From Herbaspirillum sp. YR522 (lineage in GTDB: Bacteria; Pseudomonadota; Gammaproteobacteria; Burkholderiales; Burkholderiaceae_D): a DNA stretch of 64,000 nucleotides. The translations under genes were made by a program, and so were the position numbers. The notes under the pieces were generated by a model. That model was given only the letters and a program-made list of their open reading frames with translations, was not told the DNA's origin and ran no database searches. Positions 1 to 64,000 of the stretch are shown here, one piece after another (position 1 is the first letter of the stretch; each line of letters starts with the position of its first letter). Location: the NCBI RefSeq assembly GCF_000282575.1, contig NZ_AKJA01000107.1, forward strand, positions 1-64,000, written 5' to 3'.

Positions 1-112
1 CCGCCGCCGGTAGCGGCAGGCCGACACGGACGGCGGCGCGCGCCAGGTGGATTTCGTCAAAGACGGCGTCGAGCAGGGTCAAGAGCTTGGGGTCGAGGGC
101 GGCGAGGTTCAT
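1..112 (-). CDS. LysR-family transcriptional regulator, N-terminal fragment
   Basis: This is the first 37 codons of a gene running off the left edge. The visible protein starts MNLAALDPKLLTLLDAVF and continues with a segment ending in ARAAVRVGLPLPAA. That matches the opening of LysR-type regulators: a short leader, a helix with the L..FDAV pattern, then the first part of the winged helix-turn-helix (T/ARAA..LGLSQPA in the family). The start codon is the ATG at 110-112 read on the minus strand. The effector domain lies outside the window, so target and inducer cannot be inferred. It could also be another protein sharing a LysR-like N-terminus. Confidence 0.6.
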   Translation of the reverse strand, partial: MNLAALDPKLLTLLDAVFDEIHLARAAVRVGLPLPAA

Positions 113-259
113 GAAGCGGCGGCAGGTGGTCGTCATCGGCGGCAACTACGGTCACCCCGAACGGCGCGAAGTGTAGCCGCTTCGCCGCCGCCGGACAAGC
201 AATGGCACGCGATGGCACGCAAAGGGCGCGCAAAGGGCGCGCAAAGGCGCGCCACGCCG

Positions 260-1327
260 TCAGCCGAACGCTTCCTTGAGCGTGATGATGCGTCCGGTGT
301 CGGTGGCATCGTAGCCGGCCAGGTTGTTGACCACGTTCCTGAAGGCATCGGACTGCAGGGTGTCGATCACGGCACGGATCAATGGATCGTGCAGCGACGC
401 CGATGGCAGCGCGAAGAAGTAGCGCTCGCGCACCAGCGGGATGAACTCCAGGCCGAAGCGTTGCGATGCGGTCTGCACCCCGAAGCCGACATCACCCATG
501 CCGCTGGCGATGAAGGCCGCCACCGCCGAGTGGGTGAACTCGGTATTCTCGAATCCGTTGATGTCCCTGGGCGCGATGCCGGCGTCGCCCAGCATCAGCT
601 CGAGCAGCATGCGCGTGCCCGACCCGGCCTCGCGATTGACGAAGCGCAACTCGGCGCGCGTCAGGTCGGCCAGCGAGTGCACGCCCTTGGGATTGCCGGG
701 GGGAACGAACAGCCCCTGGCTGCGCACGGCCAGGTGAATCAGGCAGTCGCTGCGGCCATTGAGCCACTTGGCGTAGGCGGCGATGGCGGGGCGCTCGAAT
801 TCGCCCAGCGGCACATGAAAGCCGGCCAGGTCGCATTCCTGGCGCGACAGGGCGGCGACCGCATCGGTGCTGTGTCGATAGCGGACCTCCACCGGCAGGC
901 GTGCCGCATTGAGCTTGTCGAGCAGCGCGGCTACCGCAAAGCCGTGACTGGCGTTGAGGCGGATGGTCTGGGCGCTGCCGCCGACGGTCTTGCCAAGCTC
1001 GGTCTCGAGCTCCGAGGCCAGGCTGTCGAGGGTGGGTGACAGCCGCGCGGTGACCAGCCGGTCGCCCCACAGCAACTTGTTGGCGAAGGCGGTCAGGGTA
1101 GTGCCGCGTCCGCGTCCGCTATCGATCAGGTTGTTGCCGAAGATGCGCTCGGCATCGCGCAGCAGGCCCCAGGCGTGCCGGTACGAATAACGGATCTGCT
1201 GGGCAGCCTGCGCGATCGACCCGCTCTGCTGGATTGCAGTGAGCAGGGTCAGCAGGTTGGTGGTGTCGAGGGCGGCCTCGTTATCGCGGGAAATTTCCCA
1301 GTGTGGCTTGATGTGGACTTTATACAT
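260..1327 (-). CDS. ModE-like HTH / periplasmic-binding-domain transcriptional regulator
   Basis: 355-residue predicted DNA-binding regulator. Residues about 20-100 resemble the ModE-type winged helix (GSIAQAAQQIRYSYRHAWGL, then a G-R-G-G.T..T block). Residues about 120-340 form a type-2 periplasmic-binding-like sensor domain of the kind seen in the MoaA/ModE-associated 'substrate-binding HTH' family (GSGTRMLLELML, then GMGDVGFGVQTA). Such proteins often sit beside molybdoenzyme genes. It is divergent from the oxalate/formate transporter, and the formate dehydrogenase operon lies beyond that, so control of formate metabolism by a small ligand such as molybdate or an oxyanion is a reasonable inference. 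The ligand is not known from sequence. The start is the ATG at 1327, giving the usual family length. Confidence 0.8.
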   Translation of the reverse strand: MYKVHIKPHWEISRDNEAALDTTNLLTLLTAIQQSGSIAQAAQQIRYSYRHAWGLLRDAERIFGNNLIDSGRGRGTTLTAFANKLLWGDRLVTARLSPTLDSLASELETELGKTVGGSAQTIRLNASHGFAVAALLDKLNAARLPVEVRYRHSTDAVAALSRQECDLAGFHVPLGEFERPAIAAYAKWLNGRSDCLIHLAVRSQGLFVPPGNPKGVHSLADLTRAELRFVNREAGSGTRMLLELMLGDAGIAPRDINGFENTEFTHSAVAAFIASGMGDVGFGVQTASQRFGLEFIPLVRERYFFALPSASLHDPLIRAVIDTLQSDAFRNVVNNLAGYDATDTGRIITLKEAFG

Positions 1328-1346
1328 TTATGAAAAATATAGCATA

Positions 1347-1360
1347 TTGATCCACGTCAA
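1347..1360. promoter_or_regulatory. FNR/CRP-type binding site candidate
   Basis: TTGATCCACGTCAA matches nine of the ten defined bases of the FNR consensus (TTGAT-N4-ATCAA). It lies 20 bp upstream of the ModE-like regulator start, in the divergent region shared with the transporter. Control by oxygen state would make sense for formate metabolism, but the site is inferred from sequence only. Confidence 0.4.
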
Positions 1361-1384
1361 ATTGGGGGATAATTCGGCCGCAAG

Positions 1385-1411
1385 CCACATTTTTGATAAA
1401 AATATATGTGG
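1385..1411. promoter_or_regulatory. Interrupted palindrome in divergent promoter region
   Basis: CCACAT at 1385-1390 is mirrored by ATGTGG at 1406-1411, enclosing an AT-rich core containing TTTTGATAAAA. It is the most AT-rich part of the region between the regulator and the transporter, so it is a plausible operator or promoter element for one or both genes. Confidence 0.3.
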
Positions 1412-1452
1412 TGTTGTTCATATATTAAGGGGAGGGGCCTCTTGCAAAGATG

Positions 1453-1467
1453 AACCGTAATACGGTT
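1453..1467. promoter_or_regulatory. Perfect palindrome AACCGTA-A-TACGGTT
   Basis: Seven-base arms around a single A form a perfect inverted repeat 61 bp upstream of the transporter start. It could be a regulator operator. As RNA the loop would be too small for a stable hairpin without opening base pairs, so a DNA site is more likely. Confidence 0.35.
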
Positions 1468-1527
1468 TTACCGGCTTTGCCATGGGTTTCTCCGATTCAC
1501 ATCATCAAATAATTATTCGGAGGAATA

Positions 1528-3174
1528 ATGGCTTTCGATTTCCTGCAAAAGGAACATACGGTTGCCAAGCCCGGATTCAACCGTTGGTTGGTCCCGCCGG
1601 CTGCACTCGCAATTCATCTTTGTATCGGCATGGCCTACGGTTTTTCGGTGTTCTGGCTGCCCCTGTCCAAGGCCCTGGGCGTGACCGCGCCGATCGCCTG
1701 CGGCGCCGACATCGGCTTTTTCGCGCAGGTCTTCTCGTCCACCTGTGACTGGAAGATTTCGATGCTGGGCTGGATGTACACCATGTTCTTCGTGCTGCTG
1801 GGTATCTCGGCAGCGATCTGGGGTGGCTGGCTGGAACATGCCGGCCCGCGCAAGGCCGGCGTGGTTGCCGCATTGTGCTGGTGCGGCGGCCTGCTGATCT
1901 CGGCCCTCGGCGTCAAGACCCACCAGCTGTGGCTGATGTGGGTGGGCTCGGGTGTGATCGGTGGCATCGGCCTGGGCCTGGGCTACATCTCTCCGGTATC
2001 GACCCTGATCAAGTGGTTCCCTGACCGTCGCGGCATGGCCACCGGCATGGCCATCATGGGCTTCGGCGGTGGCGCGCTGGTGGGCAGCCCGCTGGCCGAC
2101 ATGCTCATGCGCCATTTCGCCACCCCGACCTCGGTCGGCGTGTGGGAAACCTTCGTCGCCATGGCAGCCATCTATTTCGTCTTCATGATGGCCGGTGCCT
2201 TCGGCTACCGCGTGCCGCCTTCGGGCTGGAAGCCGGCAGGCTGGACGCCGCCGGCGGCCCAGGCCAGCAACACCATGATCACCCAGAACCACGTGCATGT
2301 CAGCCGCGTGTGGGGCATCCCCCAGTTCTGGCTGGTGTGGCTGGTGCTGTGCCTGAACGTGTCGGCCGGTATCGGCGTCATCGGTATCTCCTCGCCGATG
2401 CTGCAGGAAGTGTTCGGCGGTCACCTGCTGGGTGTCAATGTCGGCTTCAACGACCTGTCGGTCGAACAGAAGGCTGCCATTGCCGCACTGGCGGCGGGCT
2501 TCACCGGCCTGATCAGCCTGTTCAACATCGGTGGCCGTTTTGCCTGGGCCTCGTGCTCCGACTTCTTCGGCCGCAAGCTGACCTACGTGATCTTCTTCGT
2601 GCTGGGCTTCGTACTGTACGTGAGCCTGCCTTGGTCGGCCCAGGCCGGCAGCGTGGCCCTGTTCGTGGGGGCGGTGTGCATCATCCTGTCGATGTACGGC
2701 GGCGGTTTCGCCACCGTGCCGGCCTACCTGGCCGACCTGTTCGGCACCCAGATGGTGGGCGCCATCCACGGTCGCCTGCTGACCGCGTGGGCCACCGCCG
2801 GCATCCTGGGCCCGGTGGTGGTGAACTACATGCGCGAATACCAGCTGTCGCTGGGCATGCCGCGCGAGCAGGTCTACAACACCACCATGTACATCCTGGC
2901 CGGCATGCTGGTGCTGGGCCTGATCTGCAACCTGCTGATCCGCCCGGTAGCCGCCAAGCACTTCATGACGCCCGAGGAATTGGCGCGTGAAAAGCAGCTG
3001 GCGCACGAGAAATCGGCAGCCGATGCCGCGGCCACCGCTTCCGGCGCCGACCTGTCGAAGGTCGGCAGCGGCGGCAACCCGGTGCTGATCGGTGCGGCCT
3101 GGCTGGCAGTGGGCATTCCGCTGGTGTGGGGTATCACGCTGACGTTGCAGAAGACGGCCGTGCTGTTCCGTTGA
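1528..3174 (+). CDS. Oxalate/formate antiporter-family MFS transporter
   Basis: 548-residue inner-membrane carrier of the major facilitator superfamily, with about 12 hydrophobic segments and an N-terminal start like the OFA (oxalate:formate antiporter) family: a first helix with GMAYGFSVFWLPLSKALG, a long hydrophilic loop near residues 230-250, and the NIGGRFAWASCSDFFGRK loop between helices 8 and 9. It differs from small OxlT proteins by an extended C-terminal tail. A strong ribosome site (CGGAGGAAT) precedes the ATG at 1528. Its place beside a formate dehydrogenase operon suggests movement of formate, oxalate or another small carboxylate. No oxalyl-CoA decarboxylase or formyl-CoA transferase is in the window, so the substrate is inferred. 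Confidence 0.85.
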   Translation: MAFDFLQKEHTVAKPGFNRWLVPPAALAIHLCIGMAYGFSVFWLPLSKALGVTAPIACGADIGFFAQVFSSTCDWKISMLGWMYTMFFVLLGISAAIWGGWLEHAGPRKAGVVAALCWCGGLLISALGVKTHQLWLMWVGSGVIGGIGLGLGYISPVSTLIKWFPDRRGMATGMAIMGFGGGALVGSPLADMLMRHFATPTSVGVWETFVAMAAIYFVFMMAGAFGYRVPPSGWKPAGWTPPAAQASNTMITQNHVHVSRVWGIPQFWLVWLVLCLNVSAGIGVIGISSPMLQEVFGGHLLGVNVGFNDLSVEQKAAIAALAAGFTGLISLFNIGGRFAWASCSDFFGRKLTYVIFFVLGFVLYVSLPWSAQAGSVALFVGAVCIILSMYGGGFATVPAYLADLFGTQMVGAIHGRLLTAWATAGILGPVVVNYMREYQLSLGMPREQVYNTTMYILAGMLVLGLICNLLIRPVAAKHFMTPEELAREKQLAHEKSAADAAATASGADLSKVGSGGNPVLIGAAWLAVGIPLVWGITLTLQKTAVLFR

Positions 3175-3192
3175 TGGCATCGAGGTAGCAAG

Positions 3193-3216
3193 CGCCGGAC
3201 CCATCGAGGTCCGGCG
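3193..3216 (+). terminator. Stem-loop after the OFA transporter
   Basis: A perfect 9-bp GC-rich stem (CGCCGGACC / GGTCCGGCG) with a 6-base loop lies 19 bp after the transporter stop codon. No U-run follows, so it may stabilise the mRNA 3' end or support factor-dependent termination rather than be a full intrinsic terminator. Confidence 0.4.
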
Positions 3217-3547
3217 TGGTGGCGCAAGCCACTGACAAAAACGGCACTGTCGCCAGGCCGTTTCTGCCAGTGACCAATCCTCGTCTCGAGCATCGGGATG
3301 AGGTCCGATAAAAGCGGGCATCGATCCGCCATGTCTGTTCTGTACCAACCCGCAAAGGCAGGGAGAACATGCAATCACGGAGACCAGTCGTATCCCCTCC
3401 CGTGGCCATCGCCGATGGTCCGATGACCTGGCTGTCGCCAGCGTTTTCCCGTCTTCGCTCCTTTGTCCTTCATCCGGATTTTTTGTGCGGCAGGCAAGCA
3501 GGTCCCGTCGGGACGACTGCCGCTTCATGGCAAGCCAGGAGACTTCA
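3217..3547. other. Intergenic region upstream of the fds operon
   Basis: About 330 bases between the transporter hairpin and fdsG. I see no convincing gene here: short frames lack family resemblance. It should contain the promoter and leader of the fds operon. No consensus sigma-70 pair, sigma-54 -24/-12 element or recognisable molybdenum-cofactor riboswitch is evident by eye. Confidence 0.5.
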
Positions 3548-4024
3548 ATGGATAGGCAACAGGTTTTCGACGTGGCAGCAGTGCGCGACATCATTGCCGC
3601 GCGCCGGCAGATGGCGGGCGCCATGCTCCCCATCCTGCACGGGATCCAGGATCGCATCGGCTACGTTCCGCCGCAGGCCGTAGCGCTCATCGCCACCGAG
3701 CTCAATGTCTCGCGCGCCGAGGTGCATGGTGTGATCTCGTTCTACCATTACTTTCGTCAGCAGCCGCCGGCGCGGCATGTGCTGCAGGTGTGTCGCGCCG
3801 AGGCTTGCCAGGCGCGCGGCGGCGAGGCCTTGGCCGAGGCGGCCCGGCAACTGCTGGGTTGCGGCTTTGACGAAAGCAGCGCCGACGGCCTGTTTACGCT
3901 GGAGCCGGTGTATTGCCTGGGGCAATGCGCCTGTGGCCCCAACGTCACCATCGACGACCGGCTGCATGCACGGGTCGACGCCGCCCGGCTGCAGCAGCTG
4001 GTGCAGGCCAAGCGGGAGGCATGA
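3548..4024 (+). CDS. fdsG: NAD-dependent formate dehydrogenase gamma subunit
   Basis: 158-residue NuoE-like (24 kDa) subunit of the soluble molybdenum formate dehydrogenase. It carries a [2Fe-2S] cluster that passes electrons toward the FMN/NAD module of FdsB. The thioredoxin-like domain shows the expected cysteines: a first pair in VCRAEACQARGG and a second in CLGQCACGP. The ATG at 3548 is chosen because AGGAG lies just upstream and the protein then begins like other FdsG proteins; a longer in-frame start at 3485 would add 21 atypical residues. Its stop overlaps the fdsB start (ATGA), which implies translational coupling. Confidence 0.92.
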   Translation: MDRQQVFDVAAVRDIIAARRQMAGAMLPILHGIQDRIGYVPPQAVALIATELNVSRAEVHGVISFYHYFRQQPPARHVLQVCRAEACQARGGEALAEAARQLLGCGFDESSADGLFTLEPVYCLGQCACGPNVTIDDRLHARVDAARLQQLVQAKREA

Positions 4025-5607
4025 TGGACCCTCGACCCCAATCCCGGCCCGGCTGCGCGCCGGTGACCATCTACGTGCCGCGCGACTCTACCGCGCTGGC
4101 CCTGGGCGCCGATGAGATCGCCGCCGCCATCGTCGGCCAGGCCGAAGCGCGCGGCCTGCCTATCGCGCTGGTGCGCAATGGCTCGCGCGGCATGTTCTGG
4201 CTGGAACCGCTGGTGGAGGTGGCGACCGCCGCCGGCCGTGTCGGTTACGGCCCGGTCGCCGTCGACGACGTGCCGGGGCTGTTCGACGCTGGCCTGTTGC
4301 AGGGTGGCGCGCACTGCTTGCGCCAGGGCCTGGTGGACGAGCTGCCCTACCTGAAGAACCAGGAACGCCTCACCTTTGCCCGGGTCGGCCTGACCGACCC
4401 GCTCTCGCTGGATGACTACCTGGCCTACGAAGGCTATGCCGGCCTGCGCCAGGCCCTGTCGATGACGCCGGCCGAGGTGGTGCAGCAGGTGCTCGACTCC
4501 GGCTTGCGCGGGCGCGGCGGCGCGGCTTTTCCTACCGGGATCAAGTGGCGGACGGTGGCGCGGGCGCCGGCGGGCCGCAAGTACGTGGTGTGCAACGCCG
4601 ACGAGGGCGATTCGGGCACCTTCTCGGACCGCATGGTGATGGAAGACGACCCCTTCATGTTGATCGAAGGCATGACCATTGCCGGCATTGCCGTGGGCGC
4701 CACGCAGGGCTACGTCTACGTGCGTTCCGAATATCCGCATGCTTTGGCCACGCTGGCGCAGGCCATTGCGATTGCCACCGAAAAGGGCTACCTGGGCGAC
4801 AACGTACTCGGTAGCGGACGGGCCTTCCACCTGGAGCTGCGGCGTGGCGCCGGTGCCTATATCTGTGGCGAGGAAACCGCCATGCTGGAAAGCCTCGAGG
4901 GCAAGCGCGGGGTAGTGCGGGCCAAGCCGCCGCTGCCGGCGCTGCAGGGCCTGTTCGGCAAGCCCACGGTGATCAACAACCTGATCTCGCTGGCGTCGGT
5001 GCCGATCATCCTGGCACGGGGCGCGGCGTTCTACCGGGATTACGGGGTAGGGCGTTCCAGCGGCACCCTGCCTTTCCAGCTGGCCGGCAACATCAGGCAG
5101 GGCGGGCTGGTGGAAAAGGCCTTCGGCCTGACGCTGCGCCAGTTGCTGGACGATTTCGGTGGCGGCAGCCACAGCGGGCGGCCGATCCGGGCGGTGCAGA
5201 TGGGTGGCCCCCTGGGCGCCTACCTGGCCGCGCACCAGTTCGACACCCCGCTGGACTATGAAGCCTTTGCCGCCATCGGCGCCATGATCGGCCATGGCGG
5301 CCTGGTGGCGTTCGACGACACGGTCGACATGGCGCGCCAGGCACGCCATGCAATGGCATTCTGCGCCCTCGAATCGTGCGGCAAGTGCACGCCGTGCCGC
5401 ATCGGTTCCACCCGCGGCGTGGAGGTGATCGACAAGATCATCGCCAACCACGACCGGCCGCAGCAGATGCGGCTCTTGCGCAGCCTGTGCGACACCATGG
5501 TCGATGGCTCCCTGTGCGCCATGGGCGGCATGACACCGGTGCCGGTATTGTCGGCGCTGGCGCATTTCCCCGAAGACTTCGGCACCCCCGGCGCACAGGC
5601 CGCCTGA
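4021..5607 (+). CDS. fdsB: NAD-dependent formate dehydrogenase beta subunit
   Basis: 528-residue NuoF-like (51 kDa) flavoprotein that binds FMN, a [4Fe-4S] cluster and NAD, and reduces NAD with electrons from formate. The N-terminal 120 residues are a thioredoxin-like extension typical of FdsB/HoxF-type fusions. The nucleotide motif GLRGRGGAAFPTGIKW, the FMN segment CNADEGDSGTFSDR, the GAYICGEETAMLESLEGKRG block and the cluster motif ESCGKCTPCRIGSTRG follow in the usual order. The start overlaps the fdsG stop by four bases; a second ATG three bases on (4024) is equally possible. It is the second gene of the operon. Confidence 0.93.
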   Translation: MMDPRPQSRPGCAPVTIYVPRDSTALALGADEIAAAIVGQAEARGLPIALVRNGSRGMFWLEPLVEVATAAGRVGYGPVAVDDVPGLFDAGLLQGGAHCLRQGLVDELPYLKNQERLTFARVGLTDPLSLDDYLAYEGYAGLRQALSMTPAEVVQQVLDSGLRGRGGAAFPTGIKWRTVARAPAGRKYVVCNADEGDSGTFSDRMVMEDDPFMLIEGMTIAGIAVGATQGYVYVRSEYPHALATLAQAIAIATEKGYLGDNVLGSGRAFHLELRRGAGAYICGEETAMLESLEGKRGVVRAKPPLPALQGLFGKPTVINNLISLASVPIILARGAAFYRDYGVGRSSGTLPFQLAGNIRQGGLVEKAFGLTLRQLLDDFGGGSHSGRPIRAVQMGGPLGAYLAAHQFDTPLDYEAFAAIGAMIGHGGLVAFDDTVDMARQARHAMAFCALESCGKCTPCRIGSTRGVEVIDKIIANHDRPQQMRLLRSLCDTMVDGSLCAMGGMTPVPVLSALAHFPEDFGTPGAQAA

Positions 5608-5640
5608 GCTGTCCCCCAATTCGATATCGAGGAGTTCACC

Positions 5641-8511
5641 ATGAACCATCTCAACCAGGCCGATTACGGCACGCCGGCGCGCCAGTCAGAGCAGCAGGTG
5701 AGGCTGGAGATCGATGGCGTGGCCGTGACCGTGGCCGCTGGCACCTCGGTCATGCGCGCGGCCATCGAAGCGGGCATCAATGTTCCCAAGCTATGCGCCA
5801 CCGACAGCCTGGAGCCGTTCGGCTCGTGCCGGCTGTGCCTGGTCGAGATCGAACAGGACGGCCGGCGCCTGAAGGGCTACCCCGCTTCCTGCACCACGCC
5901 GTGCGAGAGCGGCATGAAGGTGCAGACGCAGACGCCCAGGCTGGCCGAGATCCGGCGCGGCGTGATGGAGCTGTATATCTCGGACCATCCGCTGGATTGC
6001 CTGACCTGTCCCACCAACGGCAACTGCGAGTTGCAGGACATGGCCGGTGTGGTCGGCCTGCGCGAGGTGCGCTACGACCCGCAGGGCGCAAGCCACACCG
6101 GCATGCAGAAGGACGAATCGAATCCTTACTTTACCTACGATCCGTCCAAATGCATCGTCTGCAACCGTTGCGTGCGCGCCTGCGAGGAAACCCAGGGCAC
6201 CTTCGCCCTGACCATCGACGGCCGCGGCTTTGCCTCGCGCGTGTCGGCCGGGCAGATGGAAAGCTTCATGGAGTCCGAATGCGTCTCGTGCGGCGCCTGC
6301 GTACAAGCCTGCCCGACCGCCACGCTGACCGAAAAGAGCGTGATCATGCTGGGCCAGGCCGAGCACAGTCACGTCACCACCTGCGCCTATTGCGGCGTCG
6401 GTTGCGCCTTCAAGGCCGAGATGAAGGGCAACCAGGTGGTGCGCATGGTGCCATACAAGGATGGTCACGCCAATCATGGCCATTCCTGCGTCAAGGGCCG
6501 CTTTGCCTGGGGCTATGCGAGCCACAAGGACCGCATCCTCAATCCGATGATCCGCGGCAGTATCAACGACCCCTGGCGCGAAGTGTCGTGGGACGAGGCG
6601 CTGACCTATGCGGCCAGCGAGTTTCGCCGCATCCAGCAGCAGCACGGCAAGCACGCCATCGGCGGCATCACCTCGTCACGCTGCACCAACGAAGAGACCT
6701 ACCTGGTGCAAAAGCTGGTGCGCGCCGCCTTCGGCAACAACAACGTCGACACCTGCGCCCGGGTATGCCATTCGCCCACCGGATATGGCCTGAAGCAGAC
6801 CCTGGGCGAATCGGCCGGCACCCAGACCTTCGATTCGGTGATGAAGTCGGACGTGATCCTGATCATGGGCGCCAACCCGGCCTCGGGCCATCCGGTGTTC
6901 GCCTCGCAGATCAAGCGCCGCGTACGCCAGGGTGCGCGGCTGATCGTGATCGACCCGCGCAGCACCGAGATGGTCAAGTCGCCCCATGTGCAGGCCGACT
7001 ACCACCTCAAGCTGCGCCCGGGTACCAATGTGGCCATCGTCACCGCGCTGGCGCATGTGATCCTGTCCGAAGGCTTGCAGCAGGAAGACTACATTGCCCA
7101 GCGCTGCGACCTGCCATCCTACGAGCACTGGAAGCAATTCGTGCTGCGTCCCGACAACTCGCCCGAGGCCATGGCCGCCGTCACCGGGGTACCGGCCGAG
7201 GATATCCGGGGCGCGGCACGCCTGTTCGCCACCGGCGGCAATGCCGCCATCTACTATGGCCTGGGCGTGACCGAGCATGCGCAGGGCTCGACCACCGTGA
7301 TCGGCATTGCCAACCTGGCCATGTGCACCGGCAACGTCGGCCGCGAAGGCGTGGGTGTGAACCCGTTGCGCGGCCAGAACAACGTCCAGGGTTCGTGCGA
7401 CATGGGATCGTTCCCGCATGAACTGCCGGGCTATCGTCATATCTCCGACTCGACCGTGCGCGCTACCTTCGAGCAGGCCTGGGGCGTGACGCTTGACCCC
7501 GAGCCCGGCTTGCGTATTCCCAACATGTTCGAGGCGGCGCTGGACGGCAGCTTCAAGGGCCTGTATTGCGAGGGCGAGGACATCGTACAGTCCGACCCCA
7601 ACACCCAGCACGTGGCGGCGGCCTTGCAGGCAATGGAGTGCATCGTGGTGCAGGACCTGTTCCTCAACGAAACGGCCAAGTATGCGCATGTGTTCCTGCC
7701 CGGGTCATCGTTCCTGGAGAAGGACGGTACCTTCACCAATGCCGAGCGCCGCATCTCGCGCGTGCGCCGCGTGATGCCGCCGGCCGCCGGCAAGGCGGAC
7801 TGGGAGGTGACGGTGGCGCTGGCCGCAGCGCTGGGTACCCCGATGCCGTACAATCACCCGTCGGAGATCATGGACGAAATCGCCTCCCTCACGCCCAGCT
7901 TCAGAGGCGTCAGCTATGCCCGCCTGGAGCAGTTGGGCAGTATCCAGTGGCCCTGCAACGCAGCCGCTCCCGAGGGCACGCCGATCATGCATGTGGGCAG
8001 CTTCATCCGTGGCAAGGGCAAGTTTCTCAACACCCAGTACTTCGCCACCGACGAAAAGGTGACGCAGCGCTATCCATTGATCCTGACCACCGGTCGCATC
8101 CTGTCGCAGTACAACGTCGGCGCCCAGACACGCCGCACCGAGAACTCGCGGTGGCACAGCGAAGACCGGCTCGAGATCCATCCGCACGATGCCCAGGACC
8201 GCGGCATCGTCGAAGGAGACTGGGTGGGCATCGACTCGCGTGCCGGGCAGACCGTATTGCGCGCCACGGTGACCGAGAAAGTGCAGCCGGGTGTGGTGTA
8301 CACCACGTTCCACTTTCCGGAATCGGGCGCCAATGTGATCACCACCGACAACTCGGACTGGGCCACCAATTGTCCCGAGTACAAGGTGACGGCGGTGCAG
8401 GTGCTGCCGGTGACGCAGGCTTCGCAGTGGCAGCAGCAATACCGGCAATTCAACCGCGAGCAGCTGGACCTGCTCAAGCAGCACAAGCTGGCAGAGCCGG
8501 TGGCGAAGTGA
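5641..8511 (+). CDS. fdsA: NAD-dependent formate dehydrogenase alpha (catalytic, molybdenum) subunit
   Basis: 956-residue catalytic subunit that oxidises formate to CO2 at a bis-molybdopterin guanine dinucleotide centre. Order of domains: N-terminal [2Fe-2S] ferredoxin fold (C52, C63, C66, C84), a His/Cys [4Fe-4S] segment around residues 116-129, two ferredoxin-type [4Fe-4S] clusters (CIVCNRCVRAC and CVSCGACVQAC), the CAYCGVGC cluster at about 248-255, then the molybdopterin oxidoreductase domain. The molybdenum ligand is Cys376 with the partner His377 in TCARVCHSPT, so this is the molybdenum Cys form, not a selenoprotein. Length matches other FdsA proteins. GAGGAG precedes the start by about 8 bases. 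Confidence 0.95.
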   Translation: MNHLNQADYGTPARQSEQQVRLEIDGVAVTVAAGTSVMRAAIEAGINVPKLCATDSLEPFGSCRLCLVEIEQDGRRLKGYPASCTTPCESGMKVQTQTPRLAEIRRGVMELYISDHPLDCLTCPTNGNCELQDMAGVVGLREVRYDPQGASHTGMQKDESNPYFTYDPSKCIVCNRCVRACEETQGTFALTIDGRGFASRVSAGQMESFMESECVSCGACVQACPTATLTEKSVIMLGQAEHSHVTTCAYCGVGCAFKAEMKGNQVVRMVPYKDGHANHGHSCVKGRFAWGYASHKDRILNPMIRGSINDPWREVSWDEALTYAASEFRRIQQQHGKHAIGGITSSRCTNEETYLVQKLVRAAFGNNNVDTCARVCHSPTGYGLKQTLGESAGTQTFDSVMKSDVILIMGANPASGHPVFASQIKRRVRQGARLIVIDPRSTEMVKSPHVQADYHLKLRPGTNVAIVTALAHVILSEGLQQEDYIAQRCDLPSYEHWKQFVLRPDNSPEAMAAVTGVPAEDIRGAARLFATGGNAAIYYGLGVTEHAQGSTTVIGIANLAMCTGNVGREGVGVNPLRGQNNVQGSCDMGSFPHELPGYRHISDSTVRATFEQAWGVTLDPEPGLRIPNMFEAALDGSFKGLYCEGEDIVQSDPNTQHVAAALQAMECIVVQDLFLNETAKYAHVFLPGSSFLEKDGTFTNAERRISRVRRVMPPAAGKADWEVTVALAAALGTPMPYNHPSEIMDEIASLTPSFRGVSYARLEQLGSIQWPCNAAAPEGTPIMHVGSFIRGKGKFLNTQYFATDEKVTQRYPLILTTGRILSQYNVGAQTRRTENSRWHSEDRLEIHPHDAQDRGIVEGDWVGIDSRAGQTVLRATVTEKVQPGVVYTTFHFPESGANVITTDNSDWATNCPEYKVTAVQVLPVTQASQWQQQYRQFNREQLDLLKQHKLAEPVAK

Positions 8512-8587
8512 TCCGACCGACCGTATGGCAAGCAAACCTGGTCTTCCCGGCCCTGGCCGGGGCGCCCCAATCAATGAATCGACCAGC

Positions 8588-9433
8588 ATGAACGCACGTA
8601 CCCCGCAGTCTCCCAGTATCGATGCCGTCACCGGCGACTATGCCACCTCGACTTGCGTCACCGTCTCGCGCTGGCGCGACGGCCAGCGCGAGACGGTGCA
8701 GGACGTGGTGGCCGAGGAAGTGCCGATCGCGCTCGAATACAACGGCATCTCGCACGCCGTGATGATGGCCACGCCGGCCGACCTGGAAGACTTTGCCCTG
8801 GGCTTTTCGCTCACCGAGGGCATCATCGCCGACCCCGGCGAGCTCTATGAATGCGAGATCGTGCCCGGCTGCGAGGGCGTGCAGGTGCAGATGCGCATTG
8901 CCACCGAGCGTTTCGTGGCGTTGAAGGAGAAGCGTCGCAACCTGACCGGTCGCACCGGTTGCGGCCTGTGCGGCGCCGAGACGCTGGAGCAGGCGGTGCG
9001 CCATCCCAAGGCCGTGGCGCATGAGGGCGCCCAGTTCAGCGTGGCGCAGGTCCATGCCGCGCTGGAACGGATGCAGGGCGGCCAGCAACTGCAGCAGCTT
9101 ACCGGCGCCACCCACGCCGCGGCCTGGCTGGCCGGGGATGGCAGCATCGCGCTGGTGCGAGAAGACGTGGGCCGCCACAATGCGCTGGACAAGTTGATCG
9201 GTGCGCTGGCTGGGCAGGGCGCCGATTTCTCGACCGGTGCGGCCATCATCACCAGCCGCGCCAGCTATGAGATGGTGCAGAAGGCGGCGACGGTGGGCAT
9301 CGGTTTCATCGCGGCCATTTCGGCCCCGACGGCGCTGGCCATCCGCCTGGCCGAGGAAACCGACGTCACCTTGCTGGGCTTTGTGCGCAAGCAAGGGCAT
9401 GTGGTGTATGCCTGCCCGCACCGCCTGAGCTGA
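8588..9433 (+). CDS. fdhD: FdhD/FdsC sulfurtransferase for formate dehydrogenase maturation
   Basis: 281-residue accessory protein. FdhD proteins pass sulfur from a cysteine desulfurase to the molybdenum cofactor, giving the sulfido ligand that formate dehydrogenase needs, and bind the bis-MGD cofactor. The catalytic loop with CxxC is visible in GRTGCGLCGAETLEQA, and the family blocks EEVPIALEYNGISHAVMMAT, REDVGRHNALDKLIG and SRASYEMVQKAA are present. The start is uncertain: the ATG at 8588 gives a typical N-terminus, while an upstream ATG at 8525 would add 21 residues; neither has a strong ribosome site. Placed between fdsA and fdsD as in other fds operons, where it is also called fdsC. Confidence 0.92.
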   Translation: MNARTPQSPSIDAVTGDYATSTCVTVSRWRDGQRETVQDVVAEEVPIALEYNGISHAVMMATPADLEDFALGFSLTEGIIADPGELYECEIVPGCEGVQVQMRIATERFVALKEKRRNLTGRTGCGLCGAETLEQAVRHPKAVAHEGAQFSVAQVHAALERMQGGQQLQQLTGATHAAAWLAGDGSIALVREDVGRHNALDKLIGALAGQGADFSTGAAIITSRASYEMVQKAATVGIGFIAAISAPTALAIRLAEETDVTLLGFVRKQGHVVYACPHRLS

Positions 9434-9455
9434 ACGATAACTGGAGGATACCGCC

Positions 9456-9683
9456 GTGAATGCAGCGAACCTGGTCAAGATGGCCAACCAGATTGCCGAC
9501 TTCTTCTCGACCATGCCCGACCACGAACAGGCGGTGGCCGATCTCGCCGCGCACCTCAAGCGTTTTTGGGAACCCCGCATGCGCCGGGCCTTGCTGGCGC
9601 ATATCGACCAGACCCGGGGCGAGGGGCTGTCACCGATGGTGATGGAAGCGGTGGACCGGCACGCCGGGATATTGCACGCCTAG
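9456..9683 (+). CDS. fdsD: NAD-dependent formate dehydrogenase delta subunit
   Basis: 75-residue FdsD, the small subunit that closes fds operons and associates with the FdsABG complex; it has no cofactor motif. The family look is clear: VKMANQIADFF followed by a helix with AVADLAAHLKRFWEPRMR and a C-terminal HIDQTRGEGLSPMV segment. The start is a GTG at 9456 preceded by GGAGGA. The gene ends with a four-base overlap with the convergent exported-protein gene. Confidence 0.9.
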   Translation: MNAANLVKMANQIADFFSTMPDHEQAVADLAAHLKRFWEPRMRRALLAHIDQTRGEGLSPMVMEAVDRHAGILHA

Positions 9684-10123
9684 TGGTGCAGGTGGTAAGA
9701 GGCGTTGCAGCCGTTTTTCTTGATGCGATCGAGCAGGCCGCCGCGCTCGCCGATGCTTTCCCGCCGCAATATGTCGGTGTATAGCACCGAAGCGCTCGAA
9801 CCGGCCGCGCGCAACTCGCGGGTCATGCCATCGAAGGCCGCCGGCGCCAGATGTCGTATGCCACACGCCGCATAGAGCCGCGCCTCGGTCGTGGCGACCC
9901 TGCCGCGCAGCAGCTCGGCAAATATCCTGAACCCGCTGGGTGAGCGCAATATGCGCCGGTAGACCTGCTCGCCATGGCTGATGTGACCGACCAAGCCGAC
10001 CTGGCCGATGGCGAAGGTGGGCGTCATGGCCAGTTGGGCCACCAGGTCGGCATCGATGACGTCCTCGCTGGCCGACGACGTCAGGAAAAGCGATACGGCA
10101 GCGGCGAGCAGCAGGTGGTGCAT
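9680..10123 (-). CDS. Small exported protein of unknown function
   Basis: 147 residues if the ATG at 10123 is used, which gives a short signal peptide (MHHLLLAAAVSLFLTSSAS) and a mature protein of about 128 residues. A longer frame to 10270 lacks a plausible N-terminus. Visible features are a block around ATTEARLYAACGIRHLAPAAF and a C-terminal GCNASYHLHH, with two cysteines in the mature part that could form a disulfide. The block recalls small periplasmic proteins or lipoproteins of unknown role seen in other proteobacteria, but I cannot name a family. It converges on the fds operon; a shared role is not shown. Confidence 0.6.
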   Translation of the reverse strand: MHHLLLAAAVSLFLTSSASEDVIDADLVAQLAMTPTFAIGQVGLVGHISHGEQVYRRILRSPSGFRIFAELLRGRVATTEARLYAACGIRHLAPAAFDGMTRELRAAGSSASVLYTDILRRESIGERGGLLDRIKKNGCNASYHLHH

Positions 10124-10521
10124 GGGCGGTTTCGGGTGATGGTGGCGCCAAGGCGATGGACAGGGTGGCGATGCGGCAATGCGCAGCATCGCATCGATGT
10201 CGCGGCCGGCGCAGTGTCCGGAAAAAGATAATGGGTTCGCTTCGAATAACACCGACAGGCCAGGCGCCATCGCCCGGTGTGCGGGCGCTTTCGTCGCAGC
10301 CGCTGAGAAAAGTTAAAAAGCTTTGGCTCGCATTCTTCTGCGTGTTGTCGGCCGACATCTCCCTTCATCGACATTCATCAAACTTTTCATCTGAAATCGT
10401 TTGCTAAAGGATTTTCACGCTGCTATCTTGGAACCGGTTCCAAAAGATTCAAAAATGAACAGCCCGGAACCGCGAGCAGTACAAATCGAACGATCACCAT
10501 CATCTGATTTGGCGGGCAACA
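10124..10521. other. Intergenic region between exported protein and PtxS-like regulator
   Basis: About 400 bases with no convincing gene. It must hold the promoters of both divergent genes. The only strong signal is the palindromic operator at 10428-10443; the surrounding 10300-10460 stretch is richer in A and T than its neighbours, as expected for a promoter. Confidence 0.5.
10428..10443. promoter_or_regulatory. PtxS-type LacI operator O1
   Basis: TTGGAACCGGTTCCAA is a perfect 16-bp palindrome centred on the CG step typical of LacI-family operators. It closely resembles the published Pseudomonas PtxS site (TGAAACCGGTTTCA). It lies 78 bp upstream of the regulator gene, so autoregulation is likely. 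Confidence 0.75.
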
Positions 10522-11634
10522 GTGAGACAAGGCATAAAAACCGGCACCGACCGGGTCACCATCGCGCAGGTAGCGCGTGAGGCCGGCGTGTCCAAGACCA
10601 GCGTATCGCGATTTCTCGGCGGCGAGTTCGACGCCCTGTCGCAGCATTTGCGCCAGCAGATCGGCCAGACCATCACCCGCCTCGGCTATCAGCCCAGCCA
10701 GATGGCGCGCGGTCTCAAGGGCGGTCGTACGCGATTGATCGGAATGCTGGTGGCCGACATCCTCAACCCGTATTCGGTGGCGGTGCTGCATGGTGCCGAG
10801 GCGGCCTGCCAGAAGCACGGCTATACGCTGATGCTGTGCAATACCGGCAACGACGAGAAGCGCGAGAAGCAGTCACTGGCGGCCTTGCATTCCTACAGCG
10901 TCGAGGGCCTGCTGTTCAATACCCAGGGGCGCAGCGTGGCGCCGCTGGAGGAACTGGGGCAGGCCGCTTTTCCGGTGGTGCTGCTGGACCGGCGCATCGA
11001 TGGTTGCGATTTCGACCTGGTCGGCCTGGATAACGTCAATGCGGCACGGCTGGCGACCCGGCATCTGCTGGACCAGGGCTACACCGATATCGCACTGGTG
11101 GTGCAGCCGCTGCATGGCGTGAGCTCGCGCCAGGGACGGCAGGCGGGTTTCCTGCAGGCGATGGCGGGTTGTCCCGGTGGCCACGGCGAAACGCTGGAAG
11201 TGCATCTCGACCAGCCCGGGCATGTGGCAACGGTGCTGCGCGAGTTCTTCCAGCGGCGCGCTCACAGTAGCGGTCGCATCGCGATCCTGGCCGGCAATGG
11301 CATGGTGTCGCTGCAGATCGCGTTGGCATTGCAAAGCATGAAGTTGCAGTTTCCCGACGATGTCGGACTGCTGTGTTTCGATGAGCTGTCATGGTCACCG
11401 CTGGTGGGATGCGGCATCAGCACCATCGAGCAACCCACTTATGAAATCGGTTTCACCGCCATCGAGCGGTTACTGGTGCGGATCAACGGCGAGCGCTCGG
11501 TGCGCATGGAAATCCTGCTCGACGGGCGCCTGATCCACCGCCAGTCCAGTTGCAGCGTGGCCAACGACCGGACGCTGGCGCTGTGCAGCCGGATCGCGGG
11601 CAAGATCGGCAGCAGCGCAGGCATGACGCGCTAG
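10522..11634 (+). CDS. ptxS: LacI-family regulator, PtxS-like
   Basis: 370-residue repressor. The N-terminal helix-turn-helix (VTIAQVAREAGVSKTSVSRF) and hinge helix (GYQPSQMARGLKGGRT) are followed by a periplasmic-binding-like sensor domain from about residue 75. The gene is flanked by two matching palindromes (10428 and 11641) and lies directly before the ABC transporter and KguE/K/D-like enzymes. In Pseudomonas, PtxS represses the kgu operon and its own gene and is released by 2-ketogluconate; assigning the same effector here is inference from gene content and operator similarity. The start is a GTG at 10522, because upstream in-phase ATGs are absent. The C-terminus is about 25 residues longer than typical LacI proteins. 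Confidence 0.8.
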   Translation: MRQGIKTGTDRVTIAQVAREAGVSKTSVSRFLGGEFDALSQHLRQQIGQTITRLGYQPSQMARGLKGGRTRLIGMLVADILNPYSVAVLHGAEAACQKHGYTLMLCNTGNDEKREKQSLAALHSYSVEGLLFNTQGRSVAPLEELGQAAFPVVLLDRRIDGCDFDLVGLDNVNAARLATRHLLDQGYTDIALVVQPLHGVSSRQGRQAGFLQAMAGCPGGHGETLEVHLDQPGHVATVLREFFQRRAHSSGRIAILAGNGMVSLQIALALQSMKLQFPDDVGLLCFDELSWSPLVGCGISTIEQPTYEIGFTAIERLLVRINGERSVRMEILLDGRLIHRQSSCSVANDRTLALCSRIAGKIGSSAGMTR

Positions 11635-11640
11635 GCCGGT

Positions 11641-11658
11641 CCTGGAACCGGTCCCAGG
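11641..11658. promoter_or_regulatory. PtxS-type LacI operator O2
   Basis: CCTGGAACCGGTCCCAGG is an 18-bp inverted repeat with one mismatched pair and the same GGAACCGGT core as O1. It lies 6 bp after the regulator stop and about 190 bp before the transporter gene, where it could control the ABC/kgu operon promoter. Confidence 0.7.
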
Positions 11659-11851
11659 GTGCATTGCGCGGTAGTGGTAAGACCTTGGGACCTATGCATG
11701 GCAAGGCCCCGCCGACAGTTCAGCAGTAGCAACAAGACCTGAGCATGATCAGGCCCGCAGCAAAGAGGGTGAAGAACCTGTTCGATCCGAACGGGCAAAT
11801 GCGCCAGACCGACTGCCGTACACCTGTGCGGCATATTTTCAGGAGACTAGG

Positions 11852-12655
11852 ATGAACATCAGAAGACTTTTCGGCACCAAATTCATTGCGTTGACCCTGG
11901 CCGCGACCTGCGCCGCGGGCGCCGCCGCCAGCGCCAGTGCGCAAAGCATTTCGGAATTGACCAAGAAGGGCAAGATCACCATCGGCGTGGTCAGCGGCAC
12001 GCCTCCGTTCGGCAGTGTCGATGCCAAGGGCGTGCCGATTGGCTACGACGTCGATGTCGCCAACCTGATCGGCAAGTACCTGGGCCTGCCGGTGGAGATC
12101 GTGCCGCTGGTGCCGCCGGCCCGTATCCCGGCGCTGGAATCGGGCAAGGTCGACATGCTGGCCGCTACCCTGGCGCCAACCCCGGAACGCGCCAAGGCCG
12201 TGTTGTTCACCATGCCCTACAGCGGCTTCGAGTTGTCCATCGTGGGGCCGGTCGGCAGCAACTTCAAGAAGCTCGATGACCTGGTCAAGAAGAAGGTGGG
12301 CGTCTCGCGCGGCAGTACCAACGACACCGCACTGACCCGCCTGGCACCGGCCGGCACGGTGCTGGTGCGTTTCGAGGACGACTCGACGGTGACCCAGGCC
12401 CTGTTGTCGAACCAGGTCGATGCGATCTCGATCCCCAACACCATGGCCACCGAAATCGTCAAGACCCGCGGCCAGGGCAAGATCGAAGTCAAGTTCCCGT
12501 ACTCGGTGCAACCCAATTCGATGACCGTGCGCAAGGGTTCCTACGAGTTGCGCGAATGGCTCAACAACTTCATCTACTACGTCAAGCTCAATGGCGAACT
12601 GGATGCGATCTCGCGCAAGTGGTCCGGTCCGTTGCCCAACCTGCCAGTATTCTAA
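11852..12655 (+). CDS. ABC transporter substrate-binding protein, amino-acid type (family 3)
   Basis: 267-residue periplasmic solute-binding protein. A signal peptide (basic MNIRRLFGTK, hydrophobic core, cleavage near residue 30 after ASA) precedes a type-2 binding fold that starts GKITIGVVSGTPPFG and includes the family segments GYDVDVANLIGKYLGLPVEIV and KKVGVSRGSTNDT. The family usually binds polar amino acids, but members for opines, sugar acids and other small acids exist. Because the operon continues with KguE/K/D-like enzymes, an organic or sugar acid such as 2-ketogluconate is the inferred ligand. An AGGAG ribosome site precedes the ATG. Confidence 0.85.
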   Translation: MNIRRLFGTKFIALTLAATCAAGAAASASAQSISELTKKGKITIGVVSGTPPFGSVDAKGVPIGYDVDVANLIGKYLGLPVEIVPLVPPARIPALESGKVDMLAATLAPTPERAKAVLFTMPYSGFELSIVGPVGSNFKKLDDLVKKKVGVSRGSTNDTALTRLAPAGTVLVRFEDDSTVTQALLSNQVDAISIPNTMATEIVKTRGQGKIEVKFPYSVQPNSMTVRKGSYELREWLNNFIYYVKLNGELDAISRKWSGPLPNLPVF

Positions 12656-12681
12656 GACCTGGCCGGGATCCGGGGGCGGGA

Positions 12682-12713
12682 CCGTCAGCGGCGCGCATGT
12701 GCACCGCTGACGG
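12682..12713 (+). promoter_or_regulatory. Intercistronic stem-loop after the binding-protein gene
   Basis: A perfect 10-bp stem (CCGTCAGCGG / CCGCTGACGG) with a 12-base loop lies 26 bp after the stop of the binding-protein gene, with no U-run. Stem-loops here often protect the upstream mRNA or partly terminate, so that the periplasmic protein is made in excess over the permeases. Confidence 0.5.
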
Positions 12714-12868
12714 CCTCTCGCTGTGGATCTGCGGCAGGTTCGCCGTGGATGGGGGCAGGCATTGTCGTCCCACGAGACATAAAAGCAAAGCTGGCCTCGG
12801 GTGTCTTGGTTACCTGGTTGCCAGACTTGTAGCTCCCGGGTTCACCGGGTGAAGGCAAGGAGCACACG

Positions 12869-13564
12869 ATGCATTACGATTTTCAGTTCGCGTTCATCTT
12901 CCAGCATCTCGATCAGTTGCTGGTAGGCGCGCTGCTTACCATCCGGTTGAGCGCGCTGTCGATGGTCTGCGGTTTGGCGGTGGGGATCTTCGGCGCGATC
13001 GTGAGCATTCACGGCAGCAAGCCGGCCCGCTTTGCGGTCACGTCCTATGTGGAGCTGATTCGCAGCACGCCTTTCCTGGTCCAGTTATTCATCATCTTCT
13101 TCGGCCTGCCGGCCGCCGGCATCCAGGTCGACGCCAATATCGCCGCGCTGGTGGCGATGACGGTCAACCTGGGCGCCTATTCGACCGAGATCGTGCGCGC
13201 CGGCATGATGGCGATCCACCCGTCCCAGATCGAGGCGGCACATGCGCTGGCCATGACCCGCGGCCAGGTGATCCGGCACGTGGTGCTTACGCCGGCGCTG
13301 GAAAAGGTCTACCCGGCGCTGGCCAGCCAGTTCACCCTGATGATGCTGGCCTCCAGCGTGGTCTCGGCGATCTCGGCCGAAGAGCTCACGGCCACCGCCA
13401 ACCTGCTCGACGCCGAGACCTTTCGCAGCTTCGAGATCTACCTAGTGGTGATGGTGATGTACATCCTGCTGGCCTTGCTGTTCCGCCTGGGTTTCTGGCT
13501 GATCGGCCTGGTCGTGTTCAAACGTCGCCGTCGTCTGGGCGTACCCCGTCCGAGGAGAATGTAA
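12869..13564 (+). CDS. ABC transporter permease (HisM/GlnP family), first
   Basis: 231-residue inner-membrane permease with about five hydrophobic segments. The TIRLSALSMVCGLAVG first helix, the YVELIRSTPFLVQLFIIFFG segment and the coupling-helix EAA motif (IEAAHALAMTRGQVIRHVVL) are typical of amino-acid-type importers. It would form a heterodimer with the next permease and dock on the ATPase. The ATG at 12869 follows GGCAAGGAG. It is separated from the binding protein by a 213-bp region with a hairpin and ends directly at the next gene (stop TAA at 13562-13564, next ATG at 13565). Confidence 0.9.
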   Translation: MHYDFQFAFIFQHLDQLLVGALLTIRLSALSMVCGLAVGIFGAIVSIHGSKPARFAVTSYVELIRSTPFLVQLFIIFFGLPAAGIQVDANIAALVAMTVNLGAYSTEIVRAGMMAIHPSQIEAAHALAMTRGQVIRHVVLTPALEKVYPALASQFTLMMLASSVVSAISAEELTATANLLDAETFRSFEIYLVVMVMYILLALLFRLGFWLIGLVVFKRRRRLGVPRPRRM

Positions 13565-14215
13565 ATGATTGCCGAATTTTCCGTTGACCAGTTCATCTTC
13601 CTCTTGGAAGCGGCGCAATGGACGGTCCTGCTGTCGCTGCTGGCCTTCGTGGTGGGCGGTGCCGCCGGTTTCGTGGTGGCGCTGATGCGCACCTCGCACC
13701 TGCAGGTCCTGCGCACCGTGTCGGCGATCTACATCCAGATCGTGCAGGGCACCCCGGTGCTGATCATTTTGTTCCTGTCGTTCTACGGCCTGGCGATCTA
13801 CGGTTTCAAGCTGCCGCCGATGGTAGCGGCGACCATCGCCATGACGATCTACTCCAGCGCCTACCTGGGCGAGATCTGGCGCGGTTGCATCGAAGCCGTA
13901 CCGGTGCCGCAGTGGGAAGCATCCACCGCGCTGGCCATGACCCGCTGGCAGCAGTTGCGGTATGTGATCCTGCCGCAGGCAGTGCGCATCTCGTTGCCGC
14001 CGACGGTGGGTTTTCTGGTGCAGATCGTCAAGAACACCTCGATTGCCTCCATCATCGGGCTGGTCGAACTGACCCAGGCCGGCAAGCTGGTCAGCAACGC
14101 CACCTTCCAGCCGTTCCTGGTGTTCCCGATCGTGGCCGGCATCTACTTCATCTTCTGTTACCCGCTGTCGCGGTTCAGCTTCGCCCTTGAGAGGAAATAC
14201 CATGCCCATCGTTGA
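13565..14215 (+). CDS. ABC transporter permease (HisM/GlnP family), second
   Basis: 216-residue membrane partner of the upstream permease, with the same architecture: the AQWTVLLSLLAFVVGGAAG first helix, the YIQIVQGTPVLIILFLSFYG segment and the EAA loop (WEASTALAMTRWQQLRYVIL). It starts with no gap after the first permease and its 3' end overlaps the ATPase gene by 14 bases, so the three are probably translated together. AGGAG lies inside the end of the first permease gene. Confidence 0.9.
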   Translation: MIAEFSVDQFIFLLEAAQWTVLLSLLAFVVGGAAGFVVALMRTSHLQVLRTVSAIYIQIVQGTPVLIILFLSFYGLAIYGFKLPPMVAATIAMTIYSSAYLGEIWRGCIEAVPVPQWEASTALAMTRWQQLRYVILPQAVRISLPPTVGFLVQIVKNTSIASIIGLVELTQAGKLVSNATFQPFLVFPIVAGIYFIFCYPLSRFSFALERKYHAHR

Positions 14216-14936
14216 GATCGACAACATCACCAAGAGCTTCGGCAGCAACCAGGTTCTCAACGGCATTTCGCTGACGGTGGAAAAAGGCCAGGTGGTGGCC
14301 GTGATCGGCCGCAGCGGTTCCGGCAAGAGCACCATGCTGCGTTGTATCAACGGACTGGAAAGCATCGACGGCGGCAGCATCAACGTGGCCGGCCACAAGC
14401 TGACCAATCGCCACGAACACCTCATCGAGTTGCGCAAGGACGTGGGCATGGTGTTCCAGCACTACAACCTGTTTCCGCACCTGACGGTGGAAGAGAACGT
14501 GATGCTGTCGCCGCGCATCGTCAAGAAGATCGCCACCGACACCAGCCGCGCCACCGCCACCCGGGTGCTGACCCAGGTCGGCCTGGAACACAAGCGCGAC
14601 GCCTATCCCGAGCAACTCTCGGGTGGCCAGCAGCAGCGCGTGGCGATTGCCCGTTCGCTAGCCATGGAGCCGCAGGTGATGCTGTTCGACGAAGTGACCT
14701 CGGCGCTCGACCCCGAACTGACCGCCGAAGTGTTGAAGGTGATGGAAGAGCTGGCGCGCGGGGGCATGACCATGCTGCTGGTGACGCACGAGATGGAGTT
14801 CGCCCGCCGGGTAGCCGACATCACCGTATTCATGCACCAGGGCAAGGTATGGGAAGCCCGTCCGTCCAGGGAATTCTTTGCCGATCCCCAGACCGCCGAG
14901 GCCAAGCAGTTCATCGGCGCGGGAAATATCAAATGA
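14202..14936 (+). CDS. ABC transporter ATP-binding protein, amino-acid type
   Basis: 244-residue ATPase that powers the importer. Motifs in order: Walker A GRSGSGKST (residues 36-44), Q-loop in MVFQHYNLFPH, signature LSGGQQQRVAIARSLA, Walker B VMLFDEVTSALDPEL, and switch histidine in LLVTHEMEFARR. The start at 14202 is preferred over an in-frame ATG at 14187 because AGAGGAAAT sits just upstream and the protein then begins directly with the ABC fold. It overlaps the permease before it and the isomerase gene after it (ATGA). Confidence 0.92.
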   Translation: MPIVEIDNITKSFGSNQVLNGISLTVEKGQVVAVIGRSGSGKSTMLRCINGLESIDGGSINVAGHKLTNRHEHLIELRKDVGMVFQHYNLFPHLTVEENVMLSPRIVKKIATDTSRATATRVLTQVGLEHKRDAYPEQLSGGQQQRVAIARSLAMEPQVMLFDEVTSALDPELTAEVLKVMEELARGGMTMLLVTHEMEFARRVADITVFMHQGKVWEARPSREFFADPQTAEAKQFIGAGNIK

Positions 14937-15676
14937 CCCCGGTGCTGGTCGCCGCATCGGCCTACGGCGCCGATCTGGTGCGTCGGGTAGGCCATGCCGA
15001 CCTGGTGCACATGGTGGCCAACGCCGGTGCGGCCGGGCTGGAGATACGGCGCGAGCTGTTCGATGGCCCGCAGGACCTGCCCGCATTGGGCGCGCTCATC
15101 GCGCAGCACGGCCTGTTTGCGGTCTATTCGGCGCCGTTCGAGCTGTTTGGCGCCGATGGCCGCTTCGATCGCGCCCGCATCGACCTGGCCATGGACGAAG
15201 CCGGGCAGGTGGGGGCGCGTTACCTGAAGGTGTCGCTGGGCCATTTCTCGGCCGCCAGCGACTTGCAGAGCCTGTTGCGCTACGTGGCGCAGGCGCCGGT
15301 CGAGGTGCTGCTCGAGAATGACCAGACACCGCAGGGCGGGCGCCTGGAGCCGATCGTCAGTTTCCTGTCCTTGTGCACCGGCAATGGCTATACCTTCGGC
15401 CTGACCTTCGATATCGGCAATTGGCACTGGAACGGCGTCGATCCCGACCTGGCCGCGCGCACCCTGGCACCGTATGTGCGCTATGTGCATTGCAAGGGCG
15501 TGCGCCACGAGCGCGGCAAGCTCAGGGCGGTGCCGTTGGAGGCGCAGGACACCGATTGGCCGGCATTGATGGCGTATTTTCCGCAGGGCATACAGCGCGC
15601 CATCGAGTTTCCGCTGGTCGGCAGCGACCTGGAACAGGTCACGCGCCGCTATGTGGCCCTGCTGGCCACCGTTTGA
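14933..15676 (+). CDS. kguE: Sugar-phosphate isomerase/epimerase-like protein, KguE-like
   Basis: 247-residue TIM-barrel protein of the xylose isomerase-like/AP endonuclease 2 superfamily. Expected metal- and substrate-site segments are visible: LENDQTPQGG, FDIGNWHWNG, YVHCKGV and a C-terminal IEFPLVGSD. The gene starts inside the ATPase stop (ATGA), so it belongs to the transporter operon. In Pseudomonas, KguE is the first gene of the 2-ketogluconate operon and is annotated as an epimerase of uncertain exact reaction. The name is given from the gene set (ptxS, kguE, kguK, kguD); the family alone would allow other sugar or polyol substrates. Confidence 0.75.
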   Translation: MTPVLVAASAYGADLVRRVGHADLVHMVANAGAAGLEIRRELFDGPQDLPALGALIAQHGLFAVYSAPFELFGADGRFDRARIDLAMDEAGQVGARYLKVSLGHFSAASDLQSLLRYVAQAPVEVLLENDQTPQGGRLEPIVSFLSLCTGNGYTFGLTFDIGNWHWNGVDPDLAARTLAPYVRYVHCKGVRHERGKLRAVPLEAQDTDWPALMAYFPQGIQRAIEFPLVGSDLEQVTRRYVALLATV

Positions 15677-15688
15677 CGAAAGGACCGC

Positions 15689-16648
15689 ATGAGACCGAGC
15701 GCAGTGCAACTGGACGTGGCCACCTATGGCGAATCGCTGGCCCTGCTGGTGGCCGACCAGGTCGGGGCCTTTGAAGACGTCGAGAAATACACCCGCCGCC
15801 TGGCCGGCGCCGAGACCAACGTCGCCATCGGCCTGGCACGACTGGGCCTGAAGGTCGGCTGGCTCAGCCGGGTCGGCGACGATTCGTTCGGCCGCTTCAT
15901 CTGCAAGCGGGTGGCGCAAGAGGGCGTCGATGTGAGCCGGGTGGTGACCGATGCCCAGTACCGTACCGCGATCCAGCTCAAGGCGCGTGCCGTGGACGGC
16001 GCCGATCCGGCCATCGAGTATTACCGCAAGGGTTCGGCCGCCAGCCACCTGTCTCCGGCCGATTTCGACCCGGACTATTTTGGCGCCGCGCGCCATCTGC
16101 ACGCCACCGGGATCGCCCCGGCCTTGTCGGCCAGCACCATGGCACTGGCGCATCATGCGCTCGACTTCATGCGCGCACGCGGCAAGAGCATCTCGTTCGA
16201 CCCCAACCTGCGGCCCATGCTGTGGCCCTCGCAGCAAGTCATGGCGCAGCAGCTCAACGCCCTGGCGGCCAAGGCCGATTGGGTCCTGCCGGGGCTGTCT
16301 GAAGGAAAAATCCTGACGGGTTACACTGAGCCTGCCGACATCGCCGCCTTCTATCTGGATCGTGGCGTGTCGCTGGTGGTGGTCAAGCTCGGCGAGCAGG
16401 GTGCCTACTACCGCAGTGCCCAAGGCGAAGGCGTGGTGCCGGGCGTGCCTGTCAGGCAGGTGGTCGATACCGTGGGCGCTGGCGATGGCTTTGCCGTGGG
16501 TCTCATCAGCGGCTTGCTGGAAGGGCTGCCGATCGAGCAGGCGGTGAGGCGCGGCAACCGCATCGGCGCCTTCGCCATCCAGGTGGTGGGCGATATGGAA
16601 GGCCTGCCGACCCGCTCCGAGCTGGAGGCGGCCAGCCGGGCCGACTGA
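15689..16648 (+). CDS. kguK: PfkB-family sugar kinase, 2-ketogluconate / 2-dehydro-3-deoxygluconate kinase-like
   Basis: 319-residue ribokinase-fold kinase. The substrate-binding segment GAETNVAIGLARLGLKVGW, the FDPNLRPMLW strand and the PfkB signature DTVGAGDGFAVGL with catalytic Asp266 are present. It would phosphorylate a sugar acid at the expense of ATP. In the kgu pathway KguK makes 2-keto-6-phosphogluconate. The same subfamily contains 2-dehydro-3-deoxygluconate kinases (KdgK), and sequence alone cannot separate the two; the neighbours favour KguK. It starts 12 bp after the epimerase gene with AAAGGA upstream of the ATG. Confidence 0.78.
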   Translation: MRPSAVQLDVATYGESLALLVADQVGAFEDVEKYTRRLAGAETNVAIGLARLGLKVGWLSRVGDDSFGRFICKRVAQEGVDVSRVVTDAQYRTAIQLKARAVDGADPAIEYYRKGSAASHLSPADFDPDYFGAARHLHATGIAPALSASTMALAHHALDFMRARGKSISFDPNLRPMLWPSQQVMAQQLNALAAKADWVLPGLSEGKILTGYTEPADIAAFYLDRGVSLVVVKLGEQGAYYRSAQGEGVVPGVPVRQVVDTVGAGDGFAVGLISGLLEGLPIEQAVRRGNRIGAFAIQVVGDMEGLPTRSELEAASRAD

Positions 16649-16686
16649 ACCGATGGACTAAACAATTCAACCAGGACGGAGTGTCG

Positions 16687-17646
16687 ATGAAGCAGCGCGT
16701 GGTGGTGTACAAGAAATTGCCGGAACACCTGATGGACCGGCTGCGCGCCGAGTTCGACGTGACCGCCTTCGAGCGGATCGACAGCAGCAACCGCGGTGCC
16801 TTCGTCGATGCGTTGAAGAGTGCGCACGGTATGATCGGCGCCAGCCTGCAGATTTCCAATGACATGCTCGACGCCGCCCCGGCGCTGCGCATCGCCTCCA
16901 CCGTCTCGGTCGGCGTCGACCAGTTCGACCTGGACTACTTCAGGCAGCGCGGCCTGCTGCTGGCGCATACGCCGGGCGTGCTCAACGAAGCCACCGCCGA
17001 CACCATCTTCGCGCTGATCCTGTCGACCGCGCGGCGGGTGGTGGAGCTGGCCGAACTGGTCAAGGCCGGGCAATGGAAGGGCAGCATCGGCGAGGCCCAG
17101 TTTGGCGTCGACGTCCATGGCAAGACGCTGGGGATCATCGGCATGGGCCGCATCGGCAGCGCCGTGGCACGCCGTGGCCATCATGGCTTCGGCATGAAGA
17201 TCCTGTACCACAATACGCGTCCCAATGCCCAGGCCGAACGGGAGCTCGACGCCAGCTTCGTCAGTCGTGACGCGCTGCTGGCGCAATCCGACTTCGTCTG
17301 CCTGATGCTGCCACTGACGGCGCAGACCGAGCGCATGTTCGGCGCCCGCGAATTCGGCCTGATGAAGCGCAGTGCCATCTTCATCAACGCTTCGCGCGGG
17401 CGCATCGTGGATCAGGCCGCGCTGGTGCGCGCCTTGCAGGAAAAGACCATCCACGCCGCCGGCCTGGACGTGTTCGAGGTCGAGCCGCTGCCGGCCGATT
17501 CTCCATTGCTGGGCCTGCGCAATGTGGTGGCCTTGCCCCACATCGGCTCGGCCACCCATGAGACCCGGCTGGCGATGGCCGAGCTGGCGATCGACAACCT
17601 GGTCGCCGGCCTGCGCGGCGAGCCCGTGCCGCACCTGGCGCTATAG
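16687..17646 (+). CDS. kguD: D-2-hydroxyacid dehydrogenase, 2-keto-6-phosphogluconate / glyoxylate reductase type
   Basis: 319-residue NAD(P)H-dependent reductase of the D-isomer-specific 2-hydroxyacid dehydrogenase family, GhrB-like subgroup. The dinucleotide fold is seen in GIIGMGRIGSAVA (about 149-161), and the catalytic triad fits Arg237 (NASRGRIVD), Glu266 (DVFEVEP) and His285 (LPHIGSAT). As the last gene of a ptxS-kguE-kguK set it probably reduces 2-keto-6-phosphogluconate to 6-phosphogluconate, feeding the Entner-Doudoroff or pentose phosphate route. A GTG six bases upstream is possible, but the ATG at 16687 is better spaced from GGACGGAG. Confidence 0.78.
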   Translation: MKQRVVVYKKLPEHLMDRLRAEFDVTAFERIDSSNRGAFVDALKSAHGMIGASLQISNDMLDAAPALRIASTVSVGVDQFDLDYFRQRGLLLAHTPGVLNEATADTIFALILSTARRVVELAELVKAGQWKGSIGEAQFGVDVHGKTLGIIGMGRIGSAVARRGHHGFGMKILYHNTRPNAQAERELDASFVSRDALLAQSDFVCLMLPLTAQTERMFGAREFGLMKRSAIFINASRGRIVDQAALVRALQEKTIHAAGLDVFEVEPLPADSPLLGLRNVVALPHIGSATHETRLAMAELAIDNLVAGLRGEPVPHLAL

Positions 17647-17793
17647 GCCTGCGGCCCGGCGCGCCGGTGGCGGCTTTTGCGGCGCAGCACGGGCGGCACC
17701 GCTTTTCCCTTCCGTTTGCCGGCTTTAATGTGTATGCTGCGAACTTAAATAGAACGACCGTGCTAAATAAAAGTCGGTTTGTCATTTTGCACT

Positions 17794-17799
17794 TATAAT
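17794..17799 (+). promoter_or_regulatory. Probable -10 element of the etfBA promoter
   Basis: TATAAT, an exact -10 consensus, lies 49 bp upstream of etfB in an AT-rich stretch after the kguD operon. The -35 region at the right distance is weak, so an activator or extended contact may matter. Confidence 0.45.
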
Positions 17800-17848
17800 C
17801 CGGCAAAGCTTTACGTTTACGTCAATTCGTTTTTTCAAGGGCCAAGCG

Positions 17849-18604
17849 ATGAAAGTATTAGTACCAGTCAAGCGCGTCGTGGATTACAACGTCAAGGTGC
17901 GCGTCAAGAGCGACGGCAGCGGCGTGGACATTGCCAACGTCAAGATGTCGATGAACCCGTTCGACGAGATTGCGGTGGAAGAAGCGGTACGCCTGAAGGA
18001 AGGTGGCAAGGTCACCGAAGTGATCGCCGTCTCCGCCGGTGTCACCCAGTGCCAGGAGACCCTGCGCACCGCCATGGCCATCGGCGCCGACCGCGCGATC
18101 CTGGCCGAAGTCGGTGCCGAGGTCGAACTGCAACCGCTGGCCGTGGCCAAGATCCTCAAGGCGCTGGCCGAGAAGGAGCAACCGCAATTGATCATCCTGG
18201 GCAAGCAGGCCATCGATGACGACTGCAACCAGACCGGCCAGATGCTGGCGGCACTGCTGGGCTGGCCGCAGGCCACCTTTGCCTCCAAGGTGGTGCTGGA
18301 AGAGGGCAAGGTGACGGTCACCCGCGAAGTCGACGGCGGCCTGGAGACCCTGGCCCTGACGCTGCCGGCCATCATCACCACCGACCTGCGCCTCAACGAG
18401 CCGCGCTACGTGACGCTGCCCAACATCATGAAGGCCAAGAAGAAGACGCTCGATACCGTCAAGCCCGACGAGCTGGGCGTGGACGTCACGCCCCGCGTGA
18501 AGACGCTCAAGGTGGTCGAGCCTGCCAAGCGCAGCGCCGGCGTGAAGGTGCCCGATGTGGCCACGCTGGTGGCCAAACTGAAAAATGAAGCCAAGGTGAT
18601 CTAA
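17849..18604 (+). CDS. etfB: Electron transfer flavoprotein beta subunit
   Basis: 251-residue beta chain of the FAD- and AMP-containing heterodimer that takes electrons from acyl-CoA dehydrogenases and passes them to ETF-quinone oxidoreductase. It has the standard start [19 protein letters not shown], the AMP-site region [17 protein letters not shown], and the recognition-loop segment [18 protein letters not shown] that docks on partner dehydrogenases. Length is typical. etfA follows after two bases, and an acyl-CoA dehydrogenase gene lies further downstream. Confidence 0.97.
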
Positions 18605-18606
18605 CC

Positions 18607-19536
<930 letters not shown>

Positions 19537-19557
19537 GCCTTGACTACCGTTTGACCC

Positions 19558-19581
19558 TTACCCCGGCTGATGCCGGGGTAA
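19558..19581 (+). terminator. Stem-loop terminator after etfA
   Basis: A perfect 10-bp stem (TTACCCCGGC / GCCGGGGTAA) with a TGAT loop lies 21 bp after the etfA stop. The U-run is weak, so the next gene may be partly co-transcribed. Confidence 0.6.
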
Positions 19582-19698
19582 TTCCATCGGCCGACACTTT
19601 TGCGGTGGAAGTTTTTTTAAGTGCAGCGACGCCAGATCGTGAGAACTCATTTCATCCCTATGCGTGAGCGATGAGTTCGAATTAGAGGAGAGACGACA

Positions 19699-21483
19699 AT
19701 GACCTATACCGCGCCCCTGAAAGACATGCTGTTCGTCATGAACGAACTGGCCGGCTTGGCCGAGATCAACGCCATGCCGGGCTGTGAAGACGCCTCGCCC
19801 GAGACCGCCGAGGCGGTGCTCGAAGAGAACGCACGCTTTTGCAGCGAAGTGGTGGCACCCCTGAACCGTTCGGGCGACCAGCAACCCAGTACCTGGGCCG
19901 ACGGCCATGTCACGACCAGCCCCGGCTTCAAGGAGGCCTTTGCCCAGTTCGGCGCGGCCGGTTGGCAGGGCGTGCAGCACCCGTTCGAATTTGGCGGCCA
20001 GGGCTTGCCCAAGTTGCTGGCCACGCCCTGCATCGAGATGCTCAACTCGGCCAACCTGGCCTTCGCGCTGTGCCCCTTGCTCACCGATGGCACCATCGAG
20101 GCCCTGATCACGGCCGGCAGCCAACGGCAGCAGCAAGCGTTCATCGCCAATTTCATCTCGGGCAAGTGGACCGGCACCATGAACCTGACCGAGCCGCAGG
20201 CCGGTTCCGACCTGGCGCTGGTGCGCACGCGGGCGGTACCCGAGGGCGACGGTACCTACAAGGTGTTCGGTACCAAGATCTTCATCACCTATGGCGAGCA
20301 CGACATGGCCGACAACATCGTGCACCTGGTGCTGGCGCGCACGCCCGATGCACCCGAAGGGGTCAAGGGCATCTCGCTGTTCGTGGTACCCAAGTTCCTG
20401 GTCAACGAAGACGGCAGCCTGGGCGCCCGCAACGACGTGCATTGCGTGTCGATCGAACACAAGCTGGGCATCAAGGCCAGCCCGACGGCGGTGTTGCAGT
20501 TCGGCGACCATGGCGGTGCCATCGGCACGCTGGTGGGCGAGGAGAATCGCGGGCTGGAATACATGTTCATCATGATGAACGCGGCCCGCTTTGCGGTCGG
20601 CATCCAGGGGCTGGCGGTGTCGGAACGGGCCTACCAGCAGGCCGTCGCCTACGCCAAGGACCGCGTACAGTCGCGCGACCTGGCCGGCTCGCCAGGTCCG
20701 GTGACCATCATCCATCAACCGGACGTGCGACGCATGCTGATGACGATGCGGGCCCAGATCGAAGCCGCGCGCGCCCTGGCCTACGTGGCCGCGGCCAGTT
20801 CGGACGCGGCCCATCACCATCCGGACCAGGCCACCCGTGGTGCCAACCAGGCCTGTTATGAATATCTGGTGCCGATCGTCAAGGGCTGGTCCACCGAGCT
20901 GGCCATCGACGTCACGTCGACCGGGGTGCAGGTGCACGGCGGCATGGGGTTCATCGAAGAAACCGGTGCCGCCCAGCATTATCGCGATGCGCGCATCCTG
21001 TCGATCTATGAAGGCACCACCGCCATCCAGGCCAACGACCTGGTCGGTCGCAAGACCGCGCGCGACGGCGGGGCGGTCGCCAAGGGCTTGATCGGGCAGA
21101 TCCGCAAGAGCGTGGGCGAACTGCAGGGCGACCCGCAGTTGCAGGCCATCGGCGTGCGGCTCGACGAGGCCGCCACGGCGCTGGAGCAGGTGGTCGATTT
21201 CGTGGTGGCCAACATCAAGGGCGACATCAAGGCGGTGTTCGCCGGCAGCGTGACCTACCTCAAGATGGCCGGCGTGGTGCTGGGCGGCTGGCAGATGGCG
21301 CGCGCGGCTGCCGTCGCGGTGGACCGGATCAAGGCAGGCGAGGGCGATATCGGGTTCTACCAGGCCAAGCTGGTGACGGCGCGCTTCTTTGCCGACCAGA
21401 TCCTGCCGCAGGCGCTGGCCTATCGCACGGCCATCGTCGAGGGGGCACAGTCGGTGCTGGACCTGGACGAGGACCGTTTCTGA
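19699..21483 (+). CDS. Acyl-CoA dehydrogenase, long (DmdC-like) type
   Basis: 594-residue FAD enzyme that introduces an alpha-beta double bond in an acyl-CoA and gives electrons to ETF, whose genes lie just upstream. The N-terminal and middle domains show MNLTEPQAGSDLALVRTRA and the C-terminal flavin domain shows VQVHGGMGFIEETGAAQHYRD followed by ILSIYEGTTAIQANDLVGRK. About 130 residues beyond the canonical end form an extra C-terminal domain, as in the approximately 600-residue subgroup that includes DmdC (methylmercaptopropionyl-CoA dehydrogenase). Substrate chain length cannot be read from sequence, and DmdC function should not be assumed. AGGAGAG precedes the ATG. Confidence 0.9.
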   Translation: MTYTAPLKDMLFVMNELAGLAEINAMPGCEDASPETAEAVLEENARFCSEVVAPLNRSGDQQPSTWADGHVTTSPGFKEAFAQFGAAGWQGVQHPFEFGGQGLPKLLATPCIEMLNSANLAFALCPLLTDGTIEALITAGSQRQQQAFIANFISGKWTGTMNLTEPQAGSDLALVRTRAVPEGDGTYKVFGTKIFITYGEHDMADNIVHLVLARTPDAPEGVKGISLFVVPKFLVNEDGSLGARNDVHCVSIEHKLGIKASPTAVLQFGDHGGAIGTLVGEENRGLEYMFIMMNAARFAVGIQGLAVSERAYQQAVAYAKDRVQSRDLAGSPGPVTIIHQPDVRRMLMTMRAQIEAARALAYVAAASSDAAHHHPDQATRGANQACYEYLVPIVKGWSTELAIDVTSTGVQVHGGMGFIEETGAAQHYRDARILSIYEGTTAIQANDLVGRKTARDGGAVAKGLIGQIRKSVGELQGDPQLQAIGVRLDEAATALEQVVDFVVANIKGDIKAVFAGSVTYLKMAGVVLGGWQMARAAAVAVDRIKAGEGDIGFYQAKLVTARFFADQILPQALAYRTAIVEGAQSVLDLDEDRF

Positions 21484-21490
21484 GCACCCA

Positions 21491-21512
21491 GGCACCGGCA
21501 CCTGCCGGTGCC
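21491..21512. terminator. Hairpin between convergent genes
   Basis: An 8-bp stem (GGCACCGG / CCGGTGCC) with a 6-base loop sits in the 39-bp gap between the acyl-CoA dehydrogenase gene and the convergent TM2-like gene. It could end transcripts from both sides; no U-run is present. Confidence 0.4.
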
Positions 21513-21522
21513 CGGCGTGCCG

Positions 21523-21939
21523 CTAGCCGAAGGCGCCACCGGTAAACAATAGATCGAAACTGCGCGCCAGCAGGGCGATCAGCCCCATCGCCGCGGCACC
21601 GGTGGTCAGCACCAGGATCACCGCCAGTATCCAGTGCGATTCGGACTGGCGTGCGCTGCCGGTGTTATGGCGCAGGTCCCATTTGTCGTCCGGGGTCAGC
21701 CCGATCACCAGCGCCTCGATGGCTGCGCACAGCATCGACACGATCAACGGCAACGCGGTAAATATCATCGCCGAGGCAGGCAAGGCCTGTGCCAGTGCCA
21801 GCGACAACGGCACCGACAGCACATGCAGCCAGCCGAAACGGTCGCGCCATCCATGCAGGTAGAAGCGATGCAGGCCGACGCCGCCCAGCGCGGCGGCGAG
21901 CAAAGTGCTGACAGTCTTGTTCTTGTGTGGTGTGGCCAA
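21523..21939 (-). CDS. TM2-domain-like membrane protein
   Basis: 138-residue small membrane protein of unknown role. Residues about 5-28 look like a TM2 domain start (KNKTVSTLLAAALGGVGLHR, then FYLHGW), followed by further hydrophobic stretches and a last membrane segment near the C-terminus. I prefer a TTG start at 21939 because GAGGAG lies just upstream and the protein then begins near the TM2 domain; a longer frame to an ATG at 22077 adds 46 low-complexity residues that do not look like coding sequence. TM2 proteins are widespread but have no general assigned function. Confidence 0.65.
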   Translation of the reverse strand: MATPHKNKTVSTLLAAALGGVGLHRFYLHGWRDRFGWLHVLSVPLSLALAQALPASAMIFTALPLIVSMLCAAIEALVIGLTPDDKWDLRHNTGSARQSESHWILAVILVLTTGAAAMGLIALLARSFDLLFTGGAFG

Positions 21940-22093
21940 TGCCGGCTCCTCGAGTTGACGGATCAGTATAGTCCAAGCCGGGCCAGTTCCCCGCTGGCAA
22001 TTCCGAGGTGGTGTTTTGTTGATGGTTTGACACCTATATTGCTCCGCTGGCGCCGATGGCGCGTTGGATGTGTACACAAAAGCGGTAATCTGG

Positions 22094-22123
22094 TTGCCGC
22101 GCGGGGGCGAATCCCGTTATAAT
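22094..22123 (+). promoter_or_regulatory. Sigma-70 promoter of the rpsP operon
   Basis: TTGCCG (22094-22099) and TATAAT (22118-22123) are separated by 18 bp, followed by a GC-rich discriminator (CTGCGGC) as is common for growth-rate-controlled ribosomal operons. The expected start of transcription is about 30 bp before rpsP. Confidence 0.7.
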
Positions 22124-22162
22124 CTGCGGCTTTTCCGTGTCCGTATTCTTACTGGAATCATT

Positions 22163-22417
22163 ATGGTCGTTATTCGTTTAGCACGTGGCGGCGCCAAAAA
22201 GCGTCCCTTCTACAACATCGTTGCAACTGATTCGCGCAATCGTCGCGATGGTCGTTTCATCGAGCGTATCGGCTTCTACAACCCGGTTGCATCGGGCAAG
22301 GAAGAAATCGTCCGTATCGCTGCAGATCGTCTGGCCCACTGGCAAGGCGTTGGCGCGCAACTGTCGCCGACCGTTGCTCGCCTGGTGGCCGATGCTGGCA
22401 AGAAGGCAGCAGCCTGA
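22163..22417 (+). CDS. rpsP: 30S ribosomal protein S16
   Basis: 84-residue S16, a component of the 30S subunit that aids its assembly. It begins [20 protein letters not shown] and contains the family segment [19 protein letters not shown], then an alanine/lysine tail. The ATG at 22163 is set by the known N-terminus; longer in-frame starts upstream include promoter DNA. First gene of the conserved rpsP-rimM-trmD-rplS operon. Confidence 0.98.
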
Positions 22418-22471
22418 TCGTTATCGACTGGCGCCTTCGGGCGCAGGACGTGAATCAGTTTGGTCTCATCC

Positions 22472-23044
22472 GTGAATAATTCAGTGCAGCCAGGTTTCTC
22501 CGCTCCCGACGACCTCGTGACCGTCGGGTATGTGACGGGAGCCTACGGCATCCAGGGATGGGTCAGGGTCAAGCCGTATTCGACCGACGCCGATGCCCTG
22601 CTCAGCGCCAAGACCTGGTGGTTGGATAAGCCGGGGACGCCTAAGCAGGATATCGAAGTCATGCAGTCCAAGGGGCACAGCGGCGATGTCGTGGCGCGCC
22701 TGGTCGGCGTGGCCGACCGCAATGCGGCCGAGGCGATGAAAGGCCATGTCGTCCACATTTCGCGCCGCCATTTTCCGGCGCTCGATGATGGCGAGTTCTA
22801 CTGGGTCGACCTGATCGGCTTATCGGTCGAGAACCTGCAGGGCGTACAACTGGGCGTGGTGTCCGACATGATGGACAACGGCGCGCATCCCATCCTCAAG
22901 GTGGCGCGTGCACTGCCTGAAGCGGCCGATGGCAAGCCAGGCGCGAACCAGGCCGAGCAGTTGATCCCGTATGTCGACCAGTTCGTCAAGACGGTTCAGC
23001 TGCAACAGAAAAAAATCATCGTCGACTGGGACCTGGATTACTGA
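22472..23044 (+). CDS. rimM: 16S rRNA processing protein RimM
   Basis: 190-residue ribosome maturation factor that binds S19 and helps 30S head assembly. The N-terminal RimM barrel is seen in [20 protein letters not shown] and the C-terminal PRC-barrel in [20 protein letters not shown]; the C-terminus ends in the usual DWDLDY. A GTG at 22472 is chosen because the protein then begins shortly before the domain; a TTG at 22460 with AGGAC further upstream is the alternative. It lies between rpsP and trmD as in most bacteria. Confidence 0.95.
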
Positions 23045-23120
23045 CTGCGGTCAGTTTTTTCATTTCCGGTATGGCCTGTATGGGCACGGCGGTAACGGGA
23101 TTCATGGAAATGGAGGCGTG

Positions 23121-23897
23121 ATGCAGTTCGATGTCGTCACTCTGTTTCCCGAGATGTTTGCGGCCTTGTCGCAGTCCGGCATTACCCGTCGGGCGCTGGA
23201 GCAGAAGCGTTGGGGGCTGTCGCTGTGGAATCCACGCGATTTCACCACCGACAACCACCGCACCGTGGATGACCGGCCCTATGGCGGCGGCCCCGGCATG
23301 GTGATGTTGGCCAAGCCGCTGGAAGCCGCCATCGAGGCCGCTTGCGCACGCCAGCAGCAGCAGGGCCTGGCGCGTCCGCGGGTGATCTACCTGTCTCCGC
23401 AAGGCGCGCCGCTGACGCATCAGCGGGTGGTGCGCCTGGCGCAGGATAGTGGTGCGGTACTGCTGTGCGGTCGTTATGAAGCGATCGACCAGCGCCTGCT
23501 CGACAAGTGCGTCGACGAAGAAATCAGCATTGGCGACTTCGTGCTGTCGGGCGGCGAATTGCCGGCCATGGCACTGATGGATGCAGTCATCCGGCTGTTG
23601 CCTGGTGCCCTCAACGATGGCGCGTCGGCCGTCGAGGACAGCTTCGTCAATGGTTTGCTCGACTGTCCGCACTATACGCGGCCGGAAGAATACGACGGCG
23701 TGGCGGTGCCGCCGGTACTGATGGGCGGGCATCACGCAGAAATACAGAAATGGCGTCGCCAGCGTGCGCTGGAGGCGACCTGGGCCAAGCGCCCGGACCT
23801 GATCGAAAAAGCACGCCAACAGGCGTTGCTGAGCAAGTCCGACGAGAAGTTCTTGCGCGACCTGCCGCCAGCGGCGGGCAGCGCGATACCGAAGTAG
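23121..23897 (+). CDS. trmD: tRNA (guanine-N1)-methyltransferase TrmD
   Basis: 258-residue SPOUT-class enzyme that methylates G37 next to the anticodon, preventing frameshifting. The knotted SAM site is visible in YLSPQGAPL and in [20 protein letters not shown] followed by [20 protein letters not shown] precedes the ATG at 23121, and the N-terminus [13 protein letters not shown] is the family norm. Third gene of the rpsP operon. Confidence 0.97.
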
Positions 23898-24020
23898 CAA
23901 GGCAATACCCGCAGTAACGTGCAGCGGCACCAGCCGCTGTGAGTCAACCCCATCCTCTACTGGGCAATATGGTGTGCCTAGCGTGCACCAGCGCCAGCAA
24001 GATGGTTACAGGAGCATCAA

Positions 24021-24413
24021 ATGGATCTGATCCAGCAACTCGAGCAAGAAGAGATCGCGCGTCTCAACAAGAACATCCCAGCTTTCGCCCCCGGTGACAC
24101 CGTGATCGTGAGCGTGAACGTGGTCGAAGGCACCCGCAAGCGCGCCCAGGCCTACGAAGGCGTGGTGATTTCGCGTCGCAACCGTGGCTTGAACTCGAAC
24201 TTCATCGTTCGCAAGATCTCGTCCGGTGAAGGCGTCGAGCGTACTTTCCAGTTGTACTCGCCGCTGATCGCTTCGATCGAAGTCAAGCGTCGTGGTGACG
24301 TGCGTCGTGCCAAGCTGTACTACCTGCGCGAACGTTCGGGCAAGTCGGCACGTATCAAGGAAAAGCTGCCAAGCCGCGCCGCCAAGGCCGCAGCTGCAGC
24401 AGCTGCAGAGTAA
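24021..24413 (+). CDS. rplS: 50S ribosomal protein L19
   Basis: 130-residue L19, located at the 30S-50S interface. It starts [20 protein letters not shown] and contains [20 protein letters not shown] and [20 protein letters not shown], as in the family, with a short Ala-rich C-terminal tail. CAGGAG precedes the ATG. A strong terminator follows and closes the operon. Confidence 0.98.
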
Positions 24414-24438
24414 TTTCCTGCATGCATGTGCTTCAAGA

Positions 24439-24469
24439 AAAAGGGGTGTCGCGAGACACCCCTTTTTTT
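24439..24469 (+). terminator. Intrinsic terminator of the rpsP-rplS operon
   Basis: A perfect 10-bp stem (AAGGGGTGTC / GACACCCCTT) around a GCGA loop is flanked by an A-run and followed by a run of T, 27 bp after rplS. Confidence 0.92.
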
Positions 24470-24509
24470 GTCCCGGATTGCCTAGATCATTCGCCCAGTC
24501 GATAACATC

Positions 24510-25181
24510 GTGCCCAGTTTCGATCCTGTCAGCCTTCCCATCGACGCCGTCGCCGGCGAGGATGCGCTCATCGGCGAACGGCTGAGCGCCGATTGGCTGC
24601 GCCAACGCTTTGCCAATCCGCCACGCTGGGAACCCGAGAACAGCGGCGACCAGGCCGCGCGCATGGCCGACCCCAAGGCGCGTTTCAGGGCGGCTTCGGT
24701 ATTGATGCCGATCGTGCTGCGCCCGGAAGGCCCGACCCTTTTGTTTACCCAGCGCACCGCCGACCTGAAGGACCATGCCGGGCAGATCAGCTTCCCCGGC
24801 GGGCGACGTGAAGACAGCGATGCCTCGGCCATCGATACCGCCCTGCGCGAAACGGAAGAAGAGATCGGACTGGCACGCCGCCACATCGAAGTCATCGGTA
24901 CCCTGCCTGACTATTTCACCGGCACCGGCTATCGGGTCACGCCGGTGGCCGGGCTGATCACGCCGCCGTTCCAGACCGTGGCCGAAACCCGTGAAGTGGC
25001 CGAGATATTCGAAGTGCCGCTGGCGTTCCTGATGAATGGCGTCAATCACCAGCGCCGTTCGGTCGACCTGCCCGAACCGGTGGGTCGTCGCAGCTTCTAC
25101 ACCATGCCATACCAGCGCTATTTCATCTGGGGCGCCACCGCCGGCATGTTGCGCAACCTGTTCCACTTCCTGCGCGGCTGA
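24510..25181 (+). CDS. CoA pyrophosphatase, NUDIX family
   Basis: 223-residue hydrolase of the NudL/YeaB type, which cleaves CoA and its thioesters to phosphopantetheine and 3',5'-ADP. The NUDIX box fits GX5EX7REX2EEXG, beginning FPGGRRED at about residue 94 and ending EEEIGL, and it is preceded by LFTQRTADLKDHAGQISFPG, the extension that marks the CoA-specific subgroup. The start is a GTG at 24510, just after the rplS terminator. It resembles the gene order in other Burkholderiales, although that is from memory. Confidence 0.88.
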   Translation: MPSFDPVSLPIDAVAGEDALIGERLSADWLRQRFANPPRWEPENSGDQAARMADPKARFRAASVLMPIVLRPEGPTLLFTQRTADLKDHAGQISFPGGRREDSDASAIDTALRETEEEIGLARRHIEVIGTLPDYFTGTGYRVTPVAGLITPPFQTVAETREVAEIFEVPLAFLMNGVNHQRRSVDLPEPVGRRSFYTMPYQRYFIWGATAGMLRNLFHFLRG

Positions 25182-25273
25182 ACGGTGGGTTGACCTGCGT
25201 CAACCATCATTTGTTTGATTCCCCACAGGCACTGCGCTATCGTATGCCCTACGAGACCCCATAAGGCTGCTTG

Positions 25274-26233
25274 ATGACATTTCTTTCTATTCTCTTTGCG
25301 CTGTTAATCGAACAACTCAAACCACTGCGTGCGGACAATCCGATTTATGCATCGATCAAGTCATTTGCCGGCAGTATAGAAGGCTGGTTCAATGCCGGTC
25401 ATGCGCATCACGGGCGGCTGGGGTGGGCGGTCATGGTGGGGGCGCTGACCATTCCCGCCGCGCTGATCTATTGGCTGTGCCTGCGCATCAGCCCGGTGGC
25501 CGCCTTTGCGTGGAACGTGCTGATCGTCTACCTCACGCTGGGCTTTCGTCACTACAGCCATTACTTCACCTCGATCCAGCTGGCGCTCAACAGCGGTGAC
25601 GAGATCACCGCGCGCGCGTTGCTGGGCGAATGGACCAAGCAGGACACCACCGGCATGGACGTGAGCGAGATCGCCCGCATTGCCTCCGAGCGCGCCTTGA
25701 TCACCACCCATCGCCATGTGTTCGGCGTGTTCTTCTGGTTCCTGATGCCGGCCGGCCCGGCCCTGGCGGTGATGTATCGCGTCGCCGAATACCTGTCGCG
25801 CGCCTGGAACGAACCCGATCACATGCGCACCGAAGCCTTCGGTCGCTTTGCCGCCCGCGCCTTCTACTGGATCGACTGGATCCCGGCGCGCCTGACGGCA
25901 GCAGCCTTTGCCGTGGTGGGCAACTTCGAGGATGCGATCTACGCCTGGCGCAACTTCGCCAGCCGCTGGGACGACGAGGCGGCGGGCATCATCCTGGCCG
26001 CCGGTGGCGGCGCCATGGGGGTGCGGTTCGGCACGCCCAAGGAAGCCGCAGCCGGCATCATCCTGCCGGCCGATGCCGCCATGGTCGATACCCTGCCCGA
26101 GGAGACCGACGGCCTGCCCGGCGACACGCCGTCGCCGCGCACCCTGCAAAGCACCGTGGGACTGGTCTGGCGCGCATTGCTGCTGTGGATGTTCGTGCTG
26201 TTGCTGCTATCGGTGGCAGTGTGGATGGGCTGA
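25274..26233 (+). CDS. CobD/CbiB-like membrane protein
   Basis: 319-residue membrane protein with four or five hydrophobic stretches, starting MTFLSILFALLIEQLKPLR. It resembles the CobD/CbiB-AmpE superfamily (conserved ARALLGEWTKQDT region, then ASERALITTHRHVFGVFFWF). True CbiB makes adenosylcobinamide, but the single gene is not beside other cobalamin genes, and in betaproteobacteria these proteins are annotated only as CobD-like; a role in cobalamin synthesis is not supported here. The ATG at 25274 is preferred over the TTG three bases earlier. Confidence 0.75.
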   Translation: MTFLSILFALLIEQLKPLRADNPIYASIKSFAGSIEGWFNAGHAHHGRLGWAVMVGALTIPAALIYWLCLRISPVAAFAWNVLIVYLTLGFRHYSHYFTSIQLALNSGDEITARALLGEWTKQDTTGMDVSEIARIASERALITTHRHVFGVFFWFLMPAGPALAVMYRVAEYLSRAWNEPDHMRTEAFGRFAARAFYWIDWIPARLTAAAFAVVGNFEDAIYAWRNFASRWDDEAAGIILAAGGGAMGVRFGTPKEAAAGIILPADAAMVDTLPEETDGLPGDTPSPRTLQSTVGLVWRALLLWMFVLLLLSVAVWMG

Positions 26234-26251
26234 CAACTTGCCGCATGGAAT

Positions 26252-26273
26252 CAAACGGGCTTCGGCCCGTTTG
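26252..26273 (+). terminator. Intrinsic-type terminator after the CobD-like gene
   Basis: A 9-bp stem built on AAACGGGC / GCCCGTTT is capped by a UUCG tetraloop and followed by TTCCTT, 18 bp after the stop codon. Confidence 0.75.
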
Positions 26274-26483
26274 TTCCTTGCAGCGCAAGCCGTCCCGGCC
26301 CGGTATACTCGGTTCGATATCCGGAAGCCGGCTTGCGGCGTCACCAAGCGAAGTCTTCTATAAGATATAATACTCAGCGTCATTGGCACCCACGCAGCGA
26401 TGCGAAGGCACCATGGCGTCAAGGGCTCCCGTCCGATCCGGACCAGGGCATTCGGTTGCAAGGGCTTTAGAAGAATTGCATGT

Positions 26484-26828
26484 ATGGCTGATCCCATCAA
26501 ACCCGACAACGCGCCAGCGCACGAATTCATCATCCTCGGCAAGACCTCGGACGGGCGGCAGTTTCGCCCCAGCGACTGGGCCGAGCGGCTGTGCGGCGTC
26601 ATGTCGTGCTTTCGACCAGCGGGCTCCGGCGGGCGCAATGCACACCTGAAGTATTCCCCTTATGTCCTGCCCACGATGATCGATGGCGTGCGCTCGGTGG
26701 TGGTCAACCAGGCGCTGCGCGAGCTGGAACCGCTGGCCTATCATTTCGTGGTCAGCTTCGCCAAGGACAACGACCTGCAGGTGATCGACGCCTGTGTACT
26801 GCCCGATCCGGGCGCGCGCGGCAAATAA
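26484..26828 (+). CDS. DUF3579-family protein
   Basis: 114-residue protein matching the DUF3579 family found mainly in betaproteobacteria. The hallmark segment GRQFRPSDWAERLCGVMSCF is present, followed by HLKYSPYVLPTMIDGVRSVV and a C-terminal strand with LAYHFVVSFAKDND. The function is unknown. The ATG at 26484 is the family start; upstream in-frame codons run into the promoter region. The CGxM cysteine and conserved Arg/Trp suggest a small-molecule or protein-binding site, but that is speculation. Confidence 0.85.
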   Translation: MADPIKPDNAPAHEFIILGKTSDGRQFRPSDWAERLCGVMSCFRPAGSGGRNAHLKYSPYVLPTMIDGVRSVVVNQALRELEPLAYHFVVSFAKDNDLQVIDACVLPDPGARGK

Positions 26829-26844
26829 CGACCAGTTTTCGTGG

Positions 26845-26873
26845 GGGCCGCACACTGCCTGGTGACGCGGCCC
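26845..26873 (+). terminator. Possible terminator after the DUF3579 gene
   Basis: GGGCCGC at 26845-26851 pairs with GCGGCCC at 26867-26873 across a 15-base loop and is followed by TGTTTTC. The large loop makes this a moderate candidate. Confidence 0.45.
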
Positions 26874-27056
26874 TGTTTTCAAGCATCTCTTATTGCTCAG
26901 CCGGTAGTGCCAAGCCAGAGCCGTACGGGGTTATCGGGCCGCAGTGGCCCATGGACCCGTTTCGCCAACAGGCCGCCCGCCCCGCATCGGGAGCCGGGCC
27001 ATGCAAGCATCGTCCTGTTGGCGTGACAGGTTCTCCAACTTACGGAGAAACACGCA

Positions 27057-28445
27057 ATGAAACATCGTATGGAGCGCGATACCTTTGGCCTGATCGAAGT
27101 GCCTGATGACCGGCTCTGGGGAGCGCAGACCGAACGCTCACTGCATCATTTCCATATCTCCACCGAACGCATGCCGACCGAGCTGATCGTGGCGCTGGCC
27201 TCGGTCAAGCGCGCCTGTGCCACGGTCAACCGCGATCTCGGCAAGCTCGACGCCAAGAAGGCCGATGCCATCATTGCCGCCGCCGACGAGGTGATCGCCG
27301 GGCGCCATCCGCTGGAGTTCCCGCTGTCGGTCTGGCAGACCGGCTCCGGCACCCAGAGCAACATGAACATGAACGAGGTGCTGGCCAATCGCGCCTCCGA
27401 GCTGCTCGGGGGCGTGCGCGGCGAAGAACGCCTGATCCACCCCAATGACGATGTCAACCGCAGCCAGTCGTCCAACGATATCTTCCCCACCGCCATGCAC
27501 GTGGCCGCCTGCATGGCCGTGGCCACCGCCCTGATCCCGTCGATCCACAGGTTGCGCAGCACGCTGGAGGACAAGTCGAACCGCTTTGCCGACGTGGTCA
27601 AGATCGGCCGTACCCACCTGCAGGATGCCACGCCGTTGACGCTGGGCCAGGAGTTCTCGGGTTACGTGGCGCAACTGACGCATGCCGAAGGCGCCATCAT
27701 CGCTACCTTGAACGGCATTTCCGAACTGGCCGCCGGTGGCACCGCCGTCGGCACCGGCCTCAATGCCCATCCCGAATTCGGTGAGCGGGTGGCGGCCGAA
27801 CTGGCGCGCCACTTCGGTTTCCCGTTCAAGACCGCGCCCAACAAGTTCGCCGCGCTGGCCGGGCACGACGCGCTGGTGGCGGCCCATGGCGGCCTCAAGA
27901 CGCTGGCGGCGGCATTGATGAAGATCGCCAACGACGTACGCTGGCTGGCCTCGGGCCCACGCTCCGGGTTGGGCGAGATCACCATCCCGGAGAACGAACC
28001 GGGCAGCTCGATCATGCCCGGCAAGGTCAATCCGACCCAGTGCGAGGCACTCACCATGCTGTGCGCCCAGGTGTTCGGCAACGACGTGGCGCTCAACATC
28101 GGGGGTGCGTCGGGCAATTTCGAACTGAACGTGTTCAAGCCGCTGATCGTGCATAACTTCCTGCAGAGCGTGCGGCTGCTGGCCGACGGCATGGCCAGCT
28201 TCGAAGAGCACTGCGCGCGCGGCATCGAAGCCAACCATGCCCGTATCGCCGACCTGATGGAGCGCTCCCTGATGCTGGTGACGGCGCTGGCACCGCACAT
28301 CGGCTATGACAAGGCCGCCAAGATCGCCAAGCAGGCCCACCACGACGGCACCACCTTGAAGGAGACCGCGTTGGCGCTGGGATATGTCACCGAGCAACAG
28401 TTCAACGACTGGATCCAGCCGGCCGACATGACGCACCCCGGCTGA
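27057..28445 (+). CDS. fumC: Class II fumarate hydratase
   Basis: 462-residue iron-independent fumarase that interconverts fumarate and malate in the TCA cycle as a homotetramer. Family blocks are clear: [39 protein letters not shown], and the signature [16 protein letters not shown] with the catalytic serine loop. Length is standard. A GGAGAAAC ribosome site precedes the ATG and a strong terminator follows. A class I fumarase may lie at the right edge of the window, so the strain may have two types. Confidence 0.97.
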
Positions 28446-28465
28446 GCCAGTCGGCGCCGTCCTGG

Positions 28466-28502
28466 AGCGGCCAGGGCGTCATCGCCCTGGCCGCTTTTTT
28501 TT
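28466..28502 (+). terminator. Intrinsic terminator of fumC
   Basis: A perfect 13-bp stem (AGCGGCCAGGGCG / CGCCCTGGCCGCT) with a TCAT loop is followed by eight T, 20 bp after the fumC stop. Confidence 0.95.
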
Positions 28503-28719
28503 ATGTGCTGTCGAGTTTGGAAACGGCGCTGCTCGGTCATCCGCCCACCCGTACCGGGCGTTGATTGCAAAGACGTGACAGCGCCATGTATAACAATATT
28601 GCGGCGAGTTACGAATTGAAACATCTTGCCGGGGCCGGGCAACCGCGGCGTATATTGTTCACATGCGCGCAGTGCGGCCACGGGCCGCATCGGGGCGGGG
28701 CCTGGCCGTTCAGGTGAGG

Positions 28720-28731
28720 TTGCCGCGGCAA
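28720..28731. promoter_or_regulatory. TTGCCGCGGCAA palindrome upstream of the Pro/Tyr-rich protein gene
   Basis: A 12-bp perfect palindrome lies 29 bp before the exported-protein gene, within the 258-bp gap after the fumC terminator. It could be an operator; otherwise this gap shows only a weak -10-like TATATT at 28651. Confidence 0.3.
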
Positions 28732-28760
28732 GCATACAGAGACATTCCCAGAGGCAAAAA

Positions 28761-29087
28761 ATGAAGAAACTGGCTGCAATCGGAATTTGTGGCGCACTCG
28801 CCGTGGCGGGCCTGATGGCCAGTGGCGCCAGCTACGCACACCCGCGTTTCTACGGTGGCGTGGTCATCGGCGGTCCGGTCTATTACCCACCGCCGGTCTA
28901 CTACCCGCCGCCGGTGTATGTCGAGCGCGCGCCGCCACCGGTGTATGTCGAGCAGCCGCGCCAGGATTTCTGGTACTACTGCGCCGATACCCGTTCGTAC
29001 TATCCCTATGTCCAGAATTGCCCCACGCCCTGGATGAAGGTGGTGCCGCATACGCCTGGCTCGCCCGGCGGGCCGCCTCCACAGTAA
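28761..29087 (+). CDS. Exported proline/tyrosine-rich protein
   Basis: 108-residue small envelope protein. A signal peptide (MKKLAAIGICGALAVAGLM, cleavage near AYA-H) is followed by short imperfect repeats of the type YYPPPVYV and APPPVYVEQP, then a C-terminal WYYCADTRSYYPYVQNCP with two cysteines. This C-terminal motif occurs in many small proteobacterial exported proteins of unknown function, sometimes near glycine-zipper proteins as here. GAGGCAAAA precedes the ATG. The next gene, 40 bp on, encodes a lipoprotein with a similar Pro/Tyr tail, so the two probably act together at the cell surface. Confidence 0.75.
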   Translation: MKKLAAIGICGALAVAGLMASGASYAHPRFYGGVVIGGPVYYPPPVYYPPPVYVERAPPPVYVEQPRQDFWYYCADTRSYYPYVQNCPTPWMKVVPHTPGSPGGPPPQ

Positions 29088-29127
29088 TTCGCCAGTCAGT
29101 GCAGCTCTTGCTCTCAAAGGACAACAA

Positions 29128-29694
29128 GTGAAACCGATCTACAAGACAGCCACCACGGTGGCCACGCTGGGCGCATTGCTGGCGCTGGGCGGTTGTGTCA
29201 GCGTGCCGACCGGCCCCTCGGTGATGGCCATGCCGGGCAAGGACAAGAACTACGAGCAGTTCCGCGCCGAGCAGGCCCAGTGCCAGGCCTATGCCCAGGA
29301 AGCCATCGGCGGCCAGGCGCAGCAGACGCAGAACAATGCGGCCAACAGCGCCGCCGTCGGCACCGCCGTGGGTGCAGTGGCCGGCGCCCTGATCGGCGCG
29401 GCCTCCGGTAACGCCGGCGCGGGTGCCGCCATCGGCGCCGGCGGCGGCCTGCTGGTAGGCAGTGCCTCGGGCAGCAACGCTGCCGCCGGCGGCAACTACT
29501 CGATGCAGCAGCGCTATGACATGACTTATACGCAATGCATGTACAGCAAGGGCAACCAGGTCGAGCAGCCACGCCAGGCCACCGTCACCACCTACAGCTA
29601 TCATCCGCGCCGGTATTATTATGCGCCGCCACCGCCACCGGGCTATTACGGCCCGCCACCGGCCTACTATGGTCCGCCCCCGGGCGCCTGGTAA
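29128..29694 (+). CDS. Glycine-zipper lipoprotein
   Basis: 188-residue predicted lipoprotein. The signal sequence ends in the lipobox LALGGC, so Cys23 would be lipidated. The middle (about 70-120) is an Ala/Gly-rich glycine-zipper segment (AVGTAVGAVAGALIGAASGN) like that of SlyB/YMGG-type outer-membrane proteins, able to form a membrane-inserted hairpin. The tail is rich in Pro, Tyr and Gly (GYYGPPPAYYGPPPG), like the protein upstream. The start is a GTG at 29128 preceded by AAAGGACAAC. It is followed by a terminator. Confidence 0.8.
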   Translation: MKPIYKTATTVATLGALLALGGCVSVPTGPSVMAMPGKDKNYEQFRAEQAQCQAYAQEAIGGQAQQTQNNAANSAAVGTAVGAVAGALIGAASGNAGAGAAIGAGGGLLVGSASGSNAAAGGNYSMQQRYDMTYTQCMYSKGNQVEQPRQATVTTYSYHPRRYYYAPPPPPGYYGPPPAYYGPPPGAW

Positions 29695-29715
29695 GGACGC
29701 AGGCAAGCCAGCCAG

Positions 29716-29740
29716 ACCGCATCCCCGGATGCGGTTTTTT
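29716..29740 (+). terminator. Intrinsic terminator after the glycine-zipper gene
   Basis: ACCGCATC / GATGCGGT with a CCCG loop, followed by six T, 21 bp after the stop codon. Confidence 0.9.
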
Positions 29741-29785
29741 ATTGGCCGGGCGCGGCGCGCGGCGCACCATCGGGGGCGGCGATGC

Positions 29786-29791
29786 TATACT
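29786..29791 (+). promoter_or_regulatory. Possible -10 element for the trpS leader transcript
   Basis: TATACT lies 8 bp before the leader-peptide ATG. If it is used, transcription would begin at or within a base or two of that ATG, giving a leaderless leader peptide. The -35 match is poor, so another start is possible. Confidence 0.4.
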
Positions 29792-29798
29792 CGCGGCC

Positions 29799-29843
29799 AT
29801 GCTTTTTCGACCTGCACAATTTCAGCATTGGTGGCGCGCCTGA
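29799..29843 (+). CDS. trpS leader peptide with tandem Trp codons
   Basis: A 14-codon frame (MLFRPAQFQHWWRA) that ends 38 bp before a terminator hairpin and 112 bp before trpS. Trp is a rare residue, yet two UGG codons are adjacent at 29829-29834, close to the stop codon, as in attenuator leader peptides. Stalling of a ribosome at these codons when charged tRNA-Trp is scarce would leave the segment at 29848-29854 free to form the antiterminator. No classical ribosome-binding site precedes the ATG, and the nearest -10-like element would make the message leaderless. The function is inferred from sequence arrangement. Confidence 0.7.
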   Translation: MLFRPAQFQHWWRA

Positions 29844-29847
29844 CCCG

Positions 29848-29905
29848 GGCGGCCCGTTTTCACGCAGTTTGACAATGTGAGGCCGCCGGTTCCGGCGGCT
29901 TTTTT
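29848..29905 (+). promoter_or_regulatory. trpS attenuator (antiterminator / terminator switch)
   Basis: Segment 2 (GGCGGCC, 29848-29854) can pair perfectly with segment 3 (GGCCGCC, 29881-29887). Segment 3 also pairs with segment 4 (CCGGCGGC, 29892-29899) to make the terminator with its U-run. Segment 2 begins 5 bases after the leader stop codon, so a ribosome that finishes the peptide would cover it and allow termination, while a ribosome stalled at the Trp codons would not. This is the geometry of classical transcription attenuation. Confidence 0.7.
29882..29905 (+). terminator. Intrinsic terminator in the trpS leader
   Basis: GCCGCCGG (29882-29889) pairs with CCGGCGGC (29892-29899), followed by six T. 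The two-base loop means the top pair is probably open. It lies 50 bp upstream of trpS and would stop transcription before the gene. Confidence 0.85.
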
Positions 29906-29955
29906 GCGTCTGGACCCGGTGGCGTTCCAGATAATCGATACGACCAGGAATGACC

Positions 29956-31017
29956 ATGTCCCAGAACGACACGAATCCCCAAACCGAGCAGCCCGCATCG
30001 GGCGCGGCGGCCACCCGGCCGGTGGTACTCACCGGCGACCGTCCGACCGGCCCCCTGCACCTGGGCCATTACATCGGTTCGCTCAAGTCGCGCGTGGCAT
30101 TGCAGGAAACGGCGCAGCAGTTCCTGCTGCTGGCCGATACCCAGGCCATGACCGACAACGTCGGTCGCCACCAGAAAGTGACCGACAACGTCCTCGAAGT
30201 GGCGCTGGACTACCTGGCCGTAGGCATCGACCCCGACAAGACCACCATCTTCATCCAGTCGCAGGTACGCGAGCTCTATGAGCTGTCGATGGTGCTGCTC
30301 AACCTGGTGACGGTATCGCGCCTGGAGCGCAACCCCACCATCAAGGAAGAAATCCGCCTGCGCGGCTTCGAGCGCGATATCCCGGCCGGTTTCCTGACCT
30401 ATCCGGTCAGCCAGGCGGCCGATATCACGGCCTTCAAGGGCCAACTGGTGCCGGTCGGCAGCGACCAGTTGCCGATGATCGAGCAAACCAACGAGTTGGT
30501 GCGCAAGTTCAACGCCACCGTCGAGCGCGAGGTGCTGGTCGAGTGCAAGGAAGTGCTGTCGGACATGGCGCGCCTGCCCGGCATCGATGGCAAGGCGAAG
30601 ATGAGCAAGTCGCTGGGCAATGCGATACAGCTGGGCTCGAGCGCCGACGAGATCAAGCAGGCGGTACACCGCATGTACACCGACCCGAATCACCTGCGGG
30701 TGGCCGATCCGGGCCAGGTCGAAGGCAACGTGGTGTTCACCTTCCTGGACGCCTTCGATCCCGATCACGATGCGGTCGAGGAACTCAAGGCCCACTACCG
30801 CCGCGGTGGCCTGGGCGACAGCGTGGTCAAGCGCCGCCTGGAAGGCATCCTGCAGGAACTGATCGCACCGATCCGCGAGCGTCGCCAGCATTTTGCCCAG
30901 GACCGCGGCGAGGTGATGGCCATGCTCAAGCGCGGCACCGATCGCGCCAGCGCGGTGGCGGCCCAGACCATGTCCGAGGTCAACGCGGCACTGGGCCTGA
31001 ATTACTTCGGTCGCTGA
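29956..31017 (+). CDS. trpS: Tryptophanyl-tRNA synthetase
   Basis: 353-residue class I synthetase that charges tRNA-Trp. The HIGH-like motif is PLHLGHY near residue 35 and the KMSKS loop is present as [13 protein letters not shown] around residue 215. The ATG at 29956 is preferred to one six bases upstream because AGGA then has normal spacing. Length and order are typical of bacterial TrpRS. Its expression is probably controlled by the leader peptide and terminator just upstream, which sense the charging of tRNA-Trp, the product of the enzyme itself. Confidence 0.95.
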
Positions 31018-31062
31018 CCAAGGCTCATGTTCGCGCCCTGGCGTGGGCCGGCGCGGGCAGTC

Positions 31063-32430
31063 CTATTTTTTCGCCGGCGTCATCACCGGCAGCTCCAGCA
31101 ATACCTCCAATCCGCCATCGGGCAGGTTGCGCAGCCGCAATTGCCCCTGGTGGTTCTCGGCAATATTGAGGGCGATCGTCAGCCCCAGGCCGGTGCCGCC
31201 GGTGTCGCGTGAGCGCGAGGCTTCCAGCCGGTAGAACGGCTCGAACACCGATTCGAGCTCGGACGGTGGAATCCCCGGGCCCTGGTCGCAGATGCGGATG
31301 GCCACCTTCTGTTGTTCCAGTACTACCGACACCCGTGCCGACTGGCCGTACTTGCAGGCATTGTCGAGCAGGTTGGTCAGGCAGCGCCGCAATGCGCCCG
31401 GCTGGGCCAGCACGAAGGCGCGGGTGGTGCCGTCCAGGGTCACGTCCTGGCCGGCATCGGCGGCATCGGCGCAGACGCTGTCGAGCAGCGAATCGATATC
31501 GAGCGCCTGCCTCTTCTCGGACGAATCCATGCTGCGCGCCAGGTCCAGCCCTTCGCGCACCATCTGCTGCATCACCGCCAGGTCATCCACCAGCTTTTGC
31601 CGCAATTGCGCATCGTCGACCTTTTCCAGTCGCAGCCGCAAGCGCGTCAGGGGCGTCTGCAGGTCATGCGTGATGGCCGCCAGCATGTGGGTGCGATGCT
31701 GGATCTGGCGCCGGATACGGCCCTGCATGGCATTGAAGGCATGCGCGGCCAGGCGGATCTCGGTGGGACCGGTCTCGGCCAGCGGCGCGCGGTCGATGTC
31801 ACCGCCCAGCGCCGTGGCCGCGTGCGCCAGCTTGCGGATGGGGCTGGTCGCCATGCGTGCCACCAGGTACGCCAGGATCGCGATCAAGACCAGGAACAAG
31901 GCAATGTACTGCAATCCGAAGGGGCCGCCCTGGGCGTGGCCGCGCAGCACCGGTGGCTCGCTGGGCTGGTGCAGCCGCAAGCGCATCAATGCGTGATCGT
32001 GCAGGCTGACGTAGACCACCCGGCATGATTCGCGGCGCGGGCCTTCGCGCGCGCCGGGCCGGGGCGCGCATTCGGTCTCGCGCTGTACCGCGATCTTGCG
32101 CTCGGCGCCCAGGCGCGACTGCAACATCTCCTGTACCGGGGTGGTGCTGGCATTGGCGCCGACGGCGTCGTTCATGTCGTCCACCATGCGCGCCTCGAAG
32201 CCGAAGTTGGCGGCCGCCTGCAGCACGATGGGGCGCTGTTCGGGTGGGATGTCGTCAACCGCCTGGACAATCTGTTCGATGCGGTCGGCCAGGTGCGCAA
32301 AGCGCAACTCGCGCAGCGAGTTCTTGCGCTCGTTGGTAGCCAGCCAGGTGGTGGCCACTACCGCCAGCACCACGCCGGCCAGCAGCAGCACGAACATGCG
32401 ATTGCCGATGGAACCGATGAAATTGCTCAT
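31063..32430 (-). CDS. Sensor histidine kinase, EnvZ/BaeS-like
   Basis: 455-residue inner-membrane kinase. It has a transmembrane segment at about residues 10-32, a periplasmic sensor region of roughly 125 residues with two Cys, a second membrane segment, a HAMP linker (SPIRKLAHAATALGGDIDR), the phosphorylation box ITHDLQTPLTRLRLRLE, the N box LTNLLDNACKYGQ, and the ATP lid DQGPGIPPSELESVFEPFYR with GGTGLGLTIA. The ATG at 32430 overlaps the stop of the response-regulator gene (ATGA). It probably phosphorylates that regulator. The signal is unknown; the neighbouring spy-like gene and RND pump suggest envelope stress or toxic compounds, as with BaeS. Confidence 0.88.
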   Translation of the reverse strand: MSNFIGSIGNRMFVLLLAGVVLAVVATTWLATNERKNSLRELRFAHLADRIEQIVQAVDDIPPEQRPIVLQAAANFGFEARMVDDMNDAVGANASTTPVQEMLQSRLGAERKIAVQRETECAPRPGAREGPRRESCRVVYVSLHDHALMRLRLHQPSEPPVLRGHAQGGPFGLQYIALFLVLIAILAYLVARMATSPIRKLAHAATALGGDIDRAPLAETGPTEIRLAAHAFNAMQGRIRRQIQHRTHMLAAITHDLQTPLTRLRLRLEKVDDAQLRQKLVDDLAVMQQMVREGLDLARSMDSSEKRQALDIDSLLDSVCADAADAGQDVTLDGTTRAFVLAQPGALRRCLTNLLDNACKYGQSARVSVVLEQQKVAIRICDQGPGIPPSELESVFEPFYRLEASRSRDTGGTGLGLTIALNIAENHQGQLRLRNLPDGGLEVLLELPVMTPAKK

Positions 32431-33164
32431 GTCGCATGTCCCGCGCCCTCGGCCGTGACGGTGGTGGCCAGGACATAGCCCTCGTTGCGCACGGTCTTGA
32501 TGATCACCGGCGTGCGCGCATCGTCGCCCAGTTTCTGGCGCAGGCGGCTGATCTGGATATCCACCGAGCGGTCGAATGGATCGGATTCGCGACCCTGTGT
32601 CAGTTCCAGCAACTGGTCGCGGTTGAGCACCCGGTTGGGATGGTCCAGGAACACCTTGAGCAAGCGGAACTCGGCCCCCGACAGCGCCACCACCACGCCC
32701 TGCGGGCTCAGCAGGTGGCGCGCGGTCAGGTCCAGGTTCCATTGCGCGAAACGCATCATCACCACGTCGGCCTGGGCCATGTTGGGGGGCAGGGCCTGGG
32801 TGCGACGCAGTACGCTGCGTATGCGCGCAAACAGCTCGCGTGGCTCGAACGGCTTGGCCAGGTAATCGTCGGCGCCCATCTCCAGCCCGAGGATGCGGTC
32901 CAGCGGTTCGCCGCGCGCCGTGAGCATGATCACCGGCACGTTCGAACTGGCGCGCAGGTTGCGGCACAGCGTCAGGCCGTCCTCGCCGGGCAGGGTCAGG
33001 TCGAGCACGATCAGGTCCACCCTGGATTCTTCCAGCGTGCGCCGCATCTCGGCGCCGTTGGTGGCCGTGAGCGTACGCAAGCCGTTACTGTCGAGGTACT
33101 CGGCCAGCAAGGTGCGGATCTCGCGGTCATCGTCGACCACCAGGATGTGAGTATTTGTATCCAT
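32427..33164 (-). CDS. OmpR-family response regulator
   Basis: 245-residue regulator: receiver domain with phospho-acceptor Asp55 (LIVLDLTLPG), acidic pocket D11-D13, the Lys of ADDYLAKPFEP, and a C-terminal OmpR-type winged helix (SGAEFRLLKVFLDHPNRVL, then SVDIQISRLRQKLGDD). It is the first gene of a two-gene operon with the histidine kinase. It is transcribed away from the spy-like gene and mdtABC, and by analogy with BaeR would activate those genes; tandem 10-bp repeats at 33291-33308 could be its binding site. Exact family membership (BaeR, CpxR or OmpR-like) is not certain. Confidence 0.9.
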   Translation of the reverse strand: MDTNTHILVVDDDREIRTLLAEYLDSNGLRTLTATNGAEMRRTLEESRVDLIVLDLTLPGEDGLTLCRNLRASSNVPVIMLTARGEPLDRILGLEMGADDYLAKPFEPRELFARIRSVLRRTQALPPNMAQADVVMMRFAQWNLDLTARHLLSPQGVVVALSGAEFRLLKVFLDHPNRVLNRDQLLELTQGRESDPFDRSVDIQISRLRQKLGDDARTPVIIKTVRNEGYVLATTVTAEGAGHAT

Positions 33165-33198
33165 GAAAACCCTCTTCGATAAAGCACAACCGCATTAT

Positions 33199-33215
33199 GC
33201 CCAAAGACTTTGGGC
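33199..33215. promoter_or_regulatory. GCCCAAAG-A-CTTTGGGC palindrome
   Basis: Perfect 8-base arms around one A, 35 bp from the response-regulator start, in the divergent region. It may be an operator for autoregulation; it is not an obvious terminator. Confidence 0.35.
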
Positions 33216-33290
33216 CGATAAGGCGGCTTTGTATCGGCTCTTAACAAGTGAGCGGTTAGACATGAAACGATACCTGGCGGCCTGCGCCAT

Positions 33291-33308
33291 ATACAAAACG
33301 ATACAAAA
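33291..33308. promoter_or_regulatory. Tandem ATACAAAA repeats, 10-bp period
   Basis: ATACAAAA occurs at 33291-33298 and 33301-33308, exactly 10 bp apart, about 87 bp upstream of the spy-like gene. Direct repeats with one-helical-turn spacing are typical of OmpR-family binding sites, and an OmpR-family regulator is encoded next door. Confidence 0.45.
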
Positions 33309-33394
33309 GCCCGGGCCCGGGAAAGATTGGCGATACACGCCGCCGGTTTAATGGGAACCGTGCAAAGACAGCACGACATTCAAAGGAGCAAATC

Positions 33395-33946
33395 ATGTTG
33401 AAGATCAAGACCCGCATCCTGGCCGGCATCGCCGCCGTGAGCATCAGCGCCGTGAGCGTGGCCGCAATGGCCCAGACACCGCCGCCGCCGGATGGCCCGC
33501 ACGGTCGCGCTCCCAGCGCCGAGCAGATCGCCAGGTTCGAACAGATGCGCAGCAAGCACCAGGCGCAACTGCACGACAAGCTCAAGATCACCTCGGCCCA
33601 GGAAGCAGGCTGGAAGCTGTTCCTGGACAAGACCAAGCCGGCCCCGTTCGACGCCGCCCAGCGTCCCGACCGGCAGGAGTACGCCAAGCTGAGCACCCCG
33701 GAACGGCTGGACAAGAAGCTGGAAATGATGCGCAAGCGCGAATCCTTCGCCGAACAGCGCATCGCCGCCACCAAGGAGTTCTACGCCACCCTGTCGCCCG
33801 AACAGCAAAAGACCTTCGATGCCGAGTTCGACAAGATGGAACGCCACCGCTTCGAGCACTTCCGTCACGGTCACGACGGCCGCAAGGGCCCGCCACATGG
33901 CCCTGGCAAGCCAGACGGCGAGGCTCCCGCCCCGGCCGCCAAGTAA
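33395..33946 (+). CDS. Spy/CpxP-like periplasmic protein
   Basis: 183-residue exported helical protein. A signal peptide (MLKIKTRILAGIAAVSISAV, cleavage after AMA-Q) is followed by a domain with charged amphipathic helices and the LTxxQ-type motif as LSPEQQKTFDAEFD, and a His/Gly/Pro-rich tail (HRFEHFRHGHDGRKGPPHG). Spy and CpxP are periplasmic chaperones induced by envelope stress; the His-rich tail might also bind metals. It sits between the two-component genes (divergent) and mdtABC (same strand), like the BaeR regulon members in enterics. AAAGGAG precedes the ATG and a terminator follows. Confidence 0.82.
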   Translation: MLKIKTRILAGIAAVSISAVSVAAMAQTPPPPDGPHGRAPSAEQIARFEQMRSKHQAQLHDKLKITSAQEAGWKLFLDKTKPAPFDAAQRPDRQEYAKLSTPERLDKKLEMMRKRESFAEQRIAATKEFYATLSPEQQKTFDAEFDKMERHRFEHFRHGHDGRKGPPHGPGKPDGEAPAPAAK

Positions 33947-33966
33947 GCACGCAGTGCTCACAGCAA

Positions 33967-33997
33967 AAGCCTTGCGGCCCCGGCCGCAGGGCTTTTT
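33967..33997 (+). terminator. Intrinsic terminator of the spy-like gene
   Basis: A 12-bp stem (AAGCCTTGCGGC / GCCGCAGGGCTT, one G-U pair) with a CCCG loop and five T, 20 bp after the stop codon. It separates the gene from the efflux operon. Confidence 0.85.
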
Positions 33998-34154
33998 CAT
34001 GTGATCAGTGCAGCCACGCCGATATTTAACGGGTTTTTGCCCCGTTGTTACCCGTGCGTCGCGGCCGTTTGCTCGGTACACTGCCTGCCTTCACTGTGCG
34101 CGCAGGTTTTATCGGTGCCAGAGACATTTCAGCGTAGGTACGTTGGTTTCCAAA

Positions 34155-35690
34155 ATGACAAATACAGCAAATTCCGGGCAGCAACCTCCTTCCACACCCA
34201 ACGCCAGGGGCAGCATCCTGCGGCGCTGGTGGTTCTGGGTCATCGTGCTGGCGCTGGTGGCCGGCGGCGGCTACAAGTTCTGGACCAAGAAAAAGGCCGA
34301 GCAGGCACAGGCGGCGGCCATGGGCGGCAGCGGCGGGCCTGCCGCCGGCGGGCCGCGCCGTGCCGGCGCCGGCGGTCCCGGCGCCAACCTCGCGATGCCG
34401 CCCACGCCGGTCGGGGTGGCGCGGGCCCAGGTGCAGAATGTCGATGTCTATCTCAACGGCCTGGGATCGGTCACGCCCACGGCCACCGCCACGGTGCGCG
34501 CACGGGTCGATGGCCAGTTGCAGAAACTGCATTACCAGGAAGGGCAAATGGTCAAGGCCGGCGACCTGCTGGCCGAGATCGATCCGCGTACCTTGCAGGT
34601 GGCGGTGACCCAGGCCGAAGGCCAGCTGGCGCGCGACCGGGCCCTGCTCGACTCGGCCAGGATCGACCTCAAGCGCTACCAGACGCTGCTGGCCCAGGAC
34701 TCCATCGCCAGCCAGCAGGTCGATACCCAGGCCGCACTGGTGAAGCAATACGAAGGCACCGTCAAGGCCGACGAAGGGGCGGTTGCCAGCGCCAGGCTGC
34801 AACTGTCGTTCGCGCGCGTGACTGCACCGATCAGTGGACGGCTGGGCCTGAAGCAGGCCGATGTCGGTAACAACATCACCACCAGCGACACCAACGGGCT
34901 GGTGATCATTACCCAGTTGCAGCCGATCACCGCCATCTTCAGCATTCCCGAAGACAATATCCCCAGCGTGCTGCGCCAGCTGCAGGGCCAGCGCAAATTG
35001 CCGACCCAGGCATGGGACCGGGAACAGAAGAAGAAGCTGGCCGATGGCGTGCTGCTGACCATCGACAACGTGGTCGATGCCACCACCGGCACGGTCAAGC
35101 TCAAGGCGCAATTTCCCAATACCGACTTCGCGCTGTTTCCCAGCCAGTTCGTCAATATCCGGCTGCTGCTCAATACCGAGCAAAACGCCATCGTGATCCC
35201 GACCGCGGCCATCCAGCGTGGCGCCAAGGGACTGTTCGTCTACGTGGTCAAGCAGGACGGCACGGTCACCGTGCGTAATATCAAGACCGGCGCGGTGCAG
35301 GGCGACCTGACCGCGATCACCGAGGGCGTCGCCGCCGGTGAAACGGTGGTCATCGATGGCCTGGACCGCCTGCGCGAAGGCGCCAAGGTCGAGGCCGTCA
35401 CCCGCGGTGGCGCCGACGACCCGGCCAACAAGCCGGTGGCCGACAACCCGCGCCCCCATGGCAGGCGCCAGGGGCAGGGCGGGCAGGGCGAGATGTCGGC
35501 CGAGCAACGCCAGCAGCGCTGGGCCGAGCTCAACCGTCGCATCGACGCCGGTGAATTCGGCGAAGAGATCAAGAAGCTGCCCGAAGACCAGCGGCGCCAG
35601 AAGATGATGGAACTGCGTCGCCAGCAGGGCGGCAACGGCAGTGGCAGTGGCAATGGCGCCGCGGCGGCGCCAGCGCCAGCCGGCAAATAA
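34155..35690 (+). CDS. mdtA: RND efflux periplasmic adaptor, MdtA-like
   Basis: 511-residue membrane fusion protein linking the MdtB/MdtC pump to the outer-membrane channel. One N-terminal membrane anchor (RWWFWVIVLALVAGGGYKFW) is followed by barrel-sandwich, alpha-hairpin and beta-barrel domains: GSVTPTATATVRARVDGQL, YQEGQMVKAGDLLAEIDPRT, LSFARVTAPISGRLGLKQAD and the C-terminal IPTAAIQRGAKGLFVYVV. The last 90 residues are an unusual Gln/Arg-rich tail (RRQGQGGQGEMSAEQRQQRW) and glycine/alanine end, longer than in E. coli MdtA. The ATG at 34155 is chosen over in-frame ATG 34008, which would add 49 unlikely residues. Confidence 0.9.
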   Translation: MTNTANSGQQPPSTPNARGSILRRWWFWVIVLALVAGGGYKFWTKKKAEQAQAAAMGGSGGPAAGGPRRAGAGGPGANLAMPPTPVGVARAQVQNVDVYLNGLGSVTPTATATVRARVDGQLQKLHYQEGQMVKAGDLLAEIDPRTLQVAVTQAEGQLARDRALLDSARIDLKRYQTLLAQDSIASQQVDTQAALVKQYEGTVKADEGAVASARLQLSFARVTAPISGRLGLKQADVGNNITTSDTNGLVIITQLQPITAIFSIPEDNIPSVLRQLQGQRKLPTQAWDREQKKKLADGVLLTIDNVVDATTGTVKLKAQFPNTDFALFPSQFVNIRLLLNTEQNAIVIPTAAIQRGAKGLFVYVVKQDGTVTVRNIKTGAVQGDLTAITEGVAAGETVVIDGLDRLREGAKVEAVTRGGADDPANKPVADNPRPHGRRQGQGGQGEMSAEQRQQRWAELNRRIDAGEFGEEIKKLPEDQRRQKMMELRRQQGGNGSGSGNGAAAAPAPAGK

Positions 35691-35699
35691 GGCGCCGGC

Positions 35700-38600
35700 A
35701 TGAATCCCTCGCGCCAGTTCATCCTGCGGCCGGTCGCCACATCCCTGTTGATGCTGGCGATCCTGCTGGTGGGTATCGTTGCCTATCGCATGTTGCCGTT
35801 GTCGGCCCTGCCCGAGGTCGATTACCCGACCATCCAGGTGACCACCTTGTATCCCGGTGCCAGTCCCGACGTCATGACCTCGTCGGTGACCGCGCCGCTG
35901 GAACGCCAGTTCGGCCAGATGCCGGGCCTGAAGCAGATGTCGTCGACCAGTTCGGGCGGCGCCTCGGTGATCACCTTGCAGTTCAACCTCGATCTCAACC
36001 TCGACATCGCCGAGCAGGAGGTGCAGGCCGCCATCAACGCCGGCGGCAACCTGTTGCCGTCGGACTTGCCGATGCCGCCGGTCTACAGCAAGGTCAATCC
36101 GGCCGATACGCCCATCCTGACGCTGGCGGTGACTTCCAGCACCATGCCGCTGCCCAAGGTACAGGACCTGATCGACACCCGGCTGGCGCAGAAGATATCG
36201 CAAGTCTCCGGGGTCGGCCTGGTGAGCCTGTCGGGTGGCCAGCGACCAGCCGTGCGCATGCAGCTCAACCCGCGCGCCATCGCCGCGCTGGGCCTGAACC
36301 TGGACGATATCCGCACCGCCATCGGCAATGCCAACGTGAACCAGGCCAAGGGCAGTTTCGACGGCCCCACGCGCGCTTCCACGATCGACGCCAACGACCA
36401 GTTGCGCTCGGCCGACGAGTACCGCAAGCTGATCATCGCCTACAAGAACGGCGCACCGATCAGGGTCTCGGACGTGGCCGAGGTGGTCGACGGCGCCGAG
36501 AACGTGCGCCTGGGCGCCTGGGCCAACGCGCAGCCGGCCGTGATCGTCAACATCCAGCGCCAGCCCGGTGCCAATGTCATCGCCGTGGTCGACAGCATCA
36601 AGACCCTGCTGCCACAGCTGCAGGCCAGCCTGCCCGGCGCCATCGACGTCAAGATCCTGACCGATCGCACCACCACCATCCGCTCGTCGGTATCGGACGT
36701 GAAGTTCGAGCTGCTGCTGTCGGTGGTGCTGGTGGTGATGGTGATCTTCGTGTTCCTGCGCAATGTCCCCGCCACCATCATCCCCAGCGTGGCGGTGCCG
36801 TTGTCGCTGGTGGGTACCTTTGCGGTGATGTACGTGGCCGGTTTCTCGATCAACAACCTGACCCTCATGGCGCTGACCATCGCCACCGGTTTCGTGGTCG
36901 ACGACGCCATCGTCATGATCGAGAACATCTCGCGCTACATCGAAGAAGGCATGAAGCCGATGCAGGCCGCGCTCAAGGGCGCCGAGCAGATCGGTTTCAC
37001 CATCATCTCGCTGACCTTCTCGCTCATCGCGGTGCTGATCCCGCTCTTGTTCATGGGCGACGTGGTAGGCCGGCTGTTCCACGAATTCGCGGTCACCCTG
37101 GCGGTGTCGATCCTGATCTCGGCCGTGGTGTCGCTGACCCTGACGCCGATGATGTGCGCGCGCCTGCTGCGCCACGTACCCGACGAGCAGCAGGGCTGGT
37201 TCTATCACAAGAGCCAGCTCTTCTTCGACCGCATCATTGCGCGCTACGGCGTCATGCTGGAATGGGTGCTGCAGCGCCAGAAGCTGACCCTGGCCGTGGC
37301 CGTGGGCACCCTGGCGCTGACCGCGTTGCTGTATGTGTTCGTGCCCAAGGGGTTCTTCCCGCTGCAGGATACCGGCGTCATCCAGGGCATTTCCGAAGCC
37401 ACCCAGTCGATTTCGTTCGGCGCCATGGGCCAGCGCCAGCAGGCGCTGGCCAAGGTGGTGCTGGAAGACCCGGCGGTCGACAGCCTGTCGTCCTTCATCG
37501 GGGTCGACGGCACCAATGCCACGCTCAACAGCGGGCGCATGCTGATCAACCTCAAGCCGCACGACAGCCGCGACGTCTCGGCCTCGGACGTGATCCGCCG
37601 CCTGCAACCCAAGCTGGCCCAGCAGGTGCCGGGCGTGACCCTGTACATGCAACCGGTGCAGGACCTGACCATCGAGGACAGCGTCTCGCGCACCCAGTAC
37701 CAGTTTTCGCTGGAAGACGCCGACCCGGACGTGCTCAGCACCTGGGTGCCCAAGCTCATCGAGCGCCTGCAACGGGTACCCGAGTTGGCCGATGTCGCCA
37801 CCAACCTGCAAGACAAGGGTTTGCAGGCCTATATCCAGATCGACCGCGACGCCGCCTCGCGCCTGGGCATCACCACCGCCGCCATCGACAACGCGCTCTA
37901 CAACGCCTTCGGCCAGCGCCTGATCTCGACCATCTATACCCAATCGAACCAGTACCGGGTGGTGATGGAGGTCAAGCCCGAGTTCCAGCGCGGTCCACAG
38001 GCGCTCGACAGCATCTACCTGGTGACCTCGGCCGGCAACCAGGTACCGTTGTCGTCGATTGCCACCGTCACCGAGCGCACAGCGCCACTGGTGGTGAACC
38101 ATATCGGCCAGTTCCCGGCCGCCACCGTGTCGTTCAACCTGGCTTCAGGCGCATCGCTGGGCGAAGCGGTCAAGGCGATCAAGGCGGCCGAGCTCGAGAT
38201 CGGCATGCCGTCATCTACCGTGACCAACTTCCAGGGTGCAGCGCTGGCGTTCCAGGCTTCGCTGTCGAACACGCTGTGGCTGATCCTGGCGGCGGTGGTA
38301 ACCATGTACATCGTGCTGGGCGTGCTCTACGAGAGCTACATCCATCCCATCACGATCCTGTCGACGCTGCCCTCGGCGGGGGTGGGTGCGCTGCTGTCGC
38401 TGATGATCTCGCGCACCGACCTGGGCATCATCGGCATCATCGGCATCATCCTGCTCATCGGTATCGTCAAGAAGAACGCCATCATGATGATCGACTTTGC
38501 GCTGGAGGCCGAGCGCCACCAGGGCAAGACCCCGCGCGAGGCGATCTTCCAGGCCTGCCTGTTGCGGTTCCGGCCGATCCTGATGACCACCATGGCGGCC

Positions 38601-38843
38601 CTGCTCGGTGCCTTGCCGCTGATGCTGGGCACCGGCGTCGGCTCGGAGCTGCGCCAGCCGCTGGGCATCACCATGGTCGGTGGCCTGTTGGTGTCGCAGG
38701 TGCTGACGCTGTTCACCACGCCGGTGATCTATCTTGCCTTCGATGGCCTGGCGCGTCGGCTGCGCCAGCGCTTCGGCCAGGCCGACGCCGGCCATGACGA
38801 CGACGGCCAGGGCCGCTCGCCTTCCTTGCCGCCGGCGGTGTGA
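35700..38843 (+). CDS. mdtB: RND efflux pump subunit MdtB
   Basis: 1047-residue inner-membrane proton antiporter of the hydrophobe/amphiphile efflux family. It starts [19 protein letters not shown] and has the 12-helix pattern with two large periplasmic loops. The proton-relay pair of aspartates is in [20 protein letters not shown] (helix 4), and the second-half [19 protein letters not shown] segment is present. MdtB and MdtC form a heterotrimer that expels bile salts, novobiocin and similar compounds in enterics; substrates here are unknown. It starts 9 bp after mdtA and ends with its stop next to the mdtC start. Confidence 0.93.
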
Positions 38844-38848
38844 CGGGC

Positions 38849-41800
38849 ATGAACATCTCGCTTCCCTTCATCGCCCGGCCCATCGCCACCACCCTCTTGA
38901 CCATCGGCATCGCGTTGGCCGGCATCGTGGCGTTCAAGCTGCTGCCGGTGTCGCCGCTGCCGCAGGTCGATTACCCGACCATCTCGATCTCGGCCTCGAT
39001 GCCCGGTGCCAGCCCCGAGACCATGGCCGCGACCGTGGCCACGCCGCTCGAGCGGGCCATGGGCGCCATCGCCGGCGTGACCGAGATGACATCGACCAGT
39101 TCGCAGAACTCGACCCGCATCACGCTGCAGTTTGCCCTCACCCGCGACATCGATGGCGCCGCCCGCGACGTCCAGGCCGCCCTCAATGCGGCACGCAACC
39201 TGCTGCCTACCGGCATGCCGAGCAACCCGACCTACCGCAAGGTCAATCCGGCCGATGCGCCGGTGATGATCCTGGCGATGACCTCGGACACCATGACCCA
39301 GGGCCAGATGTACGACGCGGCCGACAGCATCGTGGCGCAGAAACTGTCGCAGGTGCGCGGGGTAGGGCAGGTCAGCGTGGGCGGCAGTTCGCAGCCTGCC
39401 GTACGGATCGAGCTCAACCCGACCGCGCTCAACAAGTACGGCATCGGGACGGCCGACGTGCGCACCGCGATCGCCGCCACCAATGCCAATCGTCCCAAGG
39501 GCCTGCTGGAGGATGGCCAGCGCAGCTGGCAGATCTATGCCAACGACCAGGCCGGCACCGCCGCCGAATATGCGCCGCTGATCGTGTCCTATCGCAATGG
39601 CACGCCGGTGCGGGTGCGCGACGTGGCCGAGATCCGCGATTCGGTGGCCGACGTGCGCAACTACGGTTCGTCCAACGGCAAGCCGTCGGTGCTGGTGATC
39701 ATCAACCGCCAGCCCGGCGCCAACATCATCGATACCGTCGACAGCGTCAATGCGCTGCTGCCGCAATTGCAGGCATCGATCCCGGCGGCCATCGACATGA
39801 AGGTGGTGATGGATCGCACGCCCACCATCCGCGCCTCGCTGAAAGAGACCGAATTCACGCTGATCCTGTCGGTGGCGCTGGTGATCATGGTGGTGTTCCT
39901 GTTCCTGCGCAACCTGCGGGCCACGCTGATCCCGGCGGTGGCGGTGCCGGTATCGTTGATCGGTACCTTCGGCGTGATGTACCTGGCCGGCTTCAGCCTG
40001 GACAACCTGTCGCTGATGGCCTTGACGATCGCCACCGGGTTCGTCGTCGATGACGCCATCGTGGTATTGGAAAACATCTCGCGCCATATCGAAGCCGGCA
40101 TGAAGCCGGTCAAGGCGGCGTTGCTGGGTGCGCGCGAGGTCGGCTTCACGGTGCTGTCGATGAGCATCTCGCTCATTGCCGTATTCATCCCCATCCTGCT
40201 CATGGAAGGCATCGTCGGTCGCCTGTTCCGCGAATTCGCCATCACCCTGTCGGTGGCGATCCTGGTGTCGCTGGTGATTTCGCTCACCACCACGCCGATG
40301 ATGTGCGCGGTGCTGCTGCGACACGATCCGCGCAGCGAAGAAGAACGCGCCCGCGCGCGGCATCCGTTGCTGCAGAGATGGATGACCCAGGTCGAGGCCA
40401 TCTTCGACGACATGCTGCTGGCCTACCGCCGCTCGCTCGGTTGGGCGCTGCGGGCGGCGCCACTGATGCTGCTGATCCTGCTGGCCACCGTGGCGCTGAA
40501 CGTCTACCTGTACAAGGCCATTCCCAAGGGTTTCTTCCCGCAGCAGGATACCGGGCGCCTGATCGGCGGCATCCGCGGCGACCAGGCCATCTCGTTCCAG
40601 GCCATGAAGGTCAAGCTTGCCGAGTTCATCGACATCGTCAAGCAGGACCCGGCGGTGGCCGACGTGGTGGCGTTTACCGGCGGCCAGCGGCGCAACGGGG
40701 GCAACATGTTCGTCACGCTCAAACCCTTGTCCGAGCGTCGTGCGTCGGCCGACCAGGTGATTGCACGCTTGCGCATGAAGCTGGCCAAGGTGGCCGGCGC
40801 GCGGGTGTTCCTGGTGCCGGTGCAGGACATCCGCGTGGGCGCGCGCCAGAGCGATTCGCAGTACGAGTATTCGCTCAAGTCGGACGACGTGGCGCTGCTG
40901 CGGCAGTGGGAACCGAAGATCCGCCAGGCCTTTTCCGAGCTCAAGGAACTGGAGGATGTCAGCACCGACCAGCAGGACAACGGCCTGCAGACCACGCTCA
41001 CCATCGACCGCGAGGGCGCCATCCGGGCCGGGGTCACGCCGCAGTTGATCGACGCCACGCTGTCGGACCTGTTCGGCCAGCGCCAGATATCGACCATCTA
41101 CAGTGGCATGAACCAGTACCATGTGGTGATGGAAGCCGCGCCGCAGTACTGGCAAAGCCCCGAGATTTTGAAGGACACCTACGTCAGCCTGGCCGCGTCG
41201 AGCAACCTGTCGCCGACCACCTCGACCCTGTCGACGCCGCCGGCGCTGTCGGCCGCCGGCAAGCTCAATTCCAACAGCGGCCTGGCGCAGACCATTTCCA
41301 CGGCGGCCTCGCGCCAGGTGCCGCTGGCCAGCTTCGCCAGTTTCGCGCCGACCACGACCGCCCTGTCGGTGAGCCACGAAGGGCAGTTCGTGGCGTCCAC
41401 GCTGTCGTTCAACCTGGCCGAAGGGGTGTCGCTGTCGCAGGCCACCGCCGCCATCGACCGCGCCATGTCGTCGCTGGGCGTGCCCACCAGCGTACACGGC
41501 ACCTTCGCCGGCACCGCCAACGCCTTCCAGTCGTCGTTGTCGTCGCAGCCGTTGCTGATCCTTACGGCGCTGTTGGCGGTGTATATCGTGCTGGGCATCC
41601 TGTACGAAAGCCTGATCCACCCCATCACCATCATTTCGACGCTGCCCTCGGCCGGGGTCGGCGCCTTGCTGGCGCTGCTGCTGACCGGGACCGATTTCAG
41701 CCTGATCGCGCTGATCGGGGTGATCCTGTTGATCGGCATCGTCAAGAAGAACGCCATCATGATGATCGACTTCGCGCTGGACGCCGAACGCAATCGCGGC

Positions 41801-42082
41801 CTGTCGCCGCGCGATGCCATCTTCGAGGCCTGCCTGCTGCGATTCAGGCCGATCATGATGACCACCATGGCCGCGCTGCTGGGTGCCATCCCGCTGGCTC
41901 TCGGCCGCGGCGACGGCGCCGAGCTGCGCCAGCCGCTGGGTATTGCCATCGTCGGTGGCCTGGTGGTGAGCCAGTTGCTCACGCTCTACACCACGCCGGT
42001 GGTGTACCTGACCATGGAACGCCTGCGCGCCTGGAGCCAACGCCGCTTCGGCCGCAAGAACACCGAAACCTCGGCCGCCTGA
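38849..42082 (+). CDS. mdtC: RND efflux pump subunit MdtC
   Basis: 1077-residue partner of MdtB, starting [20 protein letters not shown] with [20 protein letters not shown] as in MdtC. The helix-4 motif is [20 protein letters not shown], so the proton-relay aspartates are kept, and the C-terminal half has [20 protein letters not shown]. Residues around 790-820 carry an extra Ser/Ala-rich loop ([16 protein letters not shown]) that is longer than in E. coli MdtC. A GTG at 38840 overlapping the mdtB stop is an alternative start; the ATG at 38849 matches the family. Confidence 0.93.
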
Positions 42083-42097
42083 GGCCTGGAGACTCGA

Positions 42098-43570
42098 ATG
42101 AAAAGCAAGCTCAAACCGTTGTTGCCGGCACTGGCCGCGGCGTTCGCACTGACCGCCTGCGCCGTCGGACCCGACTATGTGCGGCCCCAGCTGCAAGACA
42201 CGCCACTGGCCTTCAAGGAAGGGCAGGACTGGAAGCCGGCCGAGCCGCGCGAGCTAGACGCCGATGGCCGCTGGTGGCAGATGTTCGGCGACCCCCAGCT
42301 CGATGCGCTGGTGGCCCAGGTCGATATCTCGAACCAGAACCTGGCACTGGCCGAAGCCAATTTCCGCAGCGCCCGGGCCGCCGTGCAGAGCGCGCGCGCG
42401 GCGCAGTCGCCCACGCTGGAGGCGAGCGCGTCGGCCACCCGCTCGCGCGCGGCCAGTTCGTCGGCTTCATCGAATGCATCCAATGCCACGGGCAACGGGT
42501 CGGTACGCAATGCCTATTCGTTCGGTCTGGACGCTTCGTGGGAAGCCGACATCTGGGGTCGCGTGCGGCGCAGCGTCGAAGCCAGCAGTGCCAGCGCCCA
42601 GGCCAGCGCCGCCGACCTGGCCGCGGCCCGCCTGTCGGCGCAGGCTGCACTGGCGCAGAACTACCTGCAATTGCGCGTGCTCGACGCCGAGCAGCAGTTG
42701 CTCGATGAAACGGTGGCGGCCTACCAGCGCTCGCTGCAACTGACGCAGAACCAGTACGCCGCCGGCATGGTGGCCAAGTCCGACGTGATCCAGGCGCAGA
42801 CCCAGTTCAAGTCGGCCCAGGCCCAGGCGCTGGACAACCAGGTTTCGCGCGCCCAGATGGAGCACGCCATTGCGCTGCTGGTGGGCAAGACGCCGGCCGG
42901 CTTCGCACTGCCGCGCGCGCCGCTGGCGGCGTCGGCACCACCGGTGCCGCAGGGGTTGCCGTCGATGTTGCTGGAACGCCGGCCCGACGTCGCGGCCGCC
43001 GAGCGTCGCGTGGCCGCGGCCAATGCCAACATCGGCGTGGCCCGGGCGGCGTACTTCCCCAGCCTGACGTTGTCGGCCTCGGGCGGCTACCAGAGCTCCA
43101 GTTTTGCGGACTGGTTCTCGCTGCCGGGGCGGGTGTGGTCGTTGGGGCCGCAACTGGCGCAGACCATTTTCGATGGCGGTGCCCGGCGTGCCGCCACCGA
43201 CCAGGCCATTGCGTCCTATGACGGTACCGTGGCCCAATACAAGCAGGCGGTGTTGACGGCGTTCCAGGAAGTCGAGGACAACCTGGCCGCCTTGCGCATC
43301 CTGGAACAGGAAGCGGCGGTGCAGGATGACGCCCTGCAATCGGCGCGCCAGGCAGTCACGCTGGTGACCAACCAGTACAAGGCCGGCACCGTCAGCTATG
43401 TCAATGTGATCACGGCGCAGGCCACGGCCTTGTCGGCCGAGCGTTCGGCGCTGGATATCCAGAACCGGCGCATGGCGGCCAGCGTGTTGCTGGCCAAGGC
43501 GCTGGGTGGCGGCTGGGACGCGGCCAGCCTGGAAGACCTGGCCGCGGTGGGGCTCAAGGCGCCAAGATAG
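42098..43570 (+). CDS. Outer-membrane efflux lipoprotein, NodT family
   Basis: 490-residue outer-membrane factor that would complete the MdtABC pump as a TolC-like channel. The signal ends in LTACAVGPDY, so Cys21 is a likely lipidation site, as in NodT/OprM proteins. The duplicated coiled-coil and beta-barrel repeats are seen in FGDPQLDALVAQVDISNQNL and LLERRPDVAAAERRVAAANA, then FDGGARRAATDQAIASYDG. It starts 15 bp after mdtC, and its last 17 bases overlap the convergent pabBC gene. Confidence 0.92.
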   Translation: MKSKLKPLLPALAAAFALTACAVGPDYVRPQLQDTPLAFKEGQDWKPAEPRELDADGRWWQMFGDPQLDALVAQVDISNQNLALAEANFRSARAAVQSARAAQSPTLEASASATRSRAASSSASSNASNATGNGSVRNAYSFGLDASWEADIWGRVRRSVEASSASAQASAADLAAARLSAQAALAQNYLQLRVLDAEQQLLDETVAAYQRSLQLTQNQYAAGMVAKSDVIQAQTQFKSAQAQALDNQVSRAQMEHAIALLVGKTPAGFALPRAPLAASAPPVPQGLPSMLLERRPDVAAAERRVAAANANIGVARAAYFPSLTLSASGGYQSSSFADWFSLPGRVWSLGPQLAQTIFDGGARRAATDQAIASYDGTVAQYKQAVLTAFQEVEDNLAALRILEQEAAVQDDALQSARQAVTLVTNQYKAGTVSYVNVITAQATALSAERSALDIQNRRMAASVLLAKALGGGWDAASLEDLAAVGLKAPR

Positions 43571-45383
43571 CGCGCTGCGCCCCGCGCAGGGCGTTGCAGA
43601 CGACGATCTGCTCGGCCCGCAGCAACTGGGCACGCGTGACGGTGGCCTCGACCGCGTTGTAGTGCGGGTCGGCCAGCAACACCGTGCGCATCACGCCGGG
43701 CAGCAGTCCTGCCGCCAAGGGCGGCGTGGTCCAACGGCCATCCAGCAGCACGAACACGTTGCAGCGGCCGCCCTCGGTCAGTTCATCCTTTTCGTTGAAG
43801 AACAGCAGGTCGAAGCCGCCGCGTGCCTCGGCGTCCTTCCAGGCGGCGTCGTAGAGGGCGCGCGCGCTGCTCTTGTAACGCAACAGCGGGTCACGGCTGT
43901 CGGTGGGTGCGGCCGCGAGGAACACCTTGAGCGGTTCGTCCAGCGGTGCCAGCGGCGCGTGCCGCAGGTCGATCGCGCCGTCGTCCGCCAGGTCCAGCCG
44001 CAGGCGATGCAAGCCGTCCGGCAGCACGCTGCAGGTCTGGTGCAACGCCGCGCGGATGGCGGCTTCATCGTAGACAAAGCCCAAGTCGGCGGCCGACGCG
44101 CGCAAGCGCGCCAGGTGCAAGTCGAGATGGCGTGCGCCATCGCGCGTGGCGCGGATGGTTTCGAACAGCGTGAAGTCGTGCCCCATCCCGGTCAGGAAGC
44201 GCGCCTTCAGGTTGCATTCGGCATATTCGGAATCGGCATCGCTGTCATGGACGATACCGGCCCCCAGGCCCAGCACGCCAGGCCGCATCCCCGCCTGCGG
44301 CGGCTGCAGTTGCAGCGTGCGGATCGGCACCGACAGGCAGAAGTCGCCGATGGCCCGGGACGTGCCGTGGGACGCCTCGAACCAGCCGATGGCGCCGGTA
44401 TAGAGTCCGCGCGGCGCGGTTTCGAGCTCGTCGATGATTTCCATGGTGCGGCGCTTGGGGGCCCCGGTGATCGAGCCGCAGGGATAGAGCGCGGCGACCA
44501 CCTCGGCCAGCGCGACGTCCGGTCGCAGGCGGGCGCGTATGGTCGAGGTCATCTGCAGCACCTGGCCATAGCGGCGCACGTCGAACAGCTTGGGCACCTG
44601 CACCGATCCCGGCACCGCTACCCGCCCCAGGTCGTTGCGCAGCAGGTCGACGATCATCAGGTTCTCTGCGCGGTTCTTGGCGTCGGCCGCCAGCTGCAAT
44701 GCCCGTTGCACATTGATTGCCTCGGCGTCGGCATGGTCGGCGTCGGCGGCGCGCGCGGTGCCTTTCATCGGCTTGGCCTTGAGCACGCCCTGGGTGTGCT
44801 GCACGAACAGCTCGGGCGAGAATGACAGGATCGCCGCGCCGTCCTCGCGGCACACCAATGCCCCGTACGGCACCGGCTGGCGCTGGCGCAGCCGTCGATA
44901 CAGGGCCAGCGGTTCGCCGTAGGCATCGAAATGCAGGCGATAGGTATAGTTGACCTGATAGGTGTGGCCGGCGGCGATGTAATCGCGGATACGGTCGATG
45001 GCGGCGCCGAACTGTTGCTGGCTGACGCTGGCCCGGAGCCGGGCCACGCCGGCCGGGCCCGTTGTCGTCGCCGCCTGCGTGGCCAGCCAGTCGTCGACCT
45101 GGGCTGCGGCCAGGCGCTCGCAGCGCCCGAACAACAGGATCTCGGCCAGGGGGCCGGCGCCATGGCGATGCGGCAGGCCCTGCATGGCCGCACCCAGTTC
45201 GTAGTGCCACAGGGCCACGGCGTGCAGGCCACTCGCCAGTGCCTGCTGCATCTGCTCCAGCATGGGCGCCAGGCCGGCGGCATCGTGGCAGGACAGGGTG
45301 CGCAGGTGCTGCGTGTAGAGCCGCGAGCGCGGCGCGGCGCGGGTGGCCAGGTGATCGTCGAGCAGGGCGAAGCAGAGGGTCAT
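43554..45383 (-). CDS. pabB: Fused aminodeoxychorismate synthase component I / aminodeoxychorismate lyase
   Basis: 609-residue fusion for p-aminobenzoate synthesis in the folate pathway. The N-terminal 370 residues are a PabB/TrpE-type chorismate-binding domain (YQVNYTYRLHF, FSPELFV, MKGTARA, CGSITGAPKRRTMEIID), which aminates chorismate with ammonia from a separate PabA. The C-terminal 230 residues are a PLP-dependent PabC-like lyase (TLFETIRATRDGARHLDLHL, then LTEGGRCNVFVLLDGRW), which releases pyruvate. The ATG at 45383 (MTLCFALLDDH) matches such fusions; one at 45446 would add 21 residues. No PabA gene is in the window. Confidence 0.9.
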   Translation of the reverse strand: MTLCFALLDDHLATRAAPRSRLYTQHLRTLSCHDAAGLAPMLEQMQQALASGLHAVALWHYELGAAMQGLPHRHGAGPLAEILLFGRCERLAAAQVDDWLATQAATTTGPAGVARLRASVSQQQFGAAIDRIRDYIAAGHTYQVNYTYRLHFDAYGEPLALYRRLRQRQPVPYGALVCREDGAAILSFSPELFVQHTQGVLKAKPMKGTARAADADHADAEAINVQRALQLAADAKNRAENLMIVDLLRNDLGRVAVPGSVQVPKLFDVRRYGQVLQMTSTIRARLRPDVALAEVVAALYPCGSITGAPKRRTMEIIDELETAPRGLYTGAIGWFEASHGTSRAIGDFCLSVPIRTLQLQPPQAGMRPGVLGLGAGIVHDSDADSEYAECNLKARFLTGMGHDFTLFETIRATRDGARHLDLHLARLRASAADLGFVYDEAAIRAALHQTCSVLPDGLHRLRLDLADDGAIDLRHAPLAPLDEPLKVFLAAAPTDSRDPLLRYKSSARALYDAAWKDAEARGGFDLLFFNEKDELTEGGRCNVFVLLDGRWTTPPLAAGLLPGVMRTVLLADPHYNAVEATVTRAQLLRAEQIVVCNALRGAQRAILAP

Positions 45384-45522
45384 GGTGCGGCGTGGCAAGT
45401 CGGGCGGCAAGGGCAGGCAAAGGCGCGGGGCGCCCGGCAGCATCATAGCGTAAAAGGTATACTCGAAGGCTTGCCGGGCGGCGCCATGCGCTGCCCACGT
45501 GTCAAACTGTCAACCTCTGTCG

Positions 45523-46944
45523 ATGTCCATTCCACGCACCTTCGTCATCCCGCTGATCGTCGCCTGTGCGCTCTTCATGGAGCAAATGGACTCTACCGTC
45601 ATCTCGACCTCGTTGCCGGCGCTGGCGCTGGATATGGCGGTCGACCCGATCTCGCTCAAGCTGGCACTGACGTCCTATCTGGTGAGCCTGGCGGTATTCA
45701 TCCCGATCTCGGGCTGGATGGCCGATCGCTTCGGTTCGCTCACCATCTTCCGCTGGGCCATCTGCGTGTTCATGCTGGGTTCGATCCTGTGCGGGGTGTC
45801 GTCGACCCTGCCGCAGTTCGTGGCGGCGCGGTTCCTGCAGGGCATCGGCGGCGCCATGATGGTGCCGGTGGGCCGGTTGGTGATCCTGCGCAGCGTCGAG
45901 AAGGCCAACCTGGTCAGGGCCTTGTCCTACCTCACCATTCCGGCGCTGTTCGGGCCGATCCTGGGGCCGCCGCTGGGTGGCTTCATCACCACCTATTTCC
46001 ACTGGCGCTGGATCTTCTTCATCAATATCCCGATCAGCATCCTCGGCCTGTACCTGGCCACGCGCTTCATTCCCGACCTGCGCGAAGAACAGGTCAAGCC
46101 GCTCGACTGGCCCGGCTTCGTGCTGTCGGCGCTGGGCTGTTCGCTGCTCATGATGGGCCTGGCCACCTCGGGTCGGCATCTGGTCTCGGGCGAGATCTCG
46201 CTGGCCTGTGTAGTGGGCGGAGCGGTGTTCCTGGCCGCTTACGTTTGGCATGCCCGGCGCGCCGCGGCGCCCCTGATCGACCTGCGCCTGCTGCGCATCC
46301 CGACCTTGCAGGCCGGGGTGCTGGGCGGCTCGCTGTACCGGGTGGGCATCGGCGCCATTCCGTTCCTGCTGCCGTTGATGCTGCAGCTGGGCTTTGGCTA
46401 TACGCCTTTCCATTCGGGACTATTGACCTGTGCCTCCGCCGCCGGCGCCATGTTCATGAAGACCATTGCTGCCCGCGTGCTCAAGCGCTACGGCTTTCGC
46501 CGGGTGCTGATGGTCAACGGCGCCCTGGGCGTGCTGAGCCTGTTGGCCATCGCCTTGTTCTCGCCGGCCATGCCCTACCTGCTGATGACGTTCATCCTGT
46601 TGCTGGGCGGCTGCTTTCGCTCGTTGCAGTTCACCAGCCTCAACGCCATTTCGTATGCCGATGTCGACAAGTCGCACCTGAGCCAGGCCACCAGCATGGC
46701 CAGCGTGGCGCAGCAGCTGTCGATCGGCATGGGTGTGGTGCTGGCCGGTTTCGTGCTGCAGGCATCGACCGAGTTGCAGGGCCACGCGACCCTGGTGACG
46801 GCCGATTTCTGGCCGGCCTTCGTGGCCGTGTCGCTGGTGGCATCGTTGTCGCTGCTGATGTTGCGCCACCTGCCGCTCAATGCCGGCAGCGAACTGTCGG
46901 GCAATGGTCGCCCGCCTTCCACCCCCGCTGGCGCGAGCCGCTGA
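45523..46944 (+). CDS. MFS drug-exporter-like transporter, DHA2 family
   Basis: 473-residue inner-membrane carrier with about 14 hydrophobic segments. The first helix includes MEQMDSTVISTSLPALALDM, the motif of the 14-helix drug:H+ antiporters (EmrB/QacA group), followed by GWMADRFGSLTIFRWAI and LQGIGGAMMVPVGRLVILRS (antiporter motif C region GPILGPPLGG). A role in export of drugs or metabolites is inferred. The ATG at 45523 is taken as the start; a GTG at 45499 would add 8 residues. It is divergent from pabB and followed after 13 bp by an EamA exporter gene, so they may be co-transcribed. Confidence 0.85.
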   Translation: MSIPRTFVIPLIVACALFMEQMDSTVISTSLPALALDMAVDPISLKLALTSYLVSLAVFIPISGWMADRFGSLTIFRWAICVFMLGSILCGVSSTLPQFVAARFLQGIGGAMMVPVGRLVILRSVEKANLVRALSYLTIPALFGPILGPPLGGFITTYFHWRWIFFINIPISILGLYLATRFIPDLREEQVKPLDWPGFVLSALGCSLLMMGLATSGRHLVSGEISLACVVGGAVFLAAYVWHARRAAAPLIDLRLLRIPTLQAGVLGGSLYRVGIGAIPFLLPLMLQLGFGYTPFHSGLLTCASAAGAMFMKTIAARVLKRYGFRRVLMVNGALGVLSLLAIALFSPAMPYLLMTFILLLGGCFRSLQFTSLNAISYADVDKSHLSQATSMASVAQQLSIGMGVVLAGFVLQASTELQGHATLVTADFWPAFVAVSLVASLSLLMLRHLPLNAGSELSGNGRPPSTPAGASR

Positions 46945-46957
46945 ACAAGATCAAGAC

Positions 46958-47848
46958 ATGCAATACAGATTCCTCTGGTTCCCCCTGGGCGCGGTATCGA
47001 TCTGGGCCGGCAATACGGTGGTCAGCAAGCTGGCCGCCAATGTGATCGCGCCGGAAGACATCTCGTTCTATCGCTGGGTGCTGGCCGCGGTGCTGATGTC
47101 GCCCTTCCTGGCGCGCCAGACCTGGCGCAACCGAGCCAATATCCGCCCGCACCTGGGCAAGATCGCGGTGCTGGCGCTGTTGGGCATGGTGCTGTTCCAG
47201 AGCCTGGCCTATTTCGCGGCGGCGACGTCCTCGGCCACCAGCATGGGCATCATCACCTCGCTCATGCCGTTGCTGACCTTGCTGTTGAGTATCAGGTTGC
47301 TTTCGGAGCCGCCCACCGTGGGCACGCTCGCCGGTGGCCTGCTGTCGTTGCTGGGCATGTCGGTGCTGATCGGGCGCGGCCATCCGCTGGACCTGTTCGA
47401 CAACGGCGTGGTGGTGGGCGATCTGCTGATGCTGCTGGCGACCGTGTCCTATGGGCTGTACGGCGTACTGCTGCGGCGTTGGGCGCTGCCGCTGGTGACC
47501 TGGCAACTGCTCTACATGCAGGTGTTGATGGCGGTGCTGTTGCTGTTTCCCGGCTTCGTGATCGGGCACCACACCGCCTTGACGGCGCAGAACCTGCCGA
47601 TCCTGCTGTATGCCGGCATCGCCGCCTCGATCGTGTCGCAGTTCCTGTGGATGCGTGGCGTGGCGCACCTGGGGGCCAGCCGCTGCTCGGCGTTTGTGAA
47701 CCTGATGCCTATCTTTACTGTCATTATCGCTGTGCTGGCGCTGGGTGAAGACCTGCACGGCTATCATGCGGTAGGCGGGGCCATCACGCTGGCTGGCGTG
47801 ATGATGGCGCAGTTTCTCAAGCAGCGCCTGTTCCGACCGGCCCAATAA
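46958..47848 (+). CDS. EamA-family (DMT) transporter
   Basis: 296-residue membrane protein with ten hydrophobic helices arranged as two EamA repeats. The start MQYRFLWFPLGAVSIWAGNT and the pattern of the repeats fit the drug/metabolite transporter superfamily, whose members (RhtA, YdcZ-like, amino-acid or metabolite exporters) vary widely in substrate. The substrate cannot be told. It lies 13 bp after the DHA2-type gene and 47 bp before corA, in a run of same-strand transport genes. Confidence 0.82.
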   Translation: MQYRFLWFPLGAVSIWAGNTVVSKLAANVIAPEDISFYRWVLAAVLMSPFLARQTWRNRANIRPHLGKIAVLALLGMVLFQSLAYFAAATSSATSMGIITSLMPLLTLLLSIRLLSEPPTVGTLAGGLLSLLGMSVLIGRGHPLDLFDNGVVVGDLLMLLATVSYGLYGVLLRRWALPLVTWQLLYMQVLMAVLLLFPGFVIGHHTALTAQNLPILLYAGIAASIVSQFLWMRGVAHLGASRCSAFVNLMPIFTVIIAVLALGEDLHGYHAVGGAITLAGVMMAQFLKQRLFRPAQ

Positions 47849-47895
47849 CAATCAAATCGGGCGCTGCCGCCGGGTTGCAGCGTGAGGAGCACACC

Positions 47896-48882
47896 ATGAT
47901 CGACGCCAACATGATCGTCAATTGCACGGTCTACAAGAAAGGCAAGAAGCTGCGCGAGATCGGTCTCGATGAAATCAGCGACGTACTGCAGGAGGGCGGG
48001 ACCTTCGTCTGGCTGGGCCTGCTCGAGCCCAACGTCGAGCTGATGGCCAAGATCAAGGAAGAATTCAACCTGCACGAACTGGCGGTCGAAGACGCCTACG
48101 CCGCGCACCAGCGGCCCAAGATCGAAGAGTACGGCGACACCCTGTTCGTGGTGCTGCACACGGCGCAACTGGTCGGTGGCGAGATCCAGTTCGGCGAGAC
48201 CCACATCATGACCGGTCCGCGCTTCGTGGTCACGGTGCGCCACGGGGCTTCGCGCAGCTATGCCAAGGTGCGCGAACACTGCGAGATGCTGCCGGAGCGA
48301 CTGGGGCGTGGGCCAGGCTTCGTGCTGTACGCCATCATGGACTTCGTGGTCGACAACTACCGACCGATCATGGATGACCTGGAGGCCAAGTTTTCCCAGT
48401 TCGAGGCGCAGTTGTTCGACCCCGCCGCCAATACCGGCCAGGCCTATCTGCAGGAGCTGTACCAGCTCAAGCGGCAACTGATCCGCCTGCGTTCGGCGGC
48501 TTCGCCCTTGCTCGATGTGTGTACCCAGATCCTGCGCTTTCACGAGGGGCTCATCACCAAGGACGGCAAGGCGTATTTCCGCGATATCTACGATCACGTG
48601 GTGCGCTTCATCGATACCGGCGATCGGCTGCGCGAGATGGTGGAATCGGCCGTGCAGATCAACCTGGCGCAGGTGACCATCCACCAGAACGAGATCGTGC
48701 AGACGCTGGCCGGTTGGGGTGCGATCCTGGCCATACCGACCATGATCTTCAGCCTCTACGGCATGAACTTCGCGCACATGCCGGGGCTCGACTGGCGCTG
48801 GAGCTTCCCGCTGGTGCTCGGCGGGATCATCACCGGCTGCTCCTTGCTGTGGCGCCGCCTGCGACGGGCCGGGTGGCTGTAG
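47896..48882 (+). CDS. corA: CorA-family magnesium/divalent-cation transporter
   Basis: 328-residue CorA-type channel. A large cytoplasmic N-terminal domain (to about residue 265) is followed by two transmembrane helices; the signature GMN lies in YGMNFAHMPGLDW between them, where it forms the pore mouth. It takes up Mg2+ (and possibly Co2+ or Ni2+) as a homopentamer. GAGGAGC precedes the ATG at 47896. It converges on tamB, with a GC-rich hairpin between the genes. Confidence 0.93.
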   Translation: MIDANMIVNCTVYKKGKKLREIGLDEISDVLQEGGTFVWLGLLEPNVELMAKIKEEFNLHELAVEDAYAAHQRPKIEEYGDTLFVVLHTAQLVGGEIQFGETHIMTGPRFVVTVRHGASRSYAKVREHCEMLPERLGRGPGFVLYAIMDFVVDNYRPIMDDLEAKFSQFEAQLFDPAANTGQAYLQELYQLKRQLIRLRSAASPLLDVCTQILRFHEGLITKDGKAYFRDIYDHVVRFIDTGDRLREMVESAVQINLAQVTIHQNEIVQTLAGWGAILAIPTMIFSLYGMNFAHMPGLDWRWSFPLVLGGIITGCSLLWRRLRRAGWL

Positions 48883-48903
48883 GCCGGTGCGGGCCAGCGG
48901 CGC

Positions 48904-48929
48904 GCCGGGCGTGCCGTTGACCGCCCGGC
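48904..48929. terminator. Bidirectional hairpin between corA and tamB
   Basis: GCCGGGCG / CGCCCGGC with a 10-base loop fills the 57-bp gap between the convergent genes. Lacking a U-run on either side, it may work with Rho or other factors. Confidence 0.5.
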
Positions 48930-48939
48930 CGCCCGGTCG

Positions 48940-51900
48940 TCAGTCGAAGCGGCGATTGAACACCACGTTCAAGCCATTGATGGTGCCGGCCCGCGCCACC
49001 GCCGACCAGCGCTGCGAAAACTGCCAGGTCGCCTTGGCCACGCTGGCCGCGCCCGACAGGCTCTGTTCGTAGCCCAGGGTGATCTTCTCGGTAATGGCCT
49101 TGCCCAGGTTGACCACCTGGTCGTCGCTCAGGCCCGATTCGCTGGCGCCGATCGAGAACTGGTCCAGACCGATATCCTTGGCGATGCGCTTGCCGCCCAG
49201 GTTGCCCACCAGGGCCAGCGCCTGGCTGCTGGCGCTGCGCTGGCCGATGCTGGAACTGTCGGTGCCGTGGCCGAACATCATCCATGACAGCTTCTCGTCG
49301 TCCGGCACATTCGGTTCCGATACCAATTGCACGCGCGGCTGGTTGACGTTGCCCGTGACCGAGACCCCGGCTTCGACGTCCTGGTTGCGACGCATCGCCA
49401 GGATGTTGATGTTCGGGTTGCCGATCGGTCCCTGGAAATTGATGATGCCCCGCTCGATATTGAGCTTGGTACCGAATGCCTCGTAGGTACCTTCGGCGAC
49501 ATTGATGGTGCCGGTGGCGCGCATGGGCGACAGCGGTTCGCTGTGCACGTTCATGTCGCCTCGCAGCAGCAGGTCGGCGCCGGTGCCGCGGAAGCGGAAA
49601 TCGTTGCCCAGGTCGATGGCCAGGTTGATGACCGGGGCAAACCTGCCGGCCGGTTTTTCGGTGGCGGCCTGCAGCTTTTGCTGTGACGTGGCATTGGCGC
49701 CGCTCTTGGCGCGTTCGCCGCGCCGCACGATGACGACGTCGTCACCCAGCTTGGGCGCGCTGCTCTTGGGCAGGTCGAACAGGGCACGGTCGACGGTGAA
49801 CTTGCCGTCCACCCGCAACTGCTCGTTGACGTTGGCGATGCGGCCCTGGCCCGAGATCATCAGGCGGCGGTCCGGACTGGCGAACAGTTCCAGTCGTTCG
49901 GCGGTGATGGTGGCATTGAGGTCGGGGTTGGAGGCGCCCAGCTGTACCTTGCCGTTGGCGCGCAAGGTGCCGGCGCCGCCGTGGAACTCGATCTGCCGCA
50001 GGTCGATCACGTTGTCGTCCATCACGATGCGCACGATGCCATCCTTGAGCTGGATACCCTGGTCGAATTCGGTCACCGCCAGTTCGTCGCCGTTGATCGC
50101 GCCCGACAGCCTGGGTTGTCCCAGGGTACCGCTCGCGCTCAGCTCCGCGGCCAGCCGGCCCTTGAGGCTGAGCTGCGGGCCGATCAGGTCGCCTACCCGC
50201 TTCAGTTCGGGCACCGCCAGGCGCGCCTTGAGCGCCAGCGGCGACGCGTCGGCCAGGGTGAGCAACTGGTCGATGCGCTGCAAGCCGATGGCGCCACCGA
50301 TGTCGACGGTGCCCACGCGGGCGGCATCGATGCGACCATCGACCCGCATCTGCTGGCCCTGCAGGTCGGCCCGCAGGCGTAGCTCGGACAGCCCCAATGC
50401 GACTTCGCCGTTAGTGGTGGCGACCCTTGCATCGCCCGACTTGCGCACCAGCTGCATGAAGCCGCTGGCACGCTCGGCCAGCGAGAAATCCCAGTCGCCA
50501 TCGAGCACCAGGTCGGTCTTGACCGGCGGTGGCGTGCCGGTAAGGTTCTGGGCGATCTGCAGCAGGCGCCCGACATCGATGGCATGGGCCTGGCCGGCCG
50601 AGGCAATGCGCCCTTGCCGGTACGACAGGTGTTTCAGGTCCAACGCCATGCGGTCGATCTCAAGCCGGGTGGCCCCGGCCTCGATGCCCTCGGCCGAGGC
50701 TTTCAGGGGCAGCGGACTGCTCATGGCCAGGCGCGGCAGGCCGTCGTTGCGCAGGCGGTCGATGACCCCATCCCAACCATAGGCGCCCCGGGTCGGCTGG
50801 GTGAGCCTGCCGTGGGCGGCGAGGTCCAGGTCGAGCGGCTGGTCCATGACCCGGCCATTGCTGCGCAACGCCAGGGTGTGGCGGCTCCAGGTGCCATCCA
50901 GATCGACATCGAGCTTGTCCAGCCGCGCTTGCGGGCCTTGGTAGCCTTGCCCCTGTACGCGCAGCGAAAGCTTGTTTTCGGGTGAATCGATGGCCGCCGC
51001 CAGGTTGGCCTGCAGGTCGGCGCCACCGGCCAGGCGCGCCAGCCGATGCTGGGCAAGCACCAGGTTCTCGGCCTGGTAGGTCGCGTGCAGGGCGGGGCGT
51101 TGCTGGCTGCCGCTCAGTTGGCCTTGCAGCCGCAACAGGCCCGACAGGCCATATCCCAGGCGTTCCAGATGCGGCGCATCGAGTTTCAGGTCGAGCCGGT
51201 CGCGGGCGCTGCCGAAGCTGCCATCGACGACCAGGGTATTGCCGGCCACCAGCAAATTGGCGCGACTGGGCAACAGGCGCTTGCCGGCCAGGCTGACCTG
51301 GCCCTGGCCGCGCATCGGCAAGGCACCATAACTGCTGTCACCAATGGCGAAGGCCAGCTTCAATTGCAGTTCGGGCGAGATGGCGCCGCTGGCGTCGAAA
51401 TCCATGTTGATGCGCGCCTGCACCGGCTTGGCGGTGGCCGCCGGCAGTGGCTTGCCGGCGCCGGCCCGGCCTTTGTCCTTGGCGGCCGGCGATGGCGTGA
51501 ATGCCTGCAACCAGGCCGTCGGATCGAAGTCGACCAGCCGCCCCTTGATGGCGTAGCCCATGGCGCCCGTGGTGTCGAGCTTGCCGCTCGCTTCCAGGCG
51601 CGAGCGGCCGGCCGCCAGGCTGGCCTGGTGCAATTCGACCTGTTCGGCACGGATGGTGCTGTCCAGGCGCAGCCTGATTTGACGGTCGTCCAGCGCCAGC
51701 TTGACCTGCTGGGCCGCCGGCGCGATGGTCACCTGCAACGGGCCGGCCAGTTGCGTGGGCTTGAGTTGGCGATGCACCTGGTTCAAGTCCAGGGCGGCGA
51801 TGCGAAAATCGAACTTGCCTTCGCCGCTGGTGCTGAACTGCCCGCTGCCGTCGAGGCGGCCATTGCCGGGCAAGCGCAGTTCGAGGCGGCTCAGCTTCTG

Positions 51901-52929
51901 GTCCTGCAGGTCGAGTTCGACATTGGCGTGCGCCGACAGCAACGGCAGCAGTTGCCGGTCGAGACTGCCGGGCCGGGCGTTGTCGATGCCGACGGTGCCG
52001 GCCACGCGCAGGGTCGGGCTGCCGGCCACCGGCGCCAGGTCGGCCGTGATCCGCAAATCGGCCTGGGGCGCAGCGGCATTGAAGGCTTGCGGGTTGAGAT
52101 GCTGCAGGTCGACCTTGGCGCTCTTGAGCGGCACCGGCGCAAACGGCGTGGCCTGCAGCTTGGCACTGCCGTCGAGGCGGTCGCCGGTCGCCGTCAGCGC
52201 CACGCCCAGGTCGTGCAGCGACCCCGACAGCTGCGCGGCCAGGCGGTATTTTTCCTGCAGGCCGGCGGCCTGGTACTGGCCGGACAATTCCAGGGCGCCG
52301 CCGACGGCGAACGGCGTCTTGCCATCCAGGTCCAGCCGCGCCGTGGCGTCGCCCAAGGGCGTCACCAGGCTGTCCAGTACCAGCCGATGGGCGCGTCCAT
52401 CGGATTGACCGTGCAGCCGCAGCTTCGATAATTCGGTGCTCGAGGTGCCTTCGGTAAAGCTCAGCCGGTCCAGCGCGATCTCGCGCAAATCGAGCGCCAA
52501 TGGCAGTTCGAGCGACTCTGGCGTGGTAGTCGGTTCGGCGGGTGCCGGTTGCTGGTTGAGCGCGACCGAACCCACCCGCAGATAACGCACGGTCAGCTTG
52601 CGCGGCGCCAGCGCCAGGTGCCAGCTGGCGTCGACGCGGTCGATCGAGAGGATGCGCCGCTGGTCGCGGTAATGCAGATCGCGCAGGCGCAAGCCATCGG
52701 CGATGGTGCCATCCAGCAACTGGCCCGACAGTTTTCCGTCCAGCAGCCGCACGGCGCTGTTCCAGGCCAGCCGCGTGCCGCTTTCGGTCTTGACCACATA
52801 CAGGCCGGCGCCGCCTGCGGCCAGCACGGCCAGCGCCAGTGCACCGACGCTCCAGCACGCGATCCTGCCGGCGCGACGACGGCGTGTCGCGGGTGGTTGC
52901 TCGGAAGGGGATGGATGCTGGTCGTTCAT
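48940..52929 (-). CDS. tamB: Translocation and assembly module subunit TamB
   Basis: 1329-residue AsmA-like envelope-spanning protein. A single N-terminal membrane segment (IACWSVGALALAVLAAGGAG, about residues 23-43) is followed by a very long beta-rich periplasmic region and the C-terminal TamB/DUF490 domain (INVAEGTYEAFGTKLNIERG, VGNLGGKRIAKDIGLDQFSI). TamB works with the outer-membrane protein TamA in inserting some beta-barrel proteins, and newer work implicates AsmA-like proteins in phospholipid transport. tamA lies just upstream on the same strand with a 45-bp gap. Length is in the upper normal range. Confidence 0.92.
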   Translation of the reverse strand: MNDQHPSPSEQPPATRRRRAGRIACWSVGALALAVLAAGGAGLYVVKTESGTRLAWNSAVRLLDGKLSGQLLDGTIADGLRLRDLHYRDQRRILSIDRVDASWHLALAPRKLTVRYLRVGSVALNQQPAPAEPTTTPESLELPLALDLREIALDRLSFTEGTSSTELSKLRLHGQSDGRAHRLVLDSLVTPLGDATARLDLDGKTPFAVGGALELSGQYQAAGLQEKYRLAAQLSGSLHDLGVALTATGDRLDGSAKLQATPFAPVPLKSAKVDLQHLNPQAFNAAAPQADLRITADLAPVAGSPTLRVAGTVGIDNARPGSLDRQLLPLLSAHANVELDLQDQKLSRLELRLPGNGRLDGSGQFSTSGEGKFDFRIAALDLNQVHRQLKPTQLAGPLQVTIAPAAQQVKLALDDRQIRLRLDSTIRAEQVELHQASLAAGRSRLEASGKLDTTGAMGYAIKGRLVDFDPTAWLQAFTPSPAAKDKGRAGAGKPLPAATAKPVQARINMDFDASGAISPELQLKLAFAIGDSSYGALPMRGQGQVSLAGKRLLPSRANLLVAGNTLVVDGSFGSARDRLDLKLDAPHLERLGYGLSGLLRLQGQLSGSQQRPALHATYQAENLVLAQHRLARLAGGADLQANLAAAIDSPENKLSLRVQGQGYQGPQARLDKLDVDLDGTWSRHTLALRSNGRVMDQPLDLDLAAHGRLTQPTRGAYGWDGVIDRLRNDGLPRLAMSSPLPLKASAEGIEAGATRLEIDRMALDLKHLSYRQGRIASAGQAHAIDVGRLLQIAQNLTGTPPPVKTDLVLDGDWDFSLAERASGFMQLVRKSGDARVATTNGEVALGLSELRLRADLQGQQMRVDGRIDAARVGTVDIGGAIGLQRIDQLLTLADASPLALKARLAVPELKRVGDLIGPQLSLKGRLAAELSASGTLGQPRLSGAINGDELAVTEFDQGIQLKDGIVRIVMDDNVIDLRQIEFHGGAGTLRANGKVQLGASNPDLNATITAERLELFASPDRRLMISGQGRIANVNEQLRVDGKFTVDRALFDLPKSSAPKLGDDVVIVRRGERAKSGANATSQQKLQAATEKPAGRFAPVINLAIDLGNDFRFRGTGADLLLRGDMNVHSEPLSPMRATGTINVAEGTYEAFGTKLNIERGIINFQGPIGNPNINILAMRRNQDVEAGVSVTGNVNQPRVQLVSEPNVPDDEKLSWMMFGHGTDSSSIGQRSASSQALALVGNLGGKRIAKDIGLDQFSIGASESGLSDDQVVNLGKAITEKITLGYEQSLSGAASVAKATWQFSQRWSAVARAGTINGLNVVFNRRFD

Positions 52930-52974
52930 GCGTGCTTGCCGATCAAAACTGTGGAATAGGGTGTGTCGATATCG

Positions 52975-54753
52975 TCAAAAGGCGATGCCCAACGAGATAT
53001 GCGGCCTGATCTGGCGTTTCTGCACGCCGTAGGCCAGGTCGAGATTGAGCGTGCCGACCGGGCTGCGCCAGCGTGCGCCGGTGCCCACGCCCTGGTAGAA
53101 GGTCTTGTTGCTCCAGCTGTCGGCGGCAGCACCGATGTCGTAGAACAGCGCCGCGCCCCAGTTCTCGGTGAACCAGTGCTGGTATTCGCTGCTGCCCACG
53201 GCCAGGTACTTGGTGGGAAAGACGGTGCCGTTGCGCTCGTTGCCGATGCTCTGGTAGCTATAACCGCGCACCGAGTCGTTACCGCCGGTGCGAAACAGCA
53301 GCGAGGCGGGCACGGACGAGGCGCGCCCGGCGGTGAACACGCCACCCAGCTCGGCGCGCAACAGCACCAGGTCGCGTCGCGCCACTGGCACGAACTGCTT
53401 GAAGCGGCCGTACAGGCGCCCGAAGCTCTGGTCGGTCAGCACGCCCTTGACGGCGAAGCCGGCTTCCAGCGTCAGCAGGTTGCCGTGACGCGGGAAGATC
53501 GGGTTGTCGACATTGCGCCGGGCCCAGGCGAAACCTGGCACCAGCGCCTGGTGGGTGCCGGGGCTGACCACGGTGTTGGCGGGCAGGGTGGTACCGTTTT
53601 CCTGGGTCAGCTGATCGCGGTAATAGGTCAGCGAATAGGTGGTGTCGTAGTGCTCGCCGGTACGCGCGCGCTTGATGCCGGTCTGCAGCGTGCGCAGGTC
53701 GATGCCTTCGAGCCGGGTGCGCTCATAGGAGCTGTTGACGCTATTGACGAAGGCCTTCTCATCGGGCGGCATGGCCAGGCTCAGCAGGCCATACTGGCGC
53801 TTCTGCTCCAGCTGCAATTGGCTGTCGAACACATAGGCCCGGTCGAACACGTTGTAGTGCGAATAGCGGCCTTCGACCTGGGCACCGGTGTCGGTGCCAT
53901 AACCGACCCCGGTGCGGATGCGCTGCTGCTGGAATTCGGTGACCTGCACCTTCACCGGTGCCATGTCCGGGTGGGCCGGGTCGTCGTCGATACTGACCAC
54001 AGCATTGGAGAAATAAGGCGTGTTCTGGATCTGCCGCTGCAAGCTCAGCAAGCGGTCGACATCGAACGGCTCGCCGACCACCAGCGGATTGACGTTGCGG
54101 ATGATCTGTTCGGGATAACGGCGGGTGCCGGTGATCTGCAATGGGCCCAACGTGAAGGCCGGGCCACTGTCGTAGCGCACCGACAGCTCGGCCTGGTGTT
54201 CATCGGGATCGACCTCGGCGCGCGAGCCGGCAATGCGGGCGGCCGCATATTTGCGTTGCTGCAATGCGCCCAGCCCGGCTTGCTTGGCCCGATCCCAGTC
54301 TTCCTGGCGAAACGGCGCGCCGTGCGGCAGCGTCCAGTCGCGGCTGATCTGCTGCACCCGTTGCGGGTCCTGTTGCGCGGCGGCGCCATCGACCGCGATC
54401 TCGGCGGCCGACACGGTAGTGCGTGGACCCGGGTCGACGCGGATGAGTACGCGCTTGGTCGCCTGCGCCCCGTCGCCGTCGCCTCTTTCGCTCTTGACCT
54501 CGATGTTGGTCACCGGCGAAAAATAGCCCTCGGTGGAGGTGAGCTCGCGCACCTGGTCGGCGGCGGTATCGGTCATGAAGCGCAATTGCTCGTCGCTGAT
54601 ATCGTCGCGCCCCTGGTAGCGCGAGAGGTCAAGGAAATCCTTGAGCAGCGCCTGCACCGAGCGCGGCGCATCGATCTCTACCCGATAGGCAGCATTGGCA
54701 GAACTGGTGGCGCACCACAGAGCGGTGATGGCCAGGCGGCAAGTCCATTTCAT
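52975..54753 (-). CDS. tamA: Translocation and assembly module subunit TamA
   Basis: 592-residue outer-membrane protein of the BamA/Omp85 family. A signal peptide (MKWTCRLAITALWCATSSANA) precedes three POTRA domains and a 16-stranded barrel. The conserved barrel turn is visible in LFRTGGNDSVRGYSYQSIG, and the C-terminus ends in a Phe (ISLGIAF), the barrel-assembly signal. It pairs with TamB encoded just downstream. The ATG at 54753 is preferred to one at 54810 because the signal peptide then starts correctly. Confidence 0.92.
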   Translation of the reverse strand: MKWTCRLAITALWCATSSANAAYRVEIDAPRSVQALLKDFLDLSRYQGRDDISDEQLRFMTDTAADQVRELTSTEGYFSPVTNIEVKSERGDGDGAQATKRVLIRVDPGPRTTVSAAEIAVDGAAAQQDPQRVQQISRDWTLPHGAPFRQEDWDRAKQAGLGALQQRKYAAARIAGSRAEVDPDEHQAELSVRYDSGPAFTLGPLQITGTRRYPEQIIRNVNPLVVGEPFDVDRLLSLQRQIQNTPYFSNAVVSIDDDPAHPDMAPVKVQVTEFQQQRIRTGVGYGTDTGAQVEGRYSHYNVFDRAYVFDSQLQLEQKRQYGLLSLAMPPDEKAFVNSVNSSYERTRLEGIDLRTLQTGIKRARTGEHYDTTYSLTYYRDQLTQENGTTLPANTVVSPGTHQALVPGFAWARRNVDNPIFPRHGNLLTLEAGFAVKGVLTDQSFGRLYGRFKQFVPVARRDLVLLRAELGGVFTAGRASSVPASLLFRTGGNDSVRGYSYQSIGNERNGTVFPTKYLAVGSSEYQHWFTENWGAALFYDIGAAADSWSNKTFYQGVGTGARWRSPVGTLNLDLAYGVQKRQIRPHISLGIAF

Positions 54754-55107
54754 GAATCGTCGTAGTCGGGTTGAGGCGGTGATGCCGGGCGGCTGTTGGC
54801 GTGCGCGCAAAGTCGGTTACGATATGGAGTTATTGTGAACCAGGCCTGTTCATTGCGGGCGACGCGGGCTATCAAGCCAGACCGGAGGCCGCAGCAGATA
54901 GTTCCTGTTCGTCATGCGGGGCGCACCGTCGTTGCAATTCACGCGCCGAGGCCGTCCGTTGGAGCAAAAACGTCATTGTAATGGCTGCCGCCGACGGTGT
55001 TGCCGGCCTCGATTTTTTTTCAGATTTTTCTTAAATGTTCTGAGCGATCGCCGTTGACGGGCGAGCACGGCATCGCATCAGACCCTGCTTGCCCAAGGAG
55101 CCATGAA
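54754..55107. other. Divergent intergenic region between tamA and fpr
   Basis: About 350 bases between divergent genes. A short AT-rich part at 55012-55040 contains runs of T (GATTTTTTTTCAGATTTTTC) about 75 bp before fpr. I see no convincing gene and no clear promoter pair. Confidence 0.5.
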
Positions 55108-55893
55108 GTGAGCCTGGATGCCTATGCCGAAAAGGCCAGTTGCGAGCGCCTGCTGTCGGTGCAGCGATGGACCGACAAATTGCTGACTTTCCGTACCACG
55201 CGCCCGGCCGGCTATCAATTCGTAGCCGGCCAGTTTGCGCGCCTGGGCCTGGAAATCGACGGCGAGATCGTCTCGCGCGCCTATTCGATCACTTCCTCGC
55301 CGACCGATGACGTGCTGGAGTACTACGCCATCGTGGTCCCCGACGGCAAGTTCACCACTTGCCTCGATGGGCTGCGTCCGGGCGCGCCGGTATGGGTCGA
55401 AAAGCTGAGTTACGGGTTCATGACGGCCGACCGTTTCACCGATGGTCGCGACCTGTGGATGCTGGCCACCGGCACCGGGCTGGGGCCGTACCTGTCGATA
55501 TTGCAGCAACCCGATGTATGGCAGCGTTTTGCGCATCTGGTGGTGGTGCATGGGGTGCGTCACCAGGAAGAACTGGCCTATCGCGAACAACTCGACGCCC
55601 TGCGCGAGCAGGCCGCAGCGCGCGGATGGGCGGCCCGCCTGCATACGCTGCGCGCCGTCACGCGCGACGACCGGCCACCGGCGGACTTGCTGCAGGGGCG
55701 TATCACCACGCTGCTGGCCGATGGTTCGCTGGAGCGTGTAGTGGGTACGCAGATCGAGCCGCAACATGCACGCGTCATGGCGTGCGGCAATCCGGAAATG
55801 GTCACGCAGGTGCGTGAAATACTGCGCGAACGCGGCATGACGCCGCTGCGGCGCAGCGGCGGCGGACAGTTCGTTACCGAGGATTACTGGTAG
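55108..55893 (+). CDS. fpr: Ferredoxin--NADP reductase
   Basis: 261-residue flavoprotein that moves electrons between NADPH and ferredoxin or flavodoxin. The FAD site is seen in RAYSITSSPTDD with the upstream GQFARLGLEI strand, the NADP-binding turn in ATGTGLGPYLSIL, and the C-terminal region ends with ERGMTPLRRSGGGQFVTEDY, as in the bacterial Fpr subclass that ends in an aromatic residue. The start is a GTG at 55108 with AAGGAG upstream; the nearby ATG (55103) is out of frame. Fpr often supports iron-sulfur and oxidative-stress metabolism. Confidence 0.92.
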   Translation: MSLDAYAEKASCERLLSVQRWTDKLLTFRTTRPAGYQFVAGQFARLGLEIDGEIVSRAYSITSSPTDDVLEYYAIVVPDGKFTTCLDGLRPGAPVWVEKLSYGFMTADRFTDGRDLWMLATGTGLGPYLSILQQPDVWQRFAHLVVVHGVRHQEELAYREQLDALREQAAARGWAARLHTLRAVTRDDRPPADLLQGRITTLLADGSLERVVGTQIEPQHARVMACGNPEMVTQVREILRERGMTPLRRSGGGQFVTEDYW

Positions 55894-55902
55894 AGCGGTT
55901 TG

Positions 55903-55932
55903 GCCTGTCTGGCGCGCGCGGCGCAGACAGGC
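55903..55932. terminator. Bidirectional hairpin between fpr and the fimbrial-like gene
   Basis: GCCTGTCTG pairs with CAGACAGGC, with further GCGC pairing in the 12-base loop, in the 46-bp gap between convergent genes. No U-run. Confidence 0.5.
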
Positions 55933-55939
55933 GGTCGCA

Positions 55940-56455
55940 TCACAGGTAGTCGATTGCCACCAGCATCCCGCCGCCTTGCTGCGCCTGTGCGGCAACGCTC
56001 CCGCGCTCGGGCTGGTCTGCCTGGCTCGCCACTGCCTCGAGCCGCGCCTTCATCTGGACCTGGTGTGTCATGCGTTGCGGCAGCGCGATGGGGATCGCCT
56101 CGCCCGGGGTGACCTCGCGTCCCTCGCGTTGCAGCTGCAGGCGCACGCCGTCGATCCCGGTATCGAACCCTGCTCGTGTTTTCGAGGAGGGCTGGATCAT
56201 CGACAGCTGGATGGCCTGGCGTGCATTGCAGTACATGCTCAACTCCAGCGGCGTGGCCGCGCTCCTGCGGGTGCGCCTTGCCTGTTGCAATGCTTCCTGC
56301 CCGAACCCCAGGGCCGTGGTCGATACCGTACATGCCGGCTCGACCACCGCTCCCTTAATGCGAATGGTGCCATCGGCCGCGTGGACCTGGGCCGAGATGG
56401 CCGCCAGCGCGGCGATCAAGAAAACACGTGTTGCAGTGGCGGGGTGCAGTGACAT
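55940..56455 (-). CDS. Fimbrial-subunit-like exported protein
   Basis: 171-residue predicted pilin-fold protein. A signal peptide (TRVFLIAALAAISAQVHA) is followed by the typical start GTIRIKGAVVEPACTVS with the first Cys, a second Cys in SMYCNARQ, and a C-terminal strand ending VAIDYL with a penultimate Tyr, the donor-strand-exchange features of chaperone-usher subunits. It lacks strong similarity to the two subunits on the other strand, and it is divergent from the RcsB-like regulator. It may be a minor or tip subunit, or an unrelated periplasmic pilin-like protein. Confidence 0.72.
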   Translation of the reverse strand: MSLHPATATRVFLIAALAAISAQVHAADGTIRIKGAVVEPACTVSTTALGFGQEALQQARRTRRSAATPLELSMYCNARQAIQLSMIQPSSKTRAGFDTGIDGVRLQLQREGREVTPGEAIPIALPQRMTHQVQMKARLEAVASQADQPERGSVAAQAQQGGGMLVAIDYL

Positions 56456-56856
56456 GGTGATTCCTCATAGCGATGTTGTCCCTCCCAGGACCATCGATGA
56501 ATGCGCTCGCATGCGCTAGATCTTTTGCGTTTCGGGTCGACGAAACTAATTCAAATATCAACTCGTAAACGTCCTAGCAGTTTATCAGGAAAAATGCGGT
56601 AATAATGTTGCTTTATATCAACTCGCAAATATTCGCGTCATTTTTTTATCTTGATTTTTTAAAAAATCTTAAATGCCGGTTTCATAGGAGGAACGCGGCA
56701 GTTGCACACAAATGGCAGTCGTCAACGTGACAATCATTGGGAACCAAGCCCGAGCTCATCCAGTCGAGGACAGGCACGGTGCATGGACGTCAGTGGGGTG
56801 ACGCAGCACCGATCGCCGAACTTTCAACGTCAATCCATCCATTGGGGGTAGTAAAA
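56456..56856. other. AT-rich divergent region before the RcsB-like regulator
   Basis: 400 bases without a gene, unusually AT-rich from about 56540 to 56690. It must hold the promoters for the fimbrial-like gene and the regulator, and contains the repeated motif described separately. Such AT-rich stretches are typical binding places for H-NS-like silencers. Confidence 0.6.
56555..56629. repeat. Direct repeat ATATCAACTCG(T/C)AAA, 60 bp apart
   Basis: Copies at 56555-56569 and 56615-56629 differ at one base and are separated by exactly 60 bp start to start, in the AT-rich region. They could be binding sites of the neighbouring RcsB-like regulator or another DNA-binding protein. Confidence 0.5.
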
Positions 56857-57522
56857 ATGAATATGAGCAACAAGATCCTTCACGTCGCCATTGCTGACGA
56901 CCACCCGGTCGTATTGGGCGCCATTCGCCAAGAACTCGCACGCCTGCCCGAAGTGCGCATCGACCTCGAAGTAGAGACCGGTGACGCGTTGCTCAACGCA
57001 TTGCGTCGTTCGCCCTGCGAGATCGTCATCACCGATTTCACGATGCCCAACGACGAGAAGGAAGACTCCGACGGCTTTTCGCTGATCAAGCGCATCAAGG
57101 CCGATCATCCGTCCAGCAAGGTCATCGTCTATACCGCCATGGCCAATAGCGCAGTGGTCAAGCGCCTGTACCGGATGGGGGTGTTCTCGGTGATCAACAA
57201 GCGTGAAAAACCCGAGGAGCTGATCAACGCCTGCCTGGCCACGCAAAGCACCAAGCAGGTGTATTTCCCGGTGTCGCTGCGTGGCGAACTGGAGGTGAGC
57301 TGGGCGCAGGGCGAGGCCTTCTCGCACGCCAAGGAATTAACGCTCTCGGAGCTCGAGGTGGTGCGCCTGTTCGTCGAGGGCAATTCGCTCAGCGACATCT
57401 GCGACCGCCTCTCGCGCACACCCAGCACCGTCAGCACGCACAAGAACAATGCGATGCGCAAGCTGGGTTTGTCCACCGATGCAGAACTGATCAAGTACGC
57501 CTATTCGACCGGCATGATCTAA
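56857..57522 (+). CDS. RcsB-like (LuxR-type) response regulator
   Basis: 221-residue regulator: receiver domain with phospho-acceptor Asp60 (CEIVITDFTMP), conserved Thr93 and Lys115 (SVINKREKPEE), and a C-terminal LuxR-type helix-turn-helix (LTLSELEVVRLFVEGNSLSD, then STVSTHKNNAMRKLG). It resembles RcsB in the receiver and in the QKKSAM-like recognition region. No histidine kinase lies beside it, so it is an orphan here. Its place between fimbrial genes suggests it controls fimbriae, as BvgA- or FimZ-like regulators do elsewhere. The ATG at 56857 follows GGGGGTAGT. Confidence 0.88.
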   Translation: MNMSNKILHVAIADDHPVVLGAIRQELARLPEVRIDLEVETGDALLNALRRSPCEIVITDFTMPNDEKEDSDGFSLIKRIKADHPSSKVIVYTAMANSAVVKRLYRMGVFSVINKREKPEELINACLATQSTKQVYFPVSLRGELEVSWAQGEAFSHAKELTLSELEVVRLFVEGNSLSDICDRLSRTPSTVSTHKNNAMRKLGLSTDAELIKYAYSTGMI

Positions 57523-57546
57523 ATCGCCACGCCGTACCGGCATCTC

Positions 57547-57578
57547 CAAAACAGCGGATTCCACCGCTGTTTTTTTTC
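57547..57578 (+). terminator. Intrinsic terminator of the response-regulator gene
   Basis: AAAACAGCGG pairs with CCGCTGTTTT around ATTCCA, followed by further T, about 25 bp after the stop codon. Confidence 0.9.
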
Positions 57579-57742
57579 GCCCGTCGTAAGCGATGTGGGC
57601 CATGTCGCCTTCCGCAGCGCTCACTGTTATTCCAGATTTTTCTCGTATCAAGCATCTGATGCGCCAACTACGATCCTCTTGGTCGGAACGGGTTTATTGC
57701 CGCCCACATCGTCAGGCAATTTTTTTTGAAGGAATCATTGAT

Positions 57743-58264
57743 ATGAAAAAATCGTTCGTCGCATCTGCATTGGCGATCGCCCTGCTGCCCGGATTTGCCT
57801 TCGCCGCAGACGGCAAGATCAACATCAACGGCGCGGTCAACGAAGGCACCTGTGTCTACGGCAACGGCGCCAACGGCCAGACCGTCAACATGCCAACCGT
57901 CAGTGCTGCTTCGCTGACCACCGCAGGCAGCATGTCGACCGTGACCCCGTTCGAGATCGCATTGAGCAGCTGCGCCTTGGCGCAACGGGTGGCGGTGCAA
58001 CTCGATGGCGCGGCCAACGGTGACAGCACCACCGGCCGCCTGAAGAACATCGCTACCGATGGCGCTGCCGGCAACGTACAAGTGGGCGTGGTCGACCGTG
58101 CCAACAACAGTGCCGAACTGCGCCTGCCCGGTAGTTCGGTCGGCGTGCTGCCGTCGGCCGCGGGCACTGCCACCATTCCACTGGGCCTGCGTTATGTGTC
58201 TACCGGCGCGGCTACCGGTGGTGTCGTGACCACGGCAATGGACTTCAGCATCATCTATCCATAA
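57743..58264 (+). CDS. Fimbrial major-subunit-like protein 1
   Basis: 173-residue exported pilin. The signal peptide (MKKSFVASALAIALLPGFAF, cleavage after AFA) precedes GKININGAVNEGTCVYGNG with Cys1; Cys2 lies in ALSSCALAQRVAVQL. The C-terminus ends MDFSIIYP, with penultimate Tyr, as required for donor-strand exchange with the chaperone and next subunit. It resembles the subunit at 58527 (shared layout and C-terminus), suggesting gene duplication. GAAGGAATC precedes the ATG at 57743; its own promoter lies after the regulator terminator. Confidence 0.82.
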   Translation: MKKSFVASALAIALLPGFAFAADGKININGAVNEGTCVYGNGANGQTVNMPTVSAASLTTAGSMSTVTPFEIALSSCALAQRVAVQLDGAANGDSTTGRLKNIATDGAAGNVQVGVVDRANNSAELRLPGSSVGVLPSAAGTATIPLGLRYVSTGAATGGVVTTAMDFSIIYP

Positions 58265-58312
58265 GCGTTGCCCCGGGACGAGGGCCGGCTGATTGGCCGG
58301 TCTCTCGGATGC

Positions 58313-58492
58313 ATGGAAATCAAGGAAGGGCGCAGGATTTTTTCGGGAGTTTTCTCATATTCCAGAGACGCCTCGCTAGGTAAGATGTTATCCAGTGATG
58401 ACATGGAAGCGATGCAGGAAGAAGTCGTGCAGTCGATGCAAGAACTAACAGGAAACCAGCTGCCTGCTCCCGATGGGCAGTTCCCGTGGTGA
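58313..58492 (+). CDS. Possible small protein between fimbrial subunits
   Basis: 59-residue hypothetical frame starting MEIKEGRRIFSGVFSYSRDA, with an acidic helical middle (LSSDDMEAMQEEVVQSMQEL). No signal peptide and no recognised family. GGATG-like bases upstream are not a clear ribosome site. It may be a chance open frame in the 262-bp gap between two subunit genes. Confidence 0.25.
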   Translation: MEIKEGRRIFSGVFSYSRDASLGKMLSSDDMEAMQEEVVQSMQELTGNQLPAPDGQFPW

Positions 58493-58526
58493 TTAAATCT
58501 AAATTGATCTTCGGTCAGGATATGTG

Positions 58527-59051
58527 ATGAAATCTGTCTTAATGTGTTCCTTGGTTGCAGCCATGCTGTCGCCCTCGCTCGTGTTTGCCTTCGACGGTAC
58601 CGTCAATTTCACCGGTTCGGTGGTGGGCACCACCTGTACTTATAACAACAATGGCGGAACGCAGAACGTGGCGTTGCCTCCGGTGAGTGCCTCGGCACTG
58701 GCCAGGAAAGACGATACCGCCGGCGAAAGGCGCTTCGATATCGCTCTGAGCAACTGCGCTGCTGACGCCAGGAACATCGCCATCAACCTCGAAGGCGGTC
58801 AGATCGATGCCCTTACCGGCTATCTGCAGAACTCTGCCTCCGGTGCCAAGGCAACTAACGTTGCCGTGCAACTGGTCAACCCGATTACTGCTACCCCACT
58901 GAGGCTGCCAGCGCAATCCCCGGTCGTTGCAGCCGACGGTAGCGGCCAGGCCGTCATTGCGCTGATTGCGCGCTATGTCGCCACCGGCCCAGCTGCGGCG
59001 GGCAGTGGTGCCGTCACCAGTTCGGTCAATTTCTCGATCGTCTATCCATAA
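58527..59051 (+). CDS. Fimbrial subunit-like protein 2
   Basis: 174-residue exported pilin with signal peptide (MKSVLMCSLVAAMLSPSLVF, cleavage after VFA), first Cys in GSVVGTTCTYNNNG, second Cys in IALSNCAADARNIAIN, and a C-terminus of FSIVYP, mirroring the subunit at 57743. The two probably make up the fibre, or one is a minor subunit. AGGA lies 7 bp before the ATG at 58527. The chaperone gene follows after 116 bp. Confidence 0.82.
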   Translation: MKSVLMCSLVAAMLSPSLVFAFDGTVNFTGSVVGTTCTYNNNGGTQNVALPPVSASALARKDDTAGERRFDIALSNCAADARNIAINLEGGQIDALTGYLQNSASGAKATNVAVQLVNPITATPLRLPAQSPVVAADGSGQAVIALIARYVATGPAAAGSGAVTSSVNFSIVYP

Positions 59052-59167
59052 GTCTGTTGCGAAATACCGGCATTCGCCCCGGCATTTCGCTTGCTACCTT
59101 TGCCGGCTATGCGCTGGAGTGCTAATGTCTGGCAGGGGCGGTTTTGTTTTGATCCGGGGGGAATAAA

Positions 59168-59923
59168 ATGAAAAAGTGTCTTAATGGCATTGCCATTGCA
59201 GTCTTGCTGGCCATTGGCAGCGTCGCCAATGCCGCCGCCGTCATCGGCGGAACGCGTATCGTGTTTCCTTCCAATGAGCGTGAAGTCAGCGTGCGCCTGA
59301 GCAATGAAGGCAAGGAGCCCAGCCTGATCCAGGTGTGGCTTGACAACGGCGACGAAAAAGCGACTCCCGACCAGATTCGCGTGCCTTTCGCATTGACCCC
59401 GCCGATGTTCCGGATGGACGCCGGCAAGGGGCAGACGGTGCGCATGATCTATAACCGCACGCCGCAGGCGGAGGACCGCGAGACCCTTTACTGGTTCAAC
59501 ATGCTCGAAGTGGGTCCCAAGCCCACCGGCGAGGCCGACACCAACTACATGCAGATGGCGTTTCGTACCCGTATCAAGGTGTTCTTCCGGCCCCAGGCAC
59601 TCAATACCGTGCAGCAGATGGACGACGCCTTCGCCAGCCTGCGTTGGAGTCTCAAGCGCAATGCCGAGGGTGGTTTTGCGGTCGTGCTCGACAATCCTTC
59701 CGCGTATCACATCAACCTGCTCGGCGTGGCCCTGGTCGATGCCGACAACAAGCCGCTGTTCGAGAGCGAGTCCGGCGCCATGGCCGAGCCACGCAATAGC
59801 GCGCAGCTGCCGATGAAGGGCATGAAGCAGGTGCCGGGCGGCAAGTTCAAGTTGCGCTACACCTTCCTCAACGATTTTGGCGGGGCAGTCAATCGTGATG
59901 CCGAGCTGACCGACGCCAAGTAA
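59168..59923 (+). CDS. Fimbrial periplasmic chaperone, PapD-like
   Basis: 251-residue immunoglobulin-fold chaperone that caps subunits in the periplasm by donor-strand complementation. A signal peptide (about 23 residues to VANAAA) is followed by RIVFPSNEREVSVRLSNEG, the family's G1/F1 region with FRMDAGKGQTVRMIYN, and ETLYWFNMLEVGPKP, where the conserved Arg of the substrate cleft is present. It works with the usher encoded 62 bp downstream. GGGGGGAAT precedes the ATG. Confidence 0.9.
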   Translation: MKKCLNGIAIAVLLAIGSVANAAAVIGGTRIVFPSNEREVSVRLSNEGKEPSLIQVWLDNGDEKATPDQIRVPFALTPPMFRMDAGKGQTVRMIYNRTPQAEDRETLYWFNMLEVGPKPTGEADTNYMQMAFRTRIKVFFRPQALNTVQQMDDAFASLRWSLKRNAEGGFAVVLDNPSAYHINLLGVALVDADNKPLFESESGAMAEPRNSAQLPMKGMKQVPGGKFKLRYTFLNDFGGAVNRDAELTDAK

Positions 59924-59985
59924 GACGGTGCCAGGCCCGTTCGCCGGGCCATCACCACCCCTCCGAAATTTACCGATCAGATTCG

Positions 59986-62565
59986 ATGATGAAACCCAGA
60001 CTCGGCCTTTGCCAGCTCAAGCAGGTCAGCATCATGGTGCTTGGCGCATTGGCACTGTTGCAGTCCACCTCGGTGCGCGCACAGCGCGCCGGCGGCGCCG
60101 AACCGGTGGAGTTCGGTTCGGAGTTCTTTCGTAGCGGTGGCGAGGGCGCGGTCGACGTGACCCGTTTCAACCGTGGCAACCCGATTCCGGCCGGCGACTA
60201 TCGGCTCGACATCTATGTCAACGACGCCTGGATCGGTCGCAATGAAGTCAATTTCCGCGCCGGCGACGACGACTCGGCACATCCCTGCTTTTCGCGCAAG
60301 CTGGTCGAGATCGTGGGGGTCGACCTGGAAAAGCTTTCCGAGTCCGCGCGTGCGGCACTGATTGCCGAAGACCCCAAGCAGTGCCTGCGGCTCGAAGACC
60401 TGGTGCCCGACGCCAAGATGGATTTCGACAGCGGTGATCTGCGCCTGAACCTGTCGATCCCGCAGATATCGCTGCGACGTAGCGCGCGCGGCTACGTCAG
60501 CCCGGAAATGTGGGACCACGGCGTCAATGCCGCGATGCTGGGTTATCACTTCAATACCTTCAGCACTACCAGCGCAGGTCGCACCACCACCTCGTATTAC
60601 ACCAATCTCAACAGTGGCGTGAACCTGGGGGACTGGCGTTTTCGCAATAACTCGTCGATCACGCGATCGGGTACCGGCCCGACCCGGGTGCAGACCATCG
60701 CCAGCTATGCGCAGCGCAGCGTGGTCTCGCTCAACAGCCAGTTGACCCTGGGTGACGCCTCGACCTCCGGCCAGATGTTCGACACGCTCTCATTTCGCGG
60801 CGTGCAGCTGGCGTCGGACCCGCGCATGCTGCCTGATTCGCAGAGCGGCTATGCGCCGGTGGTGCGCGGCGTGGCGCGCGGCAACGCCCGGGTGCAGGTG
60901 CGCCAGGACAACAATGTGATCTATGAGACCACCGTCGCGCCCGGGCGCTTCGAGATCAACGACCTCTATCCGACCGGTTTCGGCGGCAACCTGCGGGTGA
61001 TCGTCACCGAGGCCGACGGTAGCGTCTCCAGTTTCGACGTGCCTTATGCATCGGTGTCGCAATTGCTGCGTCCCGATACCTCCCGCTACAGTCTCACGGC
61101 CGGACGTACCCGCAGCGCCTTCAATGTGGCCAGCAGCAATTTCATGCAGGGCACCTATGAGCACGGCATCAACAATGTGCTCACGCTGTCGGGTGGCGCG
61201 CTGGCCGCGTCCGACTACATGGCACTCGTCGGCGGCGGTGCGGTGAGCACCCCGCTGGGGGCGTTCGGCATGAACCTGACCCACGCGCATGCGCGGGTGA
61301 CGCCCGCCAGCACCAGCACCGGCCAAAGCCTGAAGCTGGACTACAACAAGAACCTGGTCGACACCGGCACCAATATCGCGCTGGCGGCGTTCCGTTATTC
61401 CAGCAGTGGCTACCTGCGGTTGCAGGACCTGCAAGCGATCAAGGCGATACAACAGGGTGGCAACGCCGCCCTGGTGGCCGACCGGCCGCGCAGCCAGTTG
61501 CAGGTGTCGTTGTCGCAGTCGCTGGGCGAAGGAGGCGGGTCGTTGTATGCCGTGGGCACGTCGCAGAACTACTGGAACCGCGCCGGCTCCGGCAGCACTT
61601 TCAGCGTCGGCTACAGCAATAACTGGAAAAGCGTTTCCTACAGTTTCTCGGCCCAGCGCCAGCGCGACCTGCTCTCGCGCACCACCGGCACGCAGTACGC
61701 GTTCAGCATGTCCATTCCGTTGGGCCGCGAAATCAACTCGCCTACCGTCAGCACTTCGGTCACGCGTGACCAACGTGGCGACACCAGCCTGCAGGGGACG
61801 CTCAACGGCACGGTAGGCGAGCAACGCAATATCTCGTATAGCGCCACCGCCAACCGTAGTTCCGGCAGCACCGGCGGCTCGCTCAATGGACAATACAGCG
61901 CACCCTATGCCAACCTGGGTGCCAGCTACGGTTACACCAGCGGTGGCAACCGGCAGATGTCGGCCACGGCCTCGGGCGGCGTGGTGGCACACGCCGGTGG
62001 GGTGCTGCTGGCGCAGAACCTGGGCGACACCATCGGCATCGTGCGGGCGCCAGGTGCGGCAGGCGCGGCGGTCAACTATAGCGGCGTGCAGTTGAGCGAC
62101 GCGGGGACGGCCGTGGTGCCCTATCTCACGCCGTTCCGCAACAACGAGATCCAGCTCGATCCCAAGGGGACGTCGACCGACGTCGAGCTCAAGTCGACCA
62201 GCCAGCGTGTGGCACCGATGGCCGGCGCCGTGGTGCTGCTGGACTACGAAACCGTCAGCGGGCGCTCGGTGCTGATCAATGCCCATCGCGCCAACGGCGA
62301 AGCAGTCCCGTTCAGCGCCGACGTGCTTGACGAAGATGGCAACGTACTCGGCATGGTGGGGCAGGGGGGCATGGTGTTCGTCCGCACCGCCAATGACAGT
62401 GGCCAGCTGACGCTGCGCTGGGGCAGCCAGCGCAATGCACAGTGCCGCATTCGTTATGCGCTGGCGCCACGTGCCAAGGATCGGACGACGGACTTCGACC
62501 AGATCGACGCCACTTGCGAGGCGATATCCGAAACGAACCAGAAGAGCCCGACGGCGGCGCACTGA
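59986..62565 (+). CDS. Fimbrial outer-membrane usher, FimD/PapC-like
   Basis: 859-residue outer-membrane pore that assembles and secretes the fimbria. A signal peptide ends near residue 31. Then an N-terminal chaperone-binding domain (VEFGSEFFRSGGEGAVDVTR), a 24-stranded barrel with plug, and C-terminal domains (VVPYLTPFRNNEIQLDPKGT, VLLDYETVSGRSVLINAHRA) follow, as in FimD. It is the last gene of the cluster; no large two-domain tip adhesin follows, so an adhesin might be encoded elsewhere or be one of the small subunits. The ATG at 59986 or the next codon is the start. Confidence 0.9.
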   Translation: MMKPRLGLCQLKQVSIMVLGALALLQSTSVRAQRAGGAEPVEFGSEFFRSGGEGAVDVTRFNRGNPIPAGDYRLDIYVNDAWIGRNEVNFRAGDDDSAHPCFSRKLVEIVGVDLEKLSESARAALIAEDPKQCLRLEDLVPDAKMDFDSGDLRLNLSIPQISLRRSARGYVSPEMWDHGVNAAMLGYHFNTFSTTSAGRTTTSYYTNLNSGVNLGDWRFRNNSSITRSGTGPTRVQTIASYAQRSVVSLNSQLTLGDASTSGQMFDTLSFRGVQLASDPRMLPDSQSGYAPVVRGVARGNARVQVRQDNNVIYETTVAPGRFEINDLYPTGFGGNLRVIVTEADGSVSSFDVPYASVSQLLRPDTSRYSLTAGRTRSAFNVASSNFMQGTYEHGINNVLTLSGGALAASDYMALVGGGAVSTPLGAFGMNLTHAHARVTPASTSTGQSLKLDYNKNLVDTGTNIALAAFRYSSSGYLRLQDLQAIKAIQQGGNAALVADRPRSQLQVSLSQSLGEGGGSLYAVGTSQNYWNRAGSGSTFSVGYSNNWKSVSYSFSAQRQRDLLSRTTGTQYAFSMSIPLGREINSPTVSTSVTRDQRGDTSLQGTLNGTVGEQRNISYSATANRSSGSTGGSLNGQYSAPYANLGASYGYTSGGNRQMSATASGGVVAHAGGVLLAQNLGDTIGIVRAPGAAGAAVNYSGVQLSDAGTAVVPYLTPFRNNEIQLDPKGTSTDVELKSTSQRVAPMAGAVVLLDYETVSGRSVLINAHRANGEAVPFSADVLDEDGNVLGMVGQGGMVFVRTANDSGQLTLRWGSQRNAQCRIRYALAPRAKDRTTDFDQIDATCEAISETNQKSPTAAH

Positions 62566-62742
62566 GCGCATCCCCACGGTGGGGCAAGCGCGAAATGATG
62601 CCTGGCCCACACAAAGCCTGGCGGATGGACGCACTTTTTTTAAAACAATCGTGCAATGTGGTTGCCATACCCTGCTGGAGTTTGTATAATCGTGCGCTTC
62701 ACTGATGCCGGGGTTAGTTCTTCCGCGCATCAATGGCCAGTG

Positions 62743-62818
62743 GTGGCTGTAGCTCAGTTGGTAGAGTCCAGGATTGTGATTCCTGTTGTCGCGGGTTCGA
62801 GTCCCGTCAGCCACCCCA
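62743..62818 (+). tRNA. tRNA-His (anticodon GTG)
   Basis: 76-base cloverleaf with acceptor arms GTGGCTG / CAGCCAC, T-arm CGGGTTCGAGTCCCG, anticodon GTG at 62776-62778 and encoded 3' CCA. The base before the gene is G and the discriminator is C, as required for the G-1:C73 pair of bacterial tRNA-His. It stands alone, with no other tRNA in the window. Confidence 0.97.
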
Positions 62819-62843
62819 CTGTTTATAAGGCTTTGCGCCGACC

Positions 62844-62885
62844 TACTGTGAGCTCTCACAGTATCCAGGTTCCATTTCGTGGAAC
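62844..62885 (+). terminator. Paired stem-loops downstream of tRNA-His
   Basis: A 9-bp-arm palindrome (TACTGTGAG-CT-CTCACAGTA, 62844-62863) is followed at once by GTTCCA / TGGAAC (62869-62885). Together they may terminate or process the tRNA transcript; the T-run is weak. The rest of the 240-bp gap to murI shows no gene. Confidence 0.4.
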
Positions 62886-63061
62886 TATAATTCCTCCCAT
62901 TTTATTGTCTACACCGGCCGCGCAATTCAGCGTCGCAGCTTCGGCGTCATCTCGACTTCTTCGATCACTGTAGCGGTGCTTTTTCCGATGGTGCGGCTAA
63001 ATTGCCGCCCTGGTTCCGTTGCCTCTACCTGGCGTACACCGGTGCCAGCGCCGGCGCCGGT

Positions 63062-63904
63062 TCATCCCGCCGCCAACGCATGCACCGGTGGGTGCAGGTC
63101 CAGCAATCGCCTGAAGGCATGTTGCAGCGTGCTCTGGCTGGCCGTGGTAAAGCCGCACAGGCTGCCGTCCCCGCCGTCGGCCAGCAATGCGGTCTCGTGC
63201 AGCAGGCGCCGCAACTGCCGGCTCACCGCTTCGCCGGTGTCGATGATGGCGGGCTGTCTGCCACCGAGGCGGCGGCATACCGATCCGATGGCCTCGCGCA
63301 CGAACGGATAATGTGTACACCCCAGTACCAGTGTATCGGCGCCCTGTTCGAGCAGCGGTCGCAGATAGCCTTCGAGCAAGGTGACGGTGGCCACCGAATG
63401 CAGTTCGCCTTTCTCGATCAGGTCGACCAGGCCCACGCAGGCCTGGGGCAGGTAATGCACCTCGTATTGCGCTTCCATCTGCTGGCGCAGCAAGGCAAAA
63501 CGCTGGCTGGCCAGCGTACTGCGCGTGGCCAAGACGCCTACCACGCCACTGGCGCTTTGCTGGGCAGCCGGCTTGAGCCCGGGCTCGATGCCGACCACGA
63601 TCAACCGTGGCCATTGCGCGCGGATCGCCGCGATGGCCGCTGCGGTGGCCGTATTGCACGCCACCACCAGGGCCTTGATGCGTTGGCTGGCGAGGAAGTC
63701 GGCGATGGCCAGCGAACGCGCCACGATGGCTGCCTCGGGCTTGTCGCCGTAGGGCGCGTAGCCGGAGTCGGCCACATATACCAGGCGCTCGCGCGGCAGC
63801 GCCGCATGCACATGGCGTAGCACCGACAGGCCGCCCACGCCAGAATCGAAAATGCCGATGGCAGCATCGGCTGTCATCGGCATCGAACCTGCAGACTGCT
63901 TCAT
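63062..63904 (-). CDS. murI: Glutamate racemase
   Basis: 280-residue cofactor-independent enzyme that makes D-glutamate for peptidoglycan. The two catalytic cysteines lie in VVACNTATAAA and LVLGCTHYPFV, and the N-terminal IGIFDSGVGGLSVL is the family signature. The ATG at 63904 (MKQSAGSMPMT) is chosen over an earlier one at 63934; an internal start nearer IGIFDSG is also possible. It is transcribed with, and 10 bp after, the gene at the right edge. Confidence 0.95.
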   Translation of the reverse strand: MKQSAGSMPMTADAAIGIFDSGVGGLSVLRHVHAALPRERLVYVADSGYAPYGDKPEAAIVARSLAIADFLASQRIKALVVACNTATAAAIAAIRAQWPRLIVVGIEPGLKPAAQQSASGVVGVLATRSTLASQRFALLRQQMEAQYEVHYLPQACVGLVDLIEKGELHSVATVTLLEGYLRPLLEQGADTLVLGCTHYPFVREAIGSVCRRLGGRQPAIIDTGEAVSRQLRRLLHETALLADGGDGSLCGFTTASQSTLQHAFRRLLDLHPPVHALAAG

Positions 63905-63914
63905 TGAGTCGCGA

Positions 63915-64000
63915 TCAGGCAGTGGTGACCGCAATCTTCGACAGCGACACGCTTTGCGCGATCTTTTCCTTCCACTCGGCCGGACCGGTGTTGTGTACCG
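63915..64000 (-). CDS. C-terminal end of an unidentified gene, possibly class I fumarase
   Basis: The last 28 codons of a gene entering from the right edge: it reads VHNTGPAEWKEKIAQSVSLS and ends KIAVTTA. A class I fumarate hydratase is often next to murI in related betaproteobacteria as I remember it, but the short fragment does not prove that. The gene is in the same direction as murI with a 10-bp gap, so they are probably co-transcribed. Confidence 0.4.
   Translation of the reverse strand, partial: VHNTGPAEWKEKIAQSVSLSKIAVTTA

Follow-up and report, generated by a model that had tools for sequence, protein, structure and literature searches.

The trpS gene of Herbaspirillum sp. YR522 is preceded by a short reading frame with two adjacent Trp codons and by an intrinsic terminator, which raises the question of whether the production of this tryptophanyl-tRNA synthetase (TrpRS) is tuned to the supply of charged tRNA-Trp. 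We addressed this question in a stretch of 64,000 nucleotides of contig NZ_AKJA01000107.1 (hereafter, the window). From the sequence and its comparison with relatives we conclude, with a probability of about 0.87, that the segment acts as a transcription attenuator of the ribosome-mediated kind, through which a type II TrpRS would be produced in response to a scarcity of charged tRNA-Trp. Ribosome-mediated attenuation of trpS had been proposed in a first-pass annotation of this DNA, and the comparison of Trp codons, hairpin and spacing makes it very likely: in the aligned sequences these three parts of the attenuator, the spacing being that from the codons to strand 2, are conserved. To that annotation our analysis adds a type II TrpRS standing beside another TrpRS, a probable leaderless leader and a third conserved pairing further downstream. 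The features are collected in Table 1.

Table 1. Elements of the trpS leader region, in window coordinates.
Feature	Position	Strand	Basis or remark
Terminator of the upstream gene	29714..29737	+	Pattern scan
Extended -10 element TGcTATACT	29783..29791	+	Sequence; transcription start predicted at ~29798-29799
Leader ORF MLFRPAQFQHWWRA (followed by a stop codon)	29799..29843	+	Read from the sequence; putative translation from a leaderless transcript
Two adjacent Trp codons, the candidate control codons	29829..29834	+	Sequence and conservation
Strand 2, GGCGGCC, 5' strand of the predicted antiterminator	29848..29854	+	13 nt past the second Trp codon
Intrinsic terminator, hairpin and U-run (29900-29905)	29880..29905	+	Folding, covariation
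Strand 3, spanning the 5' arm of the terminator and its loop	29881..29893	+	May pair with strand 2, 4 or 5
Strand 5, complementary to strand 3 or, alternatively, to the trpS ribosome-binding site	29912..29928	+	Covariation tests
Strand 6, trpS Shine-Dalgarno (SD) sequence AGGA (29946-29949) and start codon (29956)	29946..29958	+	Sequence, pairing
trpS, encoding a type II tryptophanyl-tRNA synthetase of 353 aa that is free of Trp	29956..31017	+	

The product of trpS scores above the cut-off of NCBIfam TIGR00233 (trpS). The solved structures closest to it are 1yi8 and 2a4m (406 and 401 bits, the next different enzyme scoring 235), which we take to be TrpRS II of Deinococcus radiodurans; by sequence, the product is a type II TrpRS of that kind. 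The same genome encodes, on another contig, a type I TrpRS of 399 aa that is about 40% identical to the type II enzyme, which rules out the window trpS as the only TrpRS of the genome. An even draw of 145 genomes of the family yielded some TrpRS match in 144 and the window's type, counted at a sequence identity of at least 54%, in 71. When these 71 genomes were searched with the 399-aa enzyme, 40 proved to have both types (one of them with type I in two pieces), 30 type II only and one a decayed type I, so that the idea of a type II gene that is always auxiliary could be discarded on the strength of the 30 genomes without a detected type I. The type II enzymes of 110 loci, which were drawn from two collections and in which some species occur twice, contain no Trp in 106 cases and one Trp in 4; the type I enzyme of the window's genome contains seven. 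Synthesis of the type II enzyme, which is (almost) Trp-free, is possible even during a shortage of Trp-tRNA, and such a product fits a gene that needs to be translated under Trp-tRNA scarcity.

The 14-codon frame with its adjacent Trp codons agrees base for base with its earlier description (ATG CTT TTT CGA CCT GCA CAA TTT CAG CAT TGG TGG CGC GCC TGA). A model of 88 positions, derived from 41 leaders including the window's own, scores 76.5 bits at the locus, and its best other match within the window reaches 13.7 bits; model R1 retains row L051 of alignment A2, which had been shortened by a wrong first coordinate. A scan of the whole window against Rfam release 15 at the gathering score returned no Trp leader, T-box or other leader-family match, the sole match being a tRNA at 62743-62815.

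Is this frame kept in relatives? Among the best 80 named relatives, 65 have a WW leader frame upstream of trpS, taken as an ATG frame of 8-30 codons that contains WW and lies no more than 330 nt upstream. In the 71 family genomes our script detected 37 WW and 5 single-W leaders with a GCCGCC hairpin (42 together), to which inspection by eye added three with WW (G139, G018, G019) and two with one W (G119, G132), giving 47 of 71; by script and eye, 24 of the 71 have no Trp leader. The adjacent Trp codons are thus conserved, as the first-pass annotation had expected from an alignment of relatives, and on grounds of conservation a chance ORF in front of an unrelated terminator was rejected. The script-detected leaders are found in 23 of the 40 genomes with type I and in 19 of the 31 without it, the decayed case being counted among the latter. 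A U-run of at least 5 T in 8 is present in 22 of the 23 leader-bearing genomes with both types and in 11 of the 19 with type II only, and G056 and G091 have 4 T in 8 at this position. For the comparisons below, the 110 loci were reduced to 94 with a GCCGCC hairpin and these to 62 nonredundant ones; the set of 48 leaders is the nonredundant part of 56 that have a WW frame, the GCCGCC hairpin and ordinary spacing.

Several lineages depart from this pattern. Seven loci of a Janthinobacterium-like genus (g6; L021, L023-L028) have the WW leader and the hairpin, with GTAACAGG (1 T in 8) replacing the U-run, and no type I TrpRS was detected in these seven genomes. Four Undibacterium-like genomes (G085, G104, G063 and G032; loci L181, L183, L187 and L190) have the GCCGCC hairpin and a U-run before trpS and lack the Trp leader frame. 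Seven of the 65 leaders of named relatives, from Chromobacterium, Aquitalea, Vogesella and Silvimonas (L075, L080, L090, L092, L096, L097 and L107), are different, with an AACCCGG-type hairpin and, in four of the seven, WWW; these are possibly an independent attenuator.

A terminator-like hairpin closes the upstream gene, and a separate promoter for the leader is therefore probable. In 30 of the 48 nonredundant leaders an exact TATACT is found 6-8 nt upstream of the leader ATG, and 12 of the remaining 18 (Massilia, Duganella, Janthinobacterium and allies) carry TGCAACCAT at the -10 position; a pattern scan found no full sigma-70 match at the leader of the window, the -35 element being poor. 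None of the 48 leaders has an SD-like 4-mer upstream of its ATG. As predicted from the -10 position, transcription probably starts at the leader ATG or one base upstream of it, and for this reason the ribosome would load onto the very 5' end of the RNA; the simplest reading is that the leader transcript is likely leaderless. Leaderless mRNAs have been reported in Burkholderia cenocepacia and Cupriavidus metallidurans, although, in the portions available, neither text covers trpS or attenuation.

The 5' arm of the terminator, GGCCGCC, occupies 29881-29887, and the hairpin extends to 29901. The complementarity of this arm to GGCGGCC at 29848-29854 was recovered as first claimed, both in coordinates and in pairing. 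The terminator in front of trpS likewise lies where it had been placed. As a correction, the gene probably starts at 29956, AGGA being suitably placed for the ATG there and not for the one at 29950. In isolation, the terminator folds with -16.4 kcal/mol (2 of 200 shuffles are as good), and positions 29845-29893 fold as the antiterminator with -19.2 kcal/mol (13 of 200). In the minimum-energy fold of 29799-29905 the end of the leader pairs with strand 2, which would give a putative 1:2 protector hairpin. A consensus pattern scan of the window did not list the terminator at 29880-29905, probably because the T-run was counted into the stem.

Compensatory change had been anticipated in both helices. 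It is found in the terminator, at the two outer pairs, but the antiterminator helix is nearly invariant, and since strand 2 and the terminator 5' arm hardly vary, the 2:3 pairing gives no covariation. In the terminator, 98.8% of the pair cells are paired and 16 are changed on both sides, either value being reached by none of 500 shuffles; the number of pairs with a both-side change (two) was reached by 20 of 500 shuffles and that of further pair types (five) by 104 of 500. The 2:3 helix itself has 5-8 pairs, and shuffled spacers give helices that are little shorter (mean 4.7). What argues for the antiterminator helix in the aligned sequences is conservation together with a constant distance from the Trp codons. 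Strand 2, for which we took the longest stretch complementary to strand 3, starts 11-16 nt past the second Trp codon in all 48 leaders (13 nt in 27 and 15 nt in 16), and strands 2 and 3 are separated by 25 to 43 nt. Even in the 6 of 48 leaders in which the stop codon lies beyond strand 2, the spacing from the codons to strand 2 is still constant. Such a near-constant distance is what a stalled-ribosome switch would require, and it fits the suggestion that strand 2 would be under a ribosome at the stop codon and clear of one at the Trp codons.

The attenuator would work as follows. When Trp-tRNA is short, the ribosome would stall at the two Trp codons and leave strand 2 free; strand 2 would then pair with strand 3, no terminator would form and transcription would continue into trpS. 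When Trp-tRNA is plentiful, the ribosome would reach the stop codon and cover strand 2, upon which strands 3 and 4 would form the terminator and the transcript would be expected to end near 29905.

Other readings of the segment have to be weighed against this one. TnaC is an arrest peptide that acts by sensing in the exit tunnel, and the trpS leader could similarly sense free tryptophan or a drug there, in which case WWRA would matter as a peptide and not as codons. While a C-terminal WWRA or WWRR is indeed well kept within groups, the end of the leader varies from group to group (WWRA, WWRR, WWSR, WWLR, WWRP, WWWRL, FWWRSP), the residues before WW are variable, 6 of the 48 leaders continue past strand 2 and the constant spacing is counted from the Trp codons, all of which makes an arrest peptide very improbable. 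Least probable of the alternatives is that the hairpin is a plain intergenic terminator or a constitutive leader hairpin, with the WW frame incidental: the upstream gene is already closed by a separate terminator, and WW, spacing and promoter position are conserved across genera, even though many relatives have interrupted U-runs and the pattern scan missed the terminator of the window.

That control is mainly translational or Rho-dependent and does not operate through intrinsic termination is a reading to which 7 of the 71 family genomes, having leader and hairpin without a U-run, lend some substance, as does strand 5, which covaries with strand 3 and, on weaker grounds, also with the ribosome-binding site (RBS). 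Against it stands the U-run of the window and of most leaders, and we consider it unlikely. Ribosome-mediated transcription attenuation remains our preferred reading, to which strand 5 may add a further layer, as discussed below.

The module is used more widely. A model search of 300 genomes of the order gave a match in 39 at E 0.001; of 21 loci inspected, 11 resemble ordinary terminators and the other 10 are trpS, TrpRS-like or transporter leaders, as are 8 of a second set of 10 loci. Other families of the order, too, have this module in front of trpS. In L124/L158, L134 and L135 a Trp leader, the hairpin and strand 5 are found before a transporter of the sodium:neurotransmitter symporter family, which is possibly a tryptophan importer; the transporter leaders end in GWWRA or GYWRA. 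Five loci from another family of the order (L142, L154, L156, L157 and L126) have the same hairpin before TrpRS-like proteins of 285-298 aa, in which the HIGH region is altered to PLSLGQ, PLSLGH or PLGLGH and inspection by eye found no KMSKS. One such protein, when scanned, matched TrpRS profiles in their C-terminal part only, and two gave no Pfam match; the leaders of these loci finish with FWYRSY and one more residue, that of L126 with FYWWYRT. As for other Trp loci, trpE of the window's genome (L117, 1142-1228) has an upstream frame of its own, MFRNNKRTAQHTAAPEAWLWRRWQFQAQ and a stop codon, which contains three Trp and is unlike the trpS leader. Within the window, 44199-45065 on the minus strand gives a second, partial trpE-family match below the cut-off (216 of 517.7 bits) and is perhaps a pabB-like gene.

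Downstream of the U-run lies a further strand, complementary to both the 5' arm and the loop of the terminator, which follows the lineage-specific changes of the loop: CCGGTTCC is accompanied by GGRACCGG in Herbaspirillum, CCAGCCAT by ATGGCTGG in Burkholderia and CCTCGATT by GATCGAGG in Massilia. In the window, 29882-29889 can pair with 29916-29923, beyond which one mismatch is followed by three further pairs. When partners were permuted among six loop classes, the own pairing was the best of 720 arrangements and the own partner was the best in 4 of 6 rows (48 loci in six named classes, with 9 miscellaneous loci excluded and 5 of the 62 dropped for odd spacing or a wrong hairpin). Permutation over 56 loci (six of the 62 dropped) gave a score of 853 versus 676 (sd 21; 0 of 1000), and with one locus per distinct loop (24 loops) it gave 343 versus 280 (sd 12; 0 of 2000), while paired bases in the loop numbered 88 versus 74 (2 of 2000); since the sequences are related, these counts are not strict probabilities. 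Against shuffled versions of strand 5, pairing with arm and loop together reaches the 5% level in 33 of 55 loci, and pairing with the loop part in 24 of them.

The same relation holds in further loci, which were found with a model that covers leader and terminator only. These were picked for a Trp leader and for the downstream gene, before strand 5 was formally scored and after several had been inspected by eye; the hairpin of L131 and the gene starts of L131, L152, L154 and L157 were chosen by hand. Thirteen of the 18 leaders were used, the near relatives L119 and L120, the short L134, the near copy L150 and the duplicate L158 being excluded. The score was 233 versus 177 in the 13 loci (sd 11; 0 of 5000) and 192 versus 146 in their 11 distinct loops (sd 10; 0 of 5000). 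Taken together, the comparisons make a conserved third pairing, 3:5, well supported. In equilibrium folds from strand 3 to the gene (58 loci), the mean modelled probability is 0.76 for 3:4 versus 0.21 for 3:5; in the window, a longer stretch folds into 3:4 (0.99) and a shorter one into 3:5.

Strand 5 is also complementary to the trpS SD or start codon (5:6), and support for this pairing is weaker than for 3:5, the tests of 5:6 disagreeing with one another. The class permutation of 5:6 and the shuffle comparisons of both pairings dropped 7 of the 62 loci (the same five and two in which the chosen start is too close), and the class permutation again left out the 9 miscellaneous ones. In the latter, the own pairing was once more the best of 720, but the own partner was the best in only 2 of 6 rows. 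While 19 of 55 loci reach the 5% level against shuffles and a permutation over 56 loci gave 0 of 1000, the test with one locus per distinct loop and an ungapped score was not significant (224 of 2000). Scored by duplex energy, 5:6 gave 0 of 2000 on 34 combined loci and 2 of 2000 on 11 new distinct-loop loci, which is not a clean repeat because the score was changed between the tests. The similarity of the terminator loop to the RBS was significant with related sequences included (0 of 2000, n=55) and not significant with one locus per distinct loop (153 of 2000 at n=34, 99 of 2000 at n=11). At a threshold of 0.05, modelled opening of the RBS in the antiterminated state goes up in 12 of 48 loci, down in 1 and is unchanged in 35, the window among them; the mean is 0.44 versus 0.38.

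A translational switch is nevertheless plausible, because full pairing of strand 5 with strand 3 excludes full pairing with the RBS. In such a second tier, strand 2, by holding strand 3, would expose the terminator loop as a toehold for strand 5; strand 5 would take strand 3, and the RBS of trpS would stay open. In transcripts that leak past the terminator, the loop would be closed, strand 5 would sit on the RBS and the mRNA would be silent. We offer as a tentative proposal, with the odds somewhat against it, that the module is a two-tier attenuator in which strand 5 reads the transcription decision and gates translation, and which is shared by TrpRS II, a sodium-coupled transporter and a degenerate TrpRS-like protein.

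As an idea, attenuation of trpS is not new, and the Burkholderiales case is a variant and not a new class. The first-pass annotation knew of no description of it in this group of bacteria. Among the top matches in the open-access literature, to which the search extended, we found no report of a trpS attenuator in the Burkholderiales. In 2010 Vecchione and Sello reportedly described trpRS1 of S. coelicolor as an auxiliary TrpRS that resists antibiotics and is controlled by ribosome-mediated attenuation. This type is a second trpS beside a housekeeping one, as is also the case in the genome of the window; unlike such an auxiliary gene, the window-type gene occurs in 30 of 71 family genomes without a detectable type I. 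Further Streptomyces trpS attenuators, including that of S. avermitilis trpS2, have been predicted (PMC1262725), and S. lividans trpL2, with the frame MMTRTCTQLWRAA and a stop codon, is listed as an attenuator from RNA-Seq (PMC8079986). Going by the descriptions in the available parts of these two texts, they resemble the window in having a Trp leader peptide before trpS. In contrast to the window, trpL2 has one Trp, with no uridine-rich stretch found after the frame according to the part of the source at hand (PMC8079986), and Streptomyces belongs to the Actinobacteria, unlike Herbaspirillum.

Other systems share some traits with the window, as described in those parts of the sources that were available. 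Ribosome profiling indicated a putative small leader CDS for trpS of the alphaproteobacterium Caulobacter crescentus, a likeness by description, with no trpS switch described in the text available (PMC4117421). The trpLE(G) attenuator of Sinorhizobium meliloti has a 14-aa leader peptide with Trp codons, and its attenuator RNA begins with the ATG of that peptide; it shares with the window the 14-aa Trp leader and the frame at the RNA 5' end, predicted in the window, but, unlike the window, it controls trpE(G) and not trpS, and the excerpt mentions no strand 5 (PMC7298713). In the Bacillus subtilis vmlR leader, a terminator/antiterminator is combined with an SD-sequestering hairpin that would be disrupted by read-through pairing, which, by description, makes for two tiers as proposed for the window; in contrast to the window, vmlR senses antibiotics through a three-codon frame and belongs to a Firmicute (PMC9226507). 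Finally, the nearest solved relative of the window's enzyme, D. radiodurans TrpRS II, is connected with nitration and NOS in a review, as far as its available text goes (PMC9437257).

The Trp attenuator described here is widespread in these Betaproteobacteria and recognisable from sequence, and its target would be the charging enzyme and not the biosynthetic pathway. For some species of the lineage, this enzyme is the only TrpRS detected. If strand 5 works as proposed, it would provide a translational fail-safe for amino-acid attenuators, similar to that of B. subtilis vmlR.
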